The notes beneath the pieces are model-generated. The model saw nothing but the letters and a program-made list of their open reading frames with translations. It was not told where the DNA came from and ran no database searches. A stretch of 64,000 bases of DNA, taken from contig NZ_JADQDK010000001.1 of NCBI RefSeq assembly GCF_019263705.2, positions 558,001-622,000 of the forward strand, read 5' to 3'. A program made the translations under genes and the position numbers. Shown here one piece after another: positions 1 through 64,000 of this stretch (position 1 is its first letter; each line of letters opens with the position of its first letter). The stretch is from Pseudonocardia abyssalis. GTDB taxonomy: Bacteria; Actinomycetota; Actinomycetes; Mycobacteriales; Pseudonocardiaceae.

Positions 1-135
1 CGATGGGACCGCGCGGAGCGCGCCATCCGCCAGGACCTCCCGATCGCGGTCGGCGGCACCACGGTGCGGTTGCTCGCCGGCGGGATTGTCGTGGTGGGCG
101 CCGGGGTGCTCGTGCTGTTGCTGATCGGTCGCTGA
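1..135 (+). CDS. DUF202 (YidH-like) membrane protein, C-terminal end only
   Basis: The reading frame is open from the window edge and ends in TGA at 133-135. The visible 44 residues begin RWDRAERAIRQDLP and end in one hydrophobic helix (about 22 residues) and GR. This matches the C-terminal half of DUF202/YidH inner-membrane proteins, and the next gene is a second DUF202 protein starting 2 bp later; such tandem pairs are common. The function of the family is unknown. The start lies outside the window. Confidence 0.6.
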   Translation, partial: RWDRAERAIRQDLPIAVGGTTVRLLAGGIVVVGAGVLVLLLIGR

Positions 136-136
136 C

Positions 137-451
137 GTGGTGGTGGCGGCAGCCGCGGGGGAGCGCACCGCGCTCGCCTGGCAGCGCACCGGATGGACCG
201 CGCTCGGCGCAGGGGCGCTGGTCCTGCACGCTGCGCCGGGTGGGCCGGGCGCGGTGGCCGGGGTGATGCTGCTGGTGAGTGGGGTGCTGTGTTCCGCGGT
301 GGTGGCACCGTCGCGGATGCGCAGGCTCCGTGCGGCGTCCATGACCGGCCGTGCGGTAGCGGTGCCGGCCGTGGTGGCGACGGTGACCGCGGTCGTCGTG
401 CTCGTCGGGGTACTGGCGGTGACGACGATGCTTCTCCCGGCCGCTCGGTGA
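137..451 (+). CDS. DUF202 family membrane protein
   Basis: This 104-residue protein has a GTG start. The N-terminal GERTALAWQRTGWTALG matches the DUF202 signature (ER.xLAW.RT), followed by three hydrophobic helices at about residues 22-40, 45-60 and 75-100. It lies directly behind a second DUF202 gene, probably in the same transcript. DUF202 proteins are small inner-membrane proteins without a defined biochemical role. The gene stops 21 bp before the 18-bp palindrome preceding the kinase operon, so it is probably a separate transcription unit. Confidence 0.75.
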   Translation: MVVAAAAGERTALAWQRTGWTALGAGALVLHAAPGGPGAVAGVMLLVSGVLCSAVVAPSRMRRLRAASMTGRAVAVPAVVATVTAVVVLVGVLAVTTMLLPAAR

Positions 452-471
452 GGGGATCGCCCGCGGCCGTA

Positions 472-489
472 GATGAGGAATCGTTCATC
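472..489. promoter_or_regulatory. 18-bp palindromic operator, copy 1
   Basis: GATGAGGAATCGTTCATC. It is an imperfect inverted repeat (GATGAR...YTCATC) related to four other copies in the first 8.3 kb. It covers the first possible ATG (473) of the following kinase frame, so that ATG is unlikely to be the true start. Autoregulation of the two-component pair is inferred. Confidence 0.6.
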
Positions 490-532
490 CAGCGGGCCTC
501 GGGACCCGTCGCACGGGCAGGATGCAGGGACT

Positions 533-2104
533 GTGGTCTACGAGGAGCGAGTGCGGGCCGGTCGGCCGGTTGAGGTCGACCCGCCGGCTCCGACGCATGT
601 CTCCACTCGTGACCTGCGGTCCGCAGGCGAGATTCCCCGCCGCGCCGCAACCGGGCGCCGCAGGCTGGTCGTCCCGGCTCGTCTACGGATCATGGCGTGG
701 CTGGTGCTGTTGCTGCTGGTCGCGCTGGTGACCGTCGTCGTCGTCACCCGTAATCTGCTTGTCGCCGAGGCGGAGAGCGACGCCACTGACGCGTTGAACC
801 AGGAGGCCGAGGAGTTCAAGCAGTTCGCCGCGGCCGGGGTGGACCAGGAGACCGGTGCGCGTTACGAGAACGGCACCGAGCTGCTGGAGCGGCACATCTC
901 CCGGCAGTTCCTCGACGACGACGAGATCGTGCTGGGCATCACCGCCGAGGGCGCGATCGTGCCGCAGCGGGGCCGGGAGGCGATCGCGTTGGCCGAGCGT
1001 GCCAGCCGGTGGCAGCAGATCGTGGCCAACCCCGCGTCGACCGACATCCTGCCCACCCGGGACGGCCGGCTGCGCTGGGTCAAGGTGCCGGTCGTCGACG
1101 ACGTGGGCAACGCCGACGGCACCTTCGTCGTCGCGTATGCGATCGACCGCGAGATCCGCGAGATCGACGAGACGATCCGCACGCTGGTGCTGGTCAGCGC
1201 GATCGGGCTGGTGGTGGCGGCCATCGCGTCGTGGGTGGTGTCCGGGCAGATCCTGGAGCCGGTGAACCTGGTGCGCCGCGCCGCGGCCCGAATCAGCCAC
1301 GACGACCTCACCGAGCGGATCGCTGTGGAGGGCCGCGACGACATCGCGGCCCTGTCCGAGCAGTTCAACGGCATGCTGGACCGGTTGGAGCATGCATTCG
1401 GCGCGCAGCGTCAGTTCCTCGACGACGCCAGCCACGAGCTGCGCACCCCGATCACGATCATCCGCGGGAACCTGGAGTTCGTCGGGGACGACGACCCGGC
1501 CGAGCGCGCCGAGGTGGTGCGGCTGTGCACCGACGAGCTCGACCGGATGGGCCGGATCGTCGAGGACCTGCTGCTGCTGGCGAAGGCTGAACGTCCCGAC
1601 TTCGTCGTCGCCGGGGAGGTGGGCCTGGTCGACCTGACCAGCGACATCTACGCCAAGCTGGGCGCGCTCGGGGACCGGCGCTGGGAGCTGGAGTCGATCG
1701 CCGAGGGCGAGGGTCTCCTCGACGGGCAACGGGTGACCCAGGCGGTCATCCAGCTCGCGCACAACGCCGTCGGCCACACCCGGGCCGGGGACGTCATCCG
1801 CTTCGGGTCGGCGGTGACGGCGGCGGAGGCGTCGTTCTGGGTCGCCGACACCGGCGACGGGGTACGCCCCGAGGACGCCGAGGCCATCTTCCAACGCTTC
1901 TCGCGCGGCTCCGCCGGCGGGGCCCGGGCGAACCACACCGGCGCCGGGCTCGGCCTCACGATCGTCACAGCCATCGCCGAGGGGCACGGCGGGCACGTCG
2001 AGCTGCAGACGACGTATCGCCACGGTGCGCGGTTCTCCCTGCACCTGCCCCAGCCCGCGGGTCACCACGAACGCATCGAGCACAGAGAGGACGACACGGC
2101 GTGA
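533..2104 (+). CDS. sensor histidine kinase (OmpR-partner type)
   Basis: Membrane sensor kinase of about 523 residues from GTG 533. Transmembrane helices lie near residues 54-73 and 216-238 around an extracytoplasmic sensor region of about 140 residues. A HAMP domain (about 239-290), a HisKA box FLDDASHELRTP with the phospho-acceptor His near residue 300, and an HATPase domain (N box around 406, DTGDG near 440, GAGLGLTIV near 470) follow. The open frame extends to ATG 473, but that codon lies inside a predicted operator; GTG 551 with an upstream GAGGAG is another choice. It overlaps the response regulator by 4 bp (GTGA). The predicted regulon (secreted acidic proteins, membrane protease) suggests envelope sensing; the signal is unknown. 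Confidence 0.9.
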   Translation: MVYEERVRAGRPVEVDPPAPTHVSTRDLRSAGEIPRRAATGRRRLVVPARLRIMAWLVLLLLVALVTVVVVTRNLLVAEAESDATDALNQEAEEFKQFAAAGVDQETGARYENGTELLERHISRQFLDDDEIVLGITAEGAIVPQRGREAIALAERASRWQQIVANPASTDILPTRDGRLRWVKVPVVDDVGNADGTFVVAYAIDREIREIDETIRTLVLVSAIGLVVAAIASWVVSGQILEPVNLVRRAAARISHDDLTERIAVEGRDDIAALSEQFNGMLDRLEHAFGAQRQFLDDASHELRTPITIIRGNLEFVGDDDPAERAEVVRLCTDELDRMGRIVEDLLLLAKAERPDFVVAGEVGLVDLTSDIYAKLGALGDRRWELESIAEGEGLLDGQRVTQAVIQLAHNAVGHTRAGDVIRFGSAVTAAEASFWVADTGDGVRPEDAEAIFQRFSRGSAGGARANHTGAGLGLTIVTAIAEGHGGHVELQTTYRHGARFSLHLPQPAGHHERIEHREDDTA

Positions 2105-2766
2105 ACCGCATCCTGATCGCCGAGGACGAGGATCGCATCGCGCGGTTCGTCGACAAGGGCCTGCGCGCCAACGGCTTCCTCACCAGCGTGGTCGCCGACG
2201 GCCACGCCGCGCTCGACCACGCGATGTCCGGGCAGTACCAGCTGATGGTCCTCGACATCGGACTGCCCGGCCGCGACGGATACGCGGTACTGCGTGAGCT
2301 GCGCGAGGCCCGGATCGCGATGCCGGTGGTGATCCTCACCGCACGCGACGGGGTGCGCGACACCGTGGCCGGTCTGGAGGGCGGCGCCGACGACTACATG
2401 ACCAAGCCGTTCCGCTTCGAGGAGCTGTTGGCCCGGGTCCGGCTGCGGCTGCGAAGCGCGCCCGGTAGCGTCGCCGAGCCCACGCTGCTCAGCGTCGACG
2501 GGCTCTCCCTCGACCTGCGGACCCGCCGGGCCCAGACCGACGACCGCCGCACGGTCGACCTGAGCGCGCGGGAGTTCGCCCTGCTGGAGTTGCTGCTACG
2601 CCACCCCGGACAAGTGCTGTCGCGGGAGCAGATGCTCGACCACGTGTGGGGCTTCGACTTCGACCCGGGCTCCAACGTCGTCGACGTCTACATCCGCCAG
2701 CTGCGCCGCAAGATCGGCGCCGAGAAGATCACGACGGTCCGCAGGATGGGGTACCGGTGCGGATGA
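2101..2766 (+). CDS. OmpR/PhoB-family response regulator
   Basis: This 221-residue protein (GTG start) has a receiver domain at 1-120 with acidic pocket ED near 8-11, phospho-acceptor Asp52 (VLDIG) and a MTKPF lysine. A winged-helix DNA-binding domain occupies about 130-221 and ends in VRRMGYRCG. It overlaps the cognate kinase by 4 bp. Five similar 18-bp palindromes upstream of this operon and of neighbouring secreted-protein and protease genes make it the likely owner of that operator; this is inference from proximity. Confidence 0.92.
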   Translation: MNRILIAEDEDRIARFVDKGLRANGFLTSVVADGHAALDHAMSGQYQLMVLDIGLPGRDGYAVLRELREARIAMPVVILTARDGVRDTVAGLEGGADDYMTKPFRFEELLARVRLRLRSAPGSVAEPTLLSVDGLSLDLRTRRAQTDDRRTVDLSAREFALLELLLRHPGQVLSREQMLDHVWGFDFDPGSNVVDVYIRQLRRKIGAEKITTVRRMGYRCG

Positions 2767-2771
2767 GCGAC

Positions 2772-2789
2772 CATGAAGGAACCTTCATC
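2772..2789. promoter_or_regulatory. 18-bp palindromic operator, copy 2
   Basis: CATGAAGGAACCTTCATC. This is the most symmetrical copy: ATGAAGG, two bases, CCTTCAT. It lies 36 bp upstream of the acidic secreted protein gene at 2825. Confidence 0.65.
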
Positions 2790-2824
2790 AGGTTCTCACG
2801 TGCGCTTGCGGGTGGGCGGTCACC

Positions 2825-3589
2825 ATGGAGGTCGTGGAACCGGTGAAGAGCACGATCAGACGACAACGCGGTGTCCTGGCGACCGTCCTGGCTCTCCCGC
2901 TCGTTGCAGGCGCGGCGACCTGGGGCCTTGCCGACGGCTGGTTCGACGCCGGGGCCGCCGTGGTCCAGCCGGCCGACGACACCGCCACGATCGGCGGCGG
3001 CGGAACGGTCCTGGAGCTGGCTGAGCTGCTCACCGGTGTGCCGGCGGCGGTGGGCGCGGTAGCGCCCGCGGAGCTGACCTTCACCCCGGGCATGTCTCCG
3101 TTCACGGCCCCGTCGCCCGGGTCGGAGGCGGCGGGTGGGTCGGGAGCCGAACCCGCCGCCGGAGCCGGTGGTGGTGATCCGGTGGTGCCGGGTGCTGCGG
3201 GCGAGGAGGACGGCGCGACCGAGGACGTCGGTGCAGGCGGGCCCGGCGCCTTCGAGGAGGACCCGGGTTCCGGTGCAGACACCGGCACCGATGCGGACCC
3301 GGGGGAGGGTGCGGACTCGGATGGGGGCACGAGCTCTGACGGGTCCGAAGGTGATGCCGGCGGGTCTGAGGGCGAAGGTGGATTCGAGGGTGATGCAGCC
3401 GCCGAGAGTGATGGCGGTGAGTCCGACGGTGATGCCGGTGATTCTGGTGAGGGCGCGGGTGAGGGCGCTGCCGCTGAGACCAGAGGCGAGGGCGACTCCG
3501 AGGGCAGCGAGCAGCCGCAGAGCGATGCAGCCTCGGACGGCGGTTCGGAGGGTGACGGTGAGGACGGCGCGGAGTCCGAACAGGACTGA
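2825..3589 (+). CDS. secreted or anchored acidic low-complexity protein
   Basis: This 254-residue protein has an N-terminal hydrophobic segment (about residues 15-37, GVLATVLALPLVAGAATWG) that looks like a signal peptide or anchor. A short conserved-looking part to about residue 90 is followed by about 150 residues made almost only of Gly, Ser, Asp, Glu and Ala. GTG 2846 is an alternative start. No enzymatic motif is visible. It follows the two-component operon behind a palindromic operator and is closed by a strong hairpin. A surface filler or a carboxylate-rich metal or polymer binder is possible; no family was recognised. Confidence 0.65.
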   Translation: MEVVEPVKSTIRRQRGVLATVLALPLVAGAATWGLADGWFDAGAAVVQPADDTATIGGGGTVLELAELLTGVPAAVGAVAPAELTFTPGMSPFTAPSPGSEAAGGSGAEPAAGAGGGDPVVPGAAGEEDGATEDVGAGGPGAFEEDPGSGADTGTDADPGEGADSDGGTSSDGSEGDAGGSEGEGGFEGDAAAESDGGESDGDAGDSGEGAGEGAAAETRGEGDSEGSEQPQSDAASDGGSEGDGEDGAESEQD

Positions 3590-3603
3590 CGAGCAGACGT
3601 GAA

Positions 3604-3638
3604 GCGACGCCCGGCCGGGGACACCGGCCGGGCGTCGC
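3604..3638 (+). terminator. hairpin terminator
   Basis: Perfect 15-bp stem (3604-3618 with 3624-3638) and a 5-base loop, 15 bp after the acidic protein gene. There is no U-tract, as is usual for GC-rich actinobacterial terminators. Confidence 0.75.
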
Positions 3639-3683
3639 CGTGTTCGGGCTCGGGCGAGCGTCGCCTCCTGCCCCATGGCCCAT

Positions 3684-3701
3684 CATGAGGAGGCCTTCAT
3701 C
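3684..3701. promoter_or_regulatory. 18-bp palindromic operator, copy 3
   Basis: CATGAGGAGGCCTTCATC, centred about 33 bp before the start of the retropepsin-membrane protein gene. It is less symmetrical than copy 2 but keeps both outer arms (ATGARG / CTTCATC). Confidence 0.6.
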
Positions 3702-3724
3702 GAAGCCGGGGCTCCGCTTCATGT

Positions 3725-4987
3725 GTGGCCCGCAAGCTCGTCGTTGTGAACCGAATCGCCCGCACCCCCGCTGCCATCCAGGTCCTGCTTGCCGTCGGTG
3801 CTCTGCTGGTGCTGGGGCTCAGCGTCCTGCTCACCCCGGACCGTGAGTCGACATCAGGCGCAGGTGCGACGATCGGCGAGCAGGAGCTGGTCCGCATCAC
3901 CGGCCCGAACGGGCGCACCGTCGAAGCGGTCGCCCGCATCGACACCGGGGCGTCCGCGTCGTCGATCGACACCGGCATCGCCGAGGACCTCGGCTTCGAC
4001 CTCGAGGACGCTGAGACGATCACCGTGGCGTCGTCGCTGGGCCGCGAGGAGCGGCCGATCGTGGACGGCGCTCTGCAGATCGCCGGGCAGCCCAAGAGCG
4101 TCCGGTTCTCGGTGACCGACCGCAGCGAGCGGTCCAATCCGGTCCTGCTGGGCCGCTCCGAGCTCACCGGCCTGCAGGTGCAGGTGGGTCAGCAGTTGCT
4201 GACCACCCCCGGCGCCGACCGGGCCCCCTCGACGCTGGCCACCCTGCTCTCGCAGACCCCCGCGCTGGGCCCGCTGCAGCTGCTCGCGCTGCTACCGCTC
4301 GCGGTTCTCGTGGTGGTTTTGCTGCGGGTGTTCGTCGGCGTGCAGACCCTCGGCACATTCTCACCGGTGTTGCTCGCGATCGGCTACACCCAGGCCGGCC
4401 TCGTCGCCGGGGTGGGCCTGACGGTGGTCATCGTCGCCGCCGGGTTCGTCGTGCAGCCCCTGCTGCGACGGTTCCGGCTGCCCCGGGTGGCCCGGCTCGC
4501 GGTGCTCGTCGGGGTCGTGTCGGTGGTGCTCGTCGCCATCACCCAGTTCGCCGGCGGCGGCACCGGAGCGATCTGGGGCACCGCGCTTCCCGTCGTCGTC
4601 ACGGCCGTGATGGTCGAGCGGCTCTGGGAGACCTGGGACCTCGACGGGTGGCGCGACGCGGCCCGCGACGCCGCCGCCACCACCGTGGTCGCGCTGCTCG
4701 TGACCGCACTCATGCTCGCCCCGGTCGTGCGGGACCTCGCGACCGTCGCCCCGCTCACCCTCGCGATCGCCTGCGCGGTGTGGGCCGGGCTCGCCGGCAC
4801 CTACCGAGGCCTGCGGCTCAGCGAGCTGCTCCGGTTCGGCCGGGGTCAGTCCGACGAGATCCCGGGGGGGACCGGCGACGCCACCGTGCGGCTGGCCACC
4901 CCCACCCGCAACGACCTGCCCACCGGCCCGCCGGACATCCCCACGGCCGGCGGCCCCGCCACGACCCGAGAGATGACGAAGCGATGA
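3725..4987 (+). CDS. retropepsin-like aspartic protease fused to a multi-helix membrane domain
   Basis: This 420-residue protein has an N-terminal membrane helix (about 17-37) and then an RimB/retropepsin-like domain (about 50-160) with active-site RIDTGASASS (Asp73-Thr-Gly) and a flap/ILG-like VLLGRSELTG. Six or seven hydrophobic helices follow (about 175-380) and resemble the 7TM module usually fused to inactive transglutaminases. It overlaps the ATP-grasp gene by 4 bp (ATGA). Retropepsin/7TM/ATP-grasp neighbourhoods are a recognised amidoligase theme, thought to add or trim peptide tags outside or at the membrane. GTG 3746 is an alternative start. The substrate is unknown; the neighbouring acidic proteins are candidates. 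Confidence 0.75.
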   Translation: MARKLVVVNRIARTPAAIQVLLAVGALLVLGLSVLLTPDRESTSGAGATIGEQELVRITGPNGRTVEAVARIDTGASASSIDTGIAEDLGFDLEDAETITVASSLGREERPIVDGALQIAGQPKSVRFSVTDRSERSNPVLLGRSELTGLQVQVGQQLLTTPGADRAPSTLATLLSQTPALGPLQLLALLPLAVLVVVLLRVFVGVQTLGTFSPVLLAIGYTQAGLVAGVGLTVVIVAAGFVVQPLLRRFRLPRVARLAVLVGVVSVVLVAITQFAGGGTGAIWGTALPVVVTAVMVERLWETWDLDGWRDAARDAAATTVVALLVTALMLAPVVRDLATVAPLTLAIACAVWAGLAGTYRGLRLSELLRFGRGQSDEIPGGTGDATVRLATPTRNDLPTGPPDIPTAGGPATTREMTKR

Positions 4988-5910
4988 GCATCCTGACCCC
5001 CCTGCGCAGCACCCCGTCCCTGCCCGGCCGCGCGGCTCGCCCGCAGCGTGTACGCCGTTGGGATCGCATCATGGGCCTCAACGCCCGCAACCAGCTGATC
5101 GCCCGTGCGAACCCACCCCAGGCCGTCCGCCTGGTGAACGACAAGGTGGCCACCAAGCGGGTCCTGACCGCGCACGACGTGCCGGTCGCCGACACCCTGC
5201 TGGTCATCGACTCCCGGTGCATGCTCGCCCGCACGGACTGGGCCGCACTGCCGGACTCGTTCGCTCTCAAACCGAGCCAGAGCCTGGGAGGTTCGGGGAT
5301 CCTGCTGGCCGCCCGGCGCAACCCGGCCGGTGACGGGTGGGAATCCGCCTCGGGCCGCCCGATCACCGTCGGCGACGTGCGCGAGCACGTCCGCTGCATC
5401 CTCGACGGCGAGTACTCGCCCCGCGGTGACGACGTCGCTTTCGTCGAACCGCTGATCCGCGCGCACCCCGTGCTGGACGACATGTCGTTCCGCGGGCTGC
5501 CCGACATCCGGGTCATCTGCGTGGACGACCAACCTCTCACCGCGATGCTGCGGCTGCCCACCTCGGCCAGCGGCGGGCGCGCGAACCTGCACCAGAAGGC
5601 CATCGGCGCGTCCGTGGACCTGGCGACCGGGACCGTCGAGCGAGCCTGGATGGGCGGGGACTCGATCGACACCCACCCCGACACCGGCAACCGGCTGACC
5701 GGGCGCCGGGTCCCGCACTGGGAGACGGTGATCGACGCGGCCCGCCGCTGCTCCGCCGCGACCGGCCTGCGCTACCTCGGCGCCGACGTCGTCGTCGACG
5801 CCGACCGCGGACCGATGTTGCTGGAGGTCAACGCCCGGCCCGGCCTGCAGATCCAGAACGTGACCGGGCGCGGGCTGCTCGACATCCTCCCGCCGGACGT
5901 GGCGGCATGA
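4984..5910 (+). CDS. ATP-grasp peptide ligase (alpha-L-glutamate ligase/RimK-like)
   Basis: This 308-residue cytosolic ligase starts at ATG 4984, overlapping the protease stop. ATP-grasp hallmarks are a glycine-rich nucleotide loop (ALKPSQSLGGSGILLA, about 93-110), FVEPLI, and the terminal metal site LLEVNARPGLQIQN (about 284-298). Members of this group (COG0189-related) form amide bonds between a carboxylate and an amino compound through an acyl phosphate. Overlap with both neighbours implies one operon with the protease and the acidic anchored protein. Whether it extends a side chain, tags a protein or makes a free peptide cannot be read from sequence. Confidence 0.8.
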   Translation: MSILTPLRSTPSLPGRAARPQRVRRWDRIMGLNARNQLIARANPPQAVRLVNDKVATKRVLTAHDVPVADTLLVIDSRCMLARTDWAALPDSFALKPSQSLGGSGILLAARRNPAGDGWESASGRPITVGDVREHVRCILDGEYSPRGDDVAFVEPLIRAHPVLDDMSFRGLPDIRVICVDDQPLTAMLRLPTSASGGRANLHQKAIGASVDLATGTVERAWMGGDSIDTHPDTGNRLTGRRVPHWETVIDAARRCSAATGLRYLGADVVVDADRGPMLLEVNARPGLQIQNVTGRGLLDILPPDVAA

Positions 5911-6476
5911 CCTGGCAACCGGAGAACGGGTGGCCGTGGCTGATCGGGCGCTGGGCCGTCGCGACCGGCGCCGGCGCGGTCCTCGGAGGTGCGCTCTGGT
6001 TCGGTGAACCCGGATCCGACCGGACGCTCGAGCTGGAACCGACCGCCACCCGCGAGGTGGTGCTCGACCCGCAGGAACAAGCCGAGCTGAGCAGCCTCGT
6101 CCCGGACGTCGGGGTCCCGGACGACCCCACCACAGACGTCGACGAGGACGAGCGGTCCCTCGCGGACGACGCCGACCGGTCCGTGTCCGACAAGCCGCCT
6201 CCCGACGACGCGACCGACCGACGCGACACCCTCGGTGACTCCGATGACGGTGACTCCGGCGGCGGTGACCCCGACCGTGGCGAGTCCAGCGACGGCGGCA
6301 CCGGCGAGTCCGACGACGGCCGATCGAGCGGCGCCGACTCCGAAGGGGCGCGGGAGTCCGACAGCGCCGACGCCGACGACACCGACCAGGAACCGGCGGA
6401 TTCCGACACGGACCGGGACTCCGACACCGACCGGGACGGCGAAGACGAGTCCCGTGACGACGAGGAGGGCGACTGA
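5907..6476 (+). CDS. membrane-anchored acidic Asp/Ser/Gly-rich protein
   Basis: This 189-residue protein overlaps the ATP-grasp gene by 4 bp. One N-terminal helix (about residues 8-32) is followed by a region with ELEPTATREVVLDPQEQAEL and then about 110 residues that are mostly Asp, Ser, Gly, Thr and Glu. No domain was recognised. Its position as the last gene of a translationally coupled ligase operon makes it a plausible structural partner or substrate of the ligase/protease pair; this is inference only. Confidence 0.65.
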   Translation: MTWQPENGWPWLIGRWAVATGAGAVLGGALWFGEPGSDRTLELEPTATREVVLDPQEQAELSSLVPDVGVPDDPTTDVDEDERSLADDADRSVSDKPPPDDATDRRDTLGDSDDGDSGGGDPDRGESSDGGTGESDDGRSSGADSEGARESDSADADDTDQEPADSDTDRDSDTDRDGEDESRDDEEGD

Positions 6477-6528
6477 TTCCGTGGACCCCCGACCCCTACC
6501 CGCCACTCGAATCACCCATGGAGGAACA

Positions 6529-7095
6529 ATGTTCACCCGTACACTGCGCACCGCAGCCGTCACCGCGATCGCCCTGCCCCTCGCCGTCGGTCTCGCTCCC
6601 GCAGCCCATGCCGCCGACCTGGAGTGCCGCGGCACGCTCGGCGCGGTCACCGTCGCCGGCAACCTGCTGGTCCCCGACGACTCCACCTGCACCCTCGACG
6701 GGACCACGGTGCTCGGGTCGATCGTCGTCAAGTCCCGGGCCACCCTCGTGGCCACCGGCATCGAGACCAATGGCAGCATCCAGGGGGAGAGCCCGGCCCG
6801 CGTCGACGTGCGCGACTCGCAGCTGGGTAACAGCATCCAGCTCCGCAAGGGCGGGCCGGTGTTCATCTCTGCGACCACGATCACCGGCGACGTCGCGCTG
6901 GAGGAAAACCTCGGCCAGGTCGAGCTGACCGGCAACGACATCGTCGGCAGCGTGCAGGCCAACAAGAACACCGGCGGCCTGGTGATCACCGGCAACGTCG
7001 TCGGCAACGGCCTGCAGTGTCAGGACAACTTTCCGCCGCCCGCCGGCGGCGGCAACGTCGCGAAGCAGAAGCAGGGGCAATGCCTGAACCTGTGA
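6529..7095 (+). CDS. secreted beta-helix-like protein (polymer-forming-type repeats)
   Basis: This 188-residue protein starts at ATG 6529, behind GGAGG. The signal peptide ends near AAHAAD (residues 25-30). The mature part carries a Cys pair (DLECRG, STCTLDG, about 30-55) and a regular series of short hydrophobic strands (GSIVVKS, GSIQGES, NSIQLRK, GDVALEE, GSVQANK), spaced about 20 residues apart. This suggests a right-handed beta helix similar to bactofilin or polymer-forming proteins. It follows the ligase operon by 52 bp and may be co-transcribed. A surface scaffold is the most economical reading; no enzyme motif is seen. Confidence 0.7.
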   Translation: MFTRTLRTAAVTAIALPLAVGLAPAAHAADLECRGTLGAVTVAGNLLVPDDSTCTLDGTTVLGSIVVKSRATLVATGIETNGSIQGESPARVDVRDSQLGNSIQLRKGGPVFISATTITGDVALEENLGQVELTGNDIVGSVQANKNTGGLVITGNVVGNGLQCQDNFPPPAGGGNVAKQKQGQCLNL

Positions 7096-7259
7096 CCGCA
7101 CCGCGCTCCGGCCGGGGTCGCCGAGCATCTGGCGCAGCCGGGCCAAGCATCGAGCCTGGTCGGCCTGATACTGCCCACCGGGCGGTCGAAGCGGCTCGTG
7201 ACCACGGCGCTGTGATTCGTCGAAGTACAGGCCGAGCAGCAGCTCGCGGCGAGTTGCCC

Positions 7260-7484
7260 GATGGCGAGCAACTCGTCGGTGAGCTGCAGCAGGCGTTCGA
7301 GGTCGGCCGGGTGCCGTGCCGCGGCCACCGTGTTGACGGCACCGCCCGAGGCCGCGACCGAGGGGATCTCGTCCGCCGCTTCCGGGGACGGGAGGCCGAT
7401 CAGGACTGCATCGTGGTCCGGGCCATGCTCATCCGGGACAGTGACCGCGATCCCGAACTGGTCGGGTCCGGGCCGCCGCCGCAC
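7260..7484 (-). pseudogene. unrecognised coding relic
   Basis: On the minus strand about 75 codons (starting near QFGIAVTVPDEHGPD and running to LAIGQLAA) have the strong G/C third position of real genes, then the frame degenerates into Cys/Ser/Thr-rich non-coding-like sequence. No start signal, stop or domain was recognised. It is probably the remains of a gene interrupted on both sides. Confidence 0.3.
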
Positions 7485-7507
7485 TGGTACGGCGCACCCG
7501 GCTCCTG

Positions 7508-7896
7508 GTGTGCGACGCGGCAGGCATCGGCAGCGCCTGCGTCCTGACCCGCCGAGCCGGCCGGCGCATCCCGATGCTCGGCTCTGTGATTGCGCTGCCC
7601 GCCGTGGCCGCCGCGCTGCCCTCGCTCGCGCAGGAGGAGGGCGACGACCGCGACCCGCTGCTCGGAGAGTGCGAGGTGGTCCTCGAGCTCAACCCCTGCG
7701 CCCGTGTCTCGGTCGAGAAGATCGACGCCGAGTCGTGGTATCCGCACGCGCTGGACACACTGGGTCGGGGGTGCGTGCAGCAGGTGCTGCGGGACACCGC
7801 GACGCTCGTCGCGGACGGACTTGGCCGCGCCGATCTGACCGTGCGGTCGTCGCCGCCGGTACGAGAGGCGAGGGGGAGGACGGTGAGAGCGACTGA
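7508..7896 (+). pseudogene. hypothetical fragment, frame degraded at the 3' end
   Basis: From GTG 7508 about 115 codons have convincing codon bias. The protein includes GSVIALPAVAAALPSLAQE, GECEVVLELNPCARVSVEKI and CVQQVLRDTATLVADGLG. After about 7860 the frame runs without bias to 8029, through a hairpin; a neighbouring frame stops at 7896. An upstream TGA near 7440 blocks extension. I do not recognise the family. Either a truncated gene or a short real gene with a frameshift near its end; the coordinates are approximate. Confidence 0.35.
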
Positions 7897-7913
7897 CAGC
7901 CAACCTGTGTGCA

Positions 7914-7945
7914 GCGGCCCCGCCCAGGGATCCGGACGGGGCCGC
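7914..7945. terminator. GC hairpin, probable terminator
   Basis: Perfect 9-bp arms GCGGCCCCG / CGGGGCCGC with a 14-base loop. It lies 32 bp beyond the stop of the minus-strand gene at 7978-8190 and just after the plus-strand relic, so it could serve either strand. Confidence 0.5.
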
Positions 7946-7977
7946 GCGGGCTGGGCGCCCGGATCGGCGCTCGGGGG

Positions 7978-8190
7978 TCAGGGCTGGGCGCAGGCGCCGT
8001 CGCCGGCGCAGCCGAGCTGCACGGTCTGATCCGACAGGGGTGTGACTGCTGGCGGACCGGCGGCCAGCAGCGCACCGCCCAGGGCCGTCGCGACGGGCAC
8101 GGCCAGCACGGCCAGGGGCAGGGCCAGCCGGGACCGCAGCGTCCGGCGCACGGGCGGGTGGGACGTCGTCGGACGTGGGTACCGGTTCAT
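7978..8190 (-). CDS. small secreted or anchored protein
   Basis: This 70-residue protein begins at ATG 8190 (MNRYPRPTTSH). A basic N-terminus is followed by a hydrophobic helix (about 18-40, LALPLAVLAVPVATALGGALLA) and a short mature part with two cysteines near the end (LGCAGDGACAQP). It is divergent from the chimeric protease-like gene, and the two share an intergenic region with two 18-bp palindromes. That placement argues it is a real gene of the same regulon. No family was recognised. Confidence 0.5.
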   Translation of the reverse strand: MNRYPRPTTSHPPVRRTLRSRLALPLAVLAVPVATALGGALLAAGPPAVTPLSDQTVQLGCAGDGACAQP

Positions 8191-8234
8191 GGTGTCCACC
8201 GTGGTCTCCGTTGATGAAATGACGGTGCGCACAA

Positions 8235-8252
8235 GATGAAGCCTCGATCATC
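8235..8252. promoter_or_regulatory. 18-bp palindromic operator, copy 4
   Basis: GATGAAGCCTCGATCATC, 45 bp upstream of the minus-strand small secreted gene, with copy 5 at 8267-8284. Paired sites in a divergent promoter region. Confidence 0.55.
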
Positions 8253-8266
8253 TGCGTCCCCGTACG

Positions 8267-8284
8267 GGTGAAGGGTCGTTCATC
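8267..8284. promoter_or_regulatory. 18-bp palindromic operator, copy 5
   Basis: GGTGAAGGGTCGTTCATC, 50 bp upstream of the chimeric protease-like gene (ATG 8335). It shares the CGTTCATC arm with copy 1. Its centre is 32 bp from that of copy 4, about three helical turns. Confidence 0.55.
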
Positions 8285-8334
8285 GGAACCGCATCCCGCC
8301 CTCATGAGACGTGCCTAACGTCGGCGCCGTGCTG

Positions 8335-9447
8335 ATGTCGACCCCCCGCCCCAGGAACTTTCGTCCCCTGCCCGCCGCGGTCACCGCGGTGCTGGCCGTG
8401 GCCGCTCTCGCGGCAACCGTGTTGATCATCTTGCTGCTCCCGGGCGGCCTCGACACCGCGGGTCACCGGGCCGAGATCGGGGAGGAGGAGATCGTGCGGG
8501 TCACCGGCCCGGACGGGTCCGCGACGGTAGTGCTCGCGCAGATCAGCACCGGGGTGGCCGGATCGTCGATCGACACCGTGCTGGCCGACGAACTCGGCCT
8601 GCCGCGCACCGAATCCGACCGGGTCACCGTGACCTCGGCCTACGGGGTACAGATCCGCGACCGCGTGCCAGCCACGGTGCAGCTCGCCGGCCAGCCGCAG
8701 AGCACCCGCCTGGTCGCCGTCGACCGGGAGCCGGACGAGCCTGCGCTGATGATCGGCCGATCCGAGTTGGGCGGCCTTCTCGTCCGCCCGGGGATGCGGT
8801 TGCTGACCACTCCCGGAGCCGAGCGTGACGCACCCGCACTGGGAGCGCTGCTCACCTCCAGCACCGCCCTCGACGCCGTGCAGGTGCTGGCGCTGATCCC
8901 GGTCGCGGCACTGCTCGTGGTGCTGCTGCGCGCCGTGGTCGGGCTGCGCACACTGGGCACGTTCTCCCCGGGTGACGCCCCGTGCACGCTCGGGAAGACC
9001 GCGGCGGTATTCCGCGGCGCCGCGGTCTCGGTCCTCGGCCTGCTCGGCGCCGGCACCGCCCAGGCATCCCACGACGGCGGCTACGGCAGGGGATACGGCA
9101 GCGACGACTTCCGCACGGTCTCCTACATCAACCCCGACATCGGTGCGGCCACCGGCGTCGGCCACATCAGCGCCTGCCCGGACCCCGACGGCGCCGGCCC
9201 GCAGTTCGCCCGCCTGTCCCAGGACCTCGGCATTGTCGGAGTGGGAGATCGACCCGGCGACGTCGAGTACCACGCACGCGTGTACGACAACACCGCCACC
9301 GCCGCCGGGCAGCAGGACGTCCGCTGGGGTCTGGACGGCGACCTCGACGGCCTCGACCGTCGCGGCATAGACGGCACCATCACCGTCAATCGGTCGGCCG
9401 ACGGCACCGACGGCGGAGCCCGCGACTATTCCTACAGCGGCCGCTGA
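8335..9447 (+). CDS. chimeric paralogue: inactive retropepsin-like domain joined to an unrelated secreted protein
   Basis: Residues 1 to about 212 align throughout with the protein at 3725-4987 (signal helix, retropepsin domain, first membrane helix, LRTLGTFSP). The active-site Asp is replaced: ISTGVAGSS in place of IDTGASASS (Ser71). At about 8970 similarity stops at GTFSP and the frame continues into a different sequence with its own signal-like helix (AAVSVLGLLGAGTAQAS) and a Gly/Asp/Tyr-rich tail. Five of the seven membrane helices are missing. An upstream GTG (8311) is possible. It looks like a deletion fusion that has kept an open frame and the shared operator. Confidence 0.7.
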   Translation: MSTPRPRNFRPLPAAVTAVLAVAALAATVLIILLLPGGLDTAGHRAEIGEEEIVRVTGPDGSATVVLAQISTGVAGSSIDTVLADELGLPRTESDRVTVTSAYGVQIRDRVPATVQLAGQPQSTRLVAVDREPDEPALMIGRSELGGLLVRPGMRLLTTPGAERDAPALGALLTSSTALDAVQVLALIPVAALLVVLLRAVVGLRTLGTFSPGDAPCTLGKTAAVFRGAAVSVLGLLGAGTAQASHDGGYGRGYGSDDFRTVSYINPDIGAATGVGHISACPDPDGAGPQFARLSQDLGIVGVGDRPGDVEYHARVYDNTATAAGQQDVRWGLDGDLDGLDRRGIDGTITVNRSADGTDGGARDYSYSGR

Positions 9448-9519
9448 CCGATATCAGCCACCAGGCGGGAGCGGAAACAGGCCACGGCGGCGACGAGCTA
9501 CGGCTATTGCGATGTGACG

Positions 9520-10497
9520 TCACCGCCCCGCGCTTATGCCCAGGTGTAGATGATCTTGATGTACCTGATCGGTGAAGAATGCGGGACCCGGAATTGCGAT
9601 AGGTCCACCGACCTCGGTTGCTCCGGTGCGGGCGGCTACGGCCATCACCTCCGCCAGCACCGGATCGTCCCGTGGAATGTCGACCACCGGTCTACCGTCG
9701 ATGGCGCGGATGTCGACGGCGCGGCCGACCGCGTGGTTGGAGACACGGCTGCGTGGAAAGACGGTTCCGGGGTGTCCGGTCACCGCCACCTGGATCTCCA
9801 ATTCATAGGAGTCGGCCAGTGCGGCGACCACGGTGAGGATCCCGTCGGAGACCCGTCGTTCCTCGATGTCCCTCCGCGCCGGGCCGTGCAGCTCGACACC
9901 CGGGGTGTCGAGCACGGCCTGTCCGACGGGCGTCGGCCCGTCCGGCCGGGCGGGCACGACATCGGGACGTGCAGGATCGATCGATCCGGACACCCGCCAT
10001 CCGGCGTCGTCGCGGACGGCGCGAATGTCGACGGTGACCTCGCGGGTCGTCGTCCCCAGCTGTTGTCGCGCGGCCACGATCACGCTCGCTGACCGTTCGG
10101 TGAGACCGCCCAGCTGCGGATAGCGCACGGTCGTCACCGCGGCGGGCGTGTCCACGTCCAGTAGCGGACCTGCGAGTACGGCAAGATCGGCTGGGTAGCC
10201 CGCCGCGACCACGCGCGCTGCCGGATCCCGTGACTCCCCGGCGCTCCAGCTGCCCACCCGCTCGACGAACCCGCTGGCGACCTGTTTGATCTCCGCCTGC
10301 TCCTCCTGTCCGGACGGACGCCAGCCCGTGTCGGGGGTCGCCGGGGCTGTGGTCGCCGGCGGTGCGGACGGTGCAGCGGCCGTTGTCGGGGCCTGCCCGC
10401 TCCCGCGCACGCCGACAACGAACGCGAGCAGGCAACCGGCGATGAGCAGCACCGCCAGCAACCCGCGGCCCATTCCCGTGGACGGCACCTGGATCAC
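9520..10497 (-). CDS. M15-like secreted peptidase (LAS-type metallopeptidase fold)
   Basis: This 325-residue protein starts at GTG 10497, overlapping the acetyltransferase stop (GTGA). An N-terminal anchor helix (about 10-30) and a Thr/Ala/Pro-rich linker precede a central domain of unknown type and a C-terminal domain with SNHAVGRAVDI and QDHLHLGI. The His/Asp and terminal HxH pattern is the zinc site of VanY/M15-type D-Ala carboxypeptidases and related peptidoglycan hydrolases. It is the last gene of an operon with AsnB/LtsA-like and GNAT proteins, which supports a cell-wall role. The exact bond cleaved is unknown. Confidence 0.65.
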   Translation of the reverse strand: MIQVPSTGMGRGLLAVLLIAGCLLAFVVGVRGSGQAPTTAAAPSAPPATTAPATPDTGWRPSGQEEQAEIKQVASGFVERVGSWSAGESRDPAARVVAAGYPADLAVLAGPLLDVDTPAAVTTVRYPQLGGLTERSASVIVAARQQLGTTTREVTVDIRAVRDDAGWRVSGSIDPARPDVVPARPDGPTPVGQAVLDTPGVELHGPARRDIEERRVSDGILTVVAALADSYELEIQVAVTGHPGTVFPRSRVSNHAVGRAVDIRAIDGRPVVDIPRDDPVLAEVMAVAARTGATEVGGPIAIPGPAFFTDQVHQDHLHLGISAGR

Positions 10498-11150
10498 GTT
10501 CTCGCCTCCACGGGGAGCGTCGTGCCGAAGCGTCGTACCCATCGGCCGTCACGGGTCCGCACGTCCTCGAGCGGCGACCAGCCGAGGCCCCGGTAGAAGG
10601 ATTCGGCAGGTCCTCCGATCTCGGTGACGAGCTCGGCGGTCCGGACCCCGGTCACGGCGCACCGCGCGAGGAATCCGCGGACGAGTGCGGCTCCCGCGCC
10701 CTGGTCGCGGGCGGACAGGTCGACCGCGATCGCACTCAGATCGGCGACGCGACCTTCCGGCCCGCCGACGGCCGCCGGGGTGCGGAGTCGGCGCGTGTAC
10801 CGCCTGAGCCGGGTGCGGGCGAAGAGCAGCAGCGTCCTGGGGCGACCGGCCAACGCGAGCGCAGCGCACCCGACCAGGGCGGTCCGGTCACGTGTCAGCA
10901 GGTCTCGCACCAGTGCGGTCCGGTGGGTGGCGCCAAGGAGGAAGCCCACGACGGTGGTCCCGTCGCGGTCGATGCGCTCGCAGACCAGCACCACTCCGTG
11001 CTGACTCCGCACCACGCCCTGGTGCCAGCGTCGGACAAAGCGCGGTCCCAGGCGGGGGAACAACCCCACCGGCAACTCGGTCACGTGCAGCAGCGCCGTC
11101 CGTTCCAGGTCCGCGACCGTCGCATCTCGCACGCGTACCGCCCGGTTCAC
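10494..11150 (-). CDS. GNAT-family N-acetyltransferase
   Basis: This 218-residue protein starts at GTG 11150, which overlaps the AsnB stop by 4 bp (GTGA). The GNAT core has VRVRDATVADLERTALLH at the start, acetyl-CoA loop DLSARDQGAGAALV near 140-153 (Q/RxxGxG/A) and the C-terminal AESFYRGLGWSP typical of the family. An Arg-rich, hydrophobic insertion lies mid-protein. Its coupling to an AsnB/LtsA-like amidotransferase and an M15-like peptidase suggests modification of a cell-wall precursor or exported metabolite; the acceptor is not known. Confidence 0.75.
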   Translation of the reverse strand: MNRAVRVRDATVADLERTALLHVTELPVGLFPRLGPRFVRRWHQGVVRSQHGVVLVCERIDRDGTTVVGFLLGATHRTALVRDLLTRDRTALVGCAALALAGRPRTLLLFARTRLRRYTRRLRTPAAVGGPEGRVADLSAIAVDLSARDQGAGAALVRGFLARCAVTGVRTAELVTEIGGPAESFYRGLGWSPLEDVRTRDGRWVRRFGTTLPVEART

Positions 11151-13075
11151 TGCGGCCCCCGCGCCGTGATCGCCGCCAGCGTCGTCTCGGGCCGGATGCG
11201 GTGCTCGACGAAGATGCCGTGCCAGATGAGGAAGACCAGCAGGGTCCACAGGCGGCGGCTGTGGTCGACGGTTCCACCCCTGTGCTCGTCCAGCATCCGT
11301 TGGACAGCGGGCAGGTCGACGAGGTGTCCCGCGCCGGACGTGCGCAGGATGTCGCGTGCCCACGGGTACATCTCCCCGCGCAGCCAGAGCCGGGCGGGGA
11401 CGGGGAAGCCGAGCTTGCGGCGGTGCAGGACGTGCGGCGGGACGATGTCGCGCAGGGCCCGGCGCAGCCCGTGCTTCGTCACATCGCCGACGATCTTCTC
11501 GCTGGTCGGCAGACCGCGGGCCACCTCGAAGACGTCGCGGTCCAGGAACGGGACCCGCAGCTCCAGCGAATGCGCCATGGTCATCTTGTCGGCCTTGACC
11601 AGGATGTCGCCGCGCAGCCAGGTGAACAGGTCCAGGTGCTGCATGCGGGCAACCGGGTCCCACCCGGCCGAGTGCCGGTAGTGCTCCGCGGTGACGTCGG
11701 TGTGGTCGCGTGTGGGATCGTGCCCCCGCCACACCGCCGCCAGCTGATGGGGCTGGAACGTGCGGGCGTTGCCGTAGTAGCGCTGTTCCATTGGCAACGC
11801 TCCGCGGCGCAGCAGGTCCTTGCCCCGCAGGCCGTCGGGCAACAGTCTCGAGACCCGGCCCAGCGCCGCCCGAACCGACCCCGGCAGGTACTCGAAGCCC
11901 TTCAGGGAATTCGGTTCGCGATAGACGCGGTAGCCGCCGAACAACTCGTCGGCCCCCTCACCGGACAGCACGACGGTCACCTCGCGACGGGCCTCCCGCG
12001 CGATGAACCACAGCGGTACCAGCGCGGGGTCGGCGACCGGGTCGTCGAGGTACCAGACGATCGACGGCAGCGCGTCCATCACCTCCGCGGCCGAGACCGT
12101 CCGCACCACGTGTCGCACACCGAGCAGGTCGGCGGTCTCCGCGGCGACGTCGACCTCCGAGTAGCCCGGTTGCTCGAACCCTGCGGTGAAGGCGGTGATA
12201 CCGGGGTGGTGCTCCCGCGCGAGCGCGACGATCGCCGTGGAGTCGATCCCGCCGGAGAGGAACGCCCCGACCGGGACGTCAGAGCGCATGTGTATCGCGA
12301 CGGAGTCGCGCAGGGCGTCGGCGATCCGACGGTGTATCGCCGGGCCTGCCCCACCCCGGTTGTGGAGGACGGGGGTGAACCAGCGGTCGTGGCTGGGCGT
12401 CCCGCCGGGGTGCACGGTCAGCAGCGAGCCGGACTCGATCCGCCGGACCACCCGGTGCAACGAGGCGGGTTCGGGCGCGTACTGCAGGACCAGGTAGTCC
12501 TGCGTGGCGGCCGGGTCCAGCGCGAGATCGTCGCCGGTGAGACCGAGGGTGGGAGCCAGCGCGAGCAGAGACTTCTTCTCGCTGGCCAGAGCGATGCCGC
12601 CGGGCCCGGCCGCCCAGTACAGCGGCTTGATGCCGAAGGCGTCGCGGGCGGCGGTGAGCGTCCGCTCGTGCCGGTCCCACATCGCGAAGGCGAACATCCC
12701 CCGCAACCGTGGAAGCGCTTCCCGTCCCCAGTGGTGCAGGGCCGTGACGAGCACCTCGGTGTCGCCGTCGGTGACGAAGACGGCCCCGTGCTCGGTCGCC
12801 AGCGTGTCGCGCAGCTCGATGTAGTTGTAGATCTCGCCGTTGAAGACGATCGAGTACCGGTCGGGATCGTCGGGCGGCCCCCAGAGCATCGGCTGGTGCG
12901 ACCCGGTCACGTCGATCACGGCGAGGCGGTGGAATCCGGACACGACGTCGTCGTCGTGCCAGGTGCCGTTCTCATCGGGACCGCGGTGGGCCATGCACGG
13001 CAAAGCCTCCCGAACGGCTTCGAGTCGGTCGGCCGCACCACCGGCGGGCGCGAGGAAGGTCAGCAGTCCGCACAT
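11147..13075 (-). CDS. asnB: AsnB/LtsA-like glutamine-dependent amidotransferase, copy 1
   Basis: This 642-residue protein starts at ATG 13075, so that Met is followed by the catalytic Cys2 (MCGLLTF). An N-terminal glutaminase domain (about 1-215, HRGPDENG, NGEIYNY) is joined to an asparagine synthetase domain with PPi loop SGGIDSTA and SGEGADELFGGY. The length fits actinobacterial AsnB/LtsA, of which some members amidate meso-diaminopimelate in peptidoglycan rather than make asparagine. A very similar copy sits at 22350-24323. Coupling to an acetyltransferase and an M15-like peptidase favours envelope work over amino-acid supply. Asparagine synthesis remains possible. Confidence 0.85.
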   Translation of the reverse strand: MCGLLTFLAPAGGAADRLEAVREALPCMAHRGPDENGTWHDDDVVSGFHRLAVIDVTGSHQPMLWGPPDDPDRYSIVFNGEIYNYIELRDTLATEHGAVFVTDGDTEVLVTALHHWGREALPRLRGMFAFAMWDRHERTLTAARDAFGIKPLYWAAGPGGIALASEKKSLLALAPTLGLTGDDLALDPAATQDYLVLQYAPEPASLHRVVRRIESGSLLTVHPGGTPSHDRWFTPVLHNRGGAGPAIHRRIADALRDSVAIHMRSDVPVGAFLSGGIDSTAIVALAREHHPGITAFTAGFEQPGYSEVDVAAETADLLGVRHVVRTVSAAEVMDALPSIVWYLDDPVADPALVPLWFIAREARREVTVVLSGEGADELFGGYRVYREPNSLKGFEYLPGSVRAALGRVSRLLPDGLRGKDLLRRGALPMEQRYYGNARTFQPHQLAAVWRGHDPTRDHTDVTAEHYRHSAGWDPVARMQHLDLFTWLRGDILVKADKMTMAHSLELRVPFLDRDVFEVARGLPTSEKIVGDVTKHGLRRALRDIVPPHVLHRRKLGFPVPARLWLRGEMYPWARDILRTSGAGHLVDLPAVQRMLDEHRGGTVDHSRRLWTLLVFLIWHGIFVEHRIRPETTLAAITARGPQ

Positions 13076-13324
13076 GCTGCGCTCACCTCTCCGTCGAGGT
13101 CTCGGGGTGATGCGGCGAAGGGGCAGCGGAGCGATGGTGGGCGCACAGGGATCTCCTGGAATGCTGCACGGGACGGTCGTCGCCGGATCGATCGCGGACG
13201 TCATGGGCCGGAGGCCGGTCGACGGCGCTCGGATGCGGCGATGGACGACCGCCGACGGCAGTCGGCTGATCGGGTGGTGTGCGCGTCGACAACGTCCGGA
13301 AGGACGGCGACGCCGATAGCGGCT

Positions 13325-13882
13325 CTATGCCGCCGCGAGGCGTGAGGGCGGGCCGCGCGTCGGTACCACTCCGGGCCGGTACTGGCTGCTCAGCTGTCCG
13401 GATCGCGGCGCGCGGCGCACGCGGGACCGGTTCGGCGTCCGGTGCGGGGAGTAGCCCAGCACTCGTGACCACCCACGGCCGAAGGCCGCTATGAGGACCG
13501 CGACGATCTGCTCGGCGAACGAGACCACGGCGACGATGGCGATGGCGAGGACGATCTGGATCAGGGTGACTGCGACGTCGATGTACCCGATCCCGCCCGC
13601 AACGGCGTGCTCCAGTGGTCCGTGGGGAATGAGTTTGGCCGCAGCGTGCACAGCGGGCTGGGCGACGATGCAGGCGCTGACGAGGGGCAGCAGGCCACGA
13701 TCGCGTCCTGCCATCCACACCCGGACCACTGCGACGATCAGCGCGATGAGTCCGAGTGTCGCGACGTGCCACGCCGATTCGCCTGCCGCCGCGTCGGTCG
13801 CCATCGTGGCCGCGACCGTGAACCCGGCGGCGGCCGGCAGGTGCCGGCGCGGAGCCGAGACGATCCGACGGCGCGAGCTCAC
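13325..13882 (-). CDS. small integral membrane protein, unknown
   Basis: About 185 residues from GTG 13882 (an open frame extends to 14032 but its N-terminal part is Ser/Arg-rich and lacks coding bias). Four hydrophobic helices are visible, including one around SAWHVATLGLIALIVAVVRV and one around VAVTLIQIVLAIAIVAVVSF; the tail is basic. No conserved motif was recognised. It lies 250 bp upstream of the AsnB operon on the same strand. The intervening stretch shows no gene. Confidence 0.55.
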   Translation of the reverse strand: MSSRRRIVSAPRRHLPAAAGFTVAATMATDAAAGESAWHVATLGLIALIVAVVRVWMAGRDRGLLPLVSACIVAQPAVHAAAKLIPHGPLEHAVAGGIGYIDVAVTLIQIVLAIAIVAVVSFAEQIVAVLIAAFGRGWSRVLGYSPHRTPNRSRVRRAPRSGQLSSQYRPGVVPTRGPPSRLAAA

Positions 13883-14068
13883 GCACGTGACGATACGGAC
13901 ACCCGCACCGGGTCGCAGTGCCGCCCTCACCTCAGCTCGGCACCGGCAGGAGGACGATCGACAGCTCGAGGGCCGGCAAAGCAGAGACGTGGAGCTGACC
14001 GCGCGGTGGGGTCCGATGATCACTGCCGTCAACCGAAGGTCGTGGGTGCAAATGGCACCAGGTCGGCT

Positions 14069-16648
14069 TCACGCCCGCGACTGTGAGGTGTCGCGGCCGG
14101 GTGCTCGTGCCTCGGTGATCCGGCGGAGGAGCCGCAGGGTGGTGGCAGGGCCGAGATCGGGGAGGTAGGCCCGCGCGATCGCCGAGCCGACGGCCGGTAG
14201 CGCTGCCGCGTCGGGGTAGAGCATGTGCAGCGGGCGGTACTCGGGTTGGAACTTCGCCTTGAACGCCAGCAGTGATCGGAACCCGTACACCGGCTCGAGC
14301 GCTCGGCCGGACGTGTCGAGCAGCCGCTGCAACGCATCCGGCTGCTCGCCCCGGTCGAGGCGGGCCAGCGGCGCGCCGGACAGGCTGAGGAAGGCATACC
14401 CCTCGGCCTGGAACTGCTGGGCGGCGGAGGCGATGAGGAACTCCATGACTCCGCGGAAGCCGGTCTCGCGGCGACGCATGAAGTCCAGCGTCCAGCCGAC
14501 GACGACACCGGCGTCGTGCACCGGGAGCCAGCTGGTGATGCCGTGGACCGTGCGATCCGCGTCGACGGCGACGAGGCAGCGGACTGCGTCGTCGGCCAGC
14601 TCGTCGATCCCGCCGAGGGTGAACCCCATCTCGGGCAGGCCCTTGTCGCCCACCCACTCCTCGGAGATCGCACGGACCTGGTCGACGATCGCGAGTGGTG
14701 CCTGGCCGAAGATCAGCTGTTCGGCGGTGATCCCGGCCTTGGTCGCCTTGTTCAGCGCGGAGCGTACGTCCTGCCATTTCTTGCCGGTGAAGGCGAGGCC
14801 GGGCAGCGGGACGACGGTCTCCTCGGCGACCTGAACGGCCTGCCATCCCAGCGACTGGGCGCGGGCCCGGACGTCGTCGTCGACGCTGTAGAGGCACGGC
14901 GTCCAGGCGTGCTCGGCGCAGAAGGCGGTGAATGGCTCGATCGCGTCCAGGCGCCGCTCGGCGTCGCCGAACGGCCCGCCGGTGGTGAGCGCGACCCGCC
15001 CGATCACTCGGTAGCCGAATCCGGCCCGGCGGTCGGCGGTGAACCAGTAGCTGTTCCCGGTCCAGGTGACCAGCCAGGACAGGGTCGACCCGCCGCCGCT
15101 GGTCAGCAGGTCGCGGGCGGCCTGGGCGTCACCGGAGACGATGCGGGTTCGAGTGACGAGCCAGAGCGATCCGGCGAGGGCGACGGACCAGAACACCACG
15201 CCGGTCCACTCGTAGAGCACGGTGGCGGCCACGCCGACCGGCAAGAACGCGATCTCCAGCTCCCCGAGGTAACCCGAGGGCAGGAACCGGGTCGGGAGGT
15301 CGACCACGAGGTCGGCGAAGCCGGGGACGGGTGAGAACTGGTCCCGCAACAAGTACCCGATCACCACGTAGGAGACCGACACCGCGACGAGGGTGACGGT
15401 CACCGCGCGGCTCCACCCACGGTAGGCCCGGGCCGGGGCGGTCACGCGGAACCGCGCTCGGGTCGCGGCGAGCAGGGCCACGACGGCGAGTGGTTGCAGG
15501 ACGGTCGTCGCGACGCCGGTGTAGAACTGGGCATCGGTCGCGCCCCCGAACGCGACCAGCCGCTCGGTCGGTGTGCTGGCCGTGAGCACGGCGAGGGTCA
15601 CCCCCAGCAGCGCGAACAGGATGTTGATCCCGACCGCGCCCCACCAGGCGAAACGGCGGCCGCGGCGCAGCCCGTCGGCGAGCACGACGAGCACCAGGAC
15701 CGGCAGGACCGACATCACCGCCGGGCCGACGCCGCCCAGGCGCAGCCGGAACTGCAGGCCCAGGCAGTCGTCGACGGTCAGCGGGTCGGCGCAGATCGCC
15801 TCGACCGTCGCCGGGTCGGGGGGTGGGGGCAGGACCAGGAAACGCAGCACCGACAGCGGGCCGATGGCCGTTCCGGACAGGGCCGCGAGCAGCGGTCCCA
15901 CCGCGGAGGCGGCCACGACGAGCGCGACGAGCGTGCGGATCTCCGGGCCGGTCGCGGTCAGCGCGAGGCGGCCGCGGGGACGCCCGAGCAGCAGCGGTCC
16001 GGCGGCGAGGCCGACCAACCCCCCGGCCAGCCGGAGCACGTCCTGCAGGGAGCCGGAATAGAGGGCGAGCATGACGAGCACGACGAGCAGCAGGATGCGC
16101 AGCCGGCGTCGCCACAGCGCGCCGAGGCGCGCGCTCGCGGCGAGCGCGGCACCGACGGCGGCGGTGGAGGGGCCCAGCGCGAGGTCGGTGGCCAGCCGGT
16201 CCGCCCAGGGGTCCGCGGCCAGCGTCCCGAGTGCGACGAGTCCGGTGCCGGCCAGCGCGCCGGCGACCTGCGTGACGGCGAGCAGCGCGGCCGTGCGCGC
16301 GGAGCCGACCCGATGTTCCAGGGGCGCGACGAGGAGCAGCAACAACAGCGTGGTGGCCAGGTACCCGACCAGTCCGGAGCACCAGAAGCCGCTGGACAGC
16401 GGGGTCCACCAGCGGCCGGCGCCCAGGCTGGGAACTCCGGCCCCGACCAGGTCGCGCAGTCCCGTGGCGGGTCCGCCGAGCAGGCTTCCCGTGAGCGCGC
16501 CGACTAGCCACACGACGGCGACCAGTCCGAGCGTGACGGGGGCCTGGCGCAGGATGCGCAGCAGCCGGCGTGCGGGAACCCCGGTGAAGCGGCGCCGCAA
16601 CCGCCCGGGACGCGGCGCCCGCACCAGGGGCGGCTCGGTGGTGGGCAT
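14069..16648 (-). CDS. MprF-like lysyl-phosphatidylglycerol synthase with rhomboid-like N-terminal membrane domain
   Basis: This 859-residue protein starts at ATG 16648 behind GAGGAG. The N-terminal 230 residues form six or more helices of rhomboid-like arrangement (GRWWTPLSSGFWCSG) without a recognisable GxSG protease motif. More helices follow to about 530, and then a cytosolic DUF2156/LPG-synthase C-terminal domain (about 560-850: GYRVIGRVALTTGGPFGD, GKKWQDVRSALNKA, EMGFTLGG). Such proteins transfer an aminoacyl group to phosphatidylglycerol or another lipid, altering surface charge. The gene lies 32 bp downstream of an esterase-type membrane protein on the same strand, probably an operon. 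The aminoacyl donor is not readable here. Confidence 0.8.
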   Translation of the reverse strand: MPTTEPPLVRAPRPGRLRRRFTGVPARRLLRILRQAPVTLGLVAVVWLVGALTGSLLGGPATGLRDLVGAGVPSLGAGRWWTPLSSGFWCSGLVGYLATTLLLLLLVAPLEHRVGSARTAALLAVTQVAGALAGTGLVALGTLAADPWADRLATDLALGPSTAAVGAALAASARLGALWRRRLRILLLVVLVMLALYSGSLQDVLRLAGGLVGLAAGPLLLGRPRGRLALTATGPEIRTLVALVVAASAVGPLLAALSGTAIGPLSVLRFLVLPPPPDPATVEAICADPLTVDDCLGLQFRLRLGGVGPAVMSVLPVLVLVVLADGLRRGRRFAWWGAVGINILFALLGVTLAVLTASTPTERLVAFGGATDAQFYTGVATTVLQPLAVVALLAATRARFRVTAPARAYRGWSRAVTVTLVAVSVSYVVIGYLLRDQFSPVPGFADLVVDLPTRFLPSGYLGELEIAFLPVGVAATVLYEWTGVVFWSVALAGSLWLVTRTRIVSGDAQAARDLLTSGGGSTLSWLVTWTGNSYWFTADRRAGFGYRVIGRVALTTGGPFGDAERRLDAIEPFTAFCAEHAWTPCLYSVDDDVRARAQSLGWQAVQVAEETVVPLPGLAFTGKKWQDVRSALNKATKAGITAEQLIFGQAPLAIVDQVRAISEEWVGDKGLPEMGFTLGGIDELADDAVRCLVAVDADRTVHGITSWLPVHDAGVVVGWTLDFMRRRETGFRGVMEFLIASAAQQFQAEGYAFLSLSGAPLARLDRGEQPDALQRLLDTSGRALEPVYGFRSLLAFKAKFQPEYRPLHMLYPDAAALPAVGSAIARAYLPDLGPATTLRLLRRITEARAPGRDTSQSRA

Positions 16649-16680
16649 CGGCTGGTTCTCCTCGGGGTCGGGTGCGCCCG

Positions 16681-17976
16681 TCACGGGGTCAGACCCGTGC
16701 GGGTCGCGAGCCAGGGCAGGGACGTCTCCAGGCCGGGCGCCCACACCCGCCAGTCGTGCCCACCGGGCAGCTCCCGATACTCGATCTGCATCCCGGCCCG
16801 GCGCGCGGCGTCGGCGACCTGCTGGGCCTGGGGACGGAAGAGGCTGTCGCCGCTGCCCACCACGACCGTGCCGGCGCTGCCGGGATAGCTGCGGGCCGCC
16901 AGCAGCTCCAGCGGGTTCACCGAGGCGAAAGCCGCGGCGTCACCGCCGAACGCGGCGGCCACCGTCCGGGCCCGGTCACCCAGCGTGGGTTCAGACTGAC
17001 CGGACACGTCGACGAAGGTGGGGAAGGTCTGTGGGGCGTTCACCGCCAGCTGCAGGGCGCAGGTACCGCCCGCGGACAGCCCGCCCACGGCCCAGGACGC
17101 CGGGTCGGGATCGACCTGCAGGGTCGCGCGGACCCAGGCCGGCACGTCGACGGTCAGGTAGGTCTGCACCGCGCCGAGCCGGGAGTCCAGACACAGCGTG
17201 TTGGTGAACGGGGCCCCGAGCCAGTCGGGCATGACGACGACTGGGGCGAGCCCGCCGTGCGAGGCGGCGAAGCGGTCCATCATCGCGGACAGCCCACCCC
17301 CGTCGAGCCAGTCGCGCGGGGAGCCTGGCTGGCCGCTGAGCAGGACCAGTACCGGGAGCTGCGCACGTGGCACGGTCAGGTGCGCGGGAGGCAGGTAGAC
17401 CCACGCCGGTCGCGCCGCGAAACCCGACACCGGCGCCGGGATCGCCACTTCCGACACCGTGCCGGCGGAGGGCATCCCGGGCGGCGGCTGCCACACCTGC
17501 GACAGCGGGCGCCCCGGTTGACGGGCGACGACGTCCGCGGCGCCGGTCGAGACCTGGGCGAAGTCGACCTGGTTGGCGGGCGGCAACCCCAGGGCGGCGC
17601 CGACGGTGGGGAACTGGCCGAAGTGGGTGTTCACGGCGTTACCCGCGGCGGCGAGCACCAGCACCGCGGCCACAGCTGCGCCGGTCCGGCGCGTCCAGCC
17701 GGGGCGCCGGGCCGCCGCCGCGGCGAGACCGACCGCGAGCAGCACGGCCCCGAGGGACCACCAGACCACGATCGGCAGGGGATCGGGGAACGGTTGCAGC
17801 ACGGACACCGCGACCCATCCGATCGCGACGAGGCCCGCGGTGCCGGCCACCACCAGTGGCAGGACCCGGGTGAACCAGCCCCGGTCCCCGCCCAGCAGCA
17901 GCAACGCCAGCAGGGCGGCCGCACCGGCCAGCGACAGCGCGACCGGTAGTGCGCCGTCCACGAGCGACCAGTCCAC
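16681..17976 (-). CDS. membrane-anchored alpha/beta-hydrolase (esterase D/mycolyltransferase-like)
   Basis: This 431-residue protein starts at GTG 17976 behind GGGGGGAGG. Four N-terminal helices (about 1-115) are followed by a periplasmic alpha/beta-hydrolase domain with nucleophile elbow GGLSAGG, acid near VVGSGDSLF and His in LPGGHDW. The layout matches actinobacterial esterases next to lysyl-phosphatidylglycerol synthase genes. Its role may be hydrolysis of the aminoacyl lipid or of cell-wall esters. It precedes the MprF-like gene by 32 bp. Confidence 0.75.
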   Translation of the reverse strand: MDWSLVDGALPVALSLAGAAALLALLLLGGDRGWFTRVLPLVVAGTAGLVAIGWVAVSVLQPFPDPLPIVVWWSLGAVLLAVGLAAAAARRPGWTRRTGAAVAAVLVLAAAGNAVNTHFGQFPTVGAALGLPPANQVDFAQVSTGAADVVARQPGRPLSQVWQPPPGMPSAGTVSEVAIPAPVSGFAARPAWVYLPPAHLTVPRAQLPVLVLLSGQPGSPRDWLDGGGLSAMMDRFAASHGGLAPVVVMPDWLGAPFTNTLCLDSRLGAVQTYLTVDVPAWVRATLQVDPDPASWAVGGLSAGGTCALQLAVNAPQTFPTFVDVSGQSEPTLGDRARTVAAAFGGDAAAFASVNPLELLAARSYPGSAGTVVVGSGDSLFRPQAQQVADAARRAGMQIEYRELPGGHDWRVWAPGLETSLPWLATRTGLTP

Positions 17977-18118
17977 GGCCCTCCCCCCAGCGCGTCGTCC
18001 CGGTGCGCATCCTGCCCTGCTGCCTCCCGGATGGCTGCCCCGGAGCGTCCGCGGAGGATCCCGTGGTGGGACCCTCCGCCGCAACGCTCGGGTCGTCGTA
18101 CCGGACGCGGTCCCGCGC

Positions 18119-18439
18119 TCAGCCTTCCCAGGTCGAGATCAGCACCGCGAACGGCGCGTCGCACTCGTAGTCGATCTCGACCTGGTAGGCGCCCTCCTGG
18201 ATCTCCCAGGCGTGGTCCTCGCCCGCGTCGAGCTTGCCGGGTTCGTACTCGGCGTGGCTCGTCCCGTGACAGGCCAGCCGCAGGACGGTGACCGGCTCGG
18301 CGTGCACGGCGATCCGCACCCAGGCCGCGCTGTCGCGGGGAAGCAGTGCGGAGGCGCCGACCGGGTCCAGGGGAAGCGCGATCGATCCCCGGCCGTTGGG
18401 TCCCGGACCGGGTTGGATGATCCACGGGATGAATGCCAT
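18119..18439 (-). CDS. conserved-looking hypothetical protein
   Basis: This 106-residue protein starts at ATG 18439 behind AGGAGAAG. It is soluble and acidic, with no signal peptide. MAFIPWIIQPGPGPNGRGS at the start, EIQEGAYQVEIDYECDAPFAV near the end. The alternating hydrophobic pattern suggests a beta sandwich. A PhoP-type direct repeat lies 75 bp upstream. Function not recognised. Confidence 0.65.
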   Translation of the reverse strand: MAFIPWIIQPGPGPNGRGSIALPLDPVGASALLPRDSAAWVRIAVHAEPVTVLRLACHGTSHAEYEPGKLDAGEDHAWEIQEGAYQVEIDYECDAPFAVLISTWEG

Positions 18440-18513
18440 GTCGCTTCTCCTTCGCAGACGGCGGACGGTCGTGGGTGATCGCCCGATTGCGTGTCCCACC
18501 GTCGTGCGCGCCC

Positions 18514-18531
18514 GCTGTGCGGACGCTGAAC
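18514..18531 (-). promoter_or_regulatory. PhoP-type direct-repeat box
   Basis: Reads GTTCAGCGTCCGCACAGC on the minus strand: two CAGC-ending heptamers separated by GTCC, an 11-bp period. Upstream of the minus-strand gene at 18439 and between it and the plus-strand small membrane gene. Confidence 0.55.
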
Positions 18532-18625
18532 CCCTCCCGGGGGCGTCGCCGCCGCGCCGCTCAGCGCCTCCACAGCGACCGTCCGGAGGATCGGGTCGTG
18601 TCGATGCGCGAATCGAGGGGGAGCA

Positions 18626-18880
18626 ATGGCCTGGTGGGTTGTGGCACTGCTGGTGTGGCCGGTCGCCGCGGTCGCCGTCGCGCTGATCCTGGGGCGGATC
18701 CTGCGGCCGTTCGAGCCCGGCCCCGGCGGGCCGTCGCCGCGGCGGCGGTCTCCCGGCTGCGGCGGTCGAGGCAATTCTGAGTCGGCGTTCTCAGCGTCCG
18801 CACAGCGTCGGGTCGAGAAGGTGATCCGGTCGGTCCGAGTCGGGCCGGCCACCCACCCAGGAAGGACGTCATCTCGATGA
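18626..18880 (+). CDS. small single-helix membrane protein (tail doubtful)
   Basis: ATG 18626 follows GGGGGAGCA. The first 30 residues are a membrane helix (WWVVALLVWPVAAVAVALIL) and have normal codon bias; after about residue 40 the sequence is Ser/Arg-rich and passes over a predicted PhoP-type box. The frame ends by a 4-bp ATGA overlap with the PepSY gene. Either the frame has shifted near its end or the operator is embedded in the gene. No family was recognised. Confidence 0.45.
   Translation: MAWWVVALLVWPVAAVAVALILGRILRPFEPGPGGPSPRRRSPGCGGRGNSESAFSASAQRRVEKVIRSVRVGPATHPGRTSSR
18789..18806 (+). promoter_or_regulatory. PhoP-type direct-repeat box
   Basis: TCTCAGCGTCCGCACAGC: heptamers TCTCAGC and GCACAGC with a 4-base spacer, 70 bp upstream of the PepSY gene. 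The closest match in this window to the mycobacterial TCACAGC-N4-TCACAGC arrangement together with the 41933 copy. Confidence 0.6.
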
Positions 18881-19416
18881 CAGCGCGAACGACAACGAGG
18901 GCCCGAATCGTCCGGACGGCCGTGGTGACGGCGGCGGGAGCGGCCCTGCTCGGCGGGGGCACCGCCGTGGCGCTCGCCCAGACCGGTGAGCCCACGCCGC
19001 CCGCCACGTCGTCCGAGGGCTCCGAGGAGAACGGCGGCAAGGACGACGAAGGACCATCGGTCGCGGGCAGCATCACCGTGCCCGAGCAGGCGGGCGAGCA
19101 GGACGAGGCCGCCGAGCAGCAGGCGCTCGCCGGGCTGGCGACGGTGACCCCGGAGGAGGCGGTGCGGGCGGCCACCACCGCCGAGCCCGGCACCGCAGGC
19201 CCGGCCGAGTTGGGCGACGAGAACGGCTCACTCATCTACGAGGTCACCGTGACCCGGGCCGACGGGTCCGTCGTGGAAGTCAAGATCGACGCGGGCAACG
19301 CCGCGGTGCTGGCGACCGAGCCGGAGGACGGCGGCGCCGAGTCCGACGAGGCCGCCGAGAGCGGGGAGCAGCAGCCGGAGACCGACAGCGCAGGTGCGGT
19401 GGCACCGCCCCGCTGA
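18877..19416 (+). CDS. secreted PepSY-domain protein
   Basis: This 179-residue protein has a signal peptide (about 1-34, cleavage near ALAQTGE), an acidic linker (about 35-75) and one PepSY-like domain (about 85-150: LATVTPEEAVRAATTAE, LIYEVTVTRADGSVVEVKID). An acidic tail follows. PepSY domains are periplasmic and often inhibit proteases or sense the envelope. It is preceded by a PhoP-type box and closed by a strong hairpin, so it is probably expressed on its own. Confidence 0.75.
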   Translation: MTARTTTRARIVRTAVVTAAGAALLGGGTAVALAQTGEPTPPATSSEGSEENGGKDDEGPSVAGSITVPEQAGEQDEAAEQQALAGLATVTPEEAVRAATTAEPGTAGPAELGDENGSLIYEVTVTRADGSVVEVKIDAGNAAVLATEPEDGGAESDEAAESGEQQPETDSAGAVAPPR

Positions 19417-19441
19417 GCTTCGAGCGACTGTTCCCGTCGCA

Positions 19442-19482
19442 GGCCCGCCGACGCCGCAACCCCTCCGTGGCGTCGGCGGGCC
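19442..19482 (+). terminator. hairpin terminator
   Basis: Perfect 14-bp arms (19442-19455 with 19469-19482) and a 13-base loop, 25 bp after the PepSY stop codon. Confidence 0.75.
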
Positions 19483-19535
19483 CTGGCCTACGTGTGCCCG
19501 GATGCCAGTATGCACCGCGTCGGTAGGAGGCACCC

Positions 19536-20143
19536 GTGGTGAACGTGCTCAAGCGCTGGGTCGTCGGACCGCCGGTCAGTTCTGGACGGCTCGGCGAGTC
19601 CCGGTTGTCCAAGCGCATCGCGCTGCCGGTGTTCTGCAGCGACCCGATCTCGTCGGTGGCCTACGCCACCGAGCAGATCGTGCTGGTGCTGGCCGCGGGC
19701 GGGCTGGCCTACCTGTCGCTGTCCGCGCCGGTCGCCGCCGCGGTGGCGGTGCTGCTCGGCCCGACACCCTGGAGGCGGTCAGCGCTGCCGCCGAGCCCGC
19801 GGAAGGCGAACGGTTGCGCGCGGAGTGGCAGCGCCGCGACCTGCGGACCCCGCTGCGTCTGCTCGACGCTCCCTATCGGGACGTCGGCGACCGGTTGCTA
19901 CACCACATCGCCGGACTGGGCGGCGGATCCGAGCGGGCGGTCATCACGGTCTTTGTCCCCGAGTACGTCGTGGCGCGGTGGTGGCAGAACGTGCTGCACA
20001 ACCAGACCGCCCTACGGCTCAAGGCGCGCTTGCTGCAGCAGCCCGGCGTGGTCGTGGTGAACGTCCCGTTCCACCTCGGCCGCCGCGAGCGGGGCTGGCT
20101 GGCGGGCGACCCCGAGGTCGCGGCCCCGGGCCCACCCGCATGA
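19536..20143 (+). pseudogene. APC-family permease with large internal deletion
   Basis: The first 75 codons (GTG 19536, VLKRWVVGPPVSSGRL, SKRIALPVFCSDPISS) are the N-terminus of the 650-residue actinobacterial APC permease family, which has about 12 helices. At about 19757-19765 the frame jumps: the family's cytosolic C-terminal domain (DTLEAVSAAAEPAEGERL, VFVPEYVVARWWQN, LLQQPGVVVVNVPFHL) continues in another frame to 20143. About 450 residues, including nearly all membrane helices, are gone. The relic stops by a 4-bp overlap with the next gene. No transport function can remain. Confidence 0.75.
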
Positions 20144-21678
20144 CCCGACCCATCCGGTGGGCCGCCGCCGCGATGGTCGTGGCGGTCGGGCTGGCCGCAG
20201 TGATCGTCGGCGCCCGGTCGGTCGACCAGGCGGACCGGTTCGGCGGCCAGCAGCTGGCGTGGGGTAGCTGTGCCGCGTTCACCGCCGCGGCCGTCGACGT
20301 CCGCCCGCCGGCCGGCCCCGACGCGCAGTGCGCCTACCTGCGGGTCCCGCTCGACCACGCCGCCCCGGACGGTCCCGAGGCGCGGATCGGGGTTCTCCGG
20401 GTGCCCGCCTCCGACCCCGGGTCCCGGATCGGGTCACTGGTGCTCAACCCGGGTGGGCCGGGCCTGCCCGGGATCGCGGCCGCGGCGGACCTCGCCGTCG
20501 CGGCCCCGGCCTCCGAGCTCGCGCGCCGCTTCGACATCGTCGGTTTCGACCCGAGGGGCATCGGGTCGAGCCGACCGGCGGTGCGCTGCCAGCCCGACCG
20601 GGTGCGCGACGCGGAGCGGGCCGCCGACCGGGCCGCCGATACCTCCCCGGCGGGCGTCGCCCGGTTCGAGGCGCAGCAACGCGCCGACAACGCCGCCTGT
20701 GTGGCCTCGACCGGCACCGACGTACTGGCCCACATCGGCAGCCGCGACGTGGCCCGCGACCTCGACATCCTCCGCTCGGCACTGGGCGACGAGAAGCTGA
20801 CCTACCTCGGCGACTCCTACGGCACCCGGCTCGGCACCGCCTACGCCGAGCAGTTCCCCGACCGGGTCCGGGCGATGATCCTCGACGGAGCGATCGACCC
20901 CGGCCAGAGCGCCGCTGACCGGGCCGTCGCCCAAGCCGCCCAGATCCAGGCCGGATTCGACGCCTACGCCGCCGACTGCGCGCCACGGCCCGGTTGCCCC
21001 GTGGGCAGGGACCCGGTCCTGGCGGTGCCGGTGTTCCAGGCCCTGCTCCGGCCCTTGCTGGACCACCCGCTTCCGACCGCCGATAGCCGCGCGCTGACCT
21101 TCGGTGACGCGGCCACCGGCGTCGGGGACGCCGTCGTGGACCCGGCCCGCTGGCCGGACCTCACCGACGGTCTGCGCGAGATCGCGTCCGGGACGGGGGA
21201 TCTGCTGATGCAGCAGGCGGACGTCGTCGCCGGCCGTGCCCCGGACGGCACCTACGATCCCGACGTCGATGCCGGGCAGGCGGTCCTGTGCGTCGACGAC
21301 CCGCCGACGACCGACCCGGCGGCGGCGCGGGCGCTCGACGCCCGGATCCGGGCCGCGGCGCCGATCCTCGACAACGGCCGCGGCCCGTCGCCGGCGCGCG
21401 ACCGGTGCGGGCTGTGGCCGGTGCCGCCGACCGGAGGACCGCACCGCCCGGTCGTCCCCGGCCTGCCCAGGGTGCTGGTCGTCTCGACCGTCGGCGACCC
21501 GATCACGCCCTACCCGGCCGGCGTGGCCCTGGCGGGGGCGCTGGACGCCCGACTCCTCACCTACGAGGGCGCCCAGCACACCGTGTCCCTGCAGGGCGTC
21601 GACTGCGTGGACCGGATCGGCACCGCCTACCTGATCTCGCTCGGGCTGCCCGCGGACGGAATCGCCTGCCCGGCCTGA
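20140..21678 (+). CDS. secreted alpha/beta-hydrolase, tripeptidyl-aminopeptidase-like
   Basis: This 512-residue protein starts at ATG 20140 (ATGA overlap with the permease relic). The signal helix is at about 5-25. The hydrolase fold shows oxyanion LNPGGPG, nucleophile LGDSYGT, acid near STVGDPITP and a terminal His in GAQHTVSL, with a TAP-type C-terminal region. This matches Streptomyces SlpD/E and mycobacterial CaeA-like exported proteases that release tripeptides or act on cell-surface proteins. Even-numbered Cys residues suggest disulfides. It probably lost its original upstream partner when the permease was deleted. Confidence 0.8.
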   Translation: MTRPIRWAAAAMVVAVGLAAVIVGARSVDQADRFGGQQLAWGSCAAFTAAAVDVRPPAGPDAQCAYLRVPLDHAAPDGPEARIGVLRVPASDPGSRIGSLVLNPGGPGLPGIAAAADLAVAAPASELARRFDIVGFDPRGIGSSRPAVRCQPDRVRDAERAADRAADTSPAGVARFEAQQRADNAACVASTGTDVLAHIGSRDVARDLDILRSALGDEKLTYLGDSYGTRLGTAYAEQFPDRVRAMILDGAIDPGQSAADRAVAQAAQIQAGFDAYAADCAPRPGCPVGRDPVLAVPVFQALLRPLLDHPLPTADSRALTFGDAATGVGDAVVDPARWPDLTDGLREIASGTGDLLMQQADVVAGRAPDGTYDPDVDAGQAVLCVDDPPTTDPAAARALDARIRAAAPILDNGRGPSPARDRCGLWPVPPTGGPHRPVVPGLPRVLVVSTVGDPITPYPAGVALAGALDARLLTYEGAQHTVSLQGVDCVDRIGTAYLISLGLPADGIACPA

Positions 21679-21699
21679 ACCCGTGGCAGGCTGGCCTCC

Positions 21700-22404
21700 G
21701 TGCAGGTACTGCTGGTGGAGGACGAGACCGCGCTCGCCGAGACGATCCGGGAGGGGCTGGCCGAGGAGGGGCACAGCGTGCGGGTGGCCCACGACGGCCC
21801 GTCCGGTCTGGCCGCCGCGCTCGGAGCCGACCACGACGTGATCATCCTGGACATCATGCTGCCCGGGCTGTCGGGTTACCGCGTGCTGCAGGCGCTGCGC
21901 GCGCGCCGGGTGTGGACCCCGGTGCTGATGCTGACGGCCAAGGACGGCGAGTACGACGAGGCCGACGCGTTCGATCTCGGCGCCGACGACTACCTGACCA
22001 AGCCGTTCTCGTTCGTCGTGCTGCTGGCCCGGCTCCGGGCGTTGCTGCGCCGTGGCGCGGCACCGCGGCCCGCGGTGCTGGTGGTGGGGGAGCTGACGTT
22101 GGACCCGTCCGAACACCGGGTGGAACGGGCGGGGGAGCGGGTTGTGCTGACCCCGCGGGAGTTCGGGGTGCTGGAGTTCCTGATGCGCAACGTGGGCCGT
22201 GCGGTCACCAAGACCGAGGTCCTGCGCGCGGTGTGGGACCCGCACTACGAGGGTGACGTCAATGTCGTCGAGGTATATGTCGGCTACCTGCGCCGCAAGC
22301 TCGACATCCCGTTCGGTGCCGACAGCATCGAGACCCTGCGCGGGGTCGGTTACCGGATGCGCACCGGCGACGATGTCACGTCCGGTGGGAAGAGCCCGTC
22401 CTGA
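21700..22404 (+). CDS. OmpR/PhoB-family response regulator
   Basis: This 234-residue protein has a receiver (Asp51 in IILDIML, Lys in LTKPFS) and a winged helix (about 125-222, ending in TLRGVGYRM). The start is GTG 21700. It is convergent with the second AsnB gene and the two overlap by 55 bp. The likely partner kinase is at 24700-26097 on the other strand, with AsnB between them. It is one candidate for the regulator of the PhoP-type boxes that surround it (24482, 26148); this is inference from location. Confidence 0.9.
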   Translation: MQVLLVEDETALAETIREGLAEEGHSVRVAHDGPSGLAAALGADHDVIILDIMLPGLSGYRVLQALRARRVWTPVLMLTAKDGEYDEADAFDLGADDYLTKPFSFVVLLARLRALLRRGAAPRPAVLVVGELTLDPSEHRVERAGERVVLTPREFGVLEFLMRNVGRAVTKTEVLRAVWDPHYEGDVNVVEVYVGYLRRKLDIPFGADSIETLRGVGYRMRTGDDVTSGGKSPS

Positions 22405-24323
22405 GCCGACGGCCGGTGCCCGAGCGACACCGGCTCGGGCACCGAGGGCCGAATCCGGTCCTCGACGAAGATCCCGTGCCAGAGCAGGAACACCAGCACC
22501 GCCCAGAGACGGCGGCTGTGGTCGAGCGGGCCCGCCCGGTGGGTGTCGAGCATCCGGGTCACGGCGGTCAGGTCGATCAGGTGTCCGGCCCCCGAGTCGC
22601 CTACGACGCCCATCGCCCACTCGTACATCTCCGCGCGCAGCCAGTGCCGGATCGGCACCGGGAACCCGAGCTTGCGGCGATGCAGCACGTGTCGCGGAAC
22701 GATCCCCTGGAGCGCGCGGCGCAGCGCGTACTTGGTGGTACCACCGGCGAGCTTCTCCGAGGTCGGCAGGCCGCAGGCGACCGCGAACACCTCCGGGTCG
22801 AGGAACGGCACCCGCAGCTCCAGGGAGTTCGCCATCGTCATCTTGTCGGCCTTGACAAGGATGTCGCCGCGCAGCCAGGTGAACAGGTCGACGTGCTGCA
22901 TCCGGGCGACCGGATCCCAGCCGGCCGAGGCGCGGTAGTGCGGGCCAGTGACGTCGGTGTGCTGGCTGGCCGGATCGTGGTGGCGCAGGATCTCGGCGAG
23001 CTGGTCGGGCCGGAACACCCGTGCGTTGCCGTAGTAGCGCTGTTCCAGCGGTAGCGCGCCGCGGCGCAGCAGGTCCTTGCCGCGCATCCCGCCGGGCAGC
23101 CGCGCCGAGGCCCGCCCGAGCGCCGCTCGCACCGCGCCGGGCAGCCGTTCGAACGGCGCCAGCGACCGGGGTTCACCGTAGATCGTGTAGCCGCCGAACA
23201 GCTCGTCGGCCCCCTCACCGGACAGCACGACCTTCACGTGCCGGCTCGCCTCGCGGGAGACGAACCACAGTGGCACCAGCGCCGGGTCGGCCACCGGGTC
23301 GTCGAGGTACCACACGATCAGCGGCAGCGCCTCCATCATGTCCTGCGGTGTCACCGTCGTGACGACGTGGCGCACCCCGAGCGCGGCCGCGGTCTCCGCG
23401 GCCACGTCCACCTCGGAGTAGCCCGCCCGCTCGAACCCCGCGGTGAAGGTGATCAGATCCGGGTTGTGCGCGCGGGCCATCGCCACGATCGCCGTCGAGT
23501 CGATCCCGCCGGAAAGGAACGCCCCCACCGGGACGTCCGCGCGCAGGTGCGCGGCCACCGAGTCGCGCAGCACGTCGGCGAGCCGCCGGTGCACGGCCTG
23601 GCCCGAGCCGGTGCGGTCGTGGAACGCCGGACGGAAGTAGCGCTCCGGAACCGGTTCGCCACCCGGGCGCACGGTGAACCGGGTTCCCGACTCGATCCGG
23701 TGGATCGCGCGGTGCAGGGTCGCGGGCTCGGGCACGTACTGCAGGACGAGGTAGTGCTGCAGGGCCGTGGTGTCGAGCCCGGCCGCGTCGAGACCGAGCT
23801 CCGGAGCGAGCGCCAGCAGGCTCTTCTTCTCGCTGGCGAACGCGACGCCCGCCGGGCCCGCGGCCCAGAAGAGCGGCTTGATCCCGAACGGGTCCCGGGC
23901 CCCGAACAGCACCCGGTCCCGGCTGTCCCAAACGAGGAACGCGAACATGCCCCGCAACCGGTCCACCACCGCCGCACCCCAGTGGTGGTATGCCGCGACG
24001 ATCACCTCGGTGTCACCGGCCGTCGCGAACACCACCCCCTGCTCGACCAGCTCGGCGCGCAGCAGCGCGTAGTTGTAGATCTCGCCGTTGAACACGATCG
24101 AGTAGCGCTCCGGATCGTCGGGTGGGCCCCAGTGCAGCGGCTGGTGCGAGCCCTCCAGGTCGATGATCGAGAGCCGGCGGAAGGCCAGCACCACGTCGGG
24201 GTCGTGCCAGGTCCCGCCGTCGTCGGGCCCGCGGTGCGCGGCGCACTCCAGGGCGGAGGACGCCGCATCGGCCCGGTCCGGGGCGTCCCGGTCGGAGGTC
24301 AGCAGGCTCAGCAGCCCGCACAT
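22350..24323 (-). CDS. asnB: AsnB/LtsA-like glutamine-dependent amidotransferase, copy 2
   Basis: This 657-residue protein starts at ATG 24323, leaving catalytic Cys2 (MCGLLSLL). It has the same architecture as copy 1 at 11147-13075 and is very similar over its full length (HRGPDDGGTWHD, SGGIDSTAIVAMA, SGEGADELFGGY, ILVKADKMTMA). The last about 20 residues overlap the convergent response regulator gene. A PhoP-type box lies 159 bp upstream. Family members amidate meso-diaminopimelate or make asparagine; having two copies, one under a stress-type box, suggests a regulated and a constitutive isoform. Confidence 0.85.
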   Translation of the reverse strand: MCGLLSLLTSDRDAPDRADAASSALECAAHRGPDDGGTWHDPDVVLAFRRLSIIDLEGSHQPLHWGPPDDPERYSIVFNGEIYNYALLRAELVEQGVVFATAGDTEVIVAAYHHWGAAVVDRLRGMFAFLVWDSRDRVLFGARDPFGIKPLFWAAGPAGVAFASEKKSLLALAPELGLDAAGLDTTALQHYLVLQYVPEPATLHRAIHRIESGTRFTVRPGGEPVPERYFRPAFHDRTGSGQAVHRRLADVLRDSVAAHLRADVPVGAFLSGGIDSTAIVAMARAHNPDLITFTAGFERAGYSEVDVAAETAAALGVRHVVTTVTPQDMMEALPLIVWYLDDPVADPALVPLWFVSREASRHVKVVLSGEGADELFGGYTIYGEPRSLAPFERLPGAVRAALGRASARLPGGMRGKDLLRRGALPLEQRYYGNARVFRPDQLAEILRHHDPASQHTDVTGPHYRASAGWDPVARMQHVDLFTWLRGDILVKADKMTMANSLELRVPFLDPEVFAVACGLPTSEKLAGGTTKYALRRALQGIVPRHVLHRRKLGFPVPIRHWLRAEMYEWAMGVVGDSGAGHLIDLTAVTRMLDTHRAGPLDHSRRLWAVLVFLLWHGIFVEDRIRPSVPEPVSLGHRPSAQDGLFPPDVTSSPVRIR

Positions 24324-24699
24324 TGCGAACTCACTCCGACCAGGTCGGCCGCAGCGACGACCGCCGACGTGGAAGACGGGCTTGCCGGTGGCTGTCGCGG
24401 CGACGGCTGGGGCGTGCGTTCGTGGACCTGGCTCACGTTGCCTCCGTCGGGTTCGGCGTCCGCCCACCGTCTCTCCAGGTGGCTGTGCGGATGCTGAGCG
24501 CCGACCTCTGGCGCGGACCGTCGGCACCGCCGACACGAGAACGGGTTGCGTGATCCTGTATCTGATCGGGGCGCGTCGGCGAGCTGCCCGCCGAACGCAG
24601 CGCCCCCCTCGCGATCTACTGCGTGATCGGGGTGCGCATCATCGCGGCCCGGACCGCCGGCTGATCCGCCGTCGGCGCGACGACAACCTCACGTCGGTA
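24324..24699. other. intergenic region between kinase and asnB copy 2
   Basis: 376 bp without a supported gene. It holds the PhoP-type box at 24482-24499 and, further out, two imperfect copies of a TGATCGGGGYGCG motif (about 24565 and 24629). I see no RNA gene or convincing hairpin. Confidence 0.5.
24482..24499 (-). promoter_or_regulatory. PhoP-type direct-repeat box
   Basis: Minus strand reads GCTCAGCATCCGCACAGC (heptamer, ATCC, heptamer). It lies upstream of the minus-strand asnB copy 2, in the same orientation relative to its gene as the other copies. Confidence 0.55.
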
Positions 24700-26097
24700 T
24701 CACGAACGGGAAGCGGTGGGCGGCAACGCCTCCGACGGCACGACGACGCCGTCAACGGGCTGGCGCGGCAGCCGGACCCGCATCAGAGCGCCACCGCCGT
24801 CCGCGGCTCGGGCCTCCACGGACCCGCCGTGCGCGGCAAGCACCTCCGCGACGATCGCCAAACCCAGCCCGACGCCGCCCGCGTCCCGGGCCCGGCCCTC
24901 GTCGAGCCGGACGAAACGGTCGAACACCCGGGTACGGTCGGTCGGTGGGATGCCAGGCCCGTCGTCGGCGACCTCCAGCACCGCCTCGGTGCCGTCGGAG
25001 CGCAGCCGGATCGTCACCTGGCTGCTCGCGTGCCGGGCGGCGTTGTCGACCAGGTTGCGCAGCACCCGCGCGAGCTGGGCCCGGTCTCCGGTCACCCGCA
25101 CCGGAACCGTCGCGGCGCGAACGGTCAGGGCGCCCGTCGCGCGCAGCCGGGCGGCCTCGTCGTCGGCCAGCTCGTCGAGGTCGACGTCGTCGCGGCGGGG
25201 GGCGAGGCCACGCTCGTCGGCGCGGGCCAGCAGCAGCAGATCCTCGATGAGCCGCGCCATCCGGTGCGCCTCGGGCACCATCGCCGCGACATCGCCCGCG
25301 GTCGGGCCGCGACGCCCGGCCAGCTCGAGCCGGGCGGTGATCGTGGCCAGTGGGCTGCGCAGCTCGTGGCTCGCGTCGCCCACGAAGCGTCGCTGCGCCA
25401 CCTGGGCCGCATCGAGCCGGGCCAGCATGTCGTTCATCGTCCGGGCGAGGCGGCCGACCTCGTCGCGAGCGACCGGTTCCGGGACCCGCCGAGCGAGGTC
25501 CTGACCGGTGATCGCCGCCACCCGGGACCGGATGGCCTCGACCGGGCGCAGGGCCAGCCCGGCGAACAGGTACGTGGCCGCGCCCGCGACGAGCGCGAGC
25601 AGGGGCACCCCGACCACCGCGAGCTGGGTGACGGTCTCGGTGCTCCGCTCGGCCGCGGCCAGCGAGCCGGCCGCGAGGACCGCCAGGGACCCGGCGGCCG
25701 GTTCCCGGACGACCAGCAGCGGGTCGTCGCCGACGGACGCCGTCACCGTCGAGTCCGGATCGGCCGCGGTGGCACCGCCGTCCACCGGCTCGGTGGTGGA
25801 GAGCTGCGGGCTCGCGGCGAGCACGGTCCCGTCGGCGTCGAGCACCTGGAGCAGGACGAAACCGGTCGCGATCTCGGTGACCGTCTCCTCCGGGCTCTCC
25901 CCGTCGTCGAGTCGCGCGACCGCGTTGAGGGCCTGAGCCCGGGCCTGGTCCTCGACCGAGGACCGGACGGACCGTTCCTGCAGCAGCACCAGCGCGATCC
26001 CGGCGAGCACCAGCGCGACCGCCACGACCGCGGCCGCCGCGGCGGCGGCGGCCACGCGGACGCCCCAGCGTTCCCGCAGCCAGACCGGCACCCACAT
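24700..26097 (-). CDS. sensor histidine kinase
   Basis: This 465-residue kinase starts at ATG 26097; an open frame to 26190 would run over the promoter and a PhoP-type box, so the shorter start is preferred. Helices at about 12-35 and 152-175 enclose an extracytoplasmic domain of about 115 residues. HAMP (about 176-228), HisKA (RRFVGDASHELRSPLAT, His near 243) and HATPase (NLVDNAARH, DDGPGIP, GGVGLGLAIV) follow. It is probably the partner of the regulator at 21700, separated from it by asnB. Confidence 0.9.
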   Translation of the reverse strand: MWVPVWLRERWGVRVAAAAAAAAVVAVALVLAGIALVLLQERSVRSSVEDQARAQALNAVARLDDGESPEETVTEIATGFVLLQVLDADGTVLAASPQLSTTEPVDGGATAADPDSTVTASVGDDPLLVVREPAAGSLAVLAAGSLAAAERSTETVTQLAVVGVPLLALVAGAATYLFAGLALRPVEAIRSRVAAITGQDLARRVPEPVARDEVGRLARTMNDMLARLDAAQVAQRRFVGDASHELRSPLATITARLELAGRRGPTAGDVAAMVPEAHRMARLIEDLLLLARADERGLAPRRDDVDLDELADDEAARLRATGALTVRAATVPVRVTGDRAQLARVLRNLVDNAARHASSQVTIRLRSDGTEAVLEVADDGPGIPPTDRTRVFDRFVRLDEGRARDAGGVGLGLAIVAEVLAAHGGSVEARAADGGGALMRVRLPRQPVDGVVVPSEALPPTASRS

Positions 26098-26110
26098 CCG
26101 CACCGGTGCG

Positions 26111-26116
26111 ACGCTA
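26111..26116 (-). promoter_or_regulatory. -10 element of the kinase promoter
   Basis: TAGCGT on the minus strand, 13 bases before ATG 26097. The same hexamer in a TAGCGTCG context precedes several other genes of the window. Confidence 0.45.
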
Positions 26117-26147
26117 CCCGGATCGGTTCCTGCGCCGGGATCGTCGC

Positions 26148-26165
26148 ACTCAGCGAGCGCACAGC
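26148..26165 (+). promoter_or_regulatory. PhoP-type direct-repeat box
   Basis: ACTCAGCGAGCGCACAGC: heptamers ACTCAGC and GCACAGC with a 4-base spacer. Oriented toward the plus-strand gene at 26232, and only 50 bp from the kinase start on the other strand. Confidence 0.55.
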
Positions 26166-26231
26166 GCACGGTGGCCAACCTCGGTGGCACGCGGGCTCAC
26201 CAGGAGCCCCCGGGACGAGGAGACGGTCCCC

Positions 26232-27218
26232 ATGAGCACCTCCACCCTGACCGCCGGGCCCATCCGGCCGGGCAACGCGGCCGGTCCCACGCCGCGGATC
26301 GAGCTGGACCTGCCGGTCGCGCTGAACGCTATCCACACCGCCGGGCTGCAGGTCGTCCCGGATGCCCGCGGGGGGACCCTGGTCGACGCCGGACACCCGG
26401 CGGTGGTGCCGCTGCGTCCCTACCTGCCCGGCACCGGCACCTGGGCGTGGCTGACCGACCCGGCGGCCACCGGTGCGGTGCGCCGGAGCATGCGCCCGGC
26501 GGGCACCGTCGTGGCCGACGCCCGTCGGGGCCCGGGCGGTGGCGCGGACCTCGTCGTGATGACCGTCGAGCAGCTGGGGACCGCCCCCGATACGCACCGG
26601 CCGCACGCGATGCTGATCGACCTCAAGACACTGTCTCCGGATCAGCCGATCCCGCCGTGGATGCTCAGCCGCCCGACCGACGTCGAGGGGTTCCATCTCG
26701 ACCTCACCGGGCTGGCACCGGTCCGGTTGCCCGAGCGGGTCGACGCGGTCGGCGAAGCGCTGCGGTCCTGGCAGCTCGCGGGCCGCACCGAGCGGGCCGT
26801 GCTGGTGCTGCGGGGCGCGCGGACCGTGCTGGCCCGGCACGTGGTCGGCGGGGTGCTGCGGCTGTGCCGGGCCGAGGGGTTCGCGGCGCCGGTGCAGCGA
26901 GTCGACGTCACCCTCGCGGTGCTCGACGTCGCCACCCGCACCGTCGTGCGCGTCCTGGGTGTGCACACCCGGCGGGGCGCCACGGTCGTCGAGGTCGACG
27001 CCGTGCCCCGGACCCTCGGCGCGCCGCTGCTGCTGCTCGGTGCGCAAACCGAGCCCGCCCCGCCCGCCGACGTGATGTTGCTGCACCGCGGCAGGCTGGT
27101 GTCGGCCCGGATCAGCGGGGGCCTGGTCCGCACCGGCATGGAGCTGGCCGCCCGGGGCTGGACCCCGGGCGGGCGGCCGCTGGTCGTGCGCGGCTATCCC
27201 GCGCACCGCACCGGCTGA
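26232..27218 (+). CDS. hypothetical protein
   Basis: This 328-residue protein starts at ATG 26232 behind GAGGAGA. It appears soluble, with no signal peptide or membrane helix. Regions include RIELDLPVALNAIHTAGLQV at the N-terminus and RGATVVEVDAVPRTLGAPL toward the C-terminus, with a His-containing HRGRLVSARISGG near 290. I do not recognise a family. A PhoP-type box lies 67 bp upstream; a DUF1707 gene follows by 31 bp and may be co-transcribed. Confidence 0.65.
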   Translation: MSTSTLTAGPIRPGNAAGPTPRIELDLPVALNAIHTAGLQVVPDARGGTLVDAGHPAVVPLRPYLPGTGTWAWLTDPAATGAVRRSMRPAGTVVADARRGPGGGADLVVMTVEQLGTAPDTHRPHAMLIDLKTLSPDQPIPPWMLSRPTDVEGFHLDLTGLAPVRLPERVDAVGEALRSWQLAGRTERAVLVLRGARTVLARHVVGGVLRLCRAEGFAAPVQRVDVTLAVLDVATRTVVRVLGVHTRRGATVVEVDAVPRTLGAPLLLLGAQTEPAPPADVMLLHRGRLVSARISGGLVRTGMELAARGWTPGGRPLVVRGYPAHRTG

Positions 27219-27249
27219 CCCCTCGATCCCGACCCCGACTGGAGCACCG

Positions 27250-27675
27250 ATGGAGACCACACCACCCGCCACCGACACCGTCGACGGACCCCCGACGGCG
27301 GACGTGCGCGCCTCGCACGCCGACCGGGAGCGCGTCGCCGCCGTACTGCACGCCGCAGCCGGGCACGGGCAGCTCACCCTCGACGAGGTCGACGAGCGAC
27401 TGGCCGCCGCGTACGCCGCGCGCTACCGCGGGGAGCTCGAGATACTGACCGCCGACCTGCCCGCCGGTCCGGCAGCCGACCGGGACCCGCCCGGCTGGCC
27501 CGCGGTCCGGTCGGCCGCTGTGATGCAACTGCACCGCTCGCTCGCCGTGGCCGCCGATCGGCACCGCAGTGTCCGCGCCGTGCTCGCCCACCCCTGGATC
27601 GCCGCGGTCATCGCCGTGGTCGTGCTGCTGGCGATGGTCCTGCTGGCCGCGCGCCTGGGGTTCGACCTTGACTGA
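27250..27675 (+). CDS. DUF1707 domain membrane protein
   Basis: This 141-residue protein has an N-terminal DUF1707 (SHOCT-like) motif: VRASHADRERVAAVLHAA and GQLTLDEVDERLAAAYAAR at about residues 18-60. One C-terminal helix follows (about 114-135, WIAAVIAVVVLLAMVLLAA). DUF1707 is an actinobacterial domain usually fused to membrane segments and thought to mediate assembly or regulation at the membrane; the function is unknown. It precedes UppP by 45 bp. Confidence 0.8.
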   Translation: METTPPATDTVDGPPTADVRASHADRERVAAVLHAAAGHGQLTLDEVDERLAAAYAARYRGELEILTADLPAGPAADRDPPGWPAVRSAAVMQLHRSLAVAADRHRSVRAVLAHPWIAAVIAVVVLLAMVLLAARLGFDLD

Positions 27676-27720
27676 TCGGTCCGTGTGGTCGGATGACCGG
27701 ATGCACAGCAGAGATCGCGC

Positions 27721-28557
27721 GTGAACCCGGTCCAGGCGGTGGTGCTGGGCGTCGTCGAAGGCATCACCGAGTTCCTCCCGGTGTCCAGCACCGGCCACCT
27801 GACCATCGCCGAGCAGTTGCTCGGCCTGCCCGTGGACGATCCCGGGATCACGGCGTTCACCGCGATCGTGCAGGTGGGCGCGATCGCCGCGGTGCTCGTC
27901 TACTTCCGGCGCGACATCGGCTCGCTGGCCGCGTCCTGGTTCCGCGGCCTGGTCGATCCCGTGGCGCGCGGGGGACCGGAGTACCGGCAGGCCTGGTACG
28001 TCATCGCAGGATCGGTCCCGATCGCCCTGGTCGGGCTGCTGACCAAGGATCTCGTGGCCGGGCCGCTGCGCAGCCTGTGGGTGGTCGCGGTCGCGCTGAT
28101 CGCCTGGAGCGGGGTCATCTACCTAGCCGAGCGGGTCGCCACCCAGGCCCGTGGCGAGGGCTCGCTGCGGATGCCGGACGCACTTGTGGTCGGGATCGTG
28201 CAGTGCGTGGCGCTGGTCCCCGGGGTGTCGCGCTCGGGCGCCACGATCAGCGCCGGGCTGTGGCGCGGGCTGGACCGAGTGACCGCGACCCGGTTGTCGT
28301 TCTTCCTGTCCATCCCCGCACTCGTCGCCGCGGGCGCCTACGAGGCGCTCAGCGAGGGGGCGGCGGTCTCGGCGTCGGTGGGGTGGGTGTCCACCGGGCT
28401 CGCGACGCTCGTCGCCTTCGCCGTGGCCTACGCGTCGATCGCGTGGCTGCTGCGGCTGGTCGCCCGGCACTCGATCACGGTGTTCGTCGGCTACCGCGTC
28501 GCGCTGGGGGTCGTGCTGCTGATCGGCCTGTCCACCGGCGTGCTGACCGCCACCTGA
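27721..28557 (+). CDS. uppP: undecaprenyl-diphosphatase UppP/BacA
   Basis: This 278-residue protein has about eight helices. The two family signatures are present: EGITEFLPVSSTGH near residues 14-27 and PGVSRSGAT near 168-176, which contain the catalytic Glu, Ser and Arg residues. It dephosphorylates undecaprenyl diphosphate in the membrane and so recycles the lipid carrier for peptidoglycan and other polymers; extra copies confer bacitracin resistance. GTG start. It is followed by an MFS transporter 16 bp later. Confidence 0.93.
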   Translation: MNPVQAVVLGVVEGITEFLPVSSTGHLTIAEQLLGLPVDDPGITAFTAIVQVGAIAAVLVYFRRDIGSLAASWFRGLVDPVARGGPEYRQAWYVIAGSVPIALVGLLTKDLVAGPLRSLWVVAVALIAWSGVIYLAERVATQARGEGSLRMPDALVVGIVQCVALVPGVSRSGATISAGLWRGLDRVTATRLSFFLSIPALVAAGAYEALSEGAAVSASVGWVSTGLATLVAFAVAYASIAWLLRLVARHSITVFVGYRVALGVVLLIGLSTGVLTAT

Positions 28558-28573
28558 GGGGCGGGTCGGTTCG

Positions 28574-29780
28574 ATGAGACCCGTCGGGCCCCGCCCGTTG
28601 CTGGGGGCGTGGCGGTTCGTGCTGGTGTTCGGCACGGTGAGCCTGCTCGCCGACGTCGTCTACGAGGGCGCCCGGTCGATCAACCGGACCGCTGCTGGCC
28701 TCGTTCGGCGCCTCGGCGGTGGTGGTCGGGGTGGTCACCGGAGCGGGCGAGGCCGCGGCGCTGGTGCTACGGCTGGTGTCGGGTCCGCTGGCCGACCGGA
28801 CCCGGCGGTTCTGGGCGTGGACGATCGCCGGTTACGCGATGACCGTCGTCACGGTACCGTTGCTGGGGTTGGCTGGCACGCTGTGGGTGGCCTGCGGGTT
28901 GGTGATCGCCGAACGGGTCGGCAAGGCGGTCCGCAGCCCGGCCAAGGACACCCTGCTCTCGTACGCCACCGCGGTGACCGGGCGCGGCCGCGGGTTCGCC
29001 GTGCACGAGGCCCTCGACCAGATCGGGGCGGTGCTCGGGCCGCTGACCGTTGCCGCGGTGCTGGTGGTGTCCGGTGGTGACTACACCCCGGCGCTGCTGT
29101 TCCTGGCCGTGCCCGGGGTCGCGGCGCTCGCTCTGCTGGCGTGGCTGTGCGCCCGGGTCCCCGACCCGGGCGTCTACGAACCGGTGACCCGGGTCCCGGC
29201 GTCGCCGGTGCCGGCGCCCCGCGAGGCCCGCCGGTTGCCCCGCGAGTTCTGGGTCTACGCCGGGTTCACCGCGGCCACCACGCTGGGTTTCACCACGTTC
29301 GGAGTGCTGTCGTTCCACCTGGTCGAGCGCGGCCTGCTCCCGGCCGCCGGGGTGCCGGTGCTCTACGCCGCCGCGATGGCCGTCGACGCCGTCGCCGCCC
29401 TGGGTACCGGGTGGCTGTTCGACCGGTTCGGGCCGGTCGCGGTCGCGGTACTGCCGCTGCTCGCCGCTGCCGTGCCCGCGCTGGCGTTCACCGACTCCCT
29501 GCCGGCAGCGGTGCTCGGGATCCTGACCTGGGGTGCCGCGATCGGGGTGCAGGAGTCGACGCTGCGCGCCACCGTCGCCGAGCTCGTCGCCCCGTCGCGG
29601 CGGGCCACCGCCTACGGCGTCTACGCGGCGGTGATAGGCGCCGCGACCCTGGCCGGCGGGGCCCTTACCGGGCTGCTTTACGAGTACTCGATTCCGCTCC
29701 TGGTCGGCGTCGTGATCGCCGTACAGGTCGCGGCGCTGGCGGTGCTGGCCGCCGTCCGCCTGCGCGGCGCACCGGGCTAA
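28574..29780 (+). pseudogene. MFS transporter with a one-base frameshift
   Basis: The N-terminal part (ATG 28574, AWRFVLVFGTVSLLADVVYE) is in one frame and the remaining eleven helices (VVVGVVTGAGEAAALVLRL through the stop at 29780) in another. The break is at about 28682-28685: ATCAACCGGACCG reads SINRT, while the family expects S-I-T-G-P, so a single extra base explains it. Together the parts would give a roughly 400-residue drug or sugar exporter. It may be a real pseudogene or a sequencing error. The second frame has its own possible GTG start at 28719. Confidence 0.75.
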
Positions 29781-29856
29781 CGCCAGAGCCGGTTCCCCGA
29801 CGAGCCCGGCCTCGCCGCGTGAGTGGGTCGGCTCGGCGTTGTGCATCCCGCCGGGC

Positions 29857-31014
29857 TCAGGCCGCGCCGGCGCCGAAAGTGATAGGCACGTCGCGGGTCC
29901 CGGCGGGGCCGGTCACCGCGAGCGTGGACGCCGTGCCTGGGGCCCGGGAGTTGATGGTGGCGGCGAGCGCGTCGGCGGTGCCCACCGGCCGGTCGTCGAT
30001 CGCGGTGACGACGTCCCCGACCTGGAGACCGGCCTGGTCGGCAGCGCCGCCCGCTTGGACCCGGGTGAGCTCCGCCCCGGTGGGGGTGGCGTCGCGCAGG
30101 GCCACCCCGAGCACGGCCCGGGTGGCCTGACCGGTCCGGGCGAGCTGATCGGCGATGCGGGCGGCCTGGTCGATCGGGATCGCGAAGCCCAGACCGATCG
30201 AGCCGGACCGCCCGGATCCGGACCCGCCGACCGTGGCGATCGCGGAGTTGATGCCCACGACCCGGCCCGCCATGTCGACGAGCGGGCCGCCGGAGTTGCC
30301 CGGGTTGATCGCGGCGTCGGTCTGGATGGCCTCCAGCGATGCGGCCTGGTTGCCGGCGGCGACGGGCCGGTCGAGCGCGCTGACGATCCCGGTGGTGACG
30401 GTGCCGGCCAGCCCGAGCGGGGAGCCCACGGCCACCACCTGCTGGCCGACCTGGAGTCCGGAGGAGCTGCCGATCTCGATCGGGGTCAGGCCGGAGACGC
30501 CCTGGGCGCGGACCACGGCCAGGTCGGCGCTCGGGTCGGTCCCGACGACCTGTACCGGCGCCCGGGAGCCGTCGGAGAAGATCGCGGTCAGCCCGCTGCC
30601 GGCCCCGGTGACGACGTGATTGTTGGTCAGCAGCAGCCCGTCGGCCGACAGCACGATCCCCGATCCCTCACCGCGGGCACCGGTCAGCTGCACGACGCTG
30701 GGCAGGACCCTGCCGGCCACCTGGGCGACGGTCCCGTCACCCGCGGGCGACGCCATGCCTAGTGCGCTCGCCGTCGCCGGGGAGCCCACCTCGTAACCGA
30801 CGAACCCGCCCACCCCACCACCGAGGGCCGCGGCGGCGATCGCCACTGCGACGAGTCCCGCCATCCCGCGCCGCGCCGGCCGGACCGGTTCGGGGTGGGC
30901 GGCGGGCGGACCCGGCGGCATCGGGGGCGGGGGTCCAGGGGTTGCCCACCACGGGGGTGGGCCGGAGGGGTCGGCGCGATGGCGCGGGACGGTCGTAGCC
31001 GCAGGTGTGGTCAT
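29857..31014 (-). CDS. HtrA/DegP-like serine protease with PDZ domain
   Basis: This 385-residue protein starts at ATG 31014; the longer open frame is upstream DNA. A proline-rich cytosolic N-terminus (about 1-50) precedes one membrane helix (about 55-80). The S1C protease domain (about 95-290) shows His in LTNNHVVTG, Asp in PSADLAVV and Ser in NPGNSGGPL; a PDZ domain occupies about 295-385. Such proteins degrade or process misfolded extracytoplasmic proteins. A PhoP-type box lies 23 bp upstream of the start, placing this in the predicted envelope-stress regulon. Confidence 0.9.
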   Translation of the reverse strand: MTTPAATTVPRHRADPSGPPPWWATPGPPPPMPPGPPAAHPEPVRPARRGMAGLVAVAIAAAALGGGVGGFVGYEVGSPATASALGMASPAGDGTVAQVAGRVLPSVVQLTGARGEGSGIVLSADGLLLTNNHVVTGAGSGLTAIFSDGSRAPVQVVGTDPSADLAVVRAQGVSGLTPIEIGSSSGLQVGQQVVAVGSPLGLAGTVTTGIVSALDRPVAAGNQAASLEAIQTDAAINPGNSGGPLVDMAGRVVGINSAIATVGGSGSGRSGSIGLGFAIPIDQAARIADQLARTGQATRAVLGVALRDATPTGAELTRVQAGGAADQAGLQVGDVVTAIDDRPVGTADALAATINSRAPGTASTLAVTGPAGTRDVPITFGAGAA

Positions 31015-31036
31015 GGTTTCCACCGTTCGCGGCTGC

Positions 31037-31054
31037 GCTGTGCGGACGCTGAGC
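31037..31054 (-). promoter_or_regulatory. PhoP-type direct-repeat box
   Basis: Minus strand reads GCTCAGCGTCCGCACAGC. It lies between the divergent HtrA-like (minus) and lipoprotein (plus) genes, and in the orientation the other copies have to their genes it belongs to the protease. Confidence 0.6.
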
Positions 31055-31127
31055 GCCGGCGCGGTGGCGTTCAGCCGGTTAACCGTCCGCTGGCCGTCGG
31101 CGTACCGACCGCTGTCCCCGCCGCTCC

Positions 31128-31133
31128 TAGCGT
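31128..31133 (+). promoter_or_regulatory. -10 element for the lipoprotein/ABC operon
   Basis: TAGCGT in the context GCTCCTAGCGTCGCG, identical to the promoter at 49809. The lipoprotein GTG is 35 bp downstream and has its own GGAGG. Confidence 0.5.
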
Positions 31134-31168
31134 CGCGCAGGTCAGTGACTACCCACCTGGAGGACACC

Positions 31169-31801
31169 GTGAAGACGCTTCGGCGCACCACCGCGGCGGC
31201 GCTCGGCGCCGCCGCCCTCGTCGTCGGGATCTCCGCCTGCGGCGGCCCGCCGACACCCCCGGCTGCCGGGGCCGCCGCGGGCGGGGGTGGCACCGCGTCG
31301 TCGTCGACGGTCGACCCGAACGCGCCCGAGGTCAACGCGGCCGGTGACATCCCGGACAACCAGGTGTTCGTTCCCTACACCGCACCGGACGGCACCTACC
31401 AGGTGTCGGTACCCGAGGGGTGGGCGCGCAGCGTCGACGGTGCAGCGGTCGTGTTCACCGACAAGTTCAACTCGGTCCGGATCGAGACCACGCCCCGCGC
31501 GAGCGCACCCGATGTCGCGTCGGCCACCGCCGACGAGGTGCCCACAGTGGCGGCGGCGACTCCCGGTTACCAGCCGGGCCAGGTGAGCGCGGTGACCCGC
31601 AAGGGCGGACCGGCCGTGCTCGTCACCTACACCGCCACCTCGCCCCCCGACCAGGTCACCGGCAAGTCCGTGACCAGCGCCGTGGAGCGCTACGAGTTCT
31701 GGCGCTCGGGGCAGGAGTTGGTCGTCACGCTGTCCGGGCCGCAGGGCGCGGACAACGTCGACCCCTGGAAGATCGTGAGCGACTCGGTGGCCTGGCTGTG
31801 A
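31169..31801 (+). CDS. lipoprotein
   Basis: This 210-residue protein starts at GTG 31169 behind GGAGGACACC. The lipobox is VVGISAC (Cys near residue 21), then an Ala/Gly/Pro-rich linker and a globular domain (about 60-210: VPYTAPDGTYQVSVPEGW, DKFNSVRIETTP, DPWKIVSDSVAWL) that resembles the LpqN/DUF-type surface lipoprotein fold. The stop overlaps the ABC ATPase start by one base (TGATG), so it heads the exporter operon and may be its extracytoplasmic partner. Confidence 0.75.
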   Translation: MKTLRRTTAAALGAAALVVGISACGGPPTPPAAGAAAGGGGTASSSTVDPNAPEVNAAGDIPDNQVFVPYTAPDGTYQVSVPEGWARSVDGAAVVFTDKFNSVRIETTPRASAPDVASATADEVPTVAAATPGYQPGQVSAVTRKGGPAVLVTYTATSPPDQVTGKSVTSAVERYEFWRSGQELVVTLSGPQGADNVDPWKIVSDSVAWL

Positions 31802-32520
31802 TGACCGCGCCGGAACTCGACCCGGCCGACGCCGCGTCCACTTGTCCCGCGCCGGACGGCATCGCGCCGGCGCTGGCCGCCCAGTCGCTGTACCGGTTCT
31901 TCCGCGTCGGCGAGGAGGAGACGCTCGCGCTGCAGGGCGTGAGCCTCACCGTTGCGCCCGGCGAGGTCGTGGCGGTCGTCGGGCCGTCGGGATCGGGGAA
32001 GTCGACGCTGCTGGCCTGCCTGGCTGGGCTCGACGAACCCGACGGCGGCACGGTGTCGGTCGGCGGGCAGCGCATCAGCCACCGTCCCGAGCAGGAGCGG
32101 GCGCAGCTGCGGGCCCGCACGGTCGGGGTGCTGTTCCAGAGCGACAACCTGATCGAGCACCTCACGCTCGCGGCCAACGTCACGCTGGTCCAGCAGTTGG
32201 CCGGTCGGGCCCCTCGACGTGCACCCGCCGAGCTGCTGGCGGCCGTCGGACTCGCCGGCCGGGCACAGGCCCGCCCGGGGACGCTGTCCGGCGGGGAAGC
32301 GGCCCGGGCCGGGCTGGCGGTCGCGCTGGCCAACGACCCGGCCGTCCTGCTGGCCGACGAACCCACCGGCGAGCTGGACACCGCCACCGAGGCGGTCGTG
32401 CTCGACCTCATGGCCGACGCCGCTCGGCGCGGCACCGCGGTGATCGTGGCCAGCCACAGCCCGGCCGTGGCCGCCGCCGCGCACCGGGTCATCACCCTCG
32501 CCGACGGACGGATCTCCTGA
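31801..32520 (+). CDS. ABC transporter ATP-binding protein (LolD/MacB-like)
   Basis: This 239-residue ATPase has Walker A GPSGSGKST (about 55-63), Q loop in LFQSDNLIE, signature LSGGEAARAGLA, Walker B VLLADEPTGELD and a switch His in VIVASHSP. The signature is LSGGE rather than LSGGQ. It is translationally coupled to the lipoprotein and to the next ATPase. LolD-like ATPases act with FtsX-type permeases that move lipoproteins, peptides or drugs out of the membrane. Confidence 0.88.
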   Translation: MTAPELDPADAASTCPAPDGIAPALAAQSLYRFFRVGEEETLALQGVSLTVAPGEVVAVVGPSGSGKSTLLACLAGLDEPDGGTVSVGGQRISHRPEQERAQLRARTVGVLFQSDNLIEHLTLAANVTLVQQLAGRAPRRAPAELLAAVGLAGRAQARPGTLSGGEAARAGLAVALANDPAVLLADEPTGELDTATEAVVLDLMADAARRGTAVIVASHSPAVAAAAHRVITLADGRIS

Positions 32521-33308
32521 TGCCCGTACTCGACACCCGCGGGCCGCGGCCTACCGCCGAGTTGCTGGTGGAGTGCGTCGCCGCTGCCCGTGTGCACGGC
32601 CGCGGCCCGGCTGCGGTGCACGCGGTGCATGGCGCGCACTGCGCGGTGCGCCGCGGTGACCGGATCGCGTTGACCGGGCCGTCCGGCTCAGGCAAGTCGA
32701 CGCTGCTGCACCTGATGTCGGGCCTGGACCGGCCGACCGGAGGGATCGTTGCCTGGCCGACCTGGACCGGATCACCGCTGGGCCGCCCGGGCCTGGTCGG
32801 GGTGGTCTTCCAGGGGCAGAGCCTGCTCCCCGACCTGGACGTGCTGGAGAACGTGGCGCTGCCGCTGTTGCTCGGCGGGGCCCCCGACGCCGCCGCGTGC
32901 CTGCAGGCCGGATCTGCGCTGGCCACGCTGGGGATCGGTGAGCTGGCGTCCAAGCTGCCCGGCGAGATCTCCGGCGGGCAGGCCCAGCGCGTCGCGGTCG
33001 CGCGCGTCCTGGCCTCCGGTCCGGCCTTGATCCTCGCCGACGAACCGACCGGCCGGCTCGACCGGGCGGCCGCCGATCGGGTCGTCGACGTGCTCGTCGA
33101 GGCGGCCGACGCGCTCGACGCGGGGCTCGTCATCGGCACCCACGACGAGGCGGTCGCGGACCGGATGGCGGTGCGCTGGCAGATGGTCGACGGGCACGTG
33201 TGCACCGGCCGCCCGGCCGCGGTCCCCGACCGTGGCCCGTCCGAACAGGCCCCGTCCCAACAGGCCCCGTCCGAACAGGTCCGGTCCGACCGCGGGAGCC
33301 GGTCGTGA
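32520..33308 (+). CDS. ABC transporter ATP-binding protein, second subunit
   Basis: This 262-residue ATPase starts one base into the previous stop. Walker A is GPSGSGKST near 53-61, signature ISGGQAQRVAVA, Walker B LILADEPTGRLD and switch VIGTHDEA. The D-box-to-Q-loop region is short. The last 25 residues are a repetitive PSEQAPSQQAPSEQ tail encoded by a near-perfect 15-bp tandem repeat (about 33238-33284). With the preceding ATPase it probably forms a heterodimer serving the large permease. Confidence 0.85.
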   Translation: MPVLDTRGPRPTAELLVECVAAARVHGRGPAAVHAVHGAHCAVRRGDRIALTGPSGSGKSTLLHLMSGLDRPTGGIVAWPTWTGSPLGRPGLVGVVFQGQSLLPDLDVLENVALPLLLGGAPDAAACLQAGSALATLGIGELASKLPGEISGGQAQRVAVARVLASGPALILADEPTGRLDRAAADRVVDVLVEAADALDAGLVIGTHDEAVADRMAVRWQMVDGHVCTGRPAAVPDRGPSEQAPSQQAPSEQVRSDRGSRS

Positions 33309-35965
33309 TCGGGCTGTGGTGGCGGGGCCTGGTCACCCGCCGCGCCACCCGCCTGGTCGCCTGCGCCGCCGGGATCGCCGTGGCCGTCGCGCTGCTGGCG
33401 TCGCTCGGCGCGTTCCTCACCGGCGCGCAGGCCTCGATGACCGACCGCGCCGCGCGCACGGTGTCGGTAGACTGGCAGGTCGAGGTCGCGCCGGGCGCCG
33501 ACCCGGCCGCCGTGCTCGACGCGGTGCGCGCCGACCCGGGCACCGCCGAAGCGCTGCCGGTCGGGTACGGGCGCGCGGACGGGCTGACCGCCACCACCGG
33601 CACCACCACCCAGACCACGGGCGGCGCGGTCGTGCTCGGGCTGCCCGACCTCTACCGGACCGCGTTCCCCGGTGAGCTGCGCACCCTGGCGGGCGCCGAC
33701 CGCGGGGTGCTGATCGCGCAGCAGACCGCAGCCAACCTGGGTGTCGCCCCGGGAGACATGGTCACGGTGAACCTGCTCGGCGGCCCGGCCACGACCGTCC
33801 GGATCGACGGGGTGGTCGAGCTTCCAGCGGCCGACTCGCTGTTCCAGAAGGTCGGCGCCCCGCCGGGCAGCCAGCCCACCGCGCCGCCGGACAACGCGCT
33901 GCTGCTGCCGCAGAACCAGTGGCAGGACCTGTTCGCCCCGCTGGCCGGGTCACGACCGGATCTGGTGAGCACCCAGGTCCACGCCCTGCGCAGCCACGCC
34001 CTGCCCGCCGATCCGGCGAGCGCCTACGTATCCGAGACCGGGGCGGCGCGCAACCTGGAAGCCGGCGCCGCCGGGTCCGCGCTGGTCGGCGACAACCTCG
34101 GTGCCGCGCTCGGCGCCGCCCGCAGCGACGCCGCCTACGCCCAGGTGCTGTTCCTGTTCCTCGGCGTGCCCGGCGCCGTGCTGGCCGGACTGCTCACAGC
34201 GGCGGTCACCGGGGCGGGTGCCCCGCGCCGCCGCCGCGAGCAGGCCCTGCTGCGCACCCGCGGCGCGTCGGCCCGCCAGGTACTGGCGCTGGCCGTGGTC
34301 GAGGCGGCCACGGTCGGCGTCGCAGGCGCGGTCGCCGGGCTCGGGATCGCCGCACTGGTCGGGCAGCTCGCGTTCGGCTCCGCCGCGTTCGGGGCCACCC
34401 CGGCCGCCGCGGCGCTCTGGGTCGGCGCGGCGGCCGCGTTCGGGCTCGCTGTCGCCGCCGCCACCGTCGCGTTCCCGGCCTGGCGCGACCAGCGTGGCGC
34501 GACCGTCGCCGCCGGGCGCAGCACCGCCGAGCGTCCCCGGGCGCCCTGGTGGGCCCGATACGGCCTCGACGTCGTGCTGCTCACCGCCTCCGGGCTGGTC
34601 TTCTGGGCCACCAGCGGCACCAATTACGCGCTGGTGCTCGCCCCCGAGGGGGTGCCGACGATCTCGGTGTCCTACTGGGCCTTCGCTGGGCCCGCGCTGC
34701 TGTGGGTCGGCCTCGGGCTGCTCGGCTGGCGGGTGGCCGACCTGGTGCTGGGCCGCGGGCGGCGCCTCGTCGGCACCGCGCTGCGCCCGCTGGCCGGCGG
34801 GCTCTCGCAGACCGTCGCCTCCACCCTGGCCCGGCAACGCCGCCCGCTCGGGCGCTCGATCGTGCTCCTCGCGCTCGCGCTGTCGTTCGCGGCGTCGACG
34901 GCCACGTTCAACGCCACCTACCGCCAGCAGGCCGAGGTCGACGCCCTGCTCACCAACGGCGCCGACGTCACCGTCACCGAGTCACCGGGCGTGACCGTCG
35001 GCCCCGACGCCGGCCGGTCCCTCGCGGCGCTGCCCGGGGTCCGCGGTGTCGAACCGGTCCAGCACCGCTTCGGCTACGTCGGCGCCGACCTGCAGGACGT
35101 CTACGGCGTGAACCCGGCCACGATCACCGGGGCCACCGCGCTGCAGGACGCCTACTTCCAGGGCGGCACCGCCCGGCAGCTGATGGATACCCTGGCCGCG
35201 CGCCCGGACTCGATCCTGGTCAGCGCGGAGACGGTGAAGGACTTCCAGCTCCAGCCCGGTGACCTGCTCAACCTGCGGATCAAGGACGGCCGCACCGGGC
35301 AGCTCACCCAGGTTCCGTTCCACTACGTCGGGGTCGTCACCGAGTTCCCCACCGCGCCCAAGGACAGCTTCTTCGTCGCCAACGCCGCGTACCTCGCCCA
35401 GGCCACCGGAACCGACGCCGTCGGCGCGTTCCTCGTCGACACCGGTGGCGTGGACACCGCGGGCGTGGCCGACGCGATCCGGGCCCAGCTCGGCCCCTCG
35501 GCCACGGTGACCGACATCGGCAACGCCCGGAGTCGAATCGGGTCCAGCCTCACCTCGGTGGACCTGGCCGGCCTCACCACGGTGGAGCTCGGGTTCGCCG
35601 TCGTGCTGGCCACCGCGTCCGGCGGGCTGGTGCTCGCCCTCGGGCTGGCCGAGCGCCGCCGCTCGTTCGCCATCTCCCGGGCGCTCGGCGCGAACCCGGC
35701 CCAGCTGCGCGGGTTCGTCTCCGGTGAGGCCGCCGTGCTCGCCGTCGGGGGACTGGCGATCGGGGCGGTCGGCGGGTGGCTGCTCTCGGAGATGCTCGTG
35801 ACGGTCCTGACCGGGGTGTTCGACCCGCCGCCGTCGACGCTGGCCGTCCCGTGGGCCTACCTCGCCGGCATCGTCGTCCTGACCGTCGCCGCGCTGGCGG
35901 CCGCGGCCGCCGCGGCCGCGCGGCTGGCCGCCCGCCCGGCCCTCGACATGGTGCGCCGCCTGTGA
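33305..35965 (+). CDS. FtsX/MacB-like ABC permease, large
   Basis: This 886-residue protein starts at GTG 33305 (GTGA overlap). There is one N-terminal helix, a periplasmic domain (about 40-290), a first FtsX-like block of three helices (about 285-400), two central helices (about 420-490), a second periplasmic domain (about 530-760) and a final FtsX block (about 760-875). This is the common actinobacterial two-FtsX layout. It would be the membrane part of an exporter with the two ATPases and the lipoprotein. The cargo is unknown. Confidence 0.88.
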   Translation: MIGLWWRGLVTRRATRLVACAAGIAVAVALLASLGAFLTGAQASMTDRAARTVSVDWQVEVAPGADPAAVLDAVRADPGTAEALPVGYGRADGLTATTGTTTQTTGGAVVLGLPDLYRTAFPGELRTLAGADRGVLIAQQTAANLGVAPGDMVTVNLLGGPATTVRIDGVVELPAADSLFQKVGAPPGSQPTAPPDNALLLPQNQWQDLFAPLAGSRPDLVSTQVHALRSHALPADPASAYVSETGAARNLEAGAAGSALVGDNLGAALGAARSDAAYAQVLFLFLGVPGAVLAGLLTAAVTGAGAPRRRREQALLRTRGASARQVLALAVVEAATVGVAGAVAGLGIAALVGQLAFGSAAFGATPAAAALWVGAAAAFGLAVAAATVAFPAWRDQRGATVAAGRSTAERPRAPWWARYGLDVVLLTASGLVFWATSGTNYALVLAPEGVPTISVSYWAFAGPALLWVGLGLLGWRVADLVLGRGRRLVGTALRPLAGGLSQTVASTLARQRRPLGRSIVLLALALSFAASTATFNATYRQQAEVDALLTNGADVTVTESPGVTVGPDAGRSLAALPGVRGVEPVQHRFGYVGADLQDVYGVNPATITGATALQDAYFQGGTARQLMDTLAARPDSILVSAETVKDFQLQPGDLLNLRIKDGRTGQLTQVPFHYVGVVTEFPTAPKDSFFVANAAYLAQATGTDAVGAFLVDTGGVDTAGVADAIRAQLGPSATVTDIGNARSRIGSSLTSVDLAGLTTVELGFAVVLATASGGLVLALGLAERRRSFAISRALGANPAQLRGFVSGEAAVLAVGGLAIGAVGGWLLSEMLVTVLTGVFDPPPSTLAVPWAYLAGIVVLTVAALAAAAAAAARLAARPALDMVRRL

Positions 35966-36010
35966 CGTGACCCCGCGGCTGAAGAACCCATCGGAAAAGG
36001 AGATCACCAA

Positions 36011-36676
36011 GTGGACATCACCACGTACGTCCAGGGACTGACCGGTCCCGCCGTCTACGCCGCGATCGGCGGGTTCGCGTTCGCGGAATCGGCCGCGTTC
36101 CTCGGCCTGCTCGTTCCCGGCGAGACCGCGATGCTGCTGGGCGGAGCCCTCGCCGGCCTGGGCCAGGTGAGCCTCCCGGTCATGATCCTCGCGGCGATCA
36201 CCGGTGCGGTGCTCGGCGACCTGGCGGGCTACGGCGTGGGGTGGCGCTTCGGTCCGGCCCTGCGCCACAGCAGGATGGGACGCCGGGTCGGCGACCCGGC
36301 ATGGACCCGGGCCGAGGACCTCGTCCGACGACGGGGACCGCTGGCGGTCTTCCTCGGGCGGTGGGTCGGAATGCTGCGCGCACTGGTGCCCGCGGCCGCG
36401 GGGGTGACACGGATGCCGCTCGGGCGGTTCCTGACCTGGAACGTCCTCGGCGGCGCGAGCTGGGCGACGACCGTCCTGGTCCTGGGCTACCTCGCGGGCA
36501 GCTCCTGGAGCACCGCGCAGGGCTGGCTGGGGACCTGGGCGGTCGTGACGGGCACGTTCACCACGCTCACCGTGGTTGCCGTCGTGCTGCGGGTCCGGCG
36601 GCGCCGGACGCGCGGTCCGGACCCGCTCGACGTCACCGGTCAGCCGAGGCTCGTCACGTCGGGTGTCGTCTCGTGA
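36011..36676 (+). CDS. DedA family membrane protein
   Basis: This 221-residue protein starts at GTG 36011 behind AAAAGGAGA. It carries the DedA signatures LVPGETAMLLGGALAG (about 36-51) and RWVGMLRALVPAAAGV (about 116-131), with five or six helices and a basic C-terminus. DedA proteins are thought to translocate undecaprenyl phosphate or phospholipids and affect proton-motive-force homeostasis. It overlaps the following atypical receiver gene by 4 bp. A second DedA gene is at 51004. Confidence 0.88.
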   Translation: MDITTYVQGLTGPAVYAAIGGFAFAESAAFLGLLVPGETAMLLGGALAGLGQVSLPVMILAAITGAVLGDLAGYGVGWRFGPALRHSRMGRRVGDPAWTRAEDLVRRRGPLAVFLGRWVGMLRALVPAAAGVTRMPLGRFLTWNVLGGASWATTVLVLGYLAGSSWSTAQGWLGTWAVVTGTFTTLTVVAVVLRVRRRRTRGPDPLDVTGQPRLVTSGVVS

Positions 36677-37152
36677 ACACCCGGGTGCAGCTGGTCGGGA
36701 GCGGCGGGTCGGCCGTCACCGATCTGGCGGGTTCGCTGGCCGCGACGTTGCACGACAGGGGTTTCCAGGTCGAGCTCTGCGCCGGCTACCCGCAGGCACG
36801 CCGATGGCTCGACGAGACGTGCGAGGGCCCGGCCGCGGTGGTCGTGGCACTGGACCGGCCGGACCGCAGCAGCCTGGCCCTGTGCCGCGAGCTGCGCCGG
36901 GTGGCTCCGTGGCTGGTGATCATCGCGATCAGTTCCGCGGTAGAGAGCCGCGATGTCGTGGCGGCGCTGGAGGCCGGGGCCGACGACTGCGTGCCGCGCC
37001 CGTTCCACCCTCTGGAGGTGGCGGCCCGGCTGCGCGCACACCTGCGTCGCCGGACCGTGGACGGCGGGGCGCCGTGTCGCCGACCGGTCCCGGCTGACCG
37101 GCTCGACCCGGCGGGCGGACCCGGTCGACCCCGGACGACCGACCACCGGTAG
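36673..37152 (+). CDS. stand-alone atypical receiver-domain protein
   Basis: This 159-residue protein starts at GTG 36673. It resembles the N-terminal receiver of OmpR regulators and ends with GADDCVPRPFHPLEVAARLR and an RxHLRR turn, but the acidic pocket at the start is missing (TRVQLVGSGGS), Asp61 is in VVVALDRPDRSS and the usual KPF lysine is Arg (PRPF). No DNA-binding domain follows; the C-terminal 30 residues are Pro/Arg-rich. It probably does not take part in normal phosphotransfer. It is coupled to DedA. Confidence 0.65.
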   Translation: MNTRVQLVGSGGSAVTDLAGSLAATLHDRGFQVELCAGYPQARRWLDETCEGPAAVVVALDRPDRSSLALCRELRRVAPWLVIIAISSAVESRDVVAALEAGADDCVPRPFHPLEVAARLRAHLRRRTVDGGAPCRRPVPADRLDPAGGPGRPRTTDHR

Positions 37153-37161
37153 GAGTAGCCC

Positions 37162-37548
37162 ATGACCGTCGTCGATGCCCACACCCGCACCGAGCATCCC
37201 GTGGTGACCCGGATGCGCGATCACCGCACCGCGGACCGCCAGCTCCGGGTTGCGGACATGATCACGAGGTTCGCCGGGTCGATGACGTTCGTGTACCTGC
37301 ACGTCGTCCTGTTCGCGGTGTGGATGGTGTTCCTGGAACCGAGCCCCTGGCCGACCCTCACGCTCGTCGTCTCGCTCGAGGCGATCTTCCTGTCGACGTT
37401 CGTCATGATCGGACAGAACCGGGTCGCGGCGTTCCAGCAGGCCAAGGCCGACCATGACTTCGTCGAGCAGGAGACCGAGCTGAGGACCAACACCGAGCTG
37501 ACCCGGGAGATCCACGCCCTCACGACCGAGCTGCTGCGCCGCGCCTAG
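37162..37548 (+). CDS. DUF1003 membrane protein
   Basis: This 128-residue protein has the DUF1003 pattern: VADMITRFAGSMTFVYLHV, two helices (about 44-62 and 72-90), SLEAIFLSTFVMIGQNR and a C-terminal amphipathic helix QQAKADHDFVEQETELRTN. The family is cytosolic-membrane with unknown function. It may be the fourth gene of a DedA-receiver-DUF1003 run. Confidence 0.85.
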   Translation: MTVVDAHTRTEHPVVTRMRDHRTADRQLRVADMITRFAGSMTFVYLHVVLFAVWMVFLEPSPWPTLTLVVSLEAIFLSTFVMIGQNRVAAFQQAKADHDFVEQETELRTNTELTREIHALTTELLRRA

Positions 37549-37580
37549 CCTGGCCGCGACCGCGCAGTGGATCGGGAAGG

Positions 37581-38330
37581 ATGTTCACGATGCAGGACGG
37601 TGGGACAGACCCCGGTGATGCCGGGGTGACGCACGCGGGCGAGTCCCACGCGGGGGGTCTGGGTGCCCGGTTGAACTGGTTGCGCGCGGGGGTGCTGGGC
37701 GCCAACGACGGCATCGTGTCGGTGGCCGGGCTCGTCGTCGGCGTCGCCGGGGCGACCTCGGCGACCGGGCCGATCTTCACCGCGGGTATCGCCGGGCTGA
37801 CCGCGGGAGCCGTGTCGATGGCCTTGGGCGAGTACGTGTCGGTGAGCAGCCAGCGCGACGCCGAACTGGGTCAGCTCGCCCAGGAACGCCGGGAACTGCG
37901 GGAGAGCCCGGACGAGGAGCTGGCCGAGCTGGCCGCGCTGTACGAGGCGAAGGGACTGAGCCGGGCAACGGCGCGTATCGTCGCCGCCGAACTGACCGCG
38001 CACGATCCGCTCGCCGCCCACCTCGACGCCGAGTTGGGGCTCGACCCCGAGGAGCTGACCAGTCCACTGCAGGCCGCAGGAGCCTCGGCGCTGTCGTTCG
38101 TGGTCGGGGCGGTGCTGCCGCTGGTCGCGATCCTGCTCCCGCCCGCGGCCTGGCGGGTCCCGGTCACCGTCGCGGTGGTGCTGCTCGCGCTCGGGTTGGC
38201 CGGCTGGGTCGGGGCCCGGATCGGTGGCGCTCGCCCCCACCGTGCCGTGCTGCGCGTCGTCGTGGGTGGCGGTGCCGGGCTGGCGCTCACCTACGGCATC
38301 GGCTATCTGTTCGGTGCCGCCGTCGCCTGA
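37581..38330 (+). CDS. VIT/CCC1-family metal transporter
   Basis: This 249-residue protein has VIT1/CCC1 signatures: LNWLRAGVLGANDGIVSVAG in the first helix, GAVSMALGEYVSVSSQRDAE in the second and a cytosolic Glu-rich helical insert (about 90-160) that binds metal in characterised relatives. Three more helices follow. Members export or sequester Fe(II)/Mn(II). ATG 37590 is an alternative start. It is convergent with the CDF exporter. Confidence 0.88.
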   Translation: MFTMQDGGTDPGDAGVTHAGESHAGGLGARLNWLRAGVLGANDGIVSVAGLVVGVAGATSATGPIFTAGIAGLTAGAVSMALGEYVSVSSQRDAELGQLAQERRELRESPDEELAELAALYEAKGLSRATARIVAAELTAHDPLAAHLDAELGLDPEELTSPLQAAGASALSFVVGAVLPLVAILLPPAAWRVPVTVAVVLLALGLAGWVGARIGGARPHRAVLRVVVGGGAGLALTYGIGYLFGAAVA

Positions 38331-38349
38331 GTCAGCCGGTGCAACGCGG

Positions 38350-39507
38350 CTAGCGTGAGATCGCGCCGGGCTCCAGTGCGGTGGGGTGATGGGCGAGCTG
38401 GGCGTGGTGATCACGGCCGGTGATGTCACGGGGGCTGACGTGCACGGTCGCGCCCACCAGCTTCGGCACGTCGTGGAGCAGGGCGTGTTTGGCTGCGGTG
38501 GCGATGTCATGGGCTGCCACGATTCCCAGGGCGGGGTCGACGGTGATGCCGGTCTCGGCGCGTACCCGGTGTCCGATCCAGCGAAGCCGCAGTTCCTCCA
38601 CCGTGATCACTCCGTGGACGGCGCGCAGGCTGGCCTCGGCGGTGTCGACGAGCGCGGGGTCGACGGCGTCCATCAACCGTCGGTAGATGTCACGGGCGGC
38701 ATTGCGGAGCACGAACAGGATCGCCACGGTGATGAGCAACCCGACGATCGGGTCGGCCAGCGGGAACCCGGCCCACACGCCCAGTGCGCCGGCGACCACC
38801 GCGAGGGAGGTGAACCCGTCGGTGCGGGCGTGCAGCCCGTCGGCGACCAACGCCGCGGAACCGATCTTGCGACCGACCCGGATCCGGTAGAGTGCGACTA
38901 GTTCGTTGCCGGCGAACCCGATCAACCCGGCGGCGATCAGGATCCCGATATTGGTGATCGGTTGCGGGTCCAGCAGCCGCCGGATCGACTCGTACCCGGC
39001 CACCACGGCCGACAGCGCGATCATGAACACGATGAACACCCCGGCGAGGTCCTCGGCGCGGCCGTACCCGTAGGTGTAGCGCCGCGTCGCGGTCCGGCGG
39101 CCGAGCACGAACGCGATCCACAGCGGTACTGCGGTCAGGGCGTCGGAGAAGTTGTGGATCGTGTCGGCCAGCAGCGCCACCGACCCGGTCAGTACCACCA
39201 CCACTGCTTGGGCGAGGGCGGTGACCAGCAGCGCGATCAGGCTGATCTTCAGTGCGCGGATGCCCTCTGCGCTGGCCTCCAGCGCCGAGTCCACCGAGTC
39301 CGCGGCGTCGTGGCTGTGCGGGGTGAAGATCGACCCGAGCCGGCCCCGGAAGCCACCGGCGTGGCCGTGCCCGTGCCCGTGCTCGCCGGGCTCGCTGTGA
39401 CCGTGACCGTTCCCGTCGTGCCGGGCGTGCTCGTGTTCGGGGGCCTGCTCGCCCGGGTCGCCCGCCGCGGCACCGCGGCCGGGGTCTGCTGCTCGTGTGT
39501 CGCTCAC
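38350..39507 (-). CDS. cation diffusion facilitator (zinc/metal exporter)
   Basis: This 385-residue CDF protein starts at GTG 39507. A His-rich cytosolic N-terminus (about 25-65, repeated HGHGHGH type) precedes six helices. Metal-site motifs DTIHNFSDAL and LHARTDGFTS give the HxxxD pairs of a Zn-selective site, and the C-terminal cytosolic domain is present (about 290-385). It is divergent from an ArsR/SmtB regulator; the two -10 regions overlap, so metal-controlled repression by that regulator is the obvious reading. Confidence 0.9.
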   Translation of the reverse strand: MSDTRAADPGRGAAAGDPGEQAPEHEHARHDGNGHGHSEPGEHGHGHGHAGGFRGRLGSIFTPHSHDAADSVDSALEASAEGIRALKISLIALLVTALAQAVVVVLTGSVALLADTIHNFSDALTAVPLWIAFVLGRRTATRRYTYGYGRAEDLAGVFIVFMIALSAVVAGYESIRRLLDPQPITNIGILIAAGLIGFAGNELVALYRIRVGRKIGSAALVADGLHARTDGFTSLAVVAGALGVWAGFPLADPIVGLLITVAILFVLRNAARDIYRRLMDAVDPALVDTAEASLRAVHGVITVEELRLRWIGHRVRAETGITVDPALGIVAAHDIATAAKHALLHDVPKLVGATVHVSPRDITGRDHHAQLAHHPTALEPGAISR

Positions 39508-39533
39508 AGTTGCCAGGATGGCCTGCTCGGGAC

Positions 39534-39554
39534 CATTATGCAAATATGCGCGCA
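39534..39554. promoter_or_regulatory. overlapping divergent promoters and probable ArsR operator
   Basis: AT-rich CATTATGCAAATATG followed by the palindrome TGCGCGCA. On the plus strand CATTAT lies 6 bases before ATG 39546 (leaderless spacing); on the minus strand CATAAT over the same bases is a -10 for the CDF gene. A metal-sensing repressor could block both from here. Confidence 0.45.
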
Positions 39555-39914
39555 CACAACGACATGGCTGGTGCGAGTCCTGGGCGACAGCCGGAAGCAA
39601 GTGATCTGCTCGGGTTGGCTGCCGAGGTACTGGGGCATCTGGCGGATCCCACCCGGCTGCACCTGCTGCGCCTGCTCGCCGGCGGCGAGCAGGACGTGAG
39701 CACGCTCACCACCCAGGTCGACGCGTCGCGGTCCTCGGTGTCGCAACACCTCGCGCGGCTGCGCCTGGCCGGCCTGGTTCACGCCCGCCGCGACGGGCGC
39801 CGGATGCTCTATCGCATCGCCAGCGACCACCTGCATGATCTGGTCGACGAGGCCTACCAGTTCGCCGGGCACCTCGTGCACAACATCCCGCATCACCACC
39901 GAACCGGTCTGTGA
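39546..39914 (+). CDS. ArsR/SmtB-family metal-responsive repressor
   Basis: This 122-residue winged helix has LADPTRLHLLRLLAGGEQDV, recognition helix RSSVSQHLARLRLAGLV and beta-hairpin ARRDGRRMLYRI. The C-terminal helix carries HLHDLVDEAYQFAGHLVH and ends in PHHH, an alpha-5 metal-binding pattern related to CzrA/NmtR. ATG 39564 is an alternative start; the -10 at 39534 favours a leaderless start at 39546. Divergence from a CDF exporter indicates zinc, cobalt or nickel sensing. Confidence 0.85.
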   Translation: MRAHNDMAGASPGRQPEASDLLGLAAEVLGHLADPTRLHLLRLLAGGEQDVSTLTTQVDASRSSVSQHLARLRLAGLVHARRDGRRMLYRIASDHLHDLVDEAYQFAGHLVHNIPHHHRTGL

Positions 39915-40098
39915 CCACCGATCGTGCAACCCGAGAACGTCGGACCACCGATTTGGGGCCGCCAGATCGAGCTCTGCCGCCCTGCAACGTCGTGGTCCAC
40001 GCCGACGCCGACCGTCCGCGGGTGGCGCCTCGTCGCCGACGTCGGGCGTTCGGTCAGCTGCTTGCCCACGGCTAACCGAAGCGTTGCCATCACCCCGC

Positions 40099-40104
40099 TA
40101 GCGT
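40099..40104 (+). promoter_or_regulatory. -10 element of the acetyltransferase promoter
   Basis: TAGCGT in the context CGCTAGCGTCGG, 34 bases before the short open frame at 40138. Confidence 0.45.
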
Positions 40105-40137
40105 CGGCCTGGAGAGGCACAGGAGGAGGCCACGACC

Positions 40138-40170
40138 GTGAAAGCCGGCCGACCCGCGAGAAGTAGGTGA
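40138..40170 (+). other. 10-codon leader open frame
   Basis: GTG 40138 preceded by AGGAGGAGG at ideal distance encodes VKAGRPARSR and then TGA. The downstream acetyltransferase is in the same frame, so this is either a short leader peptide or the original N-terminus of that protein cut off by a stop codon. Confidence 0.4.
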
Positions 40171-40263
40171 CGCGTCCTGCCACCCAGAGGCCCGTTGACC
40201 TCGATCGTGCCGCCGGCACATGGACTGGTTCGGCGGCTACTGCCGGAGATCGGAGCGATCGGG

Positions 40264-40833
40264 ATGATCAAGGAGTTGGCGTATGCGCTGCTTCGGCGCG
40301 TCACCCCGGTGGGGTCGCAGCGGTGGTACCTGATGCAGAGCCTGGTGGCCGTCCTGCCGCGGACGCGAGGTGGGCCGTGTCTGCAGTCGCGCTTCTACGA
40401 GGCGACGCTGCCCGCCTGCGGGAGCGGCCTGCAGCTGTTCGGATCGGTATACCTGCATCGTCCCGAGAAGATCCGGATCGGGTCCCGGGTCATTCTTGCG
40501 CAGGGCGTGCACATCACCGGGCACGACTGGGTGACGGTCGGCGACGACGTCGCGATCGGGCCCTACACCGTCATGAACAGCGGTGACCACCGCCATGCGG
40601 ACCCGCGCCGCCTCATCGGCTCCCAAGGCCACGTCGTCGCGCCGATCGCCATCGCGGACAACGTCTGGATCGCCGCGCACTGCGTGATCCTGCGCGGGGT
40701 CCGCATCGGGTCGGGCGTGGTCGTCGCCGCGATGTCCGTGGTCCGCGAGGACGTGCCGGACAACGTGGTCGTGGCGGGCGTACCTGCCGAGGTGAAGCGG
40801 AGCCGAGTTCCCGCGGCCGGCTCGGCGTCCTGA
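40264..40833 (+). CDS. LbH (hexapeptide-repeat) O-acetyltransferase
   Basis: This 189-residue protein is taken from ATG 40264; the open frame reaches a TTG at 40195. Left-handed beta-helix hexapeptide repeats are seen in IRIGSRVILAQGVHITG, VTVGDDVAIGPYTVM and IADNVWIAAHCVILRGVRIG, and the Asn-His of SGDHRH supplies a typical catalytic His. Such WbbJ/LacA-like enzymes acetylate sugars in glycans. No glycan operon is adjacent, so the substrate is unknown. Confidence 0.8.
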   Translation: MIKELAYALLRRVTPVGSQRWYLMQSLVAVLPRTRGGPCLQSRFYEATLPACGSGLQLFGSVYLHRPEKIRIGSRVILAQGVHITGHDWVTVGDDVAIGPYTVMNSGDHRHADPRRLIGSQGHVVAPIAIADNVWIAAHCVILRGVRIGSGVVVAAMSVVREDVPDNVVVAGVPAEVKRSRVPAAGSAS

Positions 40834-40961
40834 TCGCCGTGCGGCAGGGCGCCGGACGGGGATCACGGGCCCGAGGGCGACCGCGTCACCGGCCCTGCCG
40901 GACACGGGAAGGAAGGCGACCCCCGGTCCCGGATGCCACCCGGGTACGTCACGGCCCGTGG

Positions 40962-41873
40962 TCAGCGGGTGATCGTGGTGGCGTCGACTAATCGTCCCTG
41001 CTGGTCCACCGCGCGCAGTTCCAGCCGGTCGGAGTAGACGAGCAGGTCGACGAAGTGGCGGGTCGAGGCGCTCACCGCCGTGAAGGGCTGGGAACCGGTG
41101 GGGCGCAGCTTCGCCGCGGCACCGGAGACGACGTACGTGACGCCGTCCTGCGGCAGCGAGCGCTGGTAGTCGTGGTCGTGCCCGGCCAGTACCAGCGGGA
41201 CCCGGTAGCGGGCGAACAACGGTGCCCACCGGTCGCGCACGTCCAGCACGTCGGCGTCGGCCCCGTGGTAGCCCGCGGAGAAGGCGGGGTGGTGCATCGC
41301 GACGACCGTCCAGTCCGTCGGCGAGACCGGGGTGGCGAGGACCTGCTCGAGCCACGCGGTCTGGGCCGGGTCCTCGATACGGGTCGAGTCAAGGACGACC
41401 AACCGCAGCGGGCCGATCCGCTGCTCGTACCAGGATGTCGGGCGGCCGAGTGCGGCGAGGATCTGCTGCTGGGCGCCCTGTTTGATGTCGTGGTTGCCCA
41501 GCAACGGCACGAGCTGCGTCCCCGCGTCGAGGACGCCTGCGAACGGGCCGGTCACGGCCGGGCCGATCAGCGCCGGGTCCCCGGTCTCGTAGATCAGGTC
41601 ACCGAGCAGTAGCAGGGCATCGTACTCGCGGGCGGCCTCCTGACCGTCGATCACCATGGCGGTCCGCTGCTCGGCCGCGTCGGCGGTACCGGTGTCCCCG
41701 GCGACCGCCACCCTGATCGATGGTGCACCCGGGAGCGCCGACGGGGCGGCTCCCGCCACCGGTGACGCGAGCGGCGAGCCGTGCGGGGCGGCGGCCCCGA
41801 TCCGGGTGGCCACTGCCACTGCGAGCGTGACCAACACGAGGGCCACCACGATCACTCCGGCGCAGGTTCTCAT
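40962..41873 (-). CDS. secreted metallophosphoesterase (calcineurin-like)
   Basis: This 303-residue protein starts at ATG 41873, with a signal or anchor helix (about 5-25). Metallophosphatase motifs in order: AVAGDTG, LLLGDLIYETG, PLLGNHDI, VVAMHHPAFS and LAGHDHDYQRS, i.e. the two-metal site. The family includes acid-phosphatase-like and cyclic-nucleotide phosphodiesterases. A PhoP-type box lies 60 bp upstream, inside the end of the neighbouring kinase gene. Confidence 0.85.
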   Translation of the reverse strand: MRTCAGVIVVALVLVTLAVAVATRIGAAAPHGSPLASPVAGAAPSALPGAPSIRVAVAGDTGTADAAEQRTAMVIDGQEAAREYDALLLLGDLIYETGDPALIGPAVTGPFAGVLDAGTQLVPLLGNHDIKQGAQQQILAALGRPTSWYEQRIGPLRLVVLDSTRIEDPAQTAWLEQVLATPVSPTDWTVVAMHHPAFSAGYHGADADVLDVRDRWAPLFARYRVPLVLAGHDHDYQRSLPQDGVTYVVSGAAAKLRPTGSQPFTAVSASTRHFVDLLVYSDRLELRAVDQQGRLVDATTITR

Positions 41874-41932
41874 GTGCCACCGGCCCCTGCTCCCTGCACT
41901 CGGCCGCATTGGCGCCAATCTGGGGGAGAAGC

Positions 41933-41950
41933 GCTGTGAGGACGCTGAGT
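41933..41950 (-). promoter_or_regulatory. PhoP-type direct-repeat box
   Basis: Minus strand reads ACTCAGCGTCCTCACAGC; the second heptamer TCACAGC is exactly the mycobacterial PhoP half-site. It lies upstream of the phosphoesterase gene and touches the last bases before the kinase stop. Confidence 0.6.
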
Positions 41951-41956
41951 ACCCGC

Positions 41957-43261
41957 TCACGCTCGTCGCTGGATCGGCGACGCGGGGGAGGTCGGCAGGA
42001 GCAGTTCGAAGGTGGTGGGGTCGGGTTCCTGCAGCCGCAGACGGGCCCCTTCGGCATCAGCCAGTGTCCGGGCCAGCGCCAGCCCGATCCCGGTGCCGCC
42101 CGCGCCGGGCTGTCGGCGGTGGAACATCTGATCTGCCGAGCGTGCGACGGAGCCGGTGTCGGCGACGGTGACGACGACCCCCTGCGCCACGCGTCGCGCG
42201 GCGAGCGCGACGCTGCCGGCGCCGTGGTGCAGGGCGTTGTCGAGCAGGACGTCGAGGACGTGAGCGAGCGCGGTGGCGGAGGCATGCACGTCGACGCCGG
42301 CGCCGTCGTCGACGTGCAGGCGGCGCCCGGCCCGGTGGAAGGCGCTCGCCCAACGCTGCTCGGCGTCGGTCAGCAGCCGGTCGACCGGGATCGGTGCGCG
42401 CGCGGAGTGGTCGTCGCGGGCGAGGGTGAGCAGCTGCGTGACCGTTGCGGTCATCCGGTCGAGTGCCTCGAGCGTCTCGTGCAGGACGGCGGTGCGATCG
42501 GCACGGGGGACCATCAGCTCGGTCTCGACCACGACCTTGGCGGCGGCGAGCGGGGTCTTGAGCTGGTGTGAGGCGTCAGCGGAGAAGGCCCGTTCGCGTT
42601 CGACGAGGCGCCCGATCCGCTCGGCGGCCGAGTCGACGGCAGCGGCGACCTGGTCGAGCTCGGGCAGGCCGCTACGCGGTGCGGTGACAGTGAAGTCACC
42701 GTCGCCGAGGCGGCCCGCCGCGCTGCGCAACCGGTCGAGCGGAAGCAACAGTCGCCGGAACAGCCACGATCCGGCCACGGCGGCGATTGCGATGGCGGCC
42801 AGGGCGAGACCGAGGATCCCGGCGATCGCGTCGCGGGTCCGGGCGAAGCTCTCGGCCAGCGGTTCGGTGACCCGGACGGCGCCGGTGACCTCGCCACCGC
42901 CCGGGCCCAGCGCAACGGCACCGATGATCTCGTCGCCGATCACACCGGCCGCGGCGGTCTGGGTGAGCGCGGCGGCGACCACCGGATCGGCGGTGGCCGG
43001 GCCGTCCCCGGCCACCCGTCGGCCGGCACGGTCGTAGACGGCATAGAAGTGCTCGGACTCCCCGTCCCCGAGCTGGGGCATCTCGATGACGCCGAACGCC
43101 GGATCGGGGATCCGGTGGGCCGCGACGGCGGCCATCCGCTGGAGCTCGAGGAGGTCCTCGGCGCGACTCTGGTCGCGGACCAGGAGCGAGAACGGCACGA
43201 ACAGAACCGCGATCCCGAGGGCGCAGACCGCGACGGCGGTGAGCAGGATCCGCCGCCTCAT
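41957..43261 (-). CDS. sensor histidine kinase
   Basis: This 434-residue kinase has helices at about 5-28 and 145-170 around a small extracytoplasmic domain. HAMP (about 170-220), HisKA (ERAFSADASHQLKTPLAAA, His near 234) and HATPase (VLLDNALHHGAG, GTGIGLALARTLADAEG) follow. In the HATPase the DxGxG box is degraded (VADTGSVARS). It overlaps its regulator by 4 bp. The pair is closely related in style to the kinase at 54733. Confidence 0.9.
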   Translation of the reverse strand: MRRRILLTAVAVCALGIAVLFVPFSLLVRDQSRAEDLLELQRMAAVAAHRIPDPAFGVIEMPQLGDGESEHFYAVYDRAGRRVAGDGPATADPVVAAALTQTAAAGVIGDEIIGAVALGPGGGEVTGAVRVTEPLAESFARTRDAIAGILGLALAAIAIAAVAGSWLFRRLLLPLDRLRSAAGRLGDGDFTVTAPRSGLPELDQVAAAVDSAAERIGRLVERERAFSADASHQLKTPLAAAKVVVETELMVPRADRTAVLHETLEALDRMTATVTQLLTLARDDHSARAPIPVDRLLTDAEQRWASAFHRAGRRLHVDDGAGVDVHASATALAHVLDVLLDNALHHGAGSVALAARRVAQGVVVTVADTGSVARSADQMFHRRQPGAGGTGIGLALARTLADAEGARLRLQEPDPTTFELLLPTSPASPIQRRA

Positions 43262-43956
43262 ATCCGGATCATGGGGGTCTCCAGCCGGTAGCCGACGCCG
43301 CGCAGGGCGGTGATCCGGCTGGGCATGCCCGGCTCCTCACCCAGGCGTCGGCGCAGGCTGGCCACGTGCACGTCGAGGGTCTTCGTCGAGCCGTTCCAGT
43401 GCTCGTCCCAGACGTCGGACATGAGTTGCTCGCGCGTGACGACCTCCCCGGCCGAGCGGACCAACCGTGCCAGCAGGTCGAACTCCCTGGCGCGCAGCTC
43501 GACCTCACCGCCCGCGGTCCAGGCCCGCCGGGCGGCGACGTCGACCCGCAGGTCCCCGACCCCGATGACCCGGCCCTGTTCGTCGTGTTCCCGGGCGGCG
43601 CGCAGGTGTGCGTGGACCCGCGCGAGCAGCTCGGCGAGCCGGAACGGCTTGGTGACGTAGTCCACCGCCCCGGCGTGCAGGCCGGTGACGACGTCCGCCT
43701 CCTCGGCCCGGGCGGTCAACATGACGATCGGCAACCCTGGCCTGCTGGTGAGCATCGCCCGGGCCAGGTCGATCCCGTCGGTGTCGGGCAGGCCGAGATC
43801 GAGCAGCACGAGGTCGACGGCACCGTCGCGGACCCGGGGCAGCGCGGTGGCGCCGTCGCCCACGCGCTCGGCGATGTAGCCACTGGCCTCGAGCGCCCGC
43901 TGCAGGCTGGGACCGATCAGGTCGTCGTCCTCCACGATCAACACCCGGGGGCTCAC
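43258..43956 (-). CDS. OmpR/PhoB-family response regulator
   Basis: This 232-residue protein (GTG start) has receiver Asp53 (LVLLDLGL), Lys in YVTKPFR, and a winged helix with DEHWNGSTKTLDVHVASLRR. A TAGGGT -10 sits 7 bases before the GTG, so the mRNA is probably leaderless. An IS4-type element is inserted just upstream and separates the gene from its original upstream sequence and from the membrane protein at 45550-45933, with which it may have formed an operon (original gap about 33 bp). Confidence 0.9.
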   Translation of the reverse strand: MSPRVLIVEDDDLIGPSLQRALEASGYIAERVGDGATALPRVRDGAVDLVLLDLGLPDTDGIDLARAMLTSRPGLPIVMLTARAEEADVVTGLHAGAVDYVTKPFRLAELLARVHAHLRAAREHDEQGRVIGVGDLRVDVAARRAWTAGGEVELRAREFDLLARLVRSAGEVVTREQLMSDVWDEHWNGSTKTLDVHVASLRRRLGEEPGMPSRITALRGVGYRLETPMIRI

Positions 43957-43963
43957 CAGAGCT

Positions 43964-43973
43964 ACCCTAGTCC
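43964..43973. repeat. target-site duplication, left copy
   Basis: ACCCTAGTCC, identical to 45524-45533 on the other side of the insertion element. The first six bases are the -10 (TAGGGT on the minus strand) of the regulator promoter. Confidence 0.9.
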
Positions 43974-45523
43974 CAAAGCCGTTCAGTTAGTCCGGTGGCT
44001 GGGCTGTCAAGATCGGTTCTATCTCGATGGTGATCAGCGCGGGGCGGCTGGGGCCGCGGTGGCGGCCTTTGGCGGTGCTGGCGACGTACTTGGAGATCGC
44101 GCGTTTGACCACGCGCGGGTTGGTTCGGACTCGGCGGGCGGGCAGGAGCTGGTCCAGGACGTGGCGGCCGATCGTGCCGACGAGGTCGAGCACGGTGTCG
44201 GCGATGATGCCGGCGGCGGCGATGAGCTGGTCACGGGCGGCGTGGCGGGCGACGGTGAAGCTACCGCGGTCGGGATCGACGTCGGCTCGGTGCAGAGTGG
44301 TGTCGCTGATCGCGATCCGCAGCACCTGGTAGGTGATCAGCAGGGCGTAGATCTCCTGGGCGACCCCGGTCGGGGTGCGTGAGCGCAGGACCCGCCCGCC
44401 CAGGCTGGTGGACTTGAGCTCGGCGAAGCAGGTCTCGATCTCCCAGCGTTCGTGGTAGAGCCCGACGATCTCGACCGCGGGCACGTCGGGGTCGAGCACG
44501 GTGGTGACCAGCCGGTAGGTCTCGGTCCGGGCGCTGTCGCTGGTGGTGATCGTGACCTTGGCGGTGACCACTCGGACCTCGACCCGGCCGATCCGGGACA
44601 CCGACGACCCGTCGGCCAGCGTGCGGCAGATCGGGAGTCGGCGGTGGTTCTTGACCCGGACCAGCACGTCCGCGCCGGTCGCGGCCAGTGCGGTGATCCA
44701 GTCGGCGGCGGCGAAGTTGCGGTCGGCGAGCACGATCATCCCGGCCCGGGTCGATGCGAGCAGCTGTGGGGCGTAGCCGAGTTCACCGACCCGGTCGGTG
44801 CCGAACACCGCGTCGATGATCGTGCGGGTGCCGCACGCCACCAGCGCCAGAACCCGCACCATCGGATAGCCGGTGGTGGTGCCGTGCGAGCTGCCGCCCT
44901 TGCTGAACTCGGTCAGGTTCGCCGGGGTGTCCGGGCAGCACAGGATGGTGCCGTCCACCGCGGTGACCAACCGGCCCCGCCAGAACACTCCCGGGCGGGC
45001 GGCGCGGGCGGCGCCGATCTGCACACAGCCGGTCTCGGCGCCGCGCAGCAGGTCGAACAGCACCCGCAACGGCGCCACCCCCACCCGGGCTCGGGCGGCG
45101 GCCAACGCGCTCGCGCTCGGGGTGGCCACCCCCAGCCCGTCCAGGCCCGTGCACAGCCGCGCCCAGACCTGTGACCAGCCGATCTCGGTGAACAACCCGG
45201 CCGCGAGCAGGAGGTAGACCACCACCCGCGAGGGCAACAACCGCAGCCGCCGCTGCACGCTGTGGGTCTCGACCAACGCGGCATCGACCATCTCGAAGGG
45301 CACAATCCGGGTCAACTCGCCCAGATGACCAGGAGCGAAACACCCACCGGCCACGGTGACGACCCGGGTGATGACAGAATTCGCGCTCAGCGGAGCTCCC
45401 GGTGGTGTCGAGGCTGTCTTGGAGGACGCCCTCTCCTACCGGAGCTCCGCTCCCATCTCCGGCAACGACACGCCGCAACAAGATCCTTGACCAGCAGCCG
45501 CGACCGCTAACTGAACGGCTTTG
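43974..45523 (-). mobile_element. IS4-type insertion sequence, complete, 1550 bp
   Basis: It is bounded by perfect 17-bp inverted repeats CAAAGCCGTTCAGTTAG (43974-43990) and CTAACTGAACGGCTTTG (45507-45523), flanked by a 10-bp direct duplication ACCCTAGTCC. It contains one intact transposase gene whose stop codon lies inside the left inverted repeat. Perfect ends and duplication indicate recent insertion and probable mobility. Confidence 0.93.
43987..45354 (-). CDS. IS4-family DDE transposase
   Basis: This 455-residue transposase has an N-terminal DUF4372/IS4-type domain (ALVETHSVQRRLRLLPSRVV), catalytic Asp in LVTAVDGTILCCPD, second Asp in GMIVLADRNFAAADW and the YREK-like Glu box VGLYHERWEIETCFAELK. 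It is full length and shows no frameshift. The start is GTG 45354; ATG 45291 is possible. It is read in the same direction as the regulator it separates. Confidence 0.92.
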   Translation of the reverse strand: MAGGCFAPGHLGELTRIVPFEMVDAALVETHSVQRRLRLLPSRVVVYLLLAAGLFTEIGWSQVWARLCTGLDGLGVATPSASALAAARARVGVAPLRVLFDLLRGAETGCVQIGAARAARPGVFWRGRLVTAVDGTILCCPDTPANLTEFSKGGSSHGTTTGYPMVRVLALVACGTRTIIDAVFGTDRVGELGYAPQLLASTRAGMIVLADRNFAAADWITALAATGADVLVRVKNHRRLPICRTLADGSSVSRIGRVEVRVVTAKVTITTSDSARTETYRLVTTVLDPDVPAVEIVGLYHERWEIETCFAELKSTSLGGRVLRSRTPTGVAQEIYALLITYQVLRIAISDTTLHRADVDPDRGSFTVARHAARDQLIAAAGIIADTVLDLVGTIGRHVLDQLLPARRVRTNPRVVKRAISKYVASTAKGRHRGPSRPALITIEIEPILTAQPPD

Positions 45524-45533
45524 ACCCTAGTCC
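45524..45533. repeat. target-site duplication, right copy
   Basis: ACCCTAGTCC, right-hand copy of the IS4-type insertion duplication. Confidence 0.9.
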
Positions 45534-45549
45534 GGGCCCGGGCGGGCGG

Positions 45550-45933
45550 TCAGAACCGCCTGGCGCCGACCGGTCGCGTCGCCGTCACCGTGCGGTAGGC
45601 GAAGAGCCCCAGGAACGCCAACTCGACCACCAGCGCCGGGATTCCCTCGGTGACGTCAGGAGAGAGGTACCCGAGCAGGCCGGCGGTGCGGCTGACCAGG
45701 AAGCCCACGATCATGCCGGCCGAGAGCACACCGCCCACCGCCCACGCCGCGGAGTCGTCACGGCCCCACAGGCGGTAGGCCGCCCAGCCGGTGCCGGCCG
45801 CGGCGACCAGGAACGACACGCCCAGCCACGGCAGCTCGGCCAGGTACTCGGGGACCAGCACCAGGTGCAGGATCCCGGCCAGGGCCACCGCCACCGCGGC
45901 GGCACGACGGATCGTTCGGGTCTTCGCGGGCAT
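45550..45933 (-). CDS. small four-helix membrane protein
   Basis: This 127-residue protein starts at ATG 45933 behind AGGAG. Four helices are visible (AAAVAVALAGILHLVLVP, WLGVSFLVAAAGTGWAAY, AWAVGGVLSAGMIVGFLV, LVVELAFLGLFAYRTV). The first helix carries a His (ILHLVLVPEYLAE), a pattern seen in small DoxX-like or DUF4345-like proteins, but I do not assign a family. It originally ended about 33 bp before the response regulator now cut off by the IS element. Confidence 0.65.
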   Translation of the reverse strand: MPAKTRTIRRAAAVAVALAGILHLVLVPEYLAELPWLGVSFLVAAAGTGWAAYRLWGRDDSAAWAVGGVLSAGMIVGFLVSRTAGLLGYLSPDVTEGIPALVVELAFLGLFAYRTVTATRPVGARRF

Positions 45934-46101
45934 CACGGACTCCTGGGGTTCGTCGGGGTCACCCGCCGGGCAGCGGTGGGACCGGTGACGACGGTGCCGC
46001 ATCGTCGGCCAAGCACCGCGCCGCGCACGGTGAGGCCGCGGTTCGGACTTCTCACACCGGCTGCACACCGTCGCTGGGGCGTGCGCTAGCCCAGCACTGC
46101 C

Positions 46102-46107
46102 TAGCGT
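46102..46107 (+). promoter_or_regulatory. -10 element for the flavinylation operon
   Basis: TAGCGT in the context GCCTAGCGTCGGAG, 43 bases before ATG 46151. Confidence 0.4.
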
Positions 46108-46150
46108 CGGAGTGGCTGGCGGGAGCGTCCGCGCCGGCCGAGGAGGTCTC

Positions 46151-47527
46151 ATGTCGAGCGTGCTCGATGCACCCGTGCATGCACGGGCGGAGTTCCGCCA
46201 TCGCCGCGAGCACCGGAACGGGACCGCGAGCCTGCTGCTCGCGCTGGGTGGAGTGAACGTCGGCATCGTGCTGGCCCTCGGGGTCTCCCGCCTGGGTATC
46301 GATGCGGCCGCACCAGGCGGGCTGGCCCTGTGGGGCGGCCGGATGACCGGGTTGCTGGCCGAGGTGTTCGTGCTGGCGCAGGTGCTGCTCGCGGCCCGGG
46401 TGCCGTGGCTGGAGGCGGCCGTCGGCCAGGACCGGCTGCTGCGCTGGCATCGCGCGCTGGGCCCGGCGACCCTGGCCGCGGTGCTCGCCCACCCGGTGCT
46501 GATCGCGGTGGCCTACAGCGCCCGGGACGGCAGCGGATGGTGGTCGCAGCTGTGGACGCTGGGCGGCGACTACCTCGACGCGACGGTCGCCGTCGGGCTG
46601 CTGCTGGTGGCCGCGGTGGTATCAGTCGGGGCGGTGCGCCGGTTCCTGCCCTACGAGGGCTGGCACCTGCTGCACCTGGGCACCTACGCCGCGGTGCTGC
46701 TGGCGTTCGGTCACCAGCTCGACGCCGGCACCGTGGTGCTGGACGGCCCGGTGCTGCGGGCCTGGTGGGCCGCGCAACTCGTCATCGTGCTCGCCGCGGT
46801 GCTGATCTACCGGGTCGTGCTGCCGATGTGGCGCACGGCGCGTCACCGGGTCCGGGTCGACGCCGTGGTGGCTGAGGCCCCGGGCGTGGTGTCGGTGCAT
46901 CTGCGCGGGCGTGACCTCGACCGGCTCGCCATCCGCGGCGGGCAGTTCCTGCGCTGGCGGTTCCTGACCGCGGACGGCTGGTGGCGCAGCCACCCGTTCA
47001 GCGTGTCCGCAGTACCCGGCGGGGACGGGATGCGGCTGACGGCGCGTCTGGTCGGCGAGGGCACCGCGGCGCTGGCCCGGCTGCGGCCGGGAACCCGCGT
47101 GGCCTTCGAGGGCCCCTACGGCGTGCTGACCCGCGACGCCCGCACCCGCCCCCGGGTCCTGCTGGTGGGGGCCGGCTCCGGGATCGCACCGATCCGGGCG
47201 CTGCTGGAAGACCTGCCGCGCGACGTCGACGCAGTGGTGGTGCAGCGCGCGTCCACCGTCGCCGACGCCGTCCTGCACGGCGAGCTGCGGCGGATCGCAG
47301 CCGCCCGCCCGGCGGTGCGGGTGCACCTGGTCACCGGGCCGCGCGGACCGGCGACCTCGCCCGGCCGGTCACTGGGACCGGCGCAGCTCCTCGCGATGGT
47401 CCCGGACATCGGGCAGCGCGAGGCCTACCTATGCGGGCCGCCCGGCCTGACCGCCGACCTCGTCGCGACGCTGCGCGGCCTGGGCGTCGCGCCCGCACAC
47501 CTGCACTCCGAGACGTTCCACCTGTGA
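46151..47527 (+). CDS. ferric reductase-like flavocytochrome
   Basis: This 458-residue protein starts at ATG 46151 behind GAGGAGG. Six helices hold heme-ligand His pairs (LRWHRALGPATLAAVLAHP and GWHLLHLGTYAAVLLAFGH, about 95-200). A cytosolic FAD domain (GGQFLRWRF, HPFSVSAVP) and NAD(P)H domain (VLLVGAGSGIAPIRALLEDL, YLCGPPGLTADL) follow. Electrons would move from NAD(P)H across the membrane to an extracytosolic acceptor. The next two genes, an FMN-binding protein and ApbE, supply a covalently flavinylated acceptor, so the three form one electron-transfer unit. Confidence 0.88.
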   Translation: MSSVLDAPVHARAEFRHRREHRNGTASLLLALGGVNVGIVLALGVSRLGIDAAAPGGLALWGGRMTGLLAEVFVLAQVLLAARVPWLEAAVGQDRLLRWHRALGPATLAAVLAHPVLIAVAYSARDGSGWWSQLWTLGGDYLDATVAVGLLLVAAVVSVGAVRRFLPYEGWHLLHLGTYAAVLLAFGHQLDAGTVVLDGPVLRAWWAAQLVIVLAAVLIYRVVLPMWRTARHRVRVDAVVAEAPGVVSVHLRGRDLDRLAIRGGQFLRWRFLTADGWWRSHPFSVSAVPGGDGMRLTARLVGEGTAALARLRPGTRVAFEGPYGVLTRDARTRPRVLLVGAGSGIAPIRALLEDLPRDVDAVVVQRASTVADAVLHGELRRIAAARPAVRVHLVTGPRGPATSPGRSLGPAQLLAMVPDIGQREAYLCGPPGLTADLVATLRGLGVAPAHLHSETFHL

Positions 47528-47553
47528 TCCACTGCTCCAGCCTGGAGGCACCG

Positions 47554-48027
47554 ATGCATCCCGTCCGCACCACCGTGGTCGGCGTCGCCGCCGGCCTGGC
47601 GATCGCACTCCCGATCCTGACGACCTACGGGGCGCTCACCGGTGCCGCGGACCCGGTGGCGCGGGTGGTGGTGAGCGCCCCGGCGGTGCCCGGTGCGCCG
47701 ACCACCTCGGCGTCCCCGGCCCCGGCTGTCGTGGTGGCGACGGGGCCGGTCGTGCGCAACGACTACGGCCCGGTCCAGGTCGAGGTGACCCTCACCGGTG
47801 ACCGGATCACCGCTGTGCGGGCCGTGGCGCTGCCGACCGGTGGGACGTCCGGGGAGATCAGCCGCTACGCCGAGCCCCGGCTGGCGCAGCAGGCCCTCGA
47901 CCGGCAGGGCTCCGGGATCGACACCGTGTCCGGGGCCACCTACACCAGCGCCGGGTACCGGAGCAGCCTGCAGGCCGCGCTCGACGCGGCCCGCGCCCCC
48001 GCGACCACTGCCGGGGGTGGAGCGTGA
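47554..48027 (+). CDS. extracytosolic FMN-binding-domain protein (ApbE substrate)
   Basis: This 157-residue protein starts at ATG 47554 behind CTGGAGGCACC (GTG 47524 is possible). A signal or anchor helix (about 5-28) and Pro/Ala linker precede the FMN_bind domain (about 65-150) with the flavinylation motif TVSGATYTSAGYRSSL. ApbE attaches FMN through a phosphoester to the Thr in SGATYT. The gene lies between the flavocytochrome and apbE and overlaps apbE by 4 bp. Confidence 0.85.
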   Translation: MHPVRTTVVGVAAGLAIALPILTTYGALTGAADPVARVVVSAPAVPGAPTTSASPAPAVVVATGPVVRNDYGPVQVEVTLTGDRITAVRAVALPTGGTSGEISRYAEPRLAQQALDRQGSGIDTVSGATYTSAGYRSSLQAALDAARAPATTAGGGA

Positions 48028-48833
48028 CGGGTGTGGTGCACGTCGAGCACGTCATGGGCACGGTCGTCACCGTCGATCTGCGCGGTCCGGCCGATCTGCG
48101 CGGTGCGGCCGGCTCGGCAGCCGCGGTCGCCGCCGCGATGAACGTCCTGCACGAGACCGACCGCATCCTGAGCCCGTGGAAGCCCGGCAGCGACGTGAGC
48201 CGGCTCCGGGCCGGGCTGTTCGCCCGGGGAGAGGGCCATCCCTGGACGGGGGAGGTCGACGAGCAGTGCCGGCGGGCCCGGGACCTGACCCGGGGATGGT
48301 TCGATCCGTGGCGCATGCCCGGTGGCTACGACCCGACCGGGTTGGTGAAGGGCTGGGCCGCGCAGCGCGCCGCCGCGGAACTCACCGCCCGCGGGTGCAC
48401 CGACCATGCGGTCAACGCCGGCGGTGATGTCTGCGTGCGCGGCACCGCGGACCCGGCCGGCGCGCCGGGATGGCGGATCGGGGTCGTCGACCCGCACGAC
48501 CGGACCCGCATCCTCGACACCGTCACGGTGTGTGGCGGGGCCGTGGCCACCTCCGGCGGGTACGAGCGCGGCTCGCTCGCCGTCGATCCCCGCAGCGGCG
48601 GAGTGGTCACCAGGCTGGCCTCGGCCACTGTCGTCGGTCCCGACCTCGGCCTCGCCGACGCCCTCGCCACCGCCGCGTCCGCGGCCGGCCCGGCCGCCCT
48701 CGACTGGCTCGACACCGTCGCCGACTACGACGCGCTTCTCGTCACCATCGACGGGGACACGCTGGTCACGCCCGGATGGGCCCGGCGGGCCGCCCCGATC
48801 GGTCCGGGTTCCCGGTCGTACTCAGCGTCCTGA
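48024..48833 (+). CDS. apbE: FAD:protein FMN transferase ApbE
   Basis: This 269-residue protein has the ApbE fold: MGTVVTVDLRG at the N-terminus, HETDRILSPWKPGSDVSRL, GGYDPTGLVKGWAAQRA, HAVNAGGDVCVRG and a C-terminal VVGPDLGLADALATAA. It transfers FMN from FAD to Thr/Ser of extracytosolic targets. I see no signal peptide, so it is either cytosolic or exported by another path. The stop codon overlaps a PhoP-type box for the next gene. Confidence 0.88.
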   Translation: MTGVVHVEHVMGTVVTVDLRGPADLRGAAGSAAAVAAAMNVLHETDRILSPWKPGSDVSRLRAGLFARGEGHPWTGEVDEQCRRARDLTRGWFDPWRMPGGYDPTGLVKGWAAQRAAAELTARGCTDHAVNAGGDVCVRGTADPAGAPGWRIGVVDPHDRTRILDTVTVCGGAVATSGGYERGSLAVDPRSGGVVTRLASATVVGPDLGLADALATAASAAGPAALDWLDTVADYDALLVTIDGDTLVTPGWARRAAPIGPGSRSYSAS

Positions 48834-48837
48834 CAGG
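48820..48837 (+). promoter_or_regulatory. PhoP-type direct-repeat box
   Basis: ACTCAGCGTCCTGACAGG: heptamers ACTCAGC and TGACAGG with 4-base spacer, overlapping the apbE stop and 59 bp upstream of the acidic secreted gene. Confidence 0.5.
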
Positions 48838-48896
48838 AAGGCGCCGACACCCTCGGGGTCGTCCGGTGACCCGCACCGGCACATCGAGGAGGACAT

Positions 48897-49310
48897 GTGG
48901 ACATCAAGCGCAATCTGGTGGTCGGCACCCTGGCCGTTCTGACGCTCGGCGGGATCGGGGCCGGCACCGCGCTGGCCTCGACCCCGGCGCCCACCGTCCC
49001 GACGACCGCGGCCACCCAGGTCGCGGCCGTCCAGACGGGCCCCACCGGCCAGTCCGGCAACCAGGTCGGCCCGGGCACCGACACCCCCGAGCCCGGCGAC
49101 ACCGCCGACCAGCCCGGCCAGCAGGGCACCGACGCCCCGGAGCCCGGCGACACCGCCGACACCCCGCAGAGCGAGGCGGCGGAGGGCCCCGAGGCGCCCG
49201 ATGCCGGGGAGGCCGCAGCCGGGCCGGACACCGACGACGCCCAGCACGAGGCCACCGGCGACGAGGGCAACCACGCCGACGAGCCCGCAGGCTCCGCCAC
49301 CGGGAAGTGA
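48897..49310 (+). CDS. secreted acidic low-complexity protein
   Basis: This 137-residue protein starts at GTG 48897 behind GAGGAGGAC. The signal peptide (about 1-28, ending ALAST) is followed by a Pro/Thr/Ala segment and two copies of a TPEPGDTADQPGQQG-like unit (about 62-90). The rest is Glu/Asp/Ala/Gly-rich and ends in ATGK. No domain was recognised. It is a sixth-to-tenth kD-type surface or periplasmic filler similar in style to the acidic proteins near the window start; a PhoP-type box precedes it. Confidence 0.6.
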   Translation: MDIKRNLVVGTLAVLTLGGIGAGTALASTPAPTVPTTAATQVAAVQTGPTGQSGNQVGPGTDTPEPGDTADQPGQQGTDAPEPGDTADTPQSEAAEGPEAPDAGEAAAGPDTDDAQHEATGDEGNHADEPAGSATGK

Positions 49311-49337
49311 GGAGGTAACCGCCGATCCGGCGGCACC

Positions 49338-49374
49338 GTGGCCCGTCACCCGTCCGCATCGGGTGGCGGGCCAC
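49338..49374. terminator. hairpin terminator between convergent genes
   Basis: 15-bp arms (49338-49352 with 49360-49374) with one G:T pair and a 7-base loop. It lies between the plus-strand acidic gene and the minus-strand YggT gene and can serve both. Confidence 0.65.
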
Positions 49375-49393
49375 GCCGTATCCCGTCAGCCGA

Positions 49394-49675
49394 TCACAGG
49401 GTCAGCACGAGCTGACGTAGCAGGACCACCGCGAGGAACACGACGGGGAAGGCCAGGTCCAGGCCGACCGACCCGATCCGGACCGGGCGCAGCACACGGC
49501 GCACCGGCGCGAGCACCGGCTCGGTGACGGCGTGGGTGGCGCGGCGGGCCCCGCGCCGCCACCCGGGCTCCGGCCCGCCGGCCAGCACGCCGGCCCAGTC
49601 GACGACGAGCCGGGCGAACAGGGCGACCTGGAAGATCAGCAACAGCGTACCCAGCAGGACTCCGATGACGGTCAT
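49394..49675 (-). CDS. YggT family membrane protein
   Basis: This 93-residue protein has two helices (VIGVLLGTLLLIFQVALFAR and LDLAFPVVFLAVVLLRQLV) around the YggT signature ATHAVTEPVLAPVRRVLRPV. YggT proteins affect septation and osmotic resistance in other bacteria; in Gram-positives they often lie by sepF. Here it stands alone, preceded by a variant PhoP-type box. Confidence 0.82.
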   Translation of the reverse strand: MTVIGVLLGTLLLIFQVALFARLVVDWAGVLAGGPEPGWRRGARRATHAVTEPVLAPVRRVLRPVRIGSVGLDLAFPVVFLAVVLLRQLVLTL

Positions 49676-49727
49676 GTTGCACTCCTTGTAGTGGGTCGTT
49701 GCCCTGCTCCCAGCGTCACCGCTGCCG

Positions 49728-49745
49728 ATTGAGAGGACGCTGAGT
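49728..49745 (-). promoter_or_regulatory. PhoP-type direct-repeat box, variant
   Basis: Minus strand reads ACTCAGCGTCCTCTCAAT. The first heptamer and the spacer are canonical and the second differs at its end (TCTCAAT). It is upstream of YggT and also 77 bp upstream of the divergent glycosidase gene. Confidence 0.45.
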
Positions 49746-49808
49746 AGGCCGCGGAGCGCTTTCCCGTCCGCTAACCCTGAGCTGGGCGTCGGCGAATGCG
49801 TTCGCTCC

Positions 49809-49814
49809 TAGCGT
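49809..49814 (+). promoter_or_regulatory. -10 element, leaderless transcript
   Basis: TAGCGT in GCTCCTAGCGTCGCG, with ATG 49822 seven bases later. Transcription would begin at or next to the start codon. Confidence 0.55.
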
Positions 49815-49821
49815 CGCGACC

Positions 49822-50976
49822 ATGACCATCACCGCTCCGCCACGGCCGACCACCCCACCCCCACCGCCGCCGCGGCACCGACGGTCCCCGAGGCGGGCCC
49901 GCTGGATCGTCGCCGCGCTCGTCGCGCTGATGATCTGGCCGTCGGTGTCCTACACCCAGGCGTTGGCCTACCCCGGCAACGCGAGCTTCACCGTGCGCAC
50001 CGTCGAGTGGGTGCGCGACAACGGCGGGGGTGGGCTGGTCGACCTGATCGAGAACTACTGGTACGCGCAAGGGCCGTCGGCCCGAACACCTGACCCCGCG
50101 GGGCTGCCGGCAGCCGGCGCGGCCACGGCGCCGGTCGGGCCCGCCGCACCCCCCGCCGCCCTGGCGGCGCTGCCCGGAGCGGCGCCGGTCCGCGGCGAGG
50201 GCGTGTGGGTGGCGGGCGCCCCGTCGAGCACCGGCGCACCGGCGGTGTACACGACGTTCGTCCGGCCCGATGCGCAGCACCCGAGCGTGGTCGCCGGGGT
50301 CGCGCGCATCGACCAGAACCTCGTCCGCACCCAGGTCATCGCCGGGACCCGTCAACCCACCGGATCCGCCGGCCCGGAGGGAGCCCAGGTACCGCCGTCG
50401 ATGCGACCGGCCCTGGTCGCGACGTTCAACTCCGGGTTCAAGATGAAGGACGCCCACGGCGGCTACTTCGCCGACGGCCGCACCTCGGTCTCACTGCGTG
50501 ACGGCGCCGCGTCGCTGGTGATTCACCGCGACGGCACGGCGACCATCGGCCAGTGGGGCCGCGACGTCACCGCCGGGCCCGACGTGGTCGCGGTCCGCCA
50601 GAACCTCGACCTCATCATCGACAACGGAGCACCCGTCGCCGGACTGGACACCAACGCCGGCGGAACCTGGGGAAGTGCGCGCAACCAGCTGCAATACACC
50701 TGGCGCTCCGGTCTCGGCGTCGACACCGCCGGCAACCTGATCTACGTCGGCGGCCAGGACCTGACCCTCGCCACCCTCGCCGACGCACTGAGCAAGGCCG
50801 GCGCCGTCACCGCGATGGAACTCGACATCCACGACCAGATGGTCGACATGTTCACCTACACCCACGCCGCCGGCGGCGCGCTGACCCCGACGAAGCTGCT
50901 GCCCAGCATGCCCGGCCCGAACGACCGGTACCTGACGCCCGACCAGCGCGACTTCGTCGCCGTCACCCTGCGCTGA
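49822..50976 (+). CDS. phosphodiester glycosidase family protein (NAGPA/DUF2233-like)
   Basis: This 384-residue protein has a Pro-rich N-terminus, an anchor helix (about 28-48) and a catalytic domain with VATFNSGFKMKDAHGGYFA, LIIDNGAPVA, a GLGVDTAGNLIYVGGQ strand and AVTAMELDIHDQMVD (acidic residues). The NAGPA domain removes GlcNAc from phosphodiester-linked sugars and in bacteria probably acts on teichoic-acid-like or exopolysaccharide polymers. It is probably leaderless and starts a run with DedA and PAP2. Confidence 0.78.
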   Translation: MTITAPPRPTTPPPPPPRHRRSPRRARWIVAALVALMIWPSVSYTQALAYPGNASFTVRTVEWVRDNGGGGLVDLIENYWYAQGPSARTPDPAGLPAAGAATAPVGPAAPPAALAALPGAAPVRGEGVWVAGAPSSTGAPAVYTTFVRPDAQHPSVVAGVARIDQNLVRTQVIAGTRQPTGSAGPEGAQVPPSMRPALVATFNSGFKMKDAHGGYFADGRTSVSLRDGAASLVIHRDGTATIGQWGRDVTAGPDVVAVRQNLDLIIDNGAPVAGLDTNAGGTWGSARNQLQYTWRSGLGVDTAGNLIYVGGQDLTLATLADALSKAGAVTAMELDIHDQMVDMFTYTHAAGGALTPTKLLPSMPGPNDRYLTPDQRDFVAVTLR

Positions 50977-51003
50977 CCCGGCCCGGCCCCCGGAAGGACC
51001 ACG

Positions 51004-51633
51004 ATGTCCCTCGCCCTCCTCGACCCCGCCACCCTGATCGCGACGTTCGGCGCCATCGGGATCTTCGTGATCCTGTTCGCCGAGACCGGCCTGCTGGTCG
51101 GCTTCTTCCTCCCCGGCGACTCCCTGCTGTTCACCGCGGGCCTGCTCAGCTCCTCGGCCGCCGCAGGCGCGGCCTTGTCCCTACCGTGGGTACTGCTTGC
51201 CGCCGCCGGTGGCGCCCTGGTCGGGGCCCAGACCGGCTACCTCATCGGTCGCAGGGCGGGCACGGCGCTGCGCGAAGGCTCCCCCCGCCCGGGCCTGCTC
51301 GCCGCCATGGACCGCTCCCGGCGGCTCCTCGACCGCTACGGCCACCGCCGCGCCATCGTGCTCGCCCGCTTCATCCCCGTTGTCCGCACCGTCCTCAACC
51401 CGATGGCCGGAGCGCTCGGCACACCGGCCCGGGTGTTCGTGCGCTGGCAGGTGATCGGCGGGCTGCTGTGGACCGTCGGGCTGGTTCTCGCCGGATACGC
51501 CCTGGGCAACACCGTCCCGGGCGTCGACCGGTACCTGCTCCCCGTGGTCGCGCTGATCGTCACGGTGTCCCTGCTGCCGCTCGCCGTCGAGATCGTGAAG
51601 CGTCGGCGCGGGACACCGGAGGCCGGCCGATGA
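51004..51633 (+). CDS. DedA family membrane protein
   Basis: This 209-residue protein has FLPGDSLLFTAGLLSSS (about 37-53) and LARFIPVVRTVLNPMAGAL (about 120-138), both DedA signatures with the conserved Arg residues. It has about six helices. It overlaps the PAP2 gene by 4 bp, an association that suggests shared work on a polyprenyl or lipid phosphate. It is distinct from the DedA copy at 36011. Confidence 0.9.
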   Translation: MSLALLDPATLIATFGAIGIFVILFAETGLLVGFFLPGDSLLFTAGLLSSSAAAGAALSLPWVLLAAAGGALVGAQTGYLIGRRAGTALREGSPRPGLLAAMDRSRRLLDRYGHRRAIVLARFIPVVRTVLNPMAGALGTPARVFVRWQVIGGLLWTVGLVLAGYALGNTVPGVDRYLLPVVALIVTVSLLPLAVEIVKRRRGTPEAGR

Positions 51634-52340
51634 CGCCACGTCCCGACATCCTGGCCCCGGCCGGATCGGCCACCGTGCTCGTCCTCGCTGCAGCCTCGGT
51701 GACCGACGATGTCGTGGAAAGGAACGGGATCACCGGCATCGACCAGCCGGTGCTGGACTGGTTCGTCATGCATCGGGGTCCCGTCGAATCGGTGGCGGCC
51801 ACGGTGATCACCAACCTGGGCGGCACCCTCGCCATGACTGTGCTGGCCGCGGTGGTGGCGCTGTGGGCGGTGTCCCGCCGGCATTGGGGCCGGCTAGCGT
51901 TTCTCCTCGCTGCGACCGGTACGGCGGGTGCGCTCGTCATGGCGATCAAGGCGCTGGTCGGCCGCGTCCGGCCACCCCAGTCGGTCCAACTCGTCGCGGA
52001 GACGACCGCGTCCTTCCCATCCGGACACACCCTCGGATCGGCGGTGGTCATCCTTACCGTGGCCGGCGTGCTGCTGAAGGGAACCCGCAGCGCAGGCGTA
52101 CGGGCCACGACGGTCGTCGCGGCGGTGTCAGCGGTGTTGATGATCGGGCTGAGCCGGCTCTACCTCGGTGTGCACTGGGCCACCGACGTCCTGGCGGGAT
52201 GGTTGCTGGGCGGTGCGGTGGTGGCCGGGCTCGTCGCGGTGGCAGCGCTGCACCGCACGTACCGGGTTGCCGGTCCGAGAAGGCCCTGGTCCGGCCCAGC
52301 GCCATTCCCTCCCACGGCGGTCGACGGAGCCGTTGCGTGA
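51630..52340 (+). CDS. PAP2-family phosphatase
   Basis: This 236-residue protein (ATG 51630, ATGA overlap) has six helices and the three phosphatase motifs KALVGRVRPP, ASFPSGHTLG and SRLYLGVHWATDV. It would dephosphorylate lipid phosphates such as phosphatidic acid, PGP or undecaprenyl diphosphate. Coupling to DedA supports undecaprenyl recycling; UppP at 27721 is a non-homologous enzyme with the same type of reaction. Confidence 0.9.
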   Translation: MTPRPDILAPAGSATVLVLAAASVTDDVVERNGITGIDQPVLDWFVMHRGPVESVAATVITNLGGTLAMTVLAAVVALWAVSRRHWGRLAFLLAATGTAGALVMAIKALVGRVRPPQSVQLVAETTASFPSGHTLGSAVVILTVAGVLLKGTRSAGVRATTVVAAVSAVLMIGLSRLYLGVHWATDVLAGWLLGGAVVAGLVAVAALHRTYRVAGPRRPWSGPAPFPPTAVDGAVA

Positions 52341-52621
52341 ACTGACAACATGGTCATGACGGATCCACAGGCCGGGGCTCGGTGCTCGGGCGTCATCCTG
52401 TTCACCGGCTCTGCGGCGCTGCTCGCCGCCACCATCCACATTCCGACGTGCTGAACGCCGTGCCGCAGTGGATCGCGTTCGCGCTGAACGCTCGCGCCAT
52501 CGCCGCATCGACCGTGGGTGCCTCTGGCGTCGTAGGCAGTGAGAGTGAGAAGCCCATCTGGCCGACTGTGATGGTCTGATCTGGCCCCACCCCGACTCGT
52601 CCGGAGCGGCTGTGGGACGTG

Positions 52622-53030
52622 TCCGTTGGGGCCCTGCTCCCGGGTGAGGTCGGCGAGGCCGCCATCTGGCCTTCCTGTTCTCCGTCAGCGAGGGGTTGGA
52701 GGCTTACTCGCTGGCCCGCACCCGCTGCGGGCTGCGGGGCGCTGCTGTCGGTGCCCGATCAGGCCACCGTGCTGCGCGACGGCGCGGAGGTCGTCGCCGC
52801 TCCGGCCGCGATCCGGGTCGGGGACCTCATGCTGGTCCTGCCGGGGGAGCGCCTCGCCACCGACGGCCGGATCACAGGCCGCCCCGCGCTGGACCTCTCG
52901 GCGATCACCGGGGAGTCCGTACCGGTCGAGGCCGGGCCCGTTCGCCGGTGCGGTCAACGGCTCGGGGCGCAGGAGGTGCGGGTCACCAGTACCGCCGAGG
53001 ACAACTCGTTGACCGGGATCGTCGAGGTTC
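52622..53030 (+). pseudogene. relic of a P1B-type (heavy metal) ATPase
   Basis: Remains of the actuator domain and preceding helix: GALLPGEVGEAA, then in another frame FLFSVSEGLEAYSLARTR, then GALLSVPDQATVLRDGAEV, RVGDLMLVLPGERLATDG and LSAITGESVPVEAG, with local frame changes again near 52937 and 52968. At least four frameshifts are needed to read it through. The phosphorylation and nucleotide domains are absent; homology ends near 53030 where an opposite-strand gene begins. Confidence 0.75.
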
Positions 53031-53383
53031 CTCGGAGACGTCCCGACGTGTTCGATGACGAGGCGATTCAGGTCGGGGTCGGTGGCCTCGAACTCGCCCG
53101 TTGAGCCGGCTGGCCGGATCAGCGGACCGACCGGCACGCCGTCGGCTGCCAGCCGTCGGCGTACGGCCCGGACGTCGCACGTGGGCAGCCGGGCCACAGG
53201 CGTAGTCGGTAGGCGCTCGTGCGTCAGCACCCGGATGTGCACAAGCACCAGCTCGACCTGTCCGCAACGGAGCAGCGCCCACCCGTCGGCGGCTTCGCGC
53301 ACGTCACAGCTCAGGTCCAGGTAGAAGCCGAGGGACCGGGAGATGTCCGTGACGTGGACGTGCGGCGGGCCGGGGCCGGGCAC
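52685..53383 (-). CDS. VOC (glyoxalase-fold) protein with no native C-terminus
   Basis: From GTG 53383 the protein shows one VOC domain: PHVHVTDISRSLGFYLDL, WALLRCGQVELVLVHIRV, RRRLAADGVPVGPL and TDPDLNRLVIEHVG (about 1-120). The homologous part ends near 53030; the frame then runs to 52685 as antisense of the ATPase relic. The real gene has probably lost its 3' end at the junction. Members bind metals or small toxic molecules (dioxygenase, antibiotic-binding types); function cannot be assigned. Confidence 0.5.
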   Translation of the reverse strand: MPGPGPPHVHVTDISRSLGFYLDLSCDVREAADGWALLRCGQVELVLVHIRVLTHERLPTTPVARLPTCDVRAVRRRLAADGVPVGPLIRPAGSTGEFEATDPDLNRLVIEHVGTSPRNLDDPGQRVVLGGTGDPHLLRPEPLTAPANGPGLDRYGLPGDRREVQRGAACDPAVGGEALPRQDQHEVPDPDRGRSGDDLRAVAQHGGLIGHRQQRPAARSGCGPASKPPTPR

Positions 53384-53604
53384 GCCGCTCGGTCCAATTC
53401 GCCGGGCTGGTGTCGACACAGGCCCTGTCACCTCTCGGTCGGATCGACGGATCCCTGCCGAGGGTGTTCGAACGAGACACAGAAGCGGATCGTGCGGGAG
53501 AGAGGTGGCGCCGCGTCGACGGACCGGCGCCGCGGGGTCGGCCGACGAACCGATCTGACTGTATTGACCGCCCGATTCGCCCTGTCGGGACCGGTCGACG
53601 TCGG

Positions 53605-54582
53605 TCAGGACCCGCGCCGGCAGCCCGGCTTGATCATGCGCTGACCCGCCCCGGTCGGGACGGGGATGCCACGATCGGCCGCCCAGAACATCGTGTCCAC
53701 CGCGAGGCGCCCCCAATCGGTCGTGATCGTCTTCGCGCTGGGCGGCGTGCGCGTCGTCGGGCGAAGGACCTCCATGTGCCATATCTGCTCGGGATCTGCG
53801 CCGAGCTGTACCCGGCGGCGGGACGGTCGGCGCATGGAGCGCAGGTTGATCGCGGCGCGAACGAGCCCGCGTGCGATCGCTCGCGGCAGGTGTGTGTCTC
53901 CGTCGGGCAGCAGATCGGCGACGCGAAACGGCCGGTAGCCCTGGTAGGCGAGGCAGGTCGCGGTGTCCCAGGCGCCCCCGGTGTAGGGCAGGAGCCGGAG
54001 CAGGGCCGCATCGGCCCGCAGGATGCTGCTGCGCACCCCGAACGTGCTCGTGGTCGCATAGGCGCGGAACCAGGTGGTGGCACCGACCGCCTGCGCCTGT
54101 GAATCGGCCTCCGCGCCGGGTCTGTCGCGGAGGGTCGGTCGTCTCCCTCCGGTCGTCGGGTCCAGGGCGTCGGATCCGTAGAGGGAGAAGTAGTCGACGT
54201 GCGGGAAGGTCGCGGCCGCGGACATCAGGGTCGTGAAGGCGCCGGGAGCGTAGAGGTAGTCGTCCTCGGCGAACCAGACGATGTCGTCGGAGGAGGTCGC
54301 CAAAGCCGCCTCCCGCGCGATCGCCGCGCGAAAGGTCTTCCGGTTGCTGCCGCCGTCGAGCGCACGCACCGTTCCGTGGGCCTGCATGAGGGCCAGCCGC
54401 TCCGGGGGTATGCCGCCGTCGTTGAGGAACACGAACTCCGGCCGCACCGGGAGGGACTCCGCCGCCCGCAGGACCGACGCGAGCGCGAGCGTCTTGCTGT
54501 AGTAGCTCGGGCGGGGTTTGTCGTTCTCCGATTCCGAGGACCGATAGACGATGCGCAACCGAGGCGCGACCTGAGTGCTCAC
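53605..54582 (-). CDS. glycosyltransferase-like protein (GT-A, family 2 related)
   Basis: This 325-residue cytosolic protein starts at GTG 54582. LRIVYRSSESENDKPRPSYY near the start, PEFVFLNDGGIPPERLAL, a DxD-like stretch IVWFAEDDYLYAPGAF (about 99-114) and HVDYFSLYGSD follow. These are GT-A features but I do not place it in a defined family. It starts seven bases after a TAGCGT -10 (54590-54595) on the minus strand, i.e. probably leaderless. It is divergent from a histidine kinase. Confidence 0.6.
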   Translation of the reverse strand: MSTQVAPRLRIVYRSSESENDKPRPSYYSKTLALASVLRAAESLPVRPEFVFLNDGGIPPERLALMQAHGTVRALDGGSNRKTFRAAIAREAALATSSDDIVWFAEDDYLYAPGAFTTLMSAAATFPHVDYFSLYGSDALDPTTGGRRPTLRDRPGAEADSQAQAVGATTWFRAYATTSTFGVRSSILRADAALLRLLPYTGGAWDTATCLAYQGYRPFRVADLLPDGDTHLPRAIARGLVRAAINLRSMRRPSRRRVQLGADPEQIWHMEVLRPTTRTPPSAKTITTDWGRLAVDTMFWAADRGIPVPTGAGQRMIKPGCRRGS

Positions 54583-54589
54583 CCGGGCG

Positions 54590-54595
54590 ACGCTA
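54590..54595 (-). promoter_or_regulatory. -10 element, leaderless transcript
   Basis: TAGCGT on the minus strand with GTG 54582 after a 7-base gap. It is the same arrangement as at 49809. Confidence 0.5.
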
Positions 54596-54682
54596 GCGAG
54601 CGGAGGGCAAGTGACCGGTGCGCTCCGGGTTAGCGAAAAGCAAATGCCGACGTCAACTGAGTATGACGGTCCGGCACCCGAC

Positions 54683-54688
54683 TACGAT
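54683..54688 (+). promoter_or_regulatory. -10 element of the kinase gene
   Basis: TACGAT, 44 bases before GTG 54733; a TANNNT hexamer in an otherwise GC-rich stretch. Confidence 0.35.
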
Positions 54689-54732
54689 CCAAGGCCTGGC
54701 CCGGTGCCGACCGGGGGCGCGGGAGGTGTTGG

Positions 54733-56031
54733 GTGCGGAGCCGGATCGTCACGATCGCGGTGATCGCTGCCACCGTGGCCCTCGTTCTGTTCGGCCTGCC
54801 GCTCGCGGTGGCGGTCGCCCAGTACGCCGAGGCGTACAAGTCCCTCGATCTCGAACGCCAGGCCGACCGCGCCGCGATGCGGGTCGCCGCCACACTTTCG
54901 GACGACGGGGTCCCTGCGGCCGACGAACTGGAGGACGACGCGACGCTGACGTTCCTGTCCGTCTATGACCACGACGGGATCTACATCCGCGGCCGTGGTC
55001 CGGACCGCCCCGACGCGTACGTGCGCGCAGCGGCGCAGGGCACCCCGAGCACCGGGTCCGCAGGCGGCGAGCTGATCGTTGCGGTACCGGTCACCCACGA
55101 TGGTGATGTGGTCGGTGTCGTGCGGGTGTCGGGCTCCCGGGACGCCTTGCTGTGGCCGGTCGGGCTCGCGTGGTTCGGGATGCTCGGCCTCGCACTCGTG
55201 GCGATCGGCGTCGTGTGGCTGCTGGCGCGCAGGCAGGCCGCGCGGCTGGCCCGCCCCCTCGACGATCTGTCGACCGCAGCCCGGCGCCTGGGCAACGGGG
55301 ACTTCAGCGTGCGGGTGCCCACGGTCGAGTACGTCGAGATCGACGCGGTGGGCAGCGCGCTGAACCGGACTGCCGTCCGGCTCGACGACCTGCTGGCGCG
55401 CGAACGGGCCTTCTCCGCCGATGCGTCCCACCAGCTGCGAACGCCGTTGACGACGCTGCGGCTCGGGCTCGAAGCGGCGCTGGTTCGGCCCGGGCACGAT
55501 CTCCGCTCTGCCATCCACAAGGGGCTGGACTCGGCCGGACGGATCGAGCGCACCGTCGACGAACTCTTGACGCTCGCTCGCGATACCCACGGGCCGGTCG
55601 ATGTGCTGGACATCTCGCTCTTCCTGCGCGAGGCCACCGAGCCGTGGGTGACGCGGCTGGGAGACGAGGGGCGGGCGCTGCGCGTCAGCGTCGACCCGCA
55701 GACGCCGCCTGCCGTGGCGTCGGCCGCGGCAGTACGGCAGGTGCTGGCGGTGCTGCTGGACAACGCGTTGACCCACGGCGCCGGGCCGGTGGAGGTGTCG
55801 GCGAGGGATGCCGGCGACGCGGTGGGGATCGAGGTCGCCGACGGCGGGCCGGGGATCACTGCCGACGCGGCGAACCAGCTGTTCTTCCGGCGCTCCGCCG
55901 CGGCCAACGGTCACGGGGTCGGCCTCGCCCTGGCCCGGCGGCTTGCCGAGGCGGAGGGCGGTCACCTGCGTCTGGCGAGCCCTGCGCCACCGGTGTTCAC
56001 CCTGCTGCTGCCGGCCGAACGCGCACGATGA
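54733..56031 (+). CDS. sensor histidine kinase, regulator lost
   Basis: This 432-residue kinase (GTG start) has helices at about 3-30 and 140-165. The sensor domain, HAMP, HisKA (ARERAFSADASHQLRTPLTT, His near 235) and HATPase (VLLDNALTHGAG, VADGGPGIT, GHGVGLALARRLAEAEGG) are complete. It resembles the kinase at 41957. The only regulator-like gene nearby is the broken winged-helix relic at 56036-56340, which is convergent, so the kinase lacks an intact neighbour partner. Confidence 0.88.
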   Translation: MRSRIVTIAVIAATVALVLFGLPLAVAVAQYAEAYKSLDLERQADRAAMRVAATLSDDGVPAADELEDDATLTFLSVYDHDGIYIRGRGPDRPDAYVRAAAQGTPSTGSAGGELIVAVPVTHDGDVVGVVRVSGSRDALLWPVGLAWFGMLGLALVAIGVVWLLARRQAARLARPLDDLSTAARRLGNGDFSVRVPTVEYVEIDAVGSALNRTAVRLDDLLARERAFSADASHQLRTPLTTLRLGLEAALVRPGHDLRSAIHKGLDSAGRIERTVDELLTLARDTHGPVDVLDISLFLREATEPWVTRLGDEGRALRVSVDPQTPPAVASAAAVRQVLAVLLDNALTHGAGPVEVSARDAGDAVGIEVADGGPGITADAANQLFFRRSAAANGHGVGLALARRLAEAEGGHLRLASPAPPVFTLLLPAERAR

Positions 56032-56035
56032 GTGC

Positions 56036-56340
56036 TACGCCCGGTCCACCTCGATCCGGTAGCCGTGTCCACGCACAGTCACGATCTGCGGCACGGCCAG
56101 CTCGCCTCGGTGTCCCGCGAGCTTGCTCCGAAGCGCGGCCACGTGCACGTCCAACGTCTTGGTCGAGCCGAACCAGTGCTCGTCCCACACCTCGGCCATC
56201 AGCGTCTCCCGGCGACGGCCGTGCCCGGCTCGGCGGCCAGGCGGGCCAGCAGATCGAACTCCCGGGGCCGCAACGCGATGTCGTGTCCCGCGACGCTGGC
56301 TCTTCGGCCGCCGACGTCGACGGTGAGATCACCCATCCGC
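56036..56340 (-). pseudogene. response regulator relic (winged helix only)
   Basis: MGDLTVDVGGRRASVAG and LRPREFDLLARLAAEPGTAV form the start of an OmpR winged helix; a missing base near 56213 then ends the frame in TGA, and the domain continues in another frame as VWDEHWFGSTKTLDVHVAAL to IEVDRA and TAG (56036). The receiver domain is absent and upstream sequence to 56517 shows no homology. It matches the winged helix of the regulator at 43258 and would have been the partner of the kinase at 54733. Confidence 0.75.
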
Positions 56341-56517
56341 ATCCATGGGGGCATCGTCATCGGGTCGAAGTGGCGCGCAGCACGAATCGCCCCGCCAGGC
56401 CTTGCGTCCCTCCTGAACGGCAAGTATCAATGCGGGCCGGCTCGACGCATCAGTTCACGAGATGGGAGCTGAGTACCCACGTGGCGCGGGTGGCCTGCGG
56501 TACCAAGTGATCGTCGC

Positions 56518-57975
56518 TCAGGCCCGGTATGTGACGGTGCGCATCATTCCGTCCTCCATATGATAATGGTTGTGACAGTGGAACATCCAGGCGCCCGGAT
56601 TGTCCGCGCGCCAGTCGAACGTCAGCTCGCCGCCTCGCGCCGGAACCGCGGCGGTGTCCTTGATCGGCCCGTTCCCGCCGGCGGTGGACACCCGGAAATG
56701 GTGACCATGCAGGTGCATGGGGTGCCACTTCATGCTCTCGTTGCGCAGGGTGAAGCGCACCCACTCGCCGGAGTCGACGAGGAACGGTTCGGTGGGGTCG
56801 AGGCCGTCGGCGAGGATGTCGGTTCCGGACAGGGTCAAGGCGAACGTCCGGTCCGGGGAACCGGCTGCAGGGGTCTCCTGCTTGCCCGTGTTGACAAGGT
56901 CCTCGTAGGTGAGCAGTCGCCCGTCGAGCTCGGTGGGGTGCAGGTCGGGTGGCGGTGCGGTGGATCCGGCGGCGTCGAGGTAGCGCAGGATCGCTCGGCC
57001 GTATCCGGTTCGTCCCTCCGGCATGACTCCCACCTGCCACGCCCCCGGGGCGTCGGCGTCGATGAGCACGTCGTAGCGCTCGCCCATGCCGATACGGATG
57101 GCGTCGACGGTCACATGCTGTACCGGCATGCCGTCGGCGTGGGTCACGGTCAACCGGTGGCCGCCGATGGCGAAGCGGAAGCCTGTGTCGGCAGCAGTGT
57201 TGATCACGCGTAGGCGGATTCGCTCGCCGAGGCGCACGTCCAGCGTGCACGGGTCGGCCGGGGGTCGGGTGTTGACGAGGGTCAGCGGGTAGTAGCGGCC
57301 GCCGAAGGAGACGCGCTCGCGGGGATCGGCGGGGAGAGCGGGGCTGTTCGTCGGGTCGTGGTCGCCGTGGCCGGTGGGGTTCTCGGGTCGGTTGTCGAGC
57401 CCGTCGCGCCAGTCGTCCAACAGCAGCGTGTACTCCCGGTCGTAGGACAGCTCCTCGTGGCGCGGCTCCACGATCAGGGCACCGTAGAGGCCCCGATCGA
57501 GCTGGTGCCCGACATGGGCGTGGTACCAGTGTGTGCCGGCCTCGGGTACCACGAACTCGTAGTCGAAACCGGCGCCCGGCTCGACCGGCGCCTGCGTGAG
57601 GAACGGGGCCCCGTCCATCGCGTTGACCAGCGATATGCCGTGCCAGTGGACCGTCGTCGGGTCGGGGAGCCCGTTGCGCAGCGGGACACGGAGGGTCTCT
57701 CCCTCTCGGAGCCGGATCTCCGGTCCCGGGACGGTGCCGTTGTAGCCCCAGGTCTGGACGGATCTGCCTTCGAGGTCGAGCTGGACCTGCCCGGCGTCCA
57801 ACCCGAGCGTCGTGACCGGCCCGAGCTGGGACGTCCCGGCGAGGGTGATGCCGGAGCAGGCGCCCAGCGCGAGAACTCCCGCGCCGGCGCCGGCCATCGT
57901 CAGGAGCTCGCGGCGCGTCCAGGTGTCTCGCCGGGGTACGTCCCGGCCCCTCCCGTGATGGATTCCTGCCGTCAT
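56518..57975 (-). CDS. multicopper oxidase (three-cupredoxin type), Tat-exported
   Basis: This 485-residue protein starts at ATG 57975. A twin-arginine signal (TWTRRELLTMAGAG) with a Cys-containing ALGACSG suggests Tat export, possibly lipidated. Copper motifs in order: TVHWHGISL, THWYHAHVGHQ, HPMHLHGHHF and MFHCHNHYHMEDGMM, giving the type 1, 2 and 3 copper ligands. This resembles CueO/laccase-like enzymes that oxidise Cu(I) or phenols. It overlaps the preceding lipoprotein gene by 4 bp and belongs to a copper module. Confidence 0.9.
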   Translation of the reverse strand: MTAGIHHGRGRDVPRRDTWTRRELLTMAGAGAGVLALGACSGITLAGTSQLGPVTTLGLDAGQVQLDLEGRSVQTWGYNGTVPGPEIRLREGETLRVPLRNGLPDPTTVHWHGISLVNAMDGAPFLTQAPVEPGAGFDYEFVVPEAGTHWYHAHVGHQLDRGLYGALIVEPRHEELSYDREYTLLLDDWRDGLDNRPENPTGHGDHDPTNSPALPADPRERVSFGGRYYPLTLVNTRPPADPCTLDVRLGERIRLRVINTAADTGFRFAIGGHRLTVTHADGMPVQHVTVDAIRIGMGERYDVLIDADAPGAWQVGVMPEGRTGYGRAILRYLDAAGSTAPPPDLHPTELDGRLLTYEDLVNTGKQETPAAGSPDRTFALTLSGTDILADGLDPTEPFLVDSGEWVRFTLRNESMKWHPMHLHGHHFRVSTAGGNGPIKDTAAVPARGGELTFDWRADNPGAWMFHCHNHYHMEDGMMRTVTYRA

Positions 57976-58601
57976 CCTGGTCCGATCCCGGTTCCGCCGA
58001 CCACGGGGTGGGATGGCTCGAATCGTGTGTCCTCGATGGTGATCGTCGGTGCAATCGATGGAGCCGGCCCGGTGGCGCCCCCGACGTCGGCTGTACCGAC
58101 CACGGTGTCGTCAGGGAACCGGATCCAGCCGATTCGGTCGTCGGTGTCCGTGCTGGAGGTGGCGGTGTAGAGGCCGGTCGGTTCCTCTCCCAGCAGGGCC
58201 ACGAACGACCACTCGGCGCCGTCGCCGCGGGTGACCCCACCGTGGACGACGCGGCCGTGGATCCCCCCGACCAGCGTCGACCCGTCGAGTGCGCGGAGAT
58301 CGAGCAGTCCGCCGGTGGCCGCGCCGTCGAACCAGACACCGATCTCGAGGCCGTCGCTGATGAACCCGGTGGCCCGACCGTTGTGAACGGCGATGGCCAC
58401 AGCGATGATGCCGTCGGCCGATCGGCCCACGAACGTCGTGTCCGGTCTCGCTTCGGAACTCGTGGCGGTGCCGGAGGCCAGCGGTGCGTCGGTCGGTGCG
58501 GCGCTGCCGCATCCGGCTGCCGCGACCAGCAGGAGTGACAGAACGACGACCGCACGCAGGGTGATGACGCGGTTCCGGGTTCCGCATGCGAGTCGGCGCA
58601 T
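57972..58601 (-). CDS. lipoprotein, copper-module associated
   Basis: This 209-residue protein has a lipobox LLVAAAGC (Cys near 31), a Ser/Thr/Ala linker and a beta-rich domain (DTTFVGRSADGIIAVAIAVH, WFDGAATGGLLDLRAL). The C-terminus is Ile/Thr/Gly-rich. It is first in a two-gene operon with the multicopper oxidase (4-bp overlap) and probably its surface partner. No family name could be given. Confidence 0.7.
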   Translation of the reverse strand: MRRLACGTRNRVITLRAVVVLSLLLVAAAGCGSAAPTDAPLASGTATSSEARPDTTFVGRSADGIIAVAIAVHNGRATGFISDGLEIGVWFDGAATGGLLDLRALDGSTLVGGIHGRVVHGGVTRGDGAEWSFVALLGEEPTGLYTATSSTDTDDRIGWIRFPDDTVVGTADVGGATGPAPSIAPTITIEDTRFEPSHPVVGGTGIGPG

Positions 58602-58772
58602 CGATCCTCCCGTGGAGCAGCTGATGAGGATGAATTCGCGGACAGGCCGACTTTCGTCACCGCCGTCCGCATGGTGGAGGAGATCCGGCGCAGGTCACGG
58701 ATACAGTTGCGACCCCGGGAGCCCAAGCGGGCTGGCGATCTCGGCGGTCTCTGCACGGGGTCTCGTGGAGGG

Positions 58773-59414
58773 ATGGCGACGGTGGCGGCAGCGACGCATG
58801 CTCGGGGTCGGGTCGGGTCGGGTCGGGTCGGGTCGGGTCGGGTCGGGCTCGTGCTGCGAACCATCGGCGCGCCGCTGATCGCAGCGACGCTGGTGCTGCT
58901 CACAGGCAGCCAGGCGCTGGCCCACTCCGACCTCGTGCGCAGTGATCCCGTCGACGGTGAGGCAGTGGGCGGGGTCACCCGTCCGGTCACGCTGGAGTTC
59001 GGCGACGAGCTCGATGCGGGCTCCGTCACCATCAGGCTGATCGGCTCGACTGGATTCCAAGCCCAACTCGCTCCACCGACGTTGACGCGGACCGTGGTCG
59101 TGCAGCCGTTGCCGACCCTGATCAACGACGAGTACGTCCTCCGGTACGGAGCCGTCGCCACCGACGGCCATCCCGTTCGCGGCAGCATCAGCTTCACGGT
59201 GACGGGCTCTGTCGTCCGCCAGACCAGCGGCCCTGTTCATGGACAGCGCGCGACGCCGCCCACCGCCGCCGCCGGCTCCGGTCACCACGGGGAAGCCACC
59301 CAACATCCATCCCTCCACGTATGGGCGTGGCTGGTGGGTGGTGCGGCGGTGATCGGGTGCTCGGTGGTGGCGGTGCGATGGCTCAGCGGGCGGCGCCGAG
59401 CTTCGACGTATTAG
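58773..59414 (+). CDS. copC: CopC-domain copper protein with C-terminal anchor
   Basis: Open from ATG 58773 (213 residues) but GTG 58851 (187 residues) gives a cleaner signal peptide and lies directly after an 8-copy GGTCG repeat; the true start is undecided. After the signal (cleavage near ALAHS, which leaves His first, a copper ligand in CopC) comes the CopC beta-sandwich: DLVRSDPVDGEAVGGV, LEFGDELDAGSVTI, YVLRYGAVATDGHPVRGSIS. A C-terminal helix (WAWLVGGAAVIGCSVVAV) anchors it. CopC delivers or binds extracytosolic copper. It is convergent with a DUF4394 gene and near CopD. Confidence 0.82.
   Translation: MATVAAATHARGRVGSGRVGSGRVGLVLRTIGAPLIAATLVLLTGSQALAHSDLVRSDPVDGEAVGGVTRPVTLEFGDELDAGSVTIRLIGSTGFQAQLAPPTLTRTVVVQPLPTLINDEYVLRYGAVATDGHPVRGSISFTVTGSVVRQTSGPVHGQRATPPTAAAGSGHHGEATQHPSLHVWAWLVGGAAVIGCSVVAVRWLSGRRRASTY
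58806..58845 (+). repeat. GGTCG pentanucleotide tandem repeat, 8 copies
   Basis: Eight exact copies of a 5-bp unit immediately before GTG 58851 of copC. Being a non-multiple of three, copy-number change would shift the frame of any start upstream of it (ATG 58773). Confidence 0.9.
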
Positions 59415-60241
59415 CCCTGGTCGATCGGCAGGGCGATGTCGGTGACGCCGTCGAGCGCCCCGAGGTGCTCGACCGCTCCGGTGAGCAGGTCCACCTCGAA
59501 CAGACCGCGCGTGCCGCTGACCTCCAGCGTCGCGAAGGCCCGGTTGCCGCCGGCGGCCGTGTAGATGTCGGCTCCGGCGTCCGGGCCGGCGTCGACCCCC
59601 AGACCGCCGGTCGGGGCGAGCGTCCCGGCATTGGCGGGGGACTGGATTGCGACCCGGTCGGCGGTGGTGTCGACGGCGAACAGCGTGGTGGCGGTACCGG
59701 CCGCATCGTCGTTGTTGGTGTACCCGACCGCGGTCACCCCCGCGGCGGGTGTGGTGCCGGTGGCGGGCGCAACCGCCGGGTTGGTCAGGGCGGTGTCGGC
59801 CACCGTCGGGGCACCGGGCATGGCGAAGGGCTGGCGCAGGTTCTGGCCGGTGTCGCTGACGACCCGCAGTGCGTTGGCGGCGGGATTGAAGTCGACGCCG
59901 AAGAGCTCGCCGTCGAGGCCGATGCTCAGCTGGGCGACCGTGGTGGCCGTGCCGTGCTTGTCGATCGTGTAGATGCCGCCTGCGTCGCCGACGCCGTAGA
60001 GGGCCCCGTCCTGTACTCGGTAGTCGATCCCGACGAGCGAGACGTCGCCGTCGAGGCCGGTGACGTCGGTGGCGCCGTGCTGGTCGGTGTCGTCGGTCTC
60101 GAAGTCGACCAGCGTGATGCCGTCGACGAGGCCGACGACGTCGAGGGCGTGCTGCTCGGTGGCCGAAGCGGCGGACAGCGGCACGGCGAGCAGCGCGCCG
60201 GTGGCGATGGTGACGAGGCCGGCCTTCAGGGACGTGCGCAT
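59411..60241 (-). CDS. secreted DUF4394 protein
   Basis: This 276-residue protein starts at ATG 60241. Its signal peptide (about 1-29, ending SAASATEQ) is followed by a DUF4394 domain: LVDFETDDTDQHGATDVTGL, SLVGIDYRVQDGALYGVGD, IYTIDKHGTATTVAQL, FGVDFNPAANALRVVSDTGQ. The repeats are beta-propeller-like. The family is extracellular with unknown function. The stop overlaps the copC stop by 3 bp on the other strand. Confidence 0.8.
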   Translation of the reverse strand: MRTSLKAGLVTIATGALLAVPLSAASATEQHALDVVGLVDGITLVDFETDDTDQHGATDVTGLDGDVSLVGIDYRVQDGALYGVGDAGGIYTIDKHGTATTVAQLSIGLDGELFGVDFNPAANALRVVSDTGQNLRQPFAMPGAPTVADTALTNPAVAPATGTTPAAGVTAVGYTNNDDAAGTATTLFAVDTTADRVAIQSPANAGTLAPTGGLGVDAGPDAGADIYTAAGGNRAFATLEVSGTRGLFEVDLLTGAVEHLGALDGVTDIALPIDQG

Positions 60242-60347
60242 GAGTGGGCCCTTCGGTGTGGAACGCGGGCGCGGTGGTACGCCGACCCTTCCTACGCACG
60301 ACCGGCCCGCGGCGTTCATCCGACCGAGCGGGTTCTACGGTGTGTAG

Positions 60348-62207
60348 ATGCCACATCAGCAGGTCACGCCCTCCGGACCGGTCCGGGTGGGGCGATATCG
60401 GTCGGCCATCGGACCCCTTGTCGTGGCCGGGACGTCGCTCGGTCTGCTCGCGGCGCTGTGGCTGACGGCCTCCGCCGGGTCGGCGATCGCCGACGTCCTC
60501 GGATTGCCGGATCCTGGGCTCGTCGTGCGATACGGGCTGCCTGCCGTACGGGTGGTGGCCGACGTCGGTGCGGCGGCGACGGTCGGGTTCCTGCTGCTCG
60601 CAGCGGTACTGGCGGCCCCACAGGCCAGCGGGTACCTCGACGTCGCGGGGTACCGATCCGTCCGTGTGGCTGCCGGATGCGCGTGGCTGTGGGCGGGGGC
60701 AGCGTTGGTGATGGTCCCGCTGACCGTGGCCGAGGTGCTGGGCCGCCCGGTCGGTGACGTGCTGGCCCTCGGTCCGTTGGCCGCAGCCCTGCCGCTGCTT
60801 CCGACGTCGGCGGCGTGGTTGCTCACCGCGGTACTGGCCACGCTGATCGCGGTCGGCTGCCGGGCCACCCTGACGTGGGGGTGGGCCGGCGTGCTCCTGG
60901 CGGCTGCGGTCGTCGGGCTGCTGCCGGTGGCGGCCACCGGACATTCCGCGGTCGGGGGGTCGCATGACCTCGCCACCGACAGCCTGATGATCCACGTCGT
61001 CGTCGCGGCGGTATGGGTCGGCGGGCTCATCGCGGTGCTGTCGCTCGCTGCGCGTCCCTCTCCCGACCAGTTGGGCACGGTGCTGCCGCGCTTCTCGGTG
61101 ACCGCCGCGTGGTGCTGGGGGCTGATGGCGTTGTCCGGGCTGGCCAACCTGGCCGTCCGCATCCCGTTGGCGCTGCCGAACCTGTTGTCCGGCTACGGGG
61201 TCATCGCGGTGGCCAAGACGGCTTCGCTGGTGCTGCTCGGGGTTCTCGGCTACCTGCACCGGCGGAGCGCTCTGGCCCCGGCCGTCCGGGGTGACCGCCG
61301 CGCGCTCCTGCGGCTGGGGGCGGGCGAGGTGCTGCTGATGCTGGCCACGATCGGCCTGGCCGTCGGTCTGGGGCGGACGCCGCCCCCGGCCCCGGGGGAG
61401 ACCGACGAACCCTCGCGCACCGGTGAGGAGCTGGGGTACGAGCTGGCCGGGCCACCTTCCGGTGTCGGCGGTCTTGTCGTCGACGGGCGACCGGACCTTG
61501 TTTTCGTCGTTGTCGTCGTGGTGATGCTGGTGGCCTATCTGGCCGGCGTGCGGCGGCTGGGCGCGGAGGGACGGGTGTGGCCGATTCGCCGGTCGTCGGC
61601 GTGGCTGGCCGGCTGTGCTGTGGTGCTCCTCGCGACCTCGTCCGGTCTCGGTCGCTACGGCGCGGCGATGCTGAGCGTCGGTGTCGCGGCGCAGCTGCTG
61701 CTGACGCTGGTGGCACCCCTGCTCCTGGTGCTTGGGGCGCCGCTGGCGCTCGCCCGGCTGGCGGTGCCGGAGGTGAACCGGGTGCTCGCGCACCCGACGG
61801 TCGCCGTGCTGTGCCGTCCGTTCCCCGCGGTGCTCGTCTTCGCGGCGACCATGGCGATGCTGTACGGGTTCGGGCTCATCGACCCCCTGCTCTCGTCACA
61901 GCCGGGTCGCCTGGCCCTGGACGTGTTGCTCCTGGTGGTCGGTGTCGTGCTGGTCGGGGCGTTGACGAGCGGGGCCGTCGCCCGCGGTCGGGCGGTGGCC
62001 CTCCTGGTCCTCGTCCAAGCCGGGGTCGGCATCGGCCTGTTACTGCGTACCGAGCCGATCGCCGCGACGTTCTACCGGGGGTTGGGCCTGCCGTGGGTAC
62101 CCGACCTGCTGGACCAGCAACGCGTCGCCGGCGTCGTGTGGTTGGTGGGACAGGTAGCGCTCGTCCCGATCATCGCGGTAGGGGTGGCACGGGCGCGAGC
62201 ACGGTGA
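60348..62207 (+). CDS. copD: CopD-CtaG fusion membrane protein
   Basis: This 619-residue protein has about 14-16 helices. The N-terminal half is CopD-like (copper import, with AAVWVGGLIAVLSLAARPSP and GLANLAVRIP), and the C-terminal half (from about 395) is a CtaG/caa3-type assembly-factor-like domain (LVAPLLLVLGAPLALARL, FGLIDPLLSSQPGRL). The fusion is common in actinobacteria and links copper delivery to cytochrome oxidase. It lies in a copper module with copC and a multicopper oxidase. Confidence 0.88.
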   Translation: MPHQQVTPSGPVRVGRYRSAIGPLVVAGTSLGLLAALWLTASAGSAIADVLGLPDPGLVVRYGLPAVRVVADVGAAATVGFLLLAAVLAAPQASGYLDVAGYRSVRVAAGCAWLWAGAALVMVPLTVAEVLGRPVGDVLALGPLAAALPLLPTSAAWLLTAVLATLIAVGCRATLTWGWAGVLLAAAVVGLLPVAATGHSAVGGSHDLATDSLMIHVVVAAVWVGGLIAVLSLAARPSPDQLGTVLPRFSVTAAWCWGLMALSGLANLAVRIPLALPNLLSGYGVIAVAKTASLVLLGVLGYLHRRSALAPAVRGDRRALLRLGAGEVLLMLATIGLAVGLGRTPPPAPGETDEPSRTGEELGYELAGPPSGVGGLVVDGRPDLVFVVVVVVMLVAYLAGVRRLGAEGRVWPIRRSSAWLAGCAVVLLATSSGLGRYGAAMLSVGVAAQLLLTLVAPLLLVLGAPLALARLAVPEVNRVLAHPTVAVLCRPFPAVLVFAATMAMLYGFGLIDPLLSSQPGRLALDVLLLVVGVVLVGALTSGAVARGRAVALLVLVQAGVGIGLLLRTEPIAATFYRGLGLPWVPDLLDQQRVAGVVWLVGQVALVPIIAVGVARARAR

Positions 62208-62232
62208 TTCCGGGGTGCGCGGCCGAGGGAAG

Positions 62233-62865
62233 TCAGGTGCCCGGGGCGCAGCCGGCGTCCGGCAGGGGAGTCGTGTTCGGGTTGTCGCTCAGCGCCCGGA
62301 TGAACAGTTCGAATCGCGGGTCGTCGGGGGTGTCGAGGGCGAGCCGGTGTCCCCACGCCTGCAGGGAGATCGGGCTGTCGAGACCGGGATAGGGCGACAT
62401 GAACAGGAAGTCGGCGTCGGTGACCCGCGTGACGGTGAGGGCCTGCACCGTGTTCGGAGCGGTGCGGGCGGGGTCGTAGGTGATCCAGACCGCGCCCCGT
62501 TCCAGGGCGTGCACGGCGTCGGTGTCGGGGATCGGATCGGGGTAGGCGACGCCGTCGCACGCCGTGTACCCCGGGTTGTGCGGGCCGCCGACGGGGGGGA
62601 CGGCCCTGCGGTCGGCGGGGGAGCCGGTCGCGGCAGCTTCATGGTCGTGGTCCGCGATCGGTGTGACGACGATCCCAGGGATCCTCGTCGAGGGATCGGG
62701 CTGCTCCGCCGAGGGGGCGAAGGAGGCGAGCTCCCGCTCGGCATCGGACGGGATCAGGACGCTCACCGCGACCACCCCGAACGATGCGGCGGCCAACAGC
62801 AGGACCAGCGGTCCGCCGATCCGCGACCACCGGCCGACCGGCCGGTCCTCCGGCTGCTCGCTCAT
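62233..62865 (-). CDS. DUF3105 protein, membrane-anchored
   Basis: This 210-residue protein has one N-terminal helix (about 15-38) and a DUF3105 domain with HDHEA, GGPHNPGYTACDGVAYPDPI, DAVHALERGAVWITYDP and PISLQAWGHRLALDTPDDPR. Its His/Cys residues could bind metal, and DUF3105 genes often lie in copper clusters. It overlaps the lnt-like gene by 4 bp and is read after it. Confidence 0.82.
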   Translation of the reverse strand: MSEQPEDRPVGRWSRIGGPLVLLLAAASFGVVAVSVLIPSDAERELASFAPSAEQPDPSTRIPGIVVTPIADHDHEAAATGSPADRRAVPPVGGPHNPGYTACDGVAYPDPIPDTDAVHALERGAVWITYDPARTAPNTVQALTVTRVTDADFLFMSPYPGLDSPISLQAWGHRLALDTPDDPRFELFIRALSDNPNTTPLPDAGCAPGT

Positions 62866-64000
62866 CGGGCGGCCCGCCTGCGCACCAGTATCGGGAGCAG
62901 CAGGGCGAGTGCGGCGAGCACCAGCATGGGGCCGTCCCCGGTGCGGGCGTAGGGCGTCAGACCGGTGCGCAGCGGCACCGTCTCGCGCAGCAGGGCCGGG
63001 CCGCCGAGCTCACTCTGAGCAAGAACCCGCCCGTCGGGAGCGACCACCACGGAGTAGCCGGTGGGCGCCGACTGCAGAACCGTGCGGCCGTACTCCAGGG
63101 CCCGCATCCGGGCGCCGGCCACCTCGATCGCCGGCACGTCCTCGGTGACGTAGGACGCCGCGTTGGTAGGCACGAGGACGATCCTGCCGCCTGCCGTGAC
63201 GGCCTCGCGCACGCGATCGGCGAAGAGCACCTCGTAAGAGATGACGACGCCGAGCGGCCCGGCCGGCGACTCCAGCACGGCGGTGCCCTCGCCGGCGATG
63301 GCGTCGCGGGGCACGAGCGCGGTGAGGTCGGTGACGCGGCTGAGCAGTTCGCGCCCGGGGATGTACTCGCCGAAAGGGACGCGGTGTTCCTTCTCGTAGC
63401 GGCCGAGGATCGTGCCGTCGGGGCCCCAGAGCACCGCCGCGTTGCGGAACCCGGTGCCCTGGTTCTCCACGACCCCGACGACGACCGGCGCGTCGAGGCG
63501 CCGGGCGAGCTCGGCGGTGCGCGCGTCGGCCGCCGAGCCGGCGATCGACCCGTCGACGCTGATCACGGTCTCCGGGAACAGGACCAGGTCGGGGGAGCCG
63601 GTGATCTGCTCGGCCACGGCGAACTGCCGGTCGGTGGTGTCCTGCGGGTCGGTGAACACCGCGCGGAGACCGCGCGGCCCGCCGCCCTGCACGACCGCGA
63701 CGTCCAGGCTGCCGGCGTCGGCGGTGGCCACGGCCGCGCCCACGGCGACGGGGACACCCGCCACGGCCACCGCTACACCCACTGCGATCAGCCGAGCCCG
63801 GCCGCTCGTGAGAACCAGCGCGGCCAGGCCGACGCCCGTGGTGGCGGCCACGGCCGTGACCAGCAGCGAACCGCCCAGCGGCGCAGCGAACACGAACGGG
63901 CCGTCGAGCTGCGCGTGCACGAGTGCGGGGAGCGGGAAGCCGCTGAACGGGAACCGGGTCTGCGTCGCGTCGAGCAGCACCAGCCCGGCCGGCAGCGCCC
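62862..64000 (-). CDS. apolipoprotein N-acyltransferase-like protein, partial, catalytic Cys replaced
   Basis: The N-terminus is cut by the window edge. Visible: several helices (63700-64000 region), then a carbon-nitrogen hydrolase domain with Glu in LVLFPETVIS, Lys in RYEKEHRVPFGEY, and VVISYEVLFADRV where Lnt has Cys in [IV]CYE; the codon is TCT (Ser). A C-terminal helix follows. Lnt N-acylates the lipoprotein Cys through an acyl-cysteine intermediate, which Ser may not support. It is followed by DUF3105 (4-bp overlap). Confidence 0.8.
   Translation of the reverse strand, partial: ALPAGLVLLDATQTRFPFSGFPLPALVHAQLDGPFVFAAPLGGSLLVTAVAATTGVGLAALVLTSGRARLIAVGVAVAVAGVPVAVGAAVATADAGSLDVAVVQGGGPRGLRAVFTDPQDTTDRQFAVAEQITGSPDLVLFPETVISVDGSIAGSAADARTAELARRLDAPVVVGVVENQGTGFRNAAVLWGPDGTILGRYEKEHRVPFGEYIPGRELLSRVTDLTALVPRDAIAGEGTAVLESPAGPLGVVISYEVLFADRVREAVTAGGRIVLVPTNAASYVTEDVPAIEVAGARMRALEYGRTVLQSAPTGYSVVVAPDGRVLAQSELGGPALLRETVPLRTGLTPYARTGDGPMLVLAALALLLPILVRRRAAR

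Follow-up and report, generated by a model that had tools for sequence, protein, structure and literature searches.

The locus described here raises the question of what a retropepsin fused to a multi-helix membrane domain might do when it is encoded beside an ATP-grasp ligase and genes for acidic proteins. It lies in a 64,000-nucleotide stretch of the Pseudonocardia abyssalis genome (hereafter the window), for which the initial annotation proposed a ligase-protease pair that adds and removes an amino-acid tag on surface proteins or a wall polymer. All of the genes listed in that annotation are present in the window, as judged by ORF and Pfam/NCBIfam profile reading, including the two-component pair, the fusion, the ATP-grasp protein and the two acidic proteins. 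Specifically, the forward strand carries a sensor histidine kinase (533–2104, start GTG 533; two transmembrane segments, HAMP, HisKA and HATPase_c by Pfam) and an OmpR-type response regulator (2101–2766; Pfam) that overlaps it by 4 bp. These genes are followed by acidic protein 1 (2825–3589) and a perfect, terminator-like 15-bp inverted repeat without assigned strand that was read directly from the sequence 3′ of that gene (3604–3638). The retropepsin-7TM fusion (3725–4987), the ligase (4984–5910) and acidic protein 2 (5907–6476) come next on the same strand, and direct reading confirms the annotated 4-bp overlaps at 4984–4987 and 5907–5910. The cassette also extends further to the right than first described, with a small ORF at 7978–8190 on the reverse strand and, divergent from it, a second fusion paralogue (paralogue B) at 8311–8970 on the forward strand.

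A single polypeptide carries a retropepsin domain followed by a PF14402 7TM_transglut domain (Pfam, E 4.1e-31; 108.8 bits against a cut-off of 25), resembling RloA and RloB, respectively. Its translation more likely begins at GTG 3746 than at 3725, judging from the 413-residue database copy P0001. The catalytic motif reads IDTGA, and its aspartate (D73) is kept in 42 of 45 sequences, the remaining ones being of the paralogue B type. Because the protein has both the D-T/S-G motif and the retropepsin fold, with matches to RloA2, RloA and retroviral proteases (Foldseek, VIA), its sequence and fold place it among the clan AA aspartic proteases. The fusion falls below the curated cut-offs of the RloA families NF052262–NF052264 in NCBIfam (31.4 of 210 bits for RloA3 and 20.4 of 250 for RloA2). 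The Aeromonas RloA also falls below all of these cut-offs. The protein that carries the protease domain (residues 46–165) is predicted to be a membrane protein; from the first transmembrane helix and the positive-inside rule, the domain itself is predicted to lie outside the membrane. No Pfam match to the inactive transglutaminase domain PF14400 was obtained for the fusion protein of the window. In Aeromonas RloB, PF14400 stands in front of the 7TM domain, a place that the retropepsin occupies here.

The ligase matches PF14397 (Pfam, E 2.6e-57; 194.6 bits against a cut-off of 31.4) and scores 232.4 bits with TIGR02291, below the cut-off of 314.2, over profile positions 10–284 of 317. These scores place it with the glutamate-ligase-like family PF14397/TIGR02291, although it falls short of the TIGR02291 cut-off, rather than with an unrelated soluble biosynthetic family. 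Its similarity to RimK is distant: the best PDB match has an E value of 0.0013, PF08443 gives 33 bits versus 195 for PF14397, and the RimK-type model TIGR00768 gives 45.9 bits, below its cut-off of 143.4. In the part of the alignment beyond the N-terminal RimK contacts (S7, R8, S14, R64 and S68), two RimK glutamate contacts are conserved.

The claim that these genes share operators proved real. Sites of the consensus TGARG-N5-TTCATC, all on the forward strand, precede the kinase gene (474–489, 43 bp upstream of GTG 533), acidic protein 1 (2774–2789, 35 bp upstream of its start) and the fusion gene (3686–3701). Paralogue B is preceded by its own operator (8269–8284), an identical 16-mer in all four genome copies, and by a second with one mismatch (8237–8252). 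Allowing up to one mismatch, the window holds six sites versus 0.42 in shuffled sequences. Ten exact sites occur genome-wide, eight of which fall in the two cassettes, and the reversed control yields none. The operators place the fusion, the ligase and the adjoining kinase-regulator pair in a single regulon. The kinase is 67–88% identical to its counterparts in four other cassettes, in which the response regulator was matched as well. The exception is the secreted beta-solenoid-like ORF at 6529–7095 on the forward strand (Pfam match below cut-off), which the initial annotation had listed among the genes sharing operators. Because no operator lies within 150 bp of it and no relative is found in the four other Pseudonocardia cassettes, this ORF is a neighbor rather than part of the cassette.

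An active-type fusion is immediately followed by the ligase in all 12 loci read, such that retropepsin, 7TM and ATP-grasp domains are always encoded together, and the two genes co-occur within the genus. Neither of the outcomes that would have counted against the initial reading, a gene order that is not conserved or an ATP-grasp protein of an unrelated soluble family, was observed. In one haloarchaeon the 7TM domain and ligase form a single protein; this and the protease-7TM fusion observed here speak for joint action of the three on a single product in a single place. In another haloarchaeon a RimK-type ligase is joined to a retropepsin, which shows the pairing of ligase and protease to be general. 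We know of no 7TM domain or ATP-grasp partner for APRc, the retropepsin of Rickettsia (5c9f). The earlier reading of a ligase-protease tagging pair is thus upheld insofar as a membrane-linked pair with a glutamate-ligase-like member is conserved as a unit, but the beta-solenoid protein has to be removed from the system.

The closest known parallel, not mentioned in the initial annotation, is RloABC of Pseudomonas aeruginosa, whose partners have been characterized genetically (PMC12239564, mBio 2025). There too, a retropepsin, a PF14402 7TM membrane protein and a PF14397 ATP-grasp protein are encoded together, and the order found here, A-B-C, matches that in Aeromonas. Both systems are tied to two-component regulation: RloA2 is located with CreBC, and the Vibrio cholerae rlo genes are controlled by VxrB (PMC12239564). 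The Pseudonocardia version differs by having protease and 7TM domain in one polypeptide, by the absence of PF14400, by additional acidic proteins and a protease-dead paralogue and, relative to Aeromonas RloA, by a shorter stretch between the catalytic aspartate and the first pocket arginine. By analogy, the gene set appears to be a one-piece version of the Rlo stress system, with acidic candidate targets adjoining. A second parallel is RimK-RimB, which acts in RpsF polyglutamylation: again an ATP-grasp enzyme that ligates glutamate is paired with a retropepsin that cleaves poly-glutamate, activities predicted for the proteins encoded here as well. RimB is described as cytoplasmic and without a membrane part (PMC12239564), whereas the window protease belongs to a predicted membrane protein.

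We consider a stress-regulated, fused Rlo-type system to be the best explanation, and a probable one. The cytoplasmic ATP-grasp protein would join L-glutamate, either as free poly-alpha-glutamate or onto a protein C-terminus, and the 7TM domain would dock the ligase and carry or present the product across the membrane. A retropepsin dimer might then cut that product at the outer face, while the two-component pair would sense an envelope or osmotic condition and set the amount. In Pseudomonas, the Rlo system contributes to tolerance of osmotic stress and antibiotics, with substrate and mechanism left open (PMC12239564). Because they offer a delimited regulon together with candidate acceptors, the Pseudonocardia cassettes make that question accessible to C-terminal mass spectrometry.

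Are the acidic proteins the acceptors? Both are present and acidic, as annotated; membrane anchoring is clearer for protein 1 (22% D+E), which has one N-terminal transmembrane anchor by simple hydropathy and a D/E/G/S-rich tail, than for protein 2 (32% D+E, Asp-rich tail), whose N-terminus is only moderately hydrophobic and scores no transmembrane segment, and which is likely membrane-anchored. In a narrow form of surface tagging, the ligase would glutamylate the C-termini of such proteins before export and the retropepsin would remove the glutamate outside. We regard this as unlikely. Acidic protein 1 has its own copy of the shared operator, and the gene for acidic protein 2 overlaps that of the ligase. 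Moreover, acidic protein 1 ends in S-[ED]-[EQD]-D in five of five orthologues read (S-E-Q-D here; positions −1 and −4 invariant), versus positions −5 to −14, where no residue is common to more than three of the five. RpsF of Escherichia coli, a RimK substrate, ends GDSEE. This conserved end of acidic protein 1 keeps the acceptor proposal viable. Against this stand the P. nigra relative, which ends ETDG, and the definition of the motif only after the endings had been seen; with codons at the conserved end identical in three of four DNA copies, selection on the protein is not separable from simple DNA conservation. Relatives of both proteins occur in five of five Pseudonocardia cassettes, but searches with their N-terminal parts found none in seven loci from other actinobacteria, which rules them out as the general substrate. 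Four of these seven loci were also screened more broadly, for any same-strand acidic ORF. The run of eight glutamates that RloA needed (PMC12239564) is absent from every encoded tail.

Rather less probable is a cation-buffering or metal-response regulon, in which a CztRS-like pair would raise the levels of anchored polyanionic proteins that bind metal or calcium at the cell surface, with the fusion and ligase trimming or extending their charge. The nearest NCBIfam relatives of the kinase and regulator are indeed the heavy-metal families TIGR01386 and TIGR01387, but both proteins fall below cut-off, and NarL-type pairs take their place in four of the seven loci outside Pseudonocardia. Similarly, one of the two remote operators has a heavy-metal P-type ATPase on one side and a multicopper-oxidase locus on the other, yet this is a single site, and no heavy-metal or multicopper context surrounds the other. 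Least credible, and in our view very improbable, is that the fusion serves for the regulated proteolysis of ordinary exported proteins, beside a co-regulated ATP-grasp protein making a separate metabolite. None of the records listed in our literature search gives a substrate for the retropepsin-7TM family in actinobacteria, as this would allow, but the fusion-ligase order kept in all 12 loci, the co-occurrence within the genus and the haloarchaeal 7TM-ligase fusion speak against it.

Within the favored Rlo-type reading, paralogue B has a possible role. Its motif is ISTG, with serine replacing the catalytic aspartate, and it is broken off after the first 7TM helix, the frame continuing to 9447 in unrelated sequence. 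Such a catalytically dead protein would act as a 7TM partner without protease, like RloB, whose 7TM domain accompanies a dead transglutaminase. More speculatively, and with considerable doubt, ligase, 7TM domain and retropepsin may form a single membrane complex, an exporter-trimmer that makes, exports and crops poly-alpha-glutamate; in Pseudonocardia it would also add glutamate to the conserved C-terminus of a dedicated, anchored acidic protein, and the dead paralogue would regulate it through mixed dimers. If true, Pseudonocardia would have an extracytoplasmic polyglutamylated bacterial protein. The small ORF divergent from paralogue B, which encodes one hydrophobic segment, is 58–72% identical to its counterparts in three other loci.

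The cassette opens with the sensor kinase gene (533-2104, +), followed on the same strand by genes for an OmpR-type regulator (2101-2766), acidic protein 1 (2825-3589), the retropepsin-7TM fusion (3725-4987; 420 residues as called), the ATP-grasp protein (4984-5910) and acidic protein 2 (5907-6476). The 4-bp overlaps described in the initial annotation are indeed present on both sides of the ligase gene, with the fusion and with acidic protein 2, and the regulator gene overlaps that of the kinase by 4 bp as well. A fusion start at 3746 is more likely than one at 3725, and yields 413 residues, matching the database copy P0001. The fusion carries one N-terminal transmembrane (TM) helix, then the retropepsin domain and then the PF14402 7TM domain, with four basic residues ahead of the helix (two if translation starts at 3746). 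By the positive-inside rule, the protease is predicted to lie outside and the C-terminus inside.

In every locus read, an active-type fusion precedes the ligase (12 of 12), namely in five Pseudonocardia cassettes (from four genomes), one Lentzea-like, one Kibdelosporangium and three Streptomyces-like loci, and two from a deep actinobacterial family. Two of these loci were retrieved with the ligase as query and the rest via PF14402 or a fusion protein. The fusion stop and ligase start overlap by 4 bp in 11 loci and by 1 bp in the other.

The distribution of the system is rare and patchy. Counting the source genome, PF14402 matches were obtained for 3 of 40 genus genomes, 3 of 297 family genomes and 2 of 394 class genomes (one of the class matches, in locus L026, is not a fusion); they also occur in 3 of 343 genomes of the Streptomyces-like genus and 2 of 39 of family f58. 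A phylum search with a fusion protein found 5 of 396 genomes, again including the source genome, with G941 and G1068 holding RloA-like pieces only. The ligase has strong matches in 4 of 62 genus genomes (source genome counted), plus one weak match at 29% identity. All four genomes with a strong match have a fusion; within the genus, the fusion search covered the genomes in the 40-genome genus and 297-genome family sets. The L026 protein (9494-11032, -) has neither a retropepsin nor a recognised transglutaminase domain, and a ligase match is absent from its 20-kb stretch. Stand-alone RloA-like ORFs occur in an actinobacterial family (L038 9985-10500, directly 3′ of fusion and ligase; L040 4347-4880), with pieces in L041 and L042.

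The window ligase scores 194.6 bits against PF14397 and 232.4 bits against TIGR02291, below the latter's cut-off of 314.2. RimK R189 and N262 touch the bound glutamate chain (PMC10092738). These residues, whose numbering was matched by count along the PDB chain, correspond in the alignment to R176 and N283 of the window ligase and are invariant in all 17 aligned sequences.

We rate the fused system as a variant of the Rlo kind, in which protease and 7TM protein are joined. The fusion itself falls outside curated RloA and RloB by their strict family tests. In P. aeruginosa, losing three RloA proteases is harmful and loss of rloB or rloC gives relief, full for hypoosmotic growth and partial for the rest (PMC12239564); this suppression fits a product made by RloC, dependent on RloB and disposed of by RloA. 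The fused system would work like Rlo, and the fusion would place the cutting step on the membrane part; the chemistry, transport role and substrate are inferred. A Shewanella study provides a further envelope link, in that disrupting an inactive-transglutaminase 7TM gene increased membrane vesicles (PMC12096838).

Aeromonas (a chromosome-sized record within a plasmid collection) encodes the functions of the fusion and ligase in three separate genes ordered RloA, RloB (PF14400 and PF14402) and RloC. Other joinings occur in haloarchaea, each in one record: a single 584-residue frame of Halobacterium sp. DL1 holds PF14402 (51-243) and PF14397 (286-557), and a Salinirubellus protein joins a RimK domain (112-290) to retropepsin-type domains within 359-436. 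The Salinirubellus ligase is RimK-type and gave no match to the RloC profile.

The shared operators noted initially proved real. The sequence TGARG-N5-TTCATC lies 23-43 bp upstream of the window kinase, acidic protein 1, fusion and paralogue B genes, and six window sites at one mismatch or fewer compare with 0.42 expected from shuffles, none of which reached six. Eight of the 10 exact sites genome-wide fall in the window cassette and a second, inverted copy (C1:524-533 kb; its fusion gene is about 35 kb from the window fusion gene), at the same four places in each. The reversed pattern has no exact site in the whole genome, and none of 362 150-bp segments from the rest of the window carries a site at up to one mismatch. 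At this tolerance, the operator precedes all four genes in P. oceani and isolate OFTM178 (paralogue B of the latter read in L010); in P. nigra it precedes the fusion gene only, with none within 150 bp of the kinase or acidic protein 1. One of two remote matches (G000:C1:2467557-2467572; L045 2557-2572) is flanked by a heavy-metal P-type ATPase and a multicopper-oxidase locus. In locus L012, the DNA that separates the inverted cassettes holds two phage-type integrase genes by Pfam (6733-8016 and 8716-9951), each with a small ORF just 5′ that resembles an excisionase-type HTH protein; this region is possibly an integrative element.

The kinase, regulator and both acidic proteins have relatives in all five Pseudonocardia cassettes, with the acidic proteins diverged in P. 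nigra and protein 1 there on the opposite strand. The N-terminus of acidic protein 1 contains a distinct hydrophobic segment; the corresponding segment of protein 2, described initially as anchored, is less hydrophobic and did not score as TM. Both tails have a high content of D, E, S and G. The C-termini of the five acidic protein 1 orthologues read SEQD, SEED, SEED, SEED and SDED. Position -1 is always D and position -4 always S, and agreement between -5 and -14 never exceeds three of five; the C-terminus of the P. nigra relative is ETDG. Given tail composition, the chance of such an ending is 0.003-0.011 per protein, for a motif chosen post hoc among related copies, and the last four codons are identical in three of four DNA copies. 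This S-[ED]-[EQD]-D ending, compared with the GDSEE terminus of E. coli RpsF, may point to an acceptor role, as a lead rather than proof.

The acidic N-terminal parts have no matches in the seven loci from outside Pseudonocardia; a further screen, for same-strand acidic ORFs of any kind, covered four of them. NarL-type two-component pairs lie near the core in four of the seven (L024, L051 and L052 by Pfam, L053 by tblastn); in L025, L038 and L039 no such pair stood out from the gene lists alone. All three Streptomyces-like loci have a peptidyl-arginine-deiminase-like (PAD_porph) gene near the fusion-ligase pair, with a signal-like N-terminus (L051, 4639-5823, by Pfam; L052 and L053 by tblastn).

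Pseudonocardia also has a second retropepsin-7TM type, paralogue B, with an operator of its own; in seven of seven copies (window, L008, L014, L010, P0098, P0103 and P0107) Ser takes the place of the catalytic Asp. The three database copies each keep 11 of 12 checked conserved 7TM-part positions, with E367 replaced by Asp, and P0103 has lost R133. Damage affects two of four genome copies, the window one breaking off beyond its first 7TM helix and the OFTM178 one lacking most of the 7TM part. With Ser in place of Asp throughout, 7TM positions conserved and two genome copies damaged, the type has the look of a long-dead protease that some strains still maintain and others are losing. Divergent from the window copy is a small ORF (7978-8190, -) with one hydrophobic segment, conserved in three other Pseudonocardia loci. 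The window frame (8311-9447) continues past the cut into sequence resembling another exported protein.
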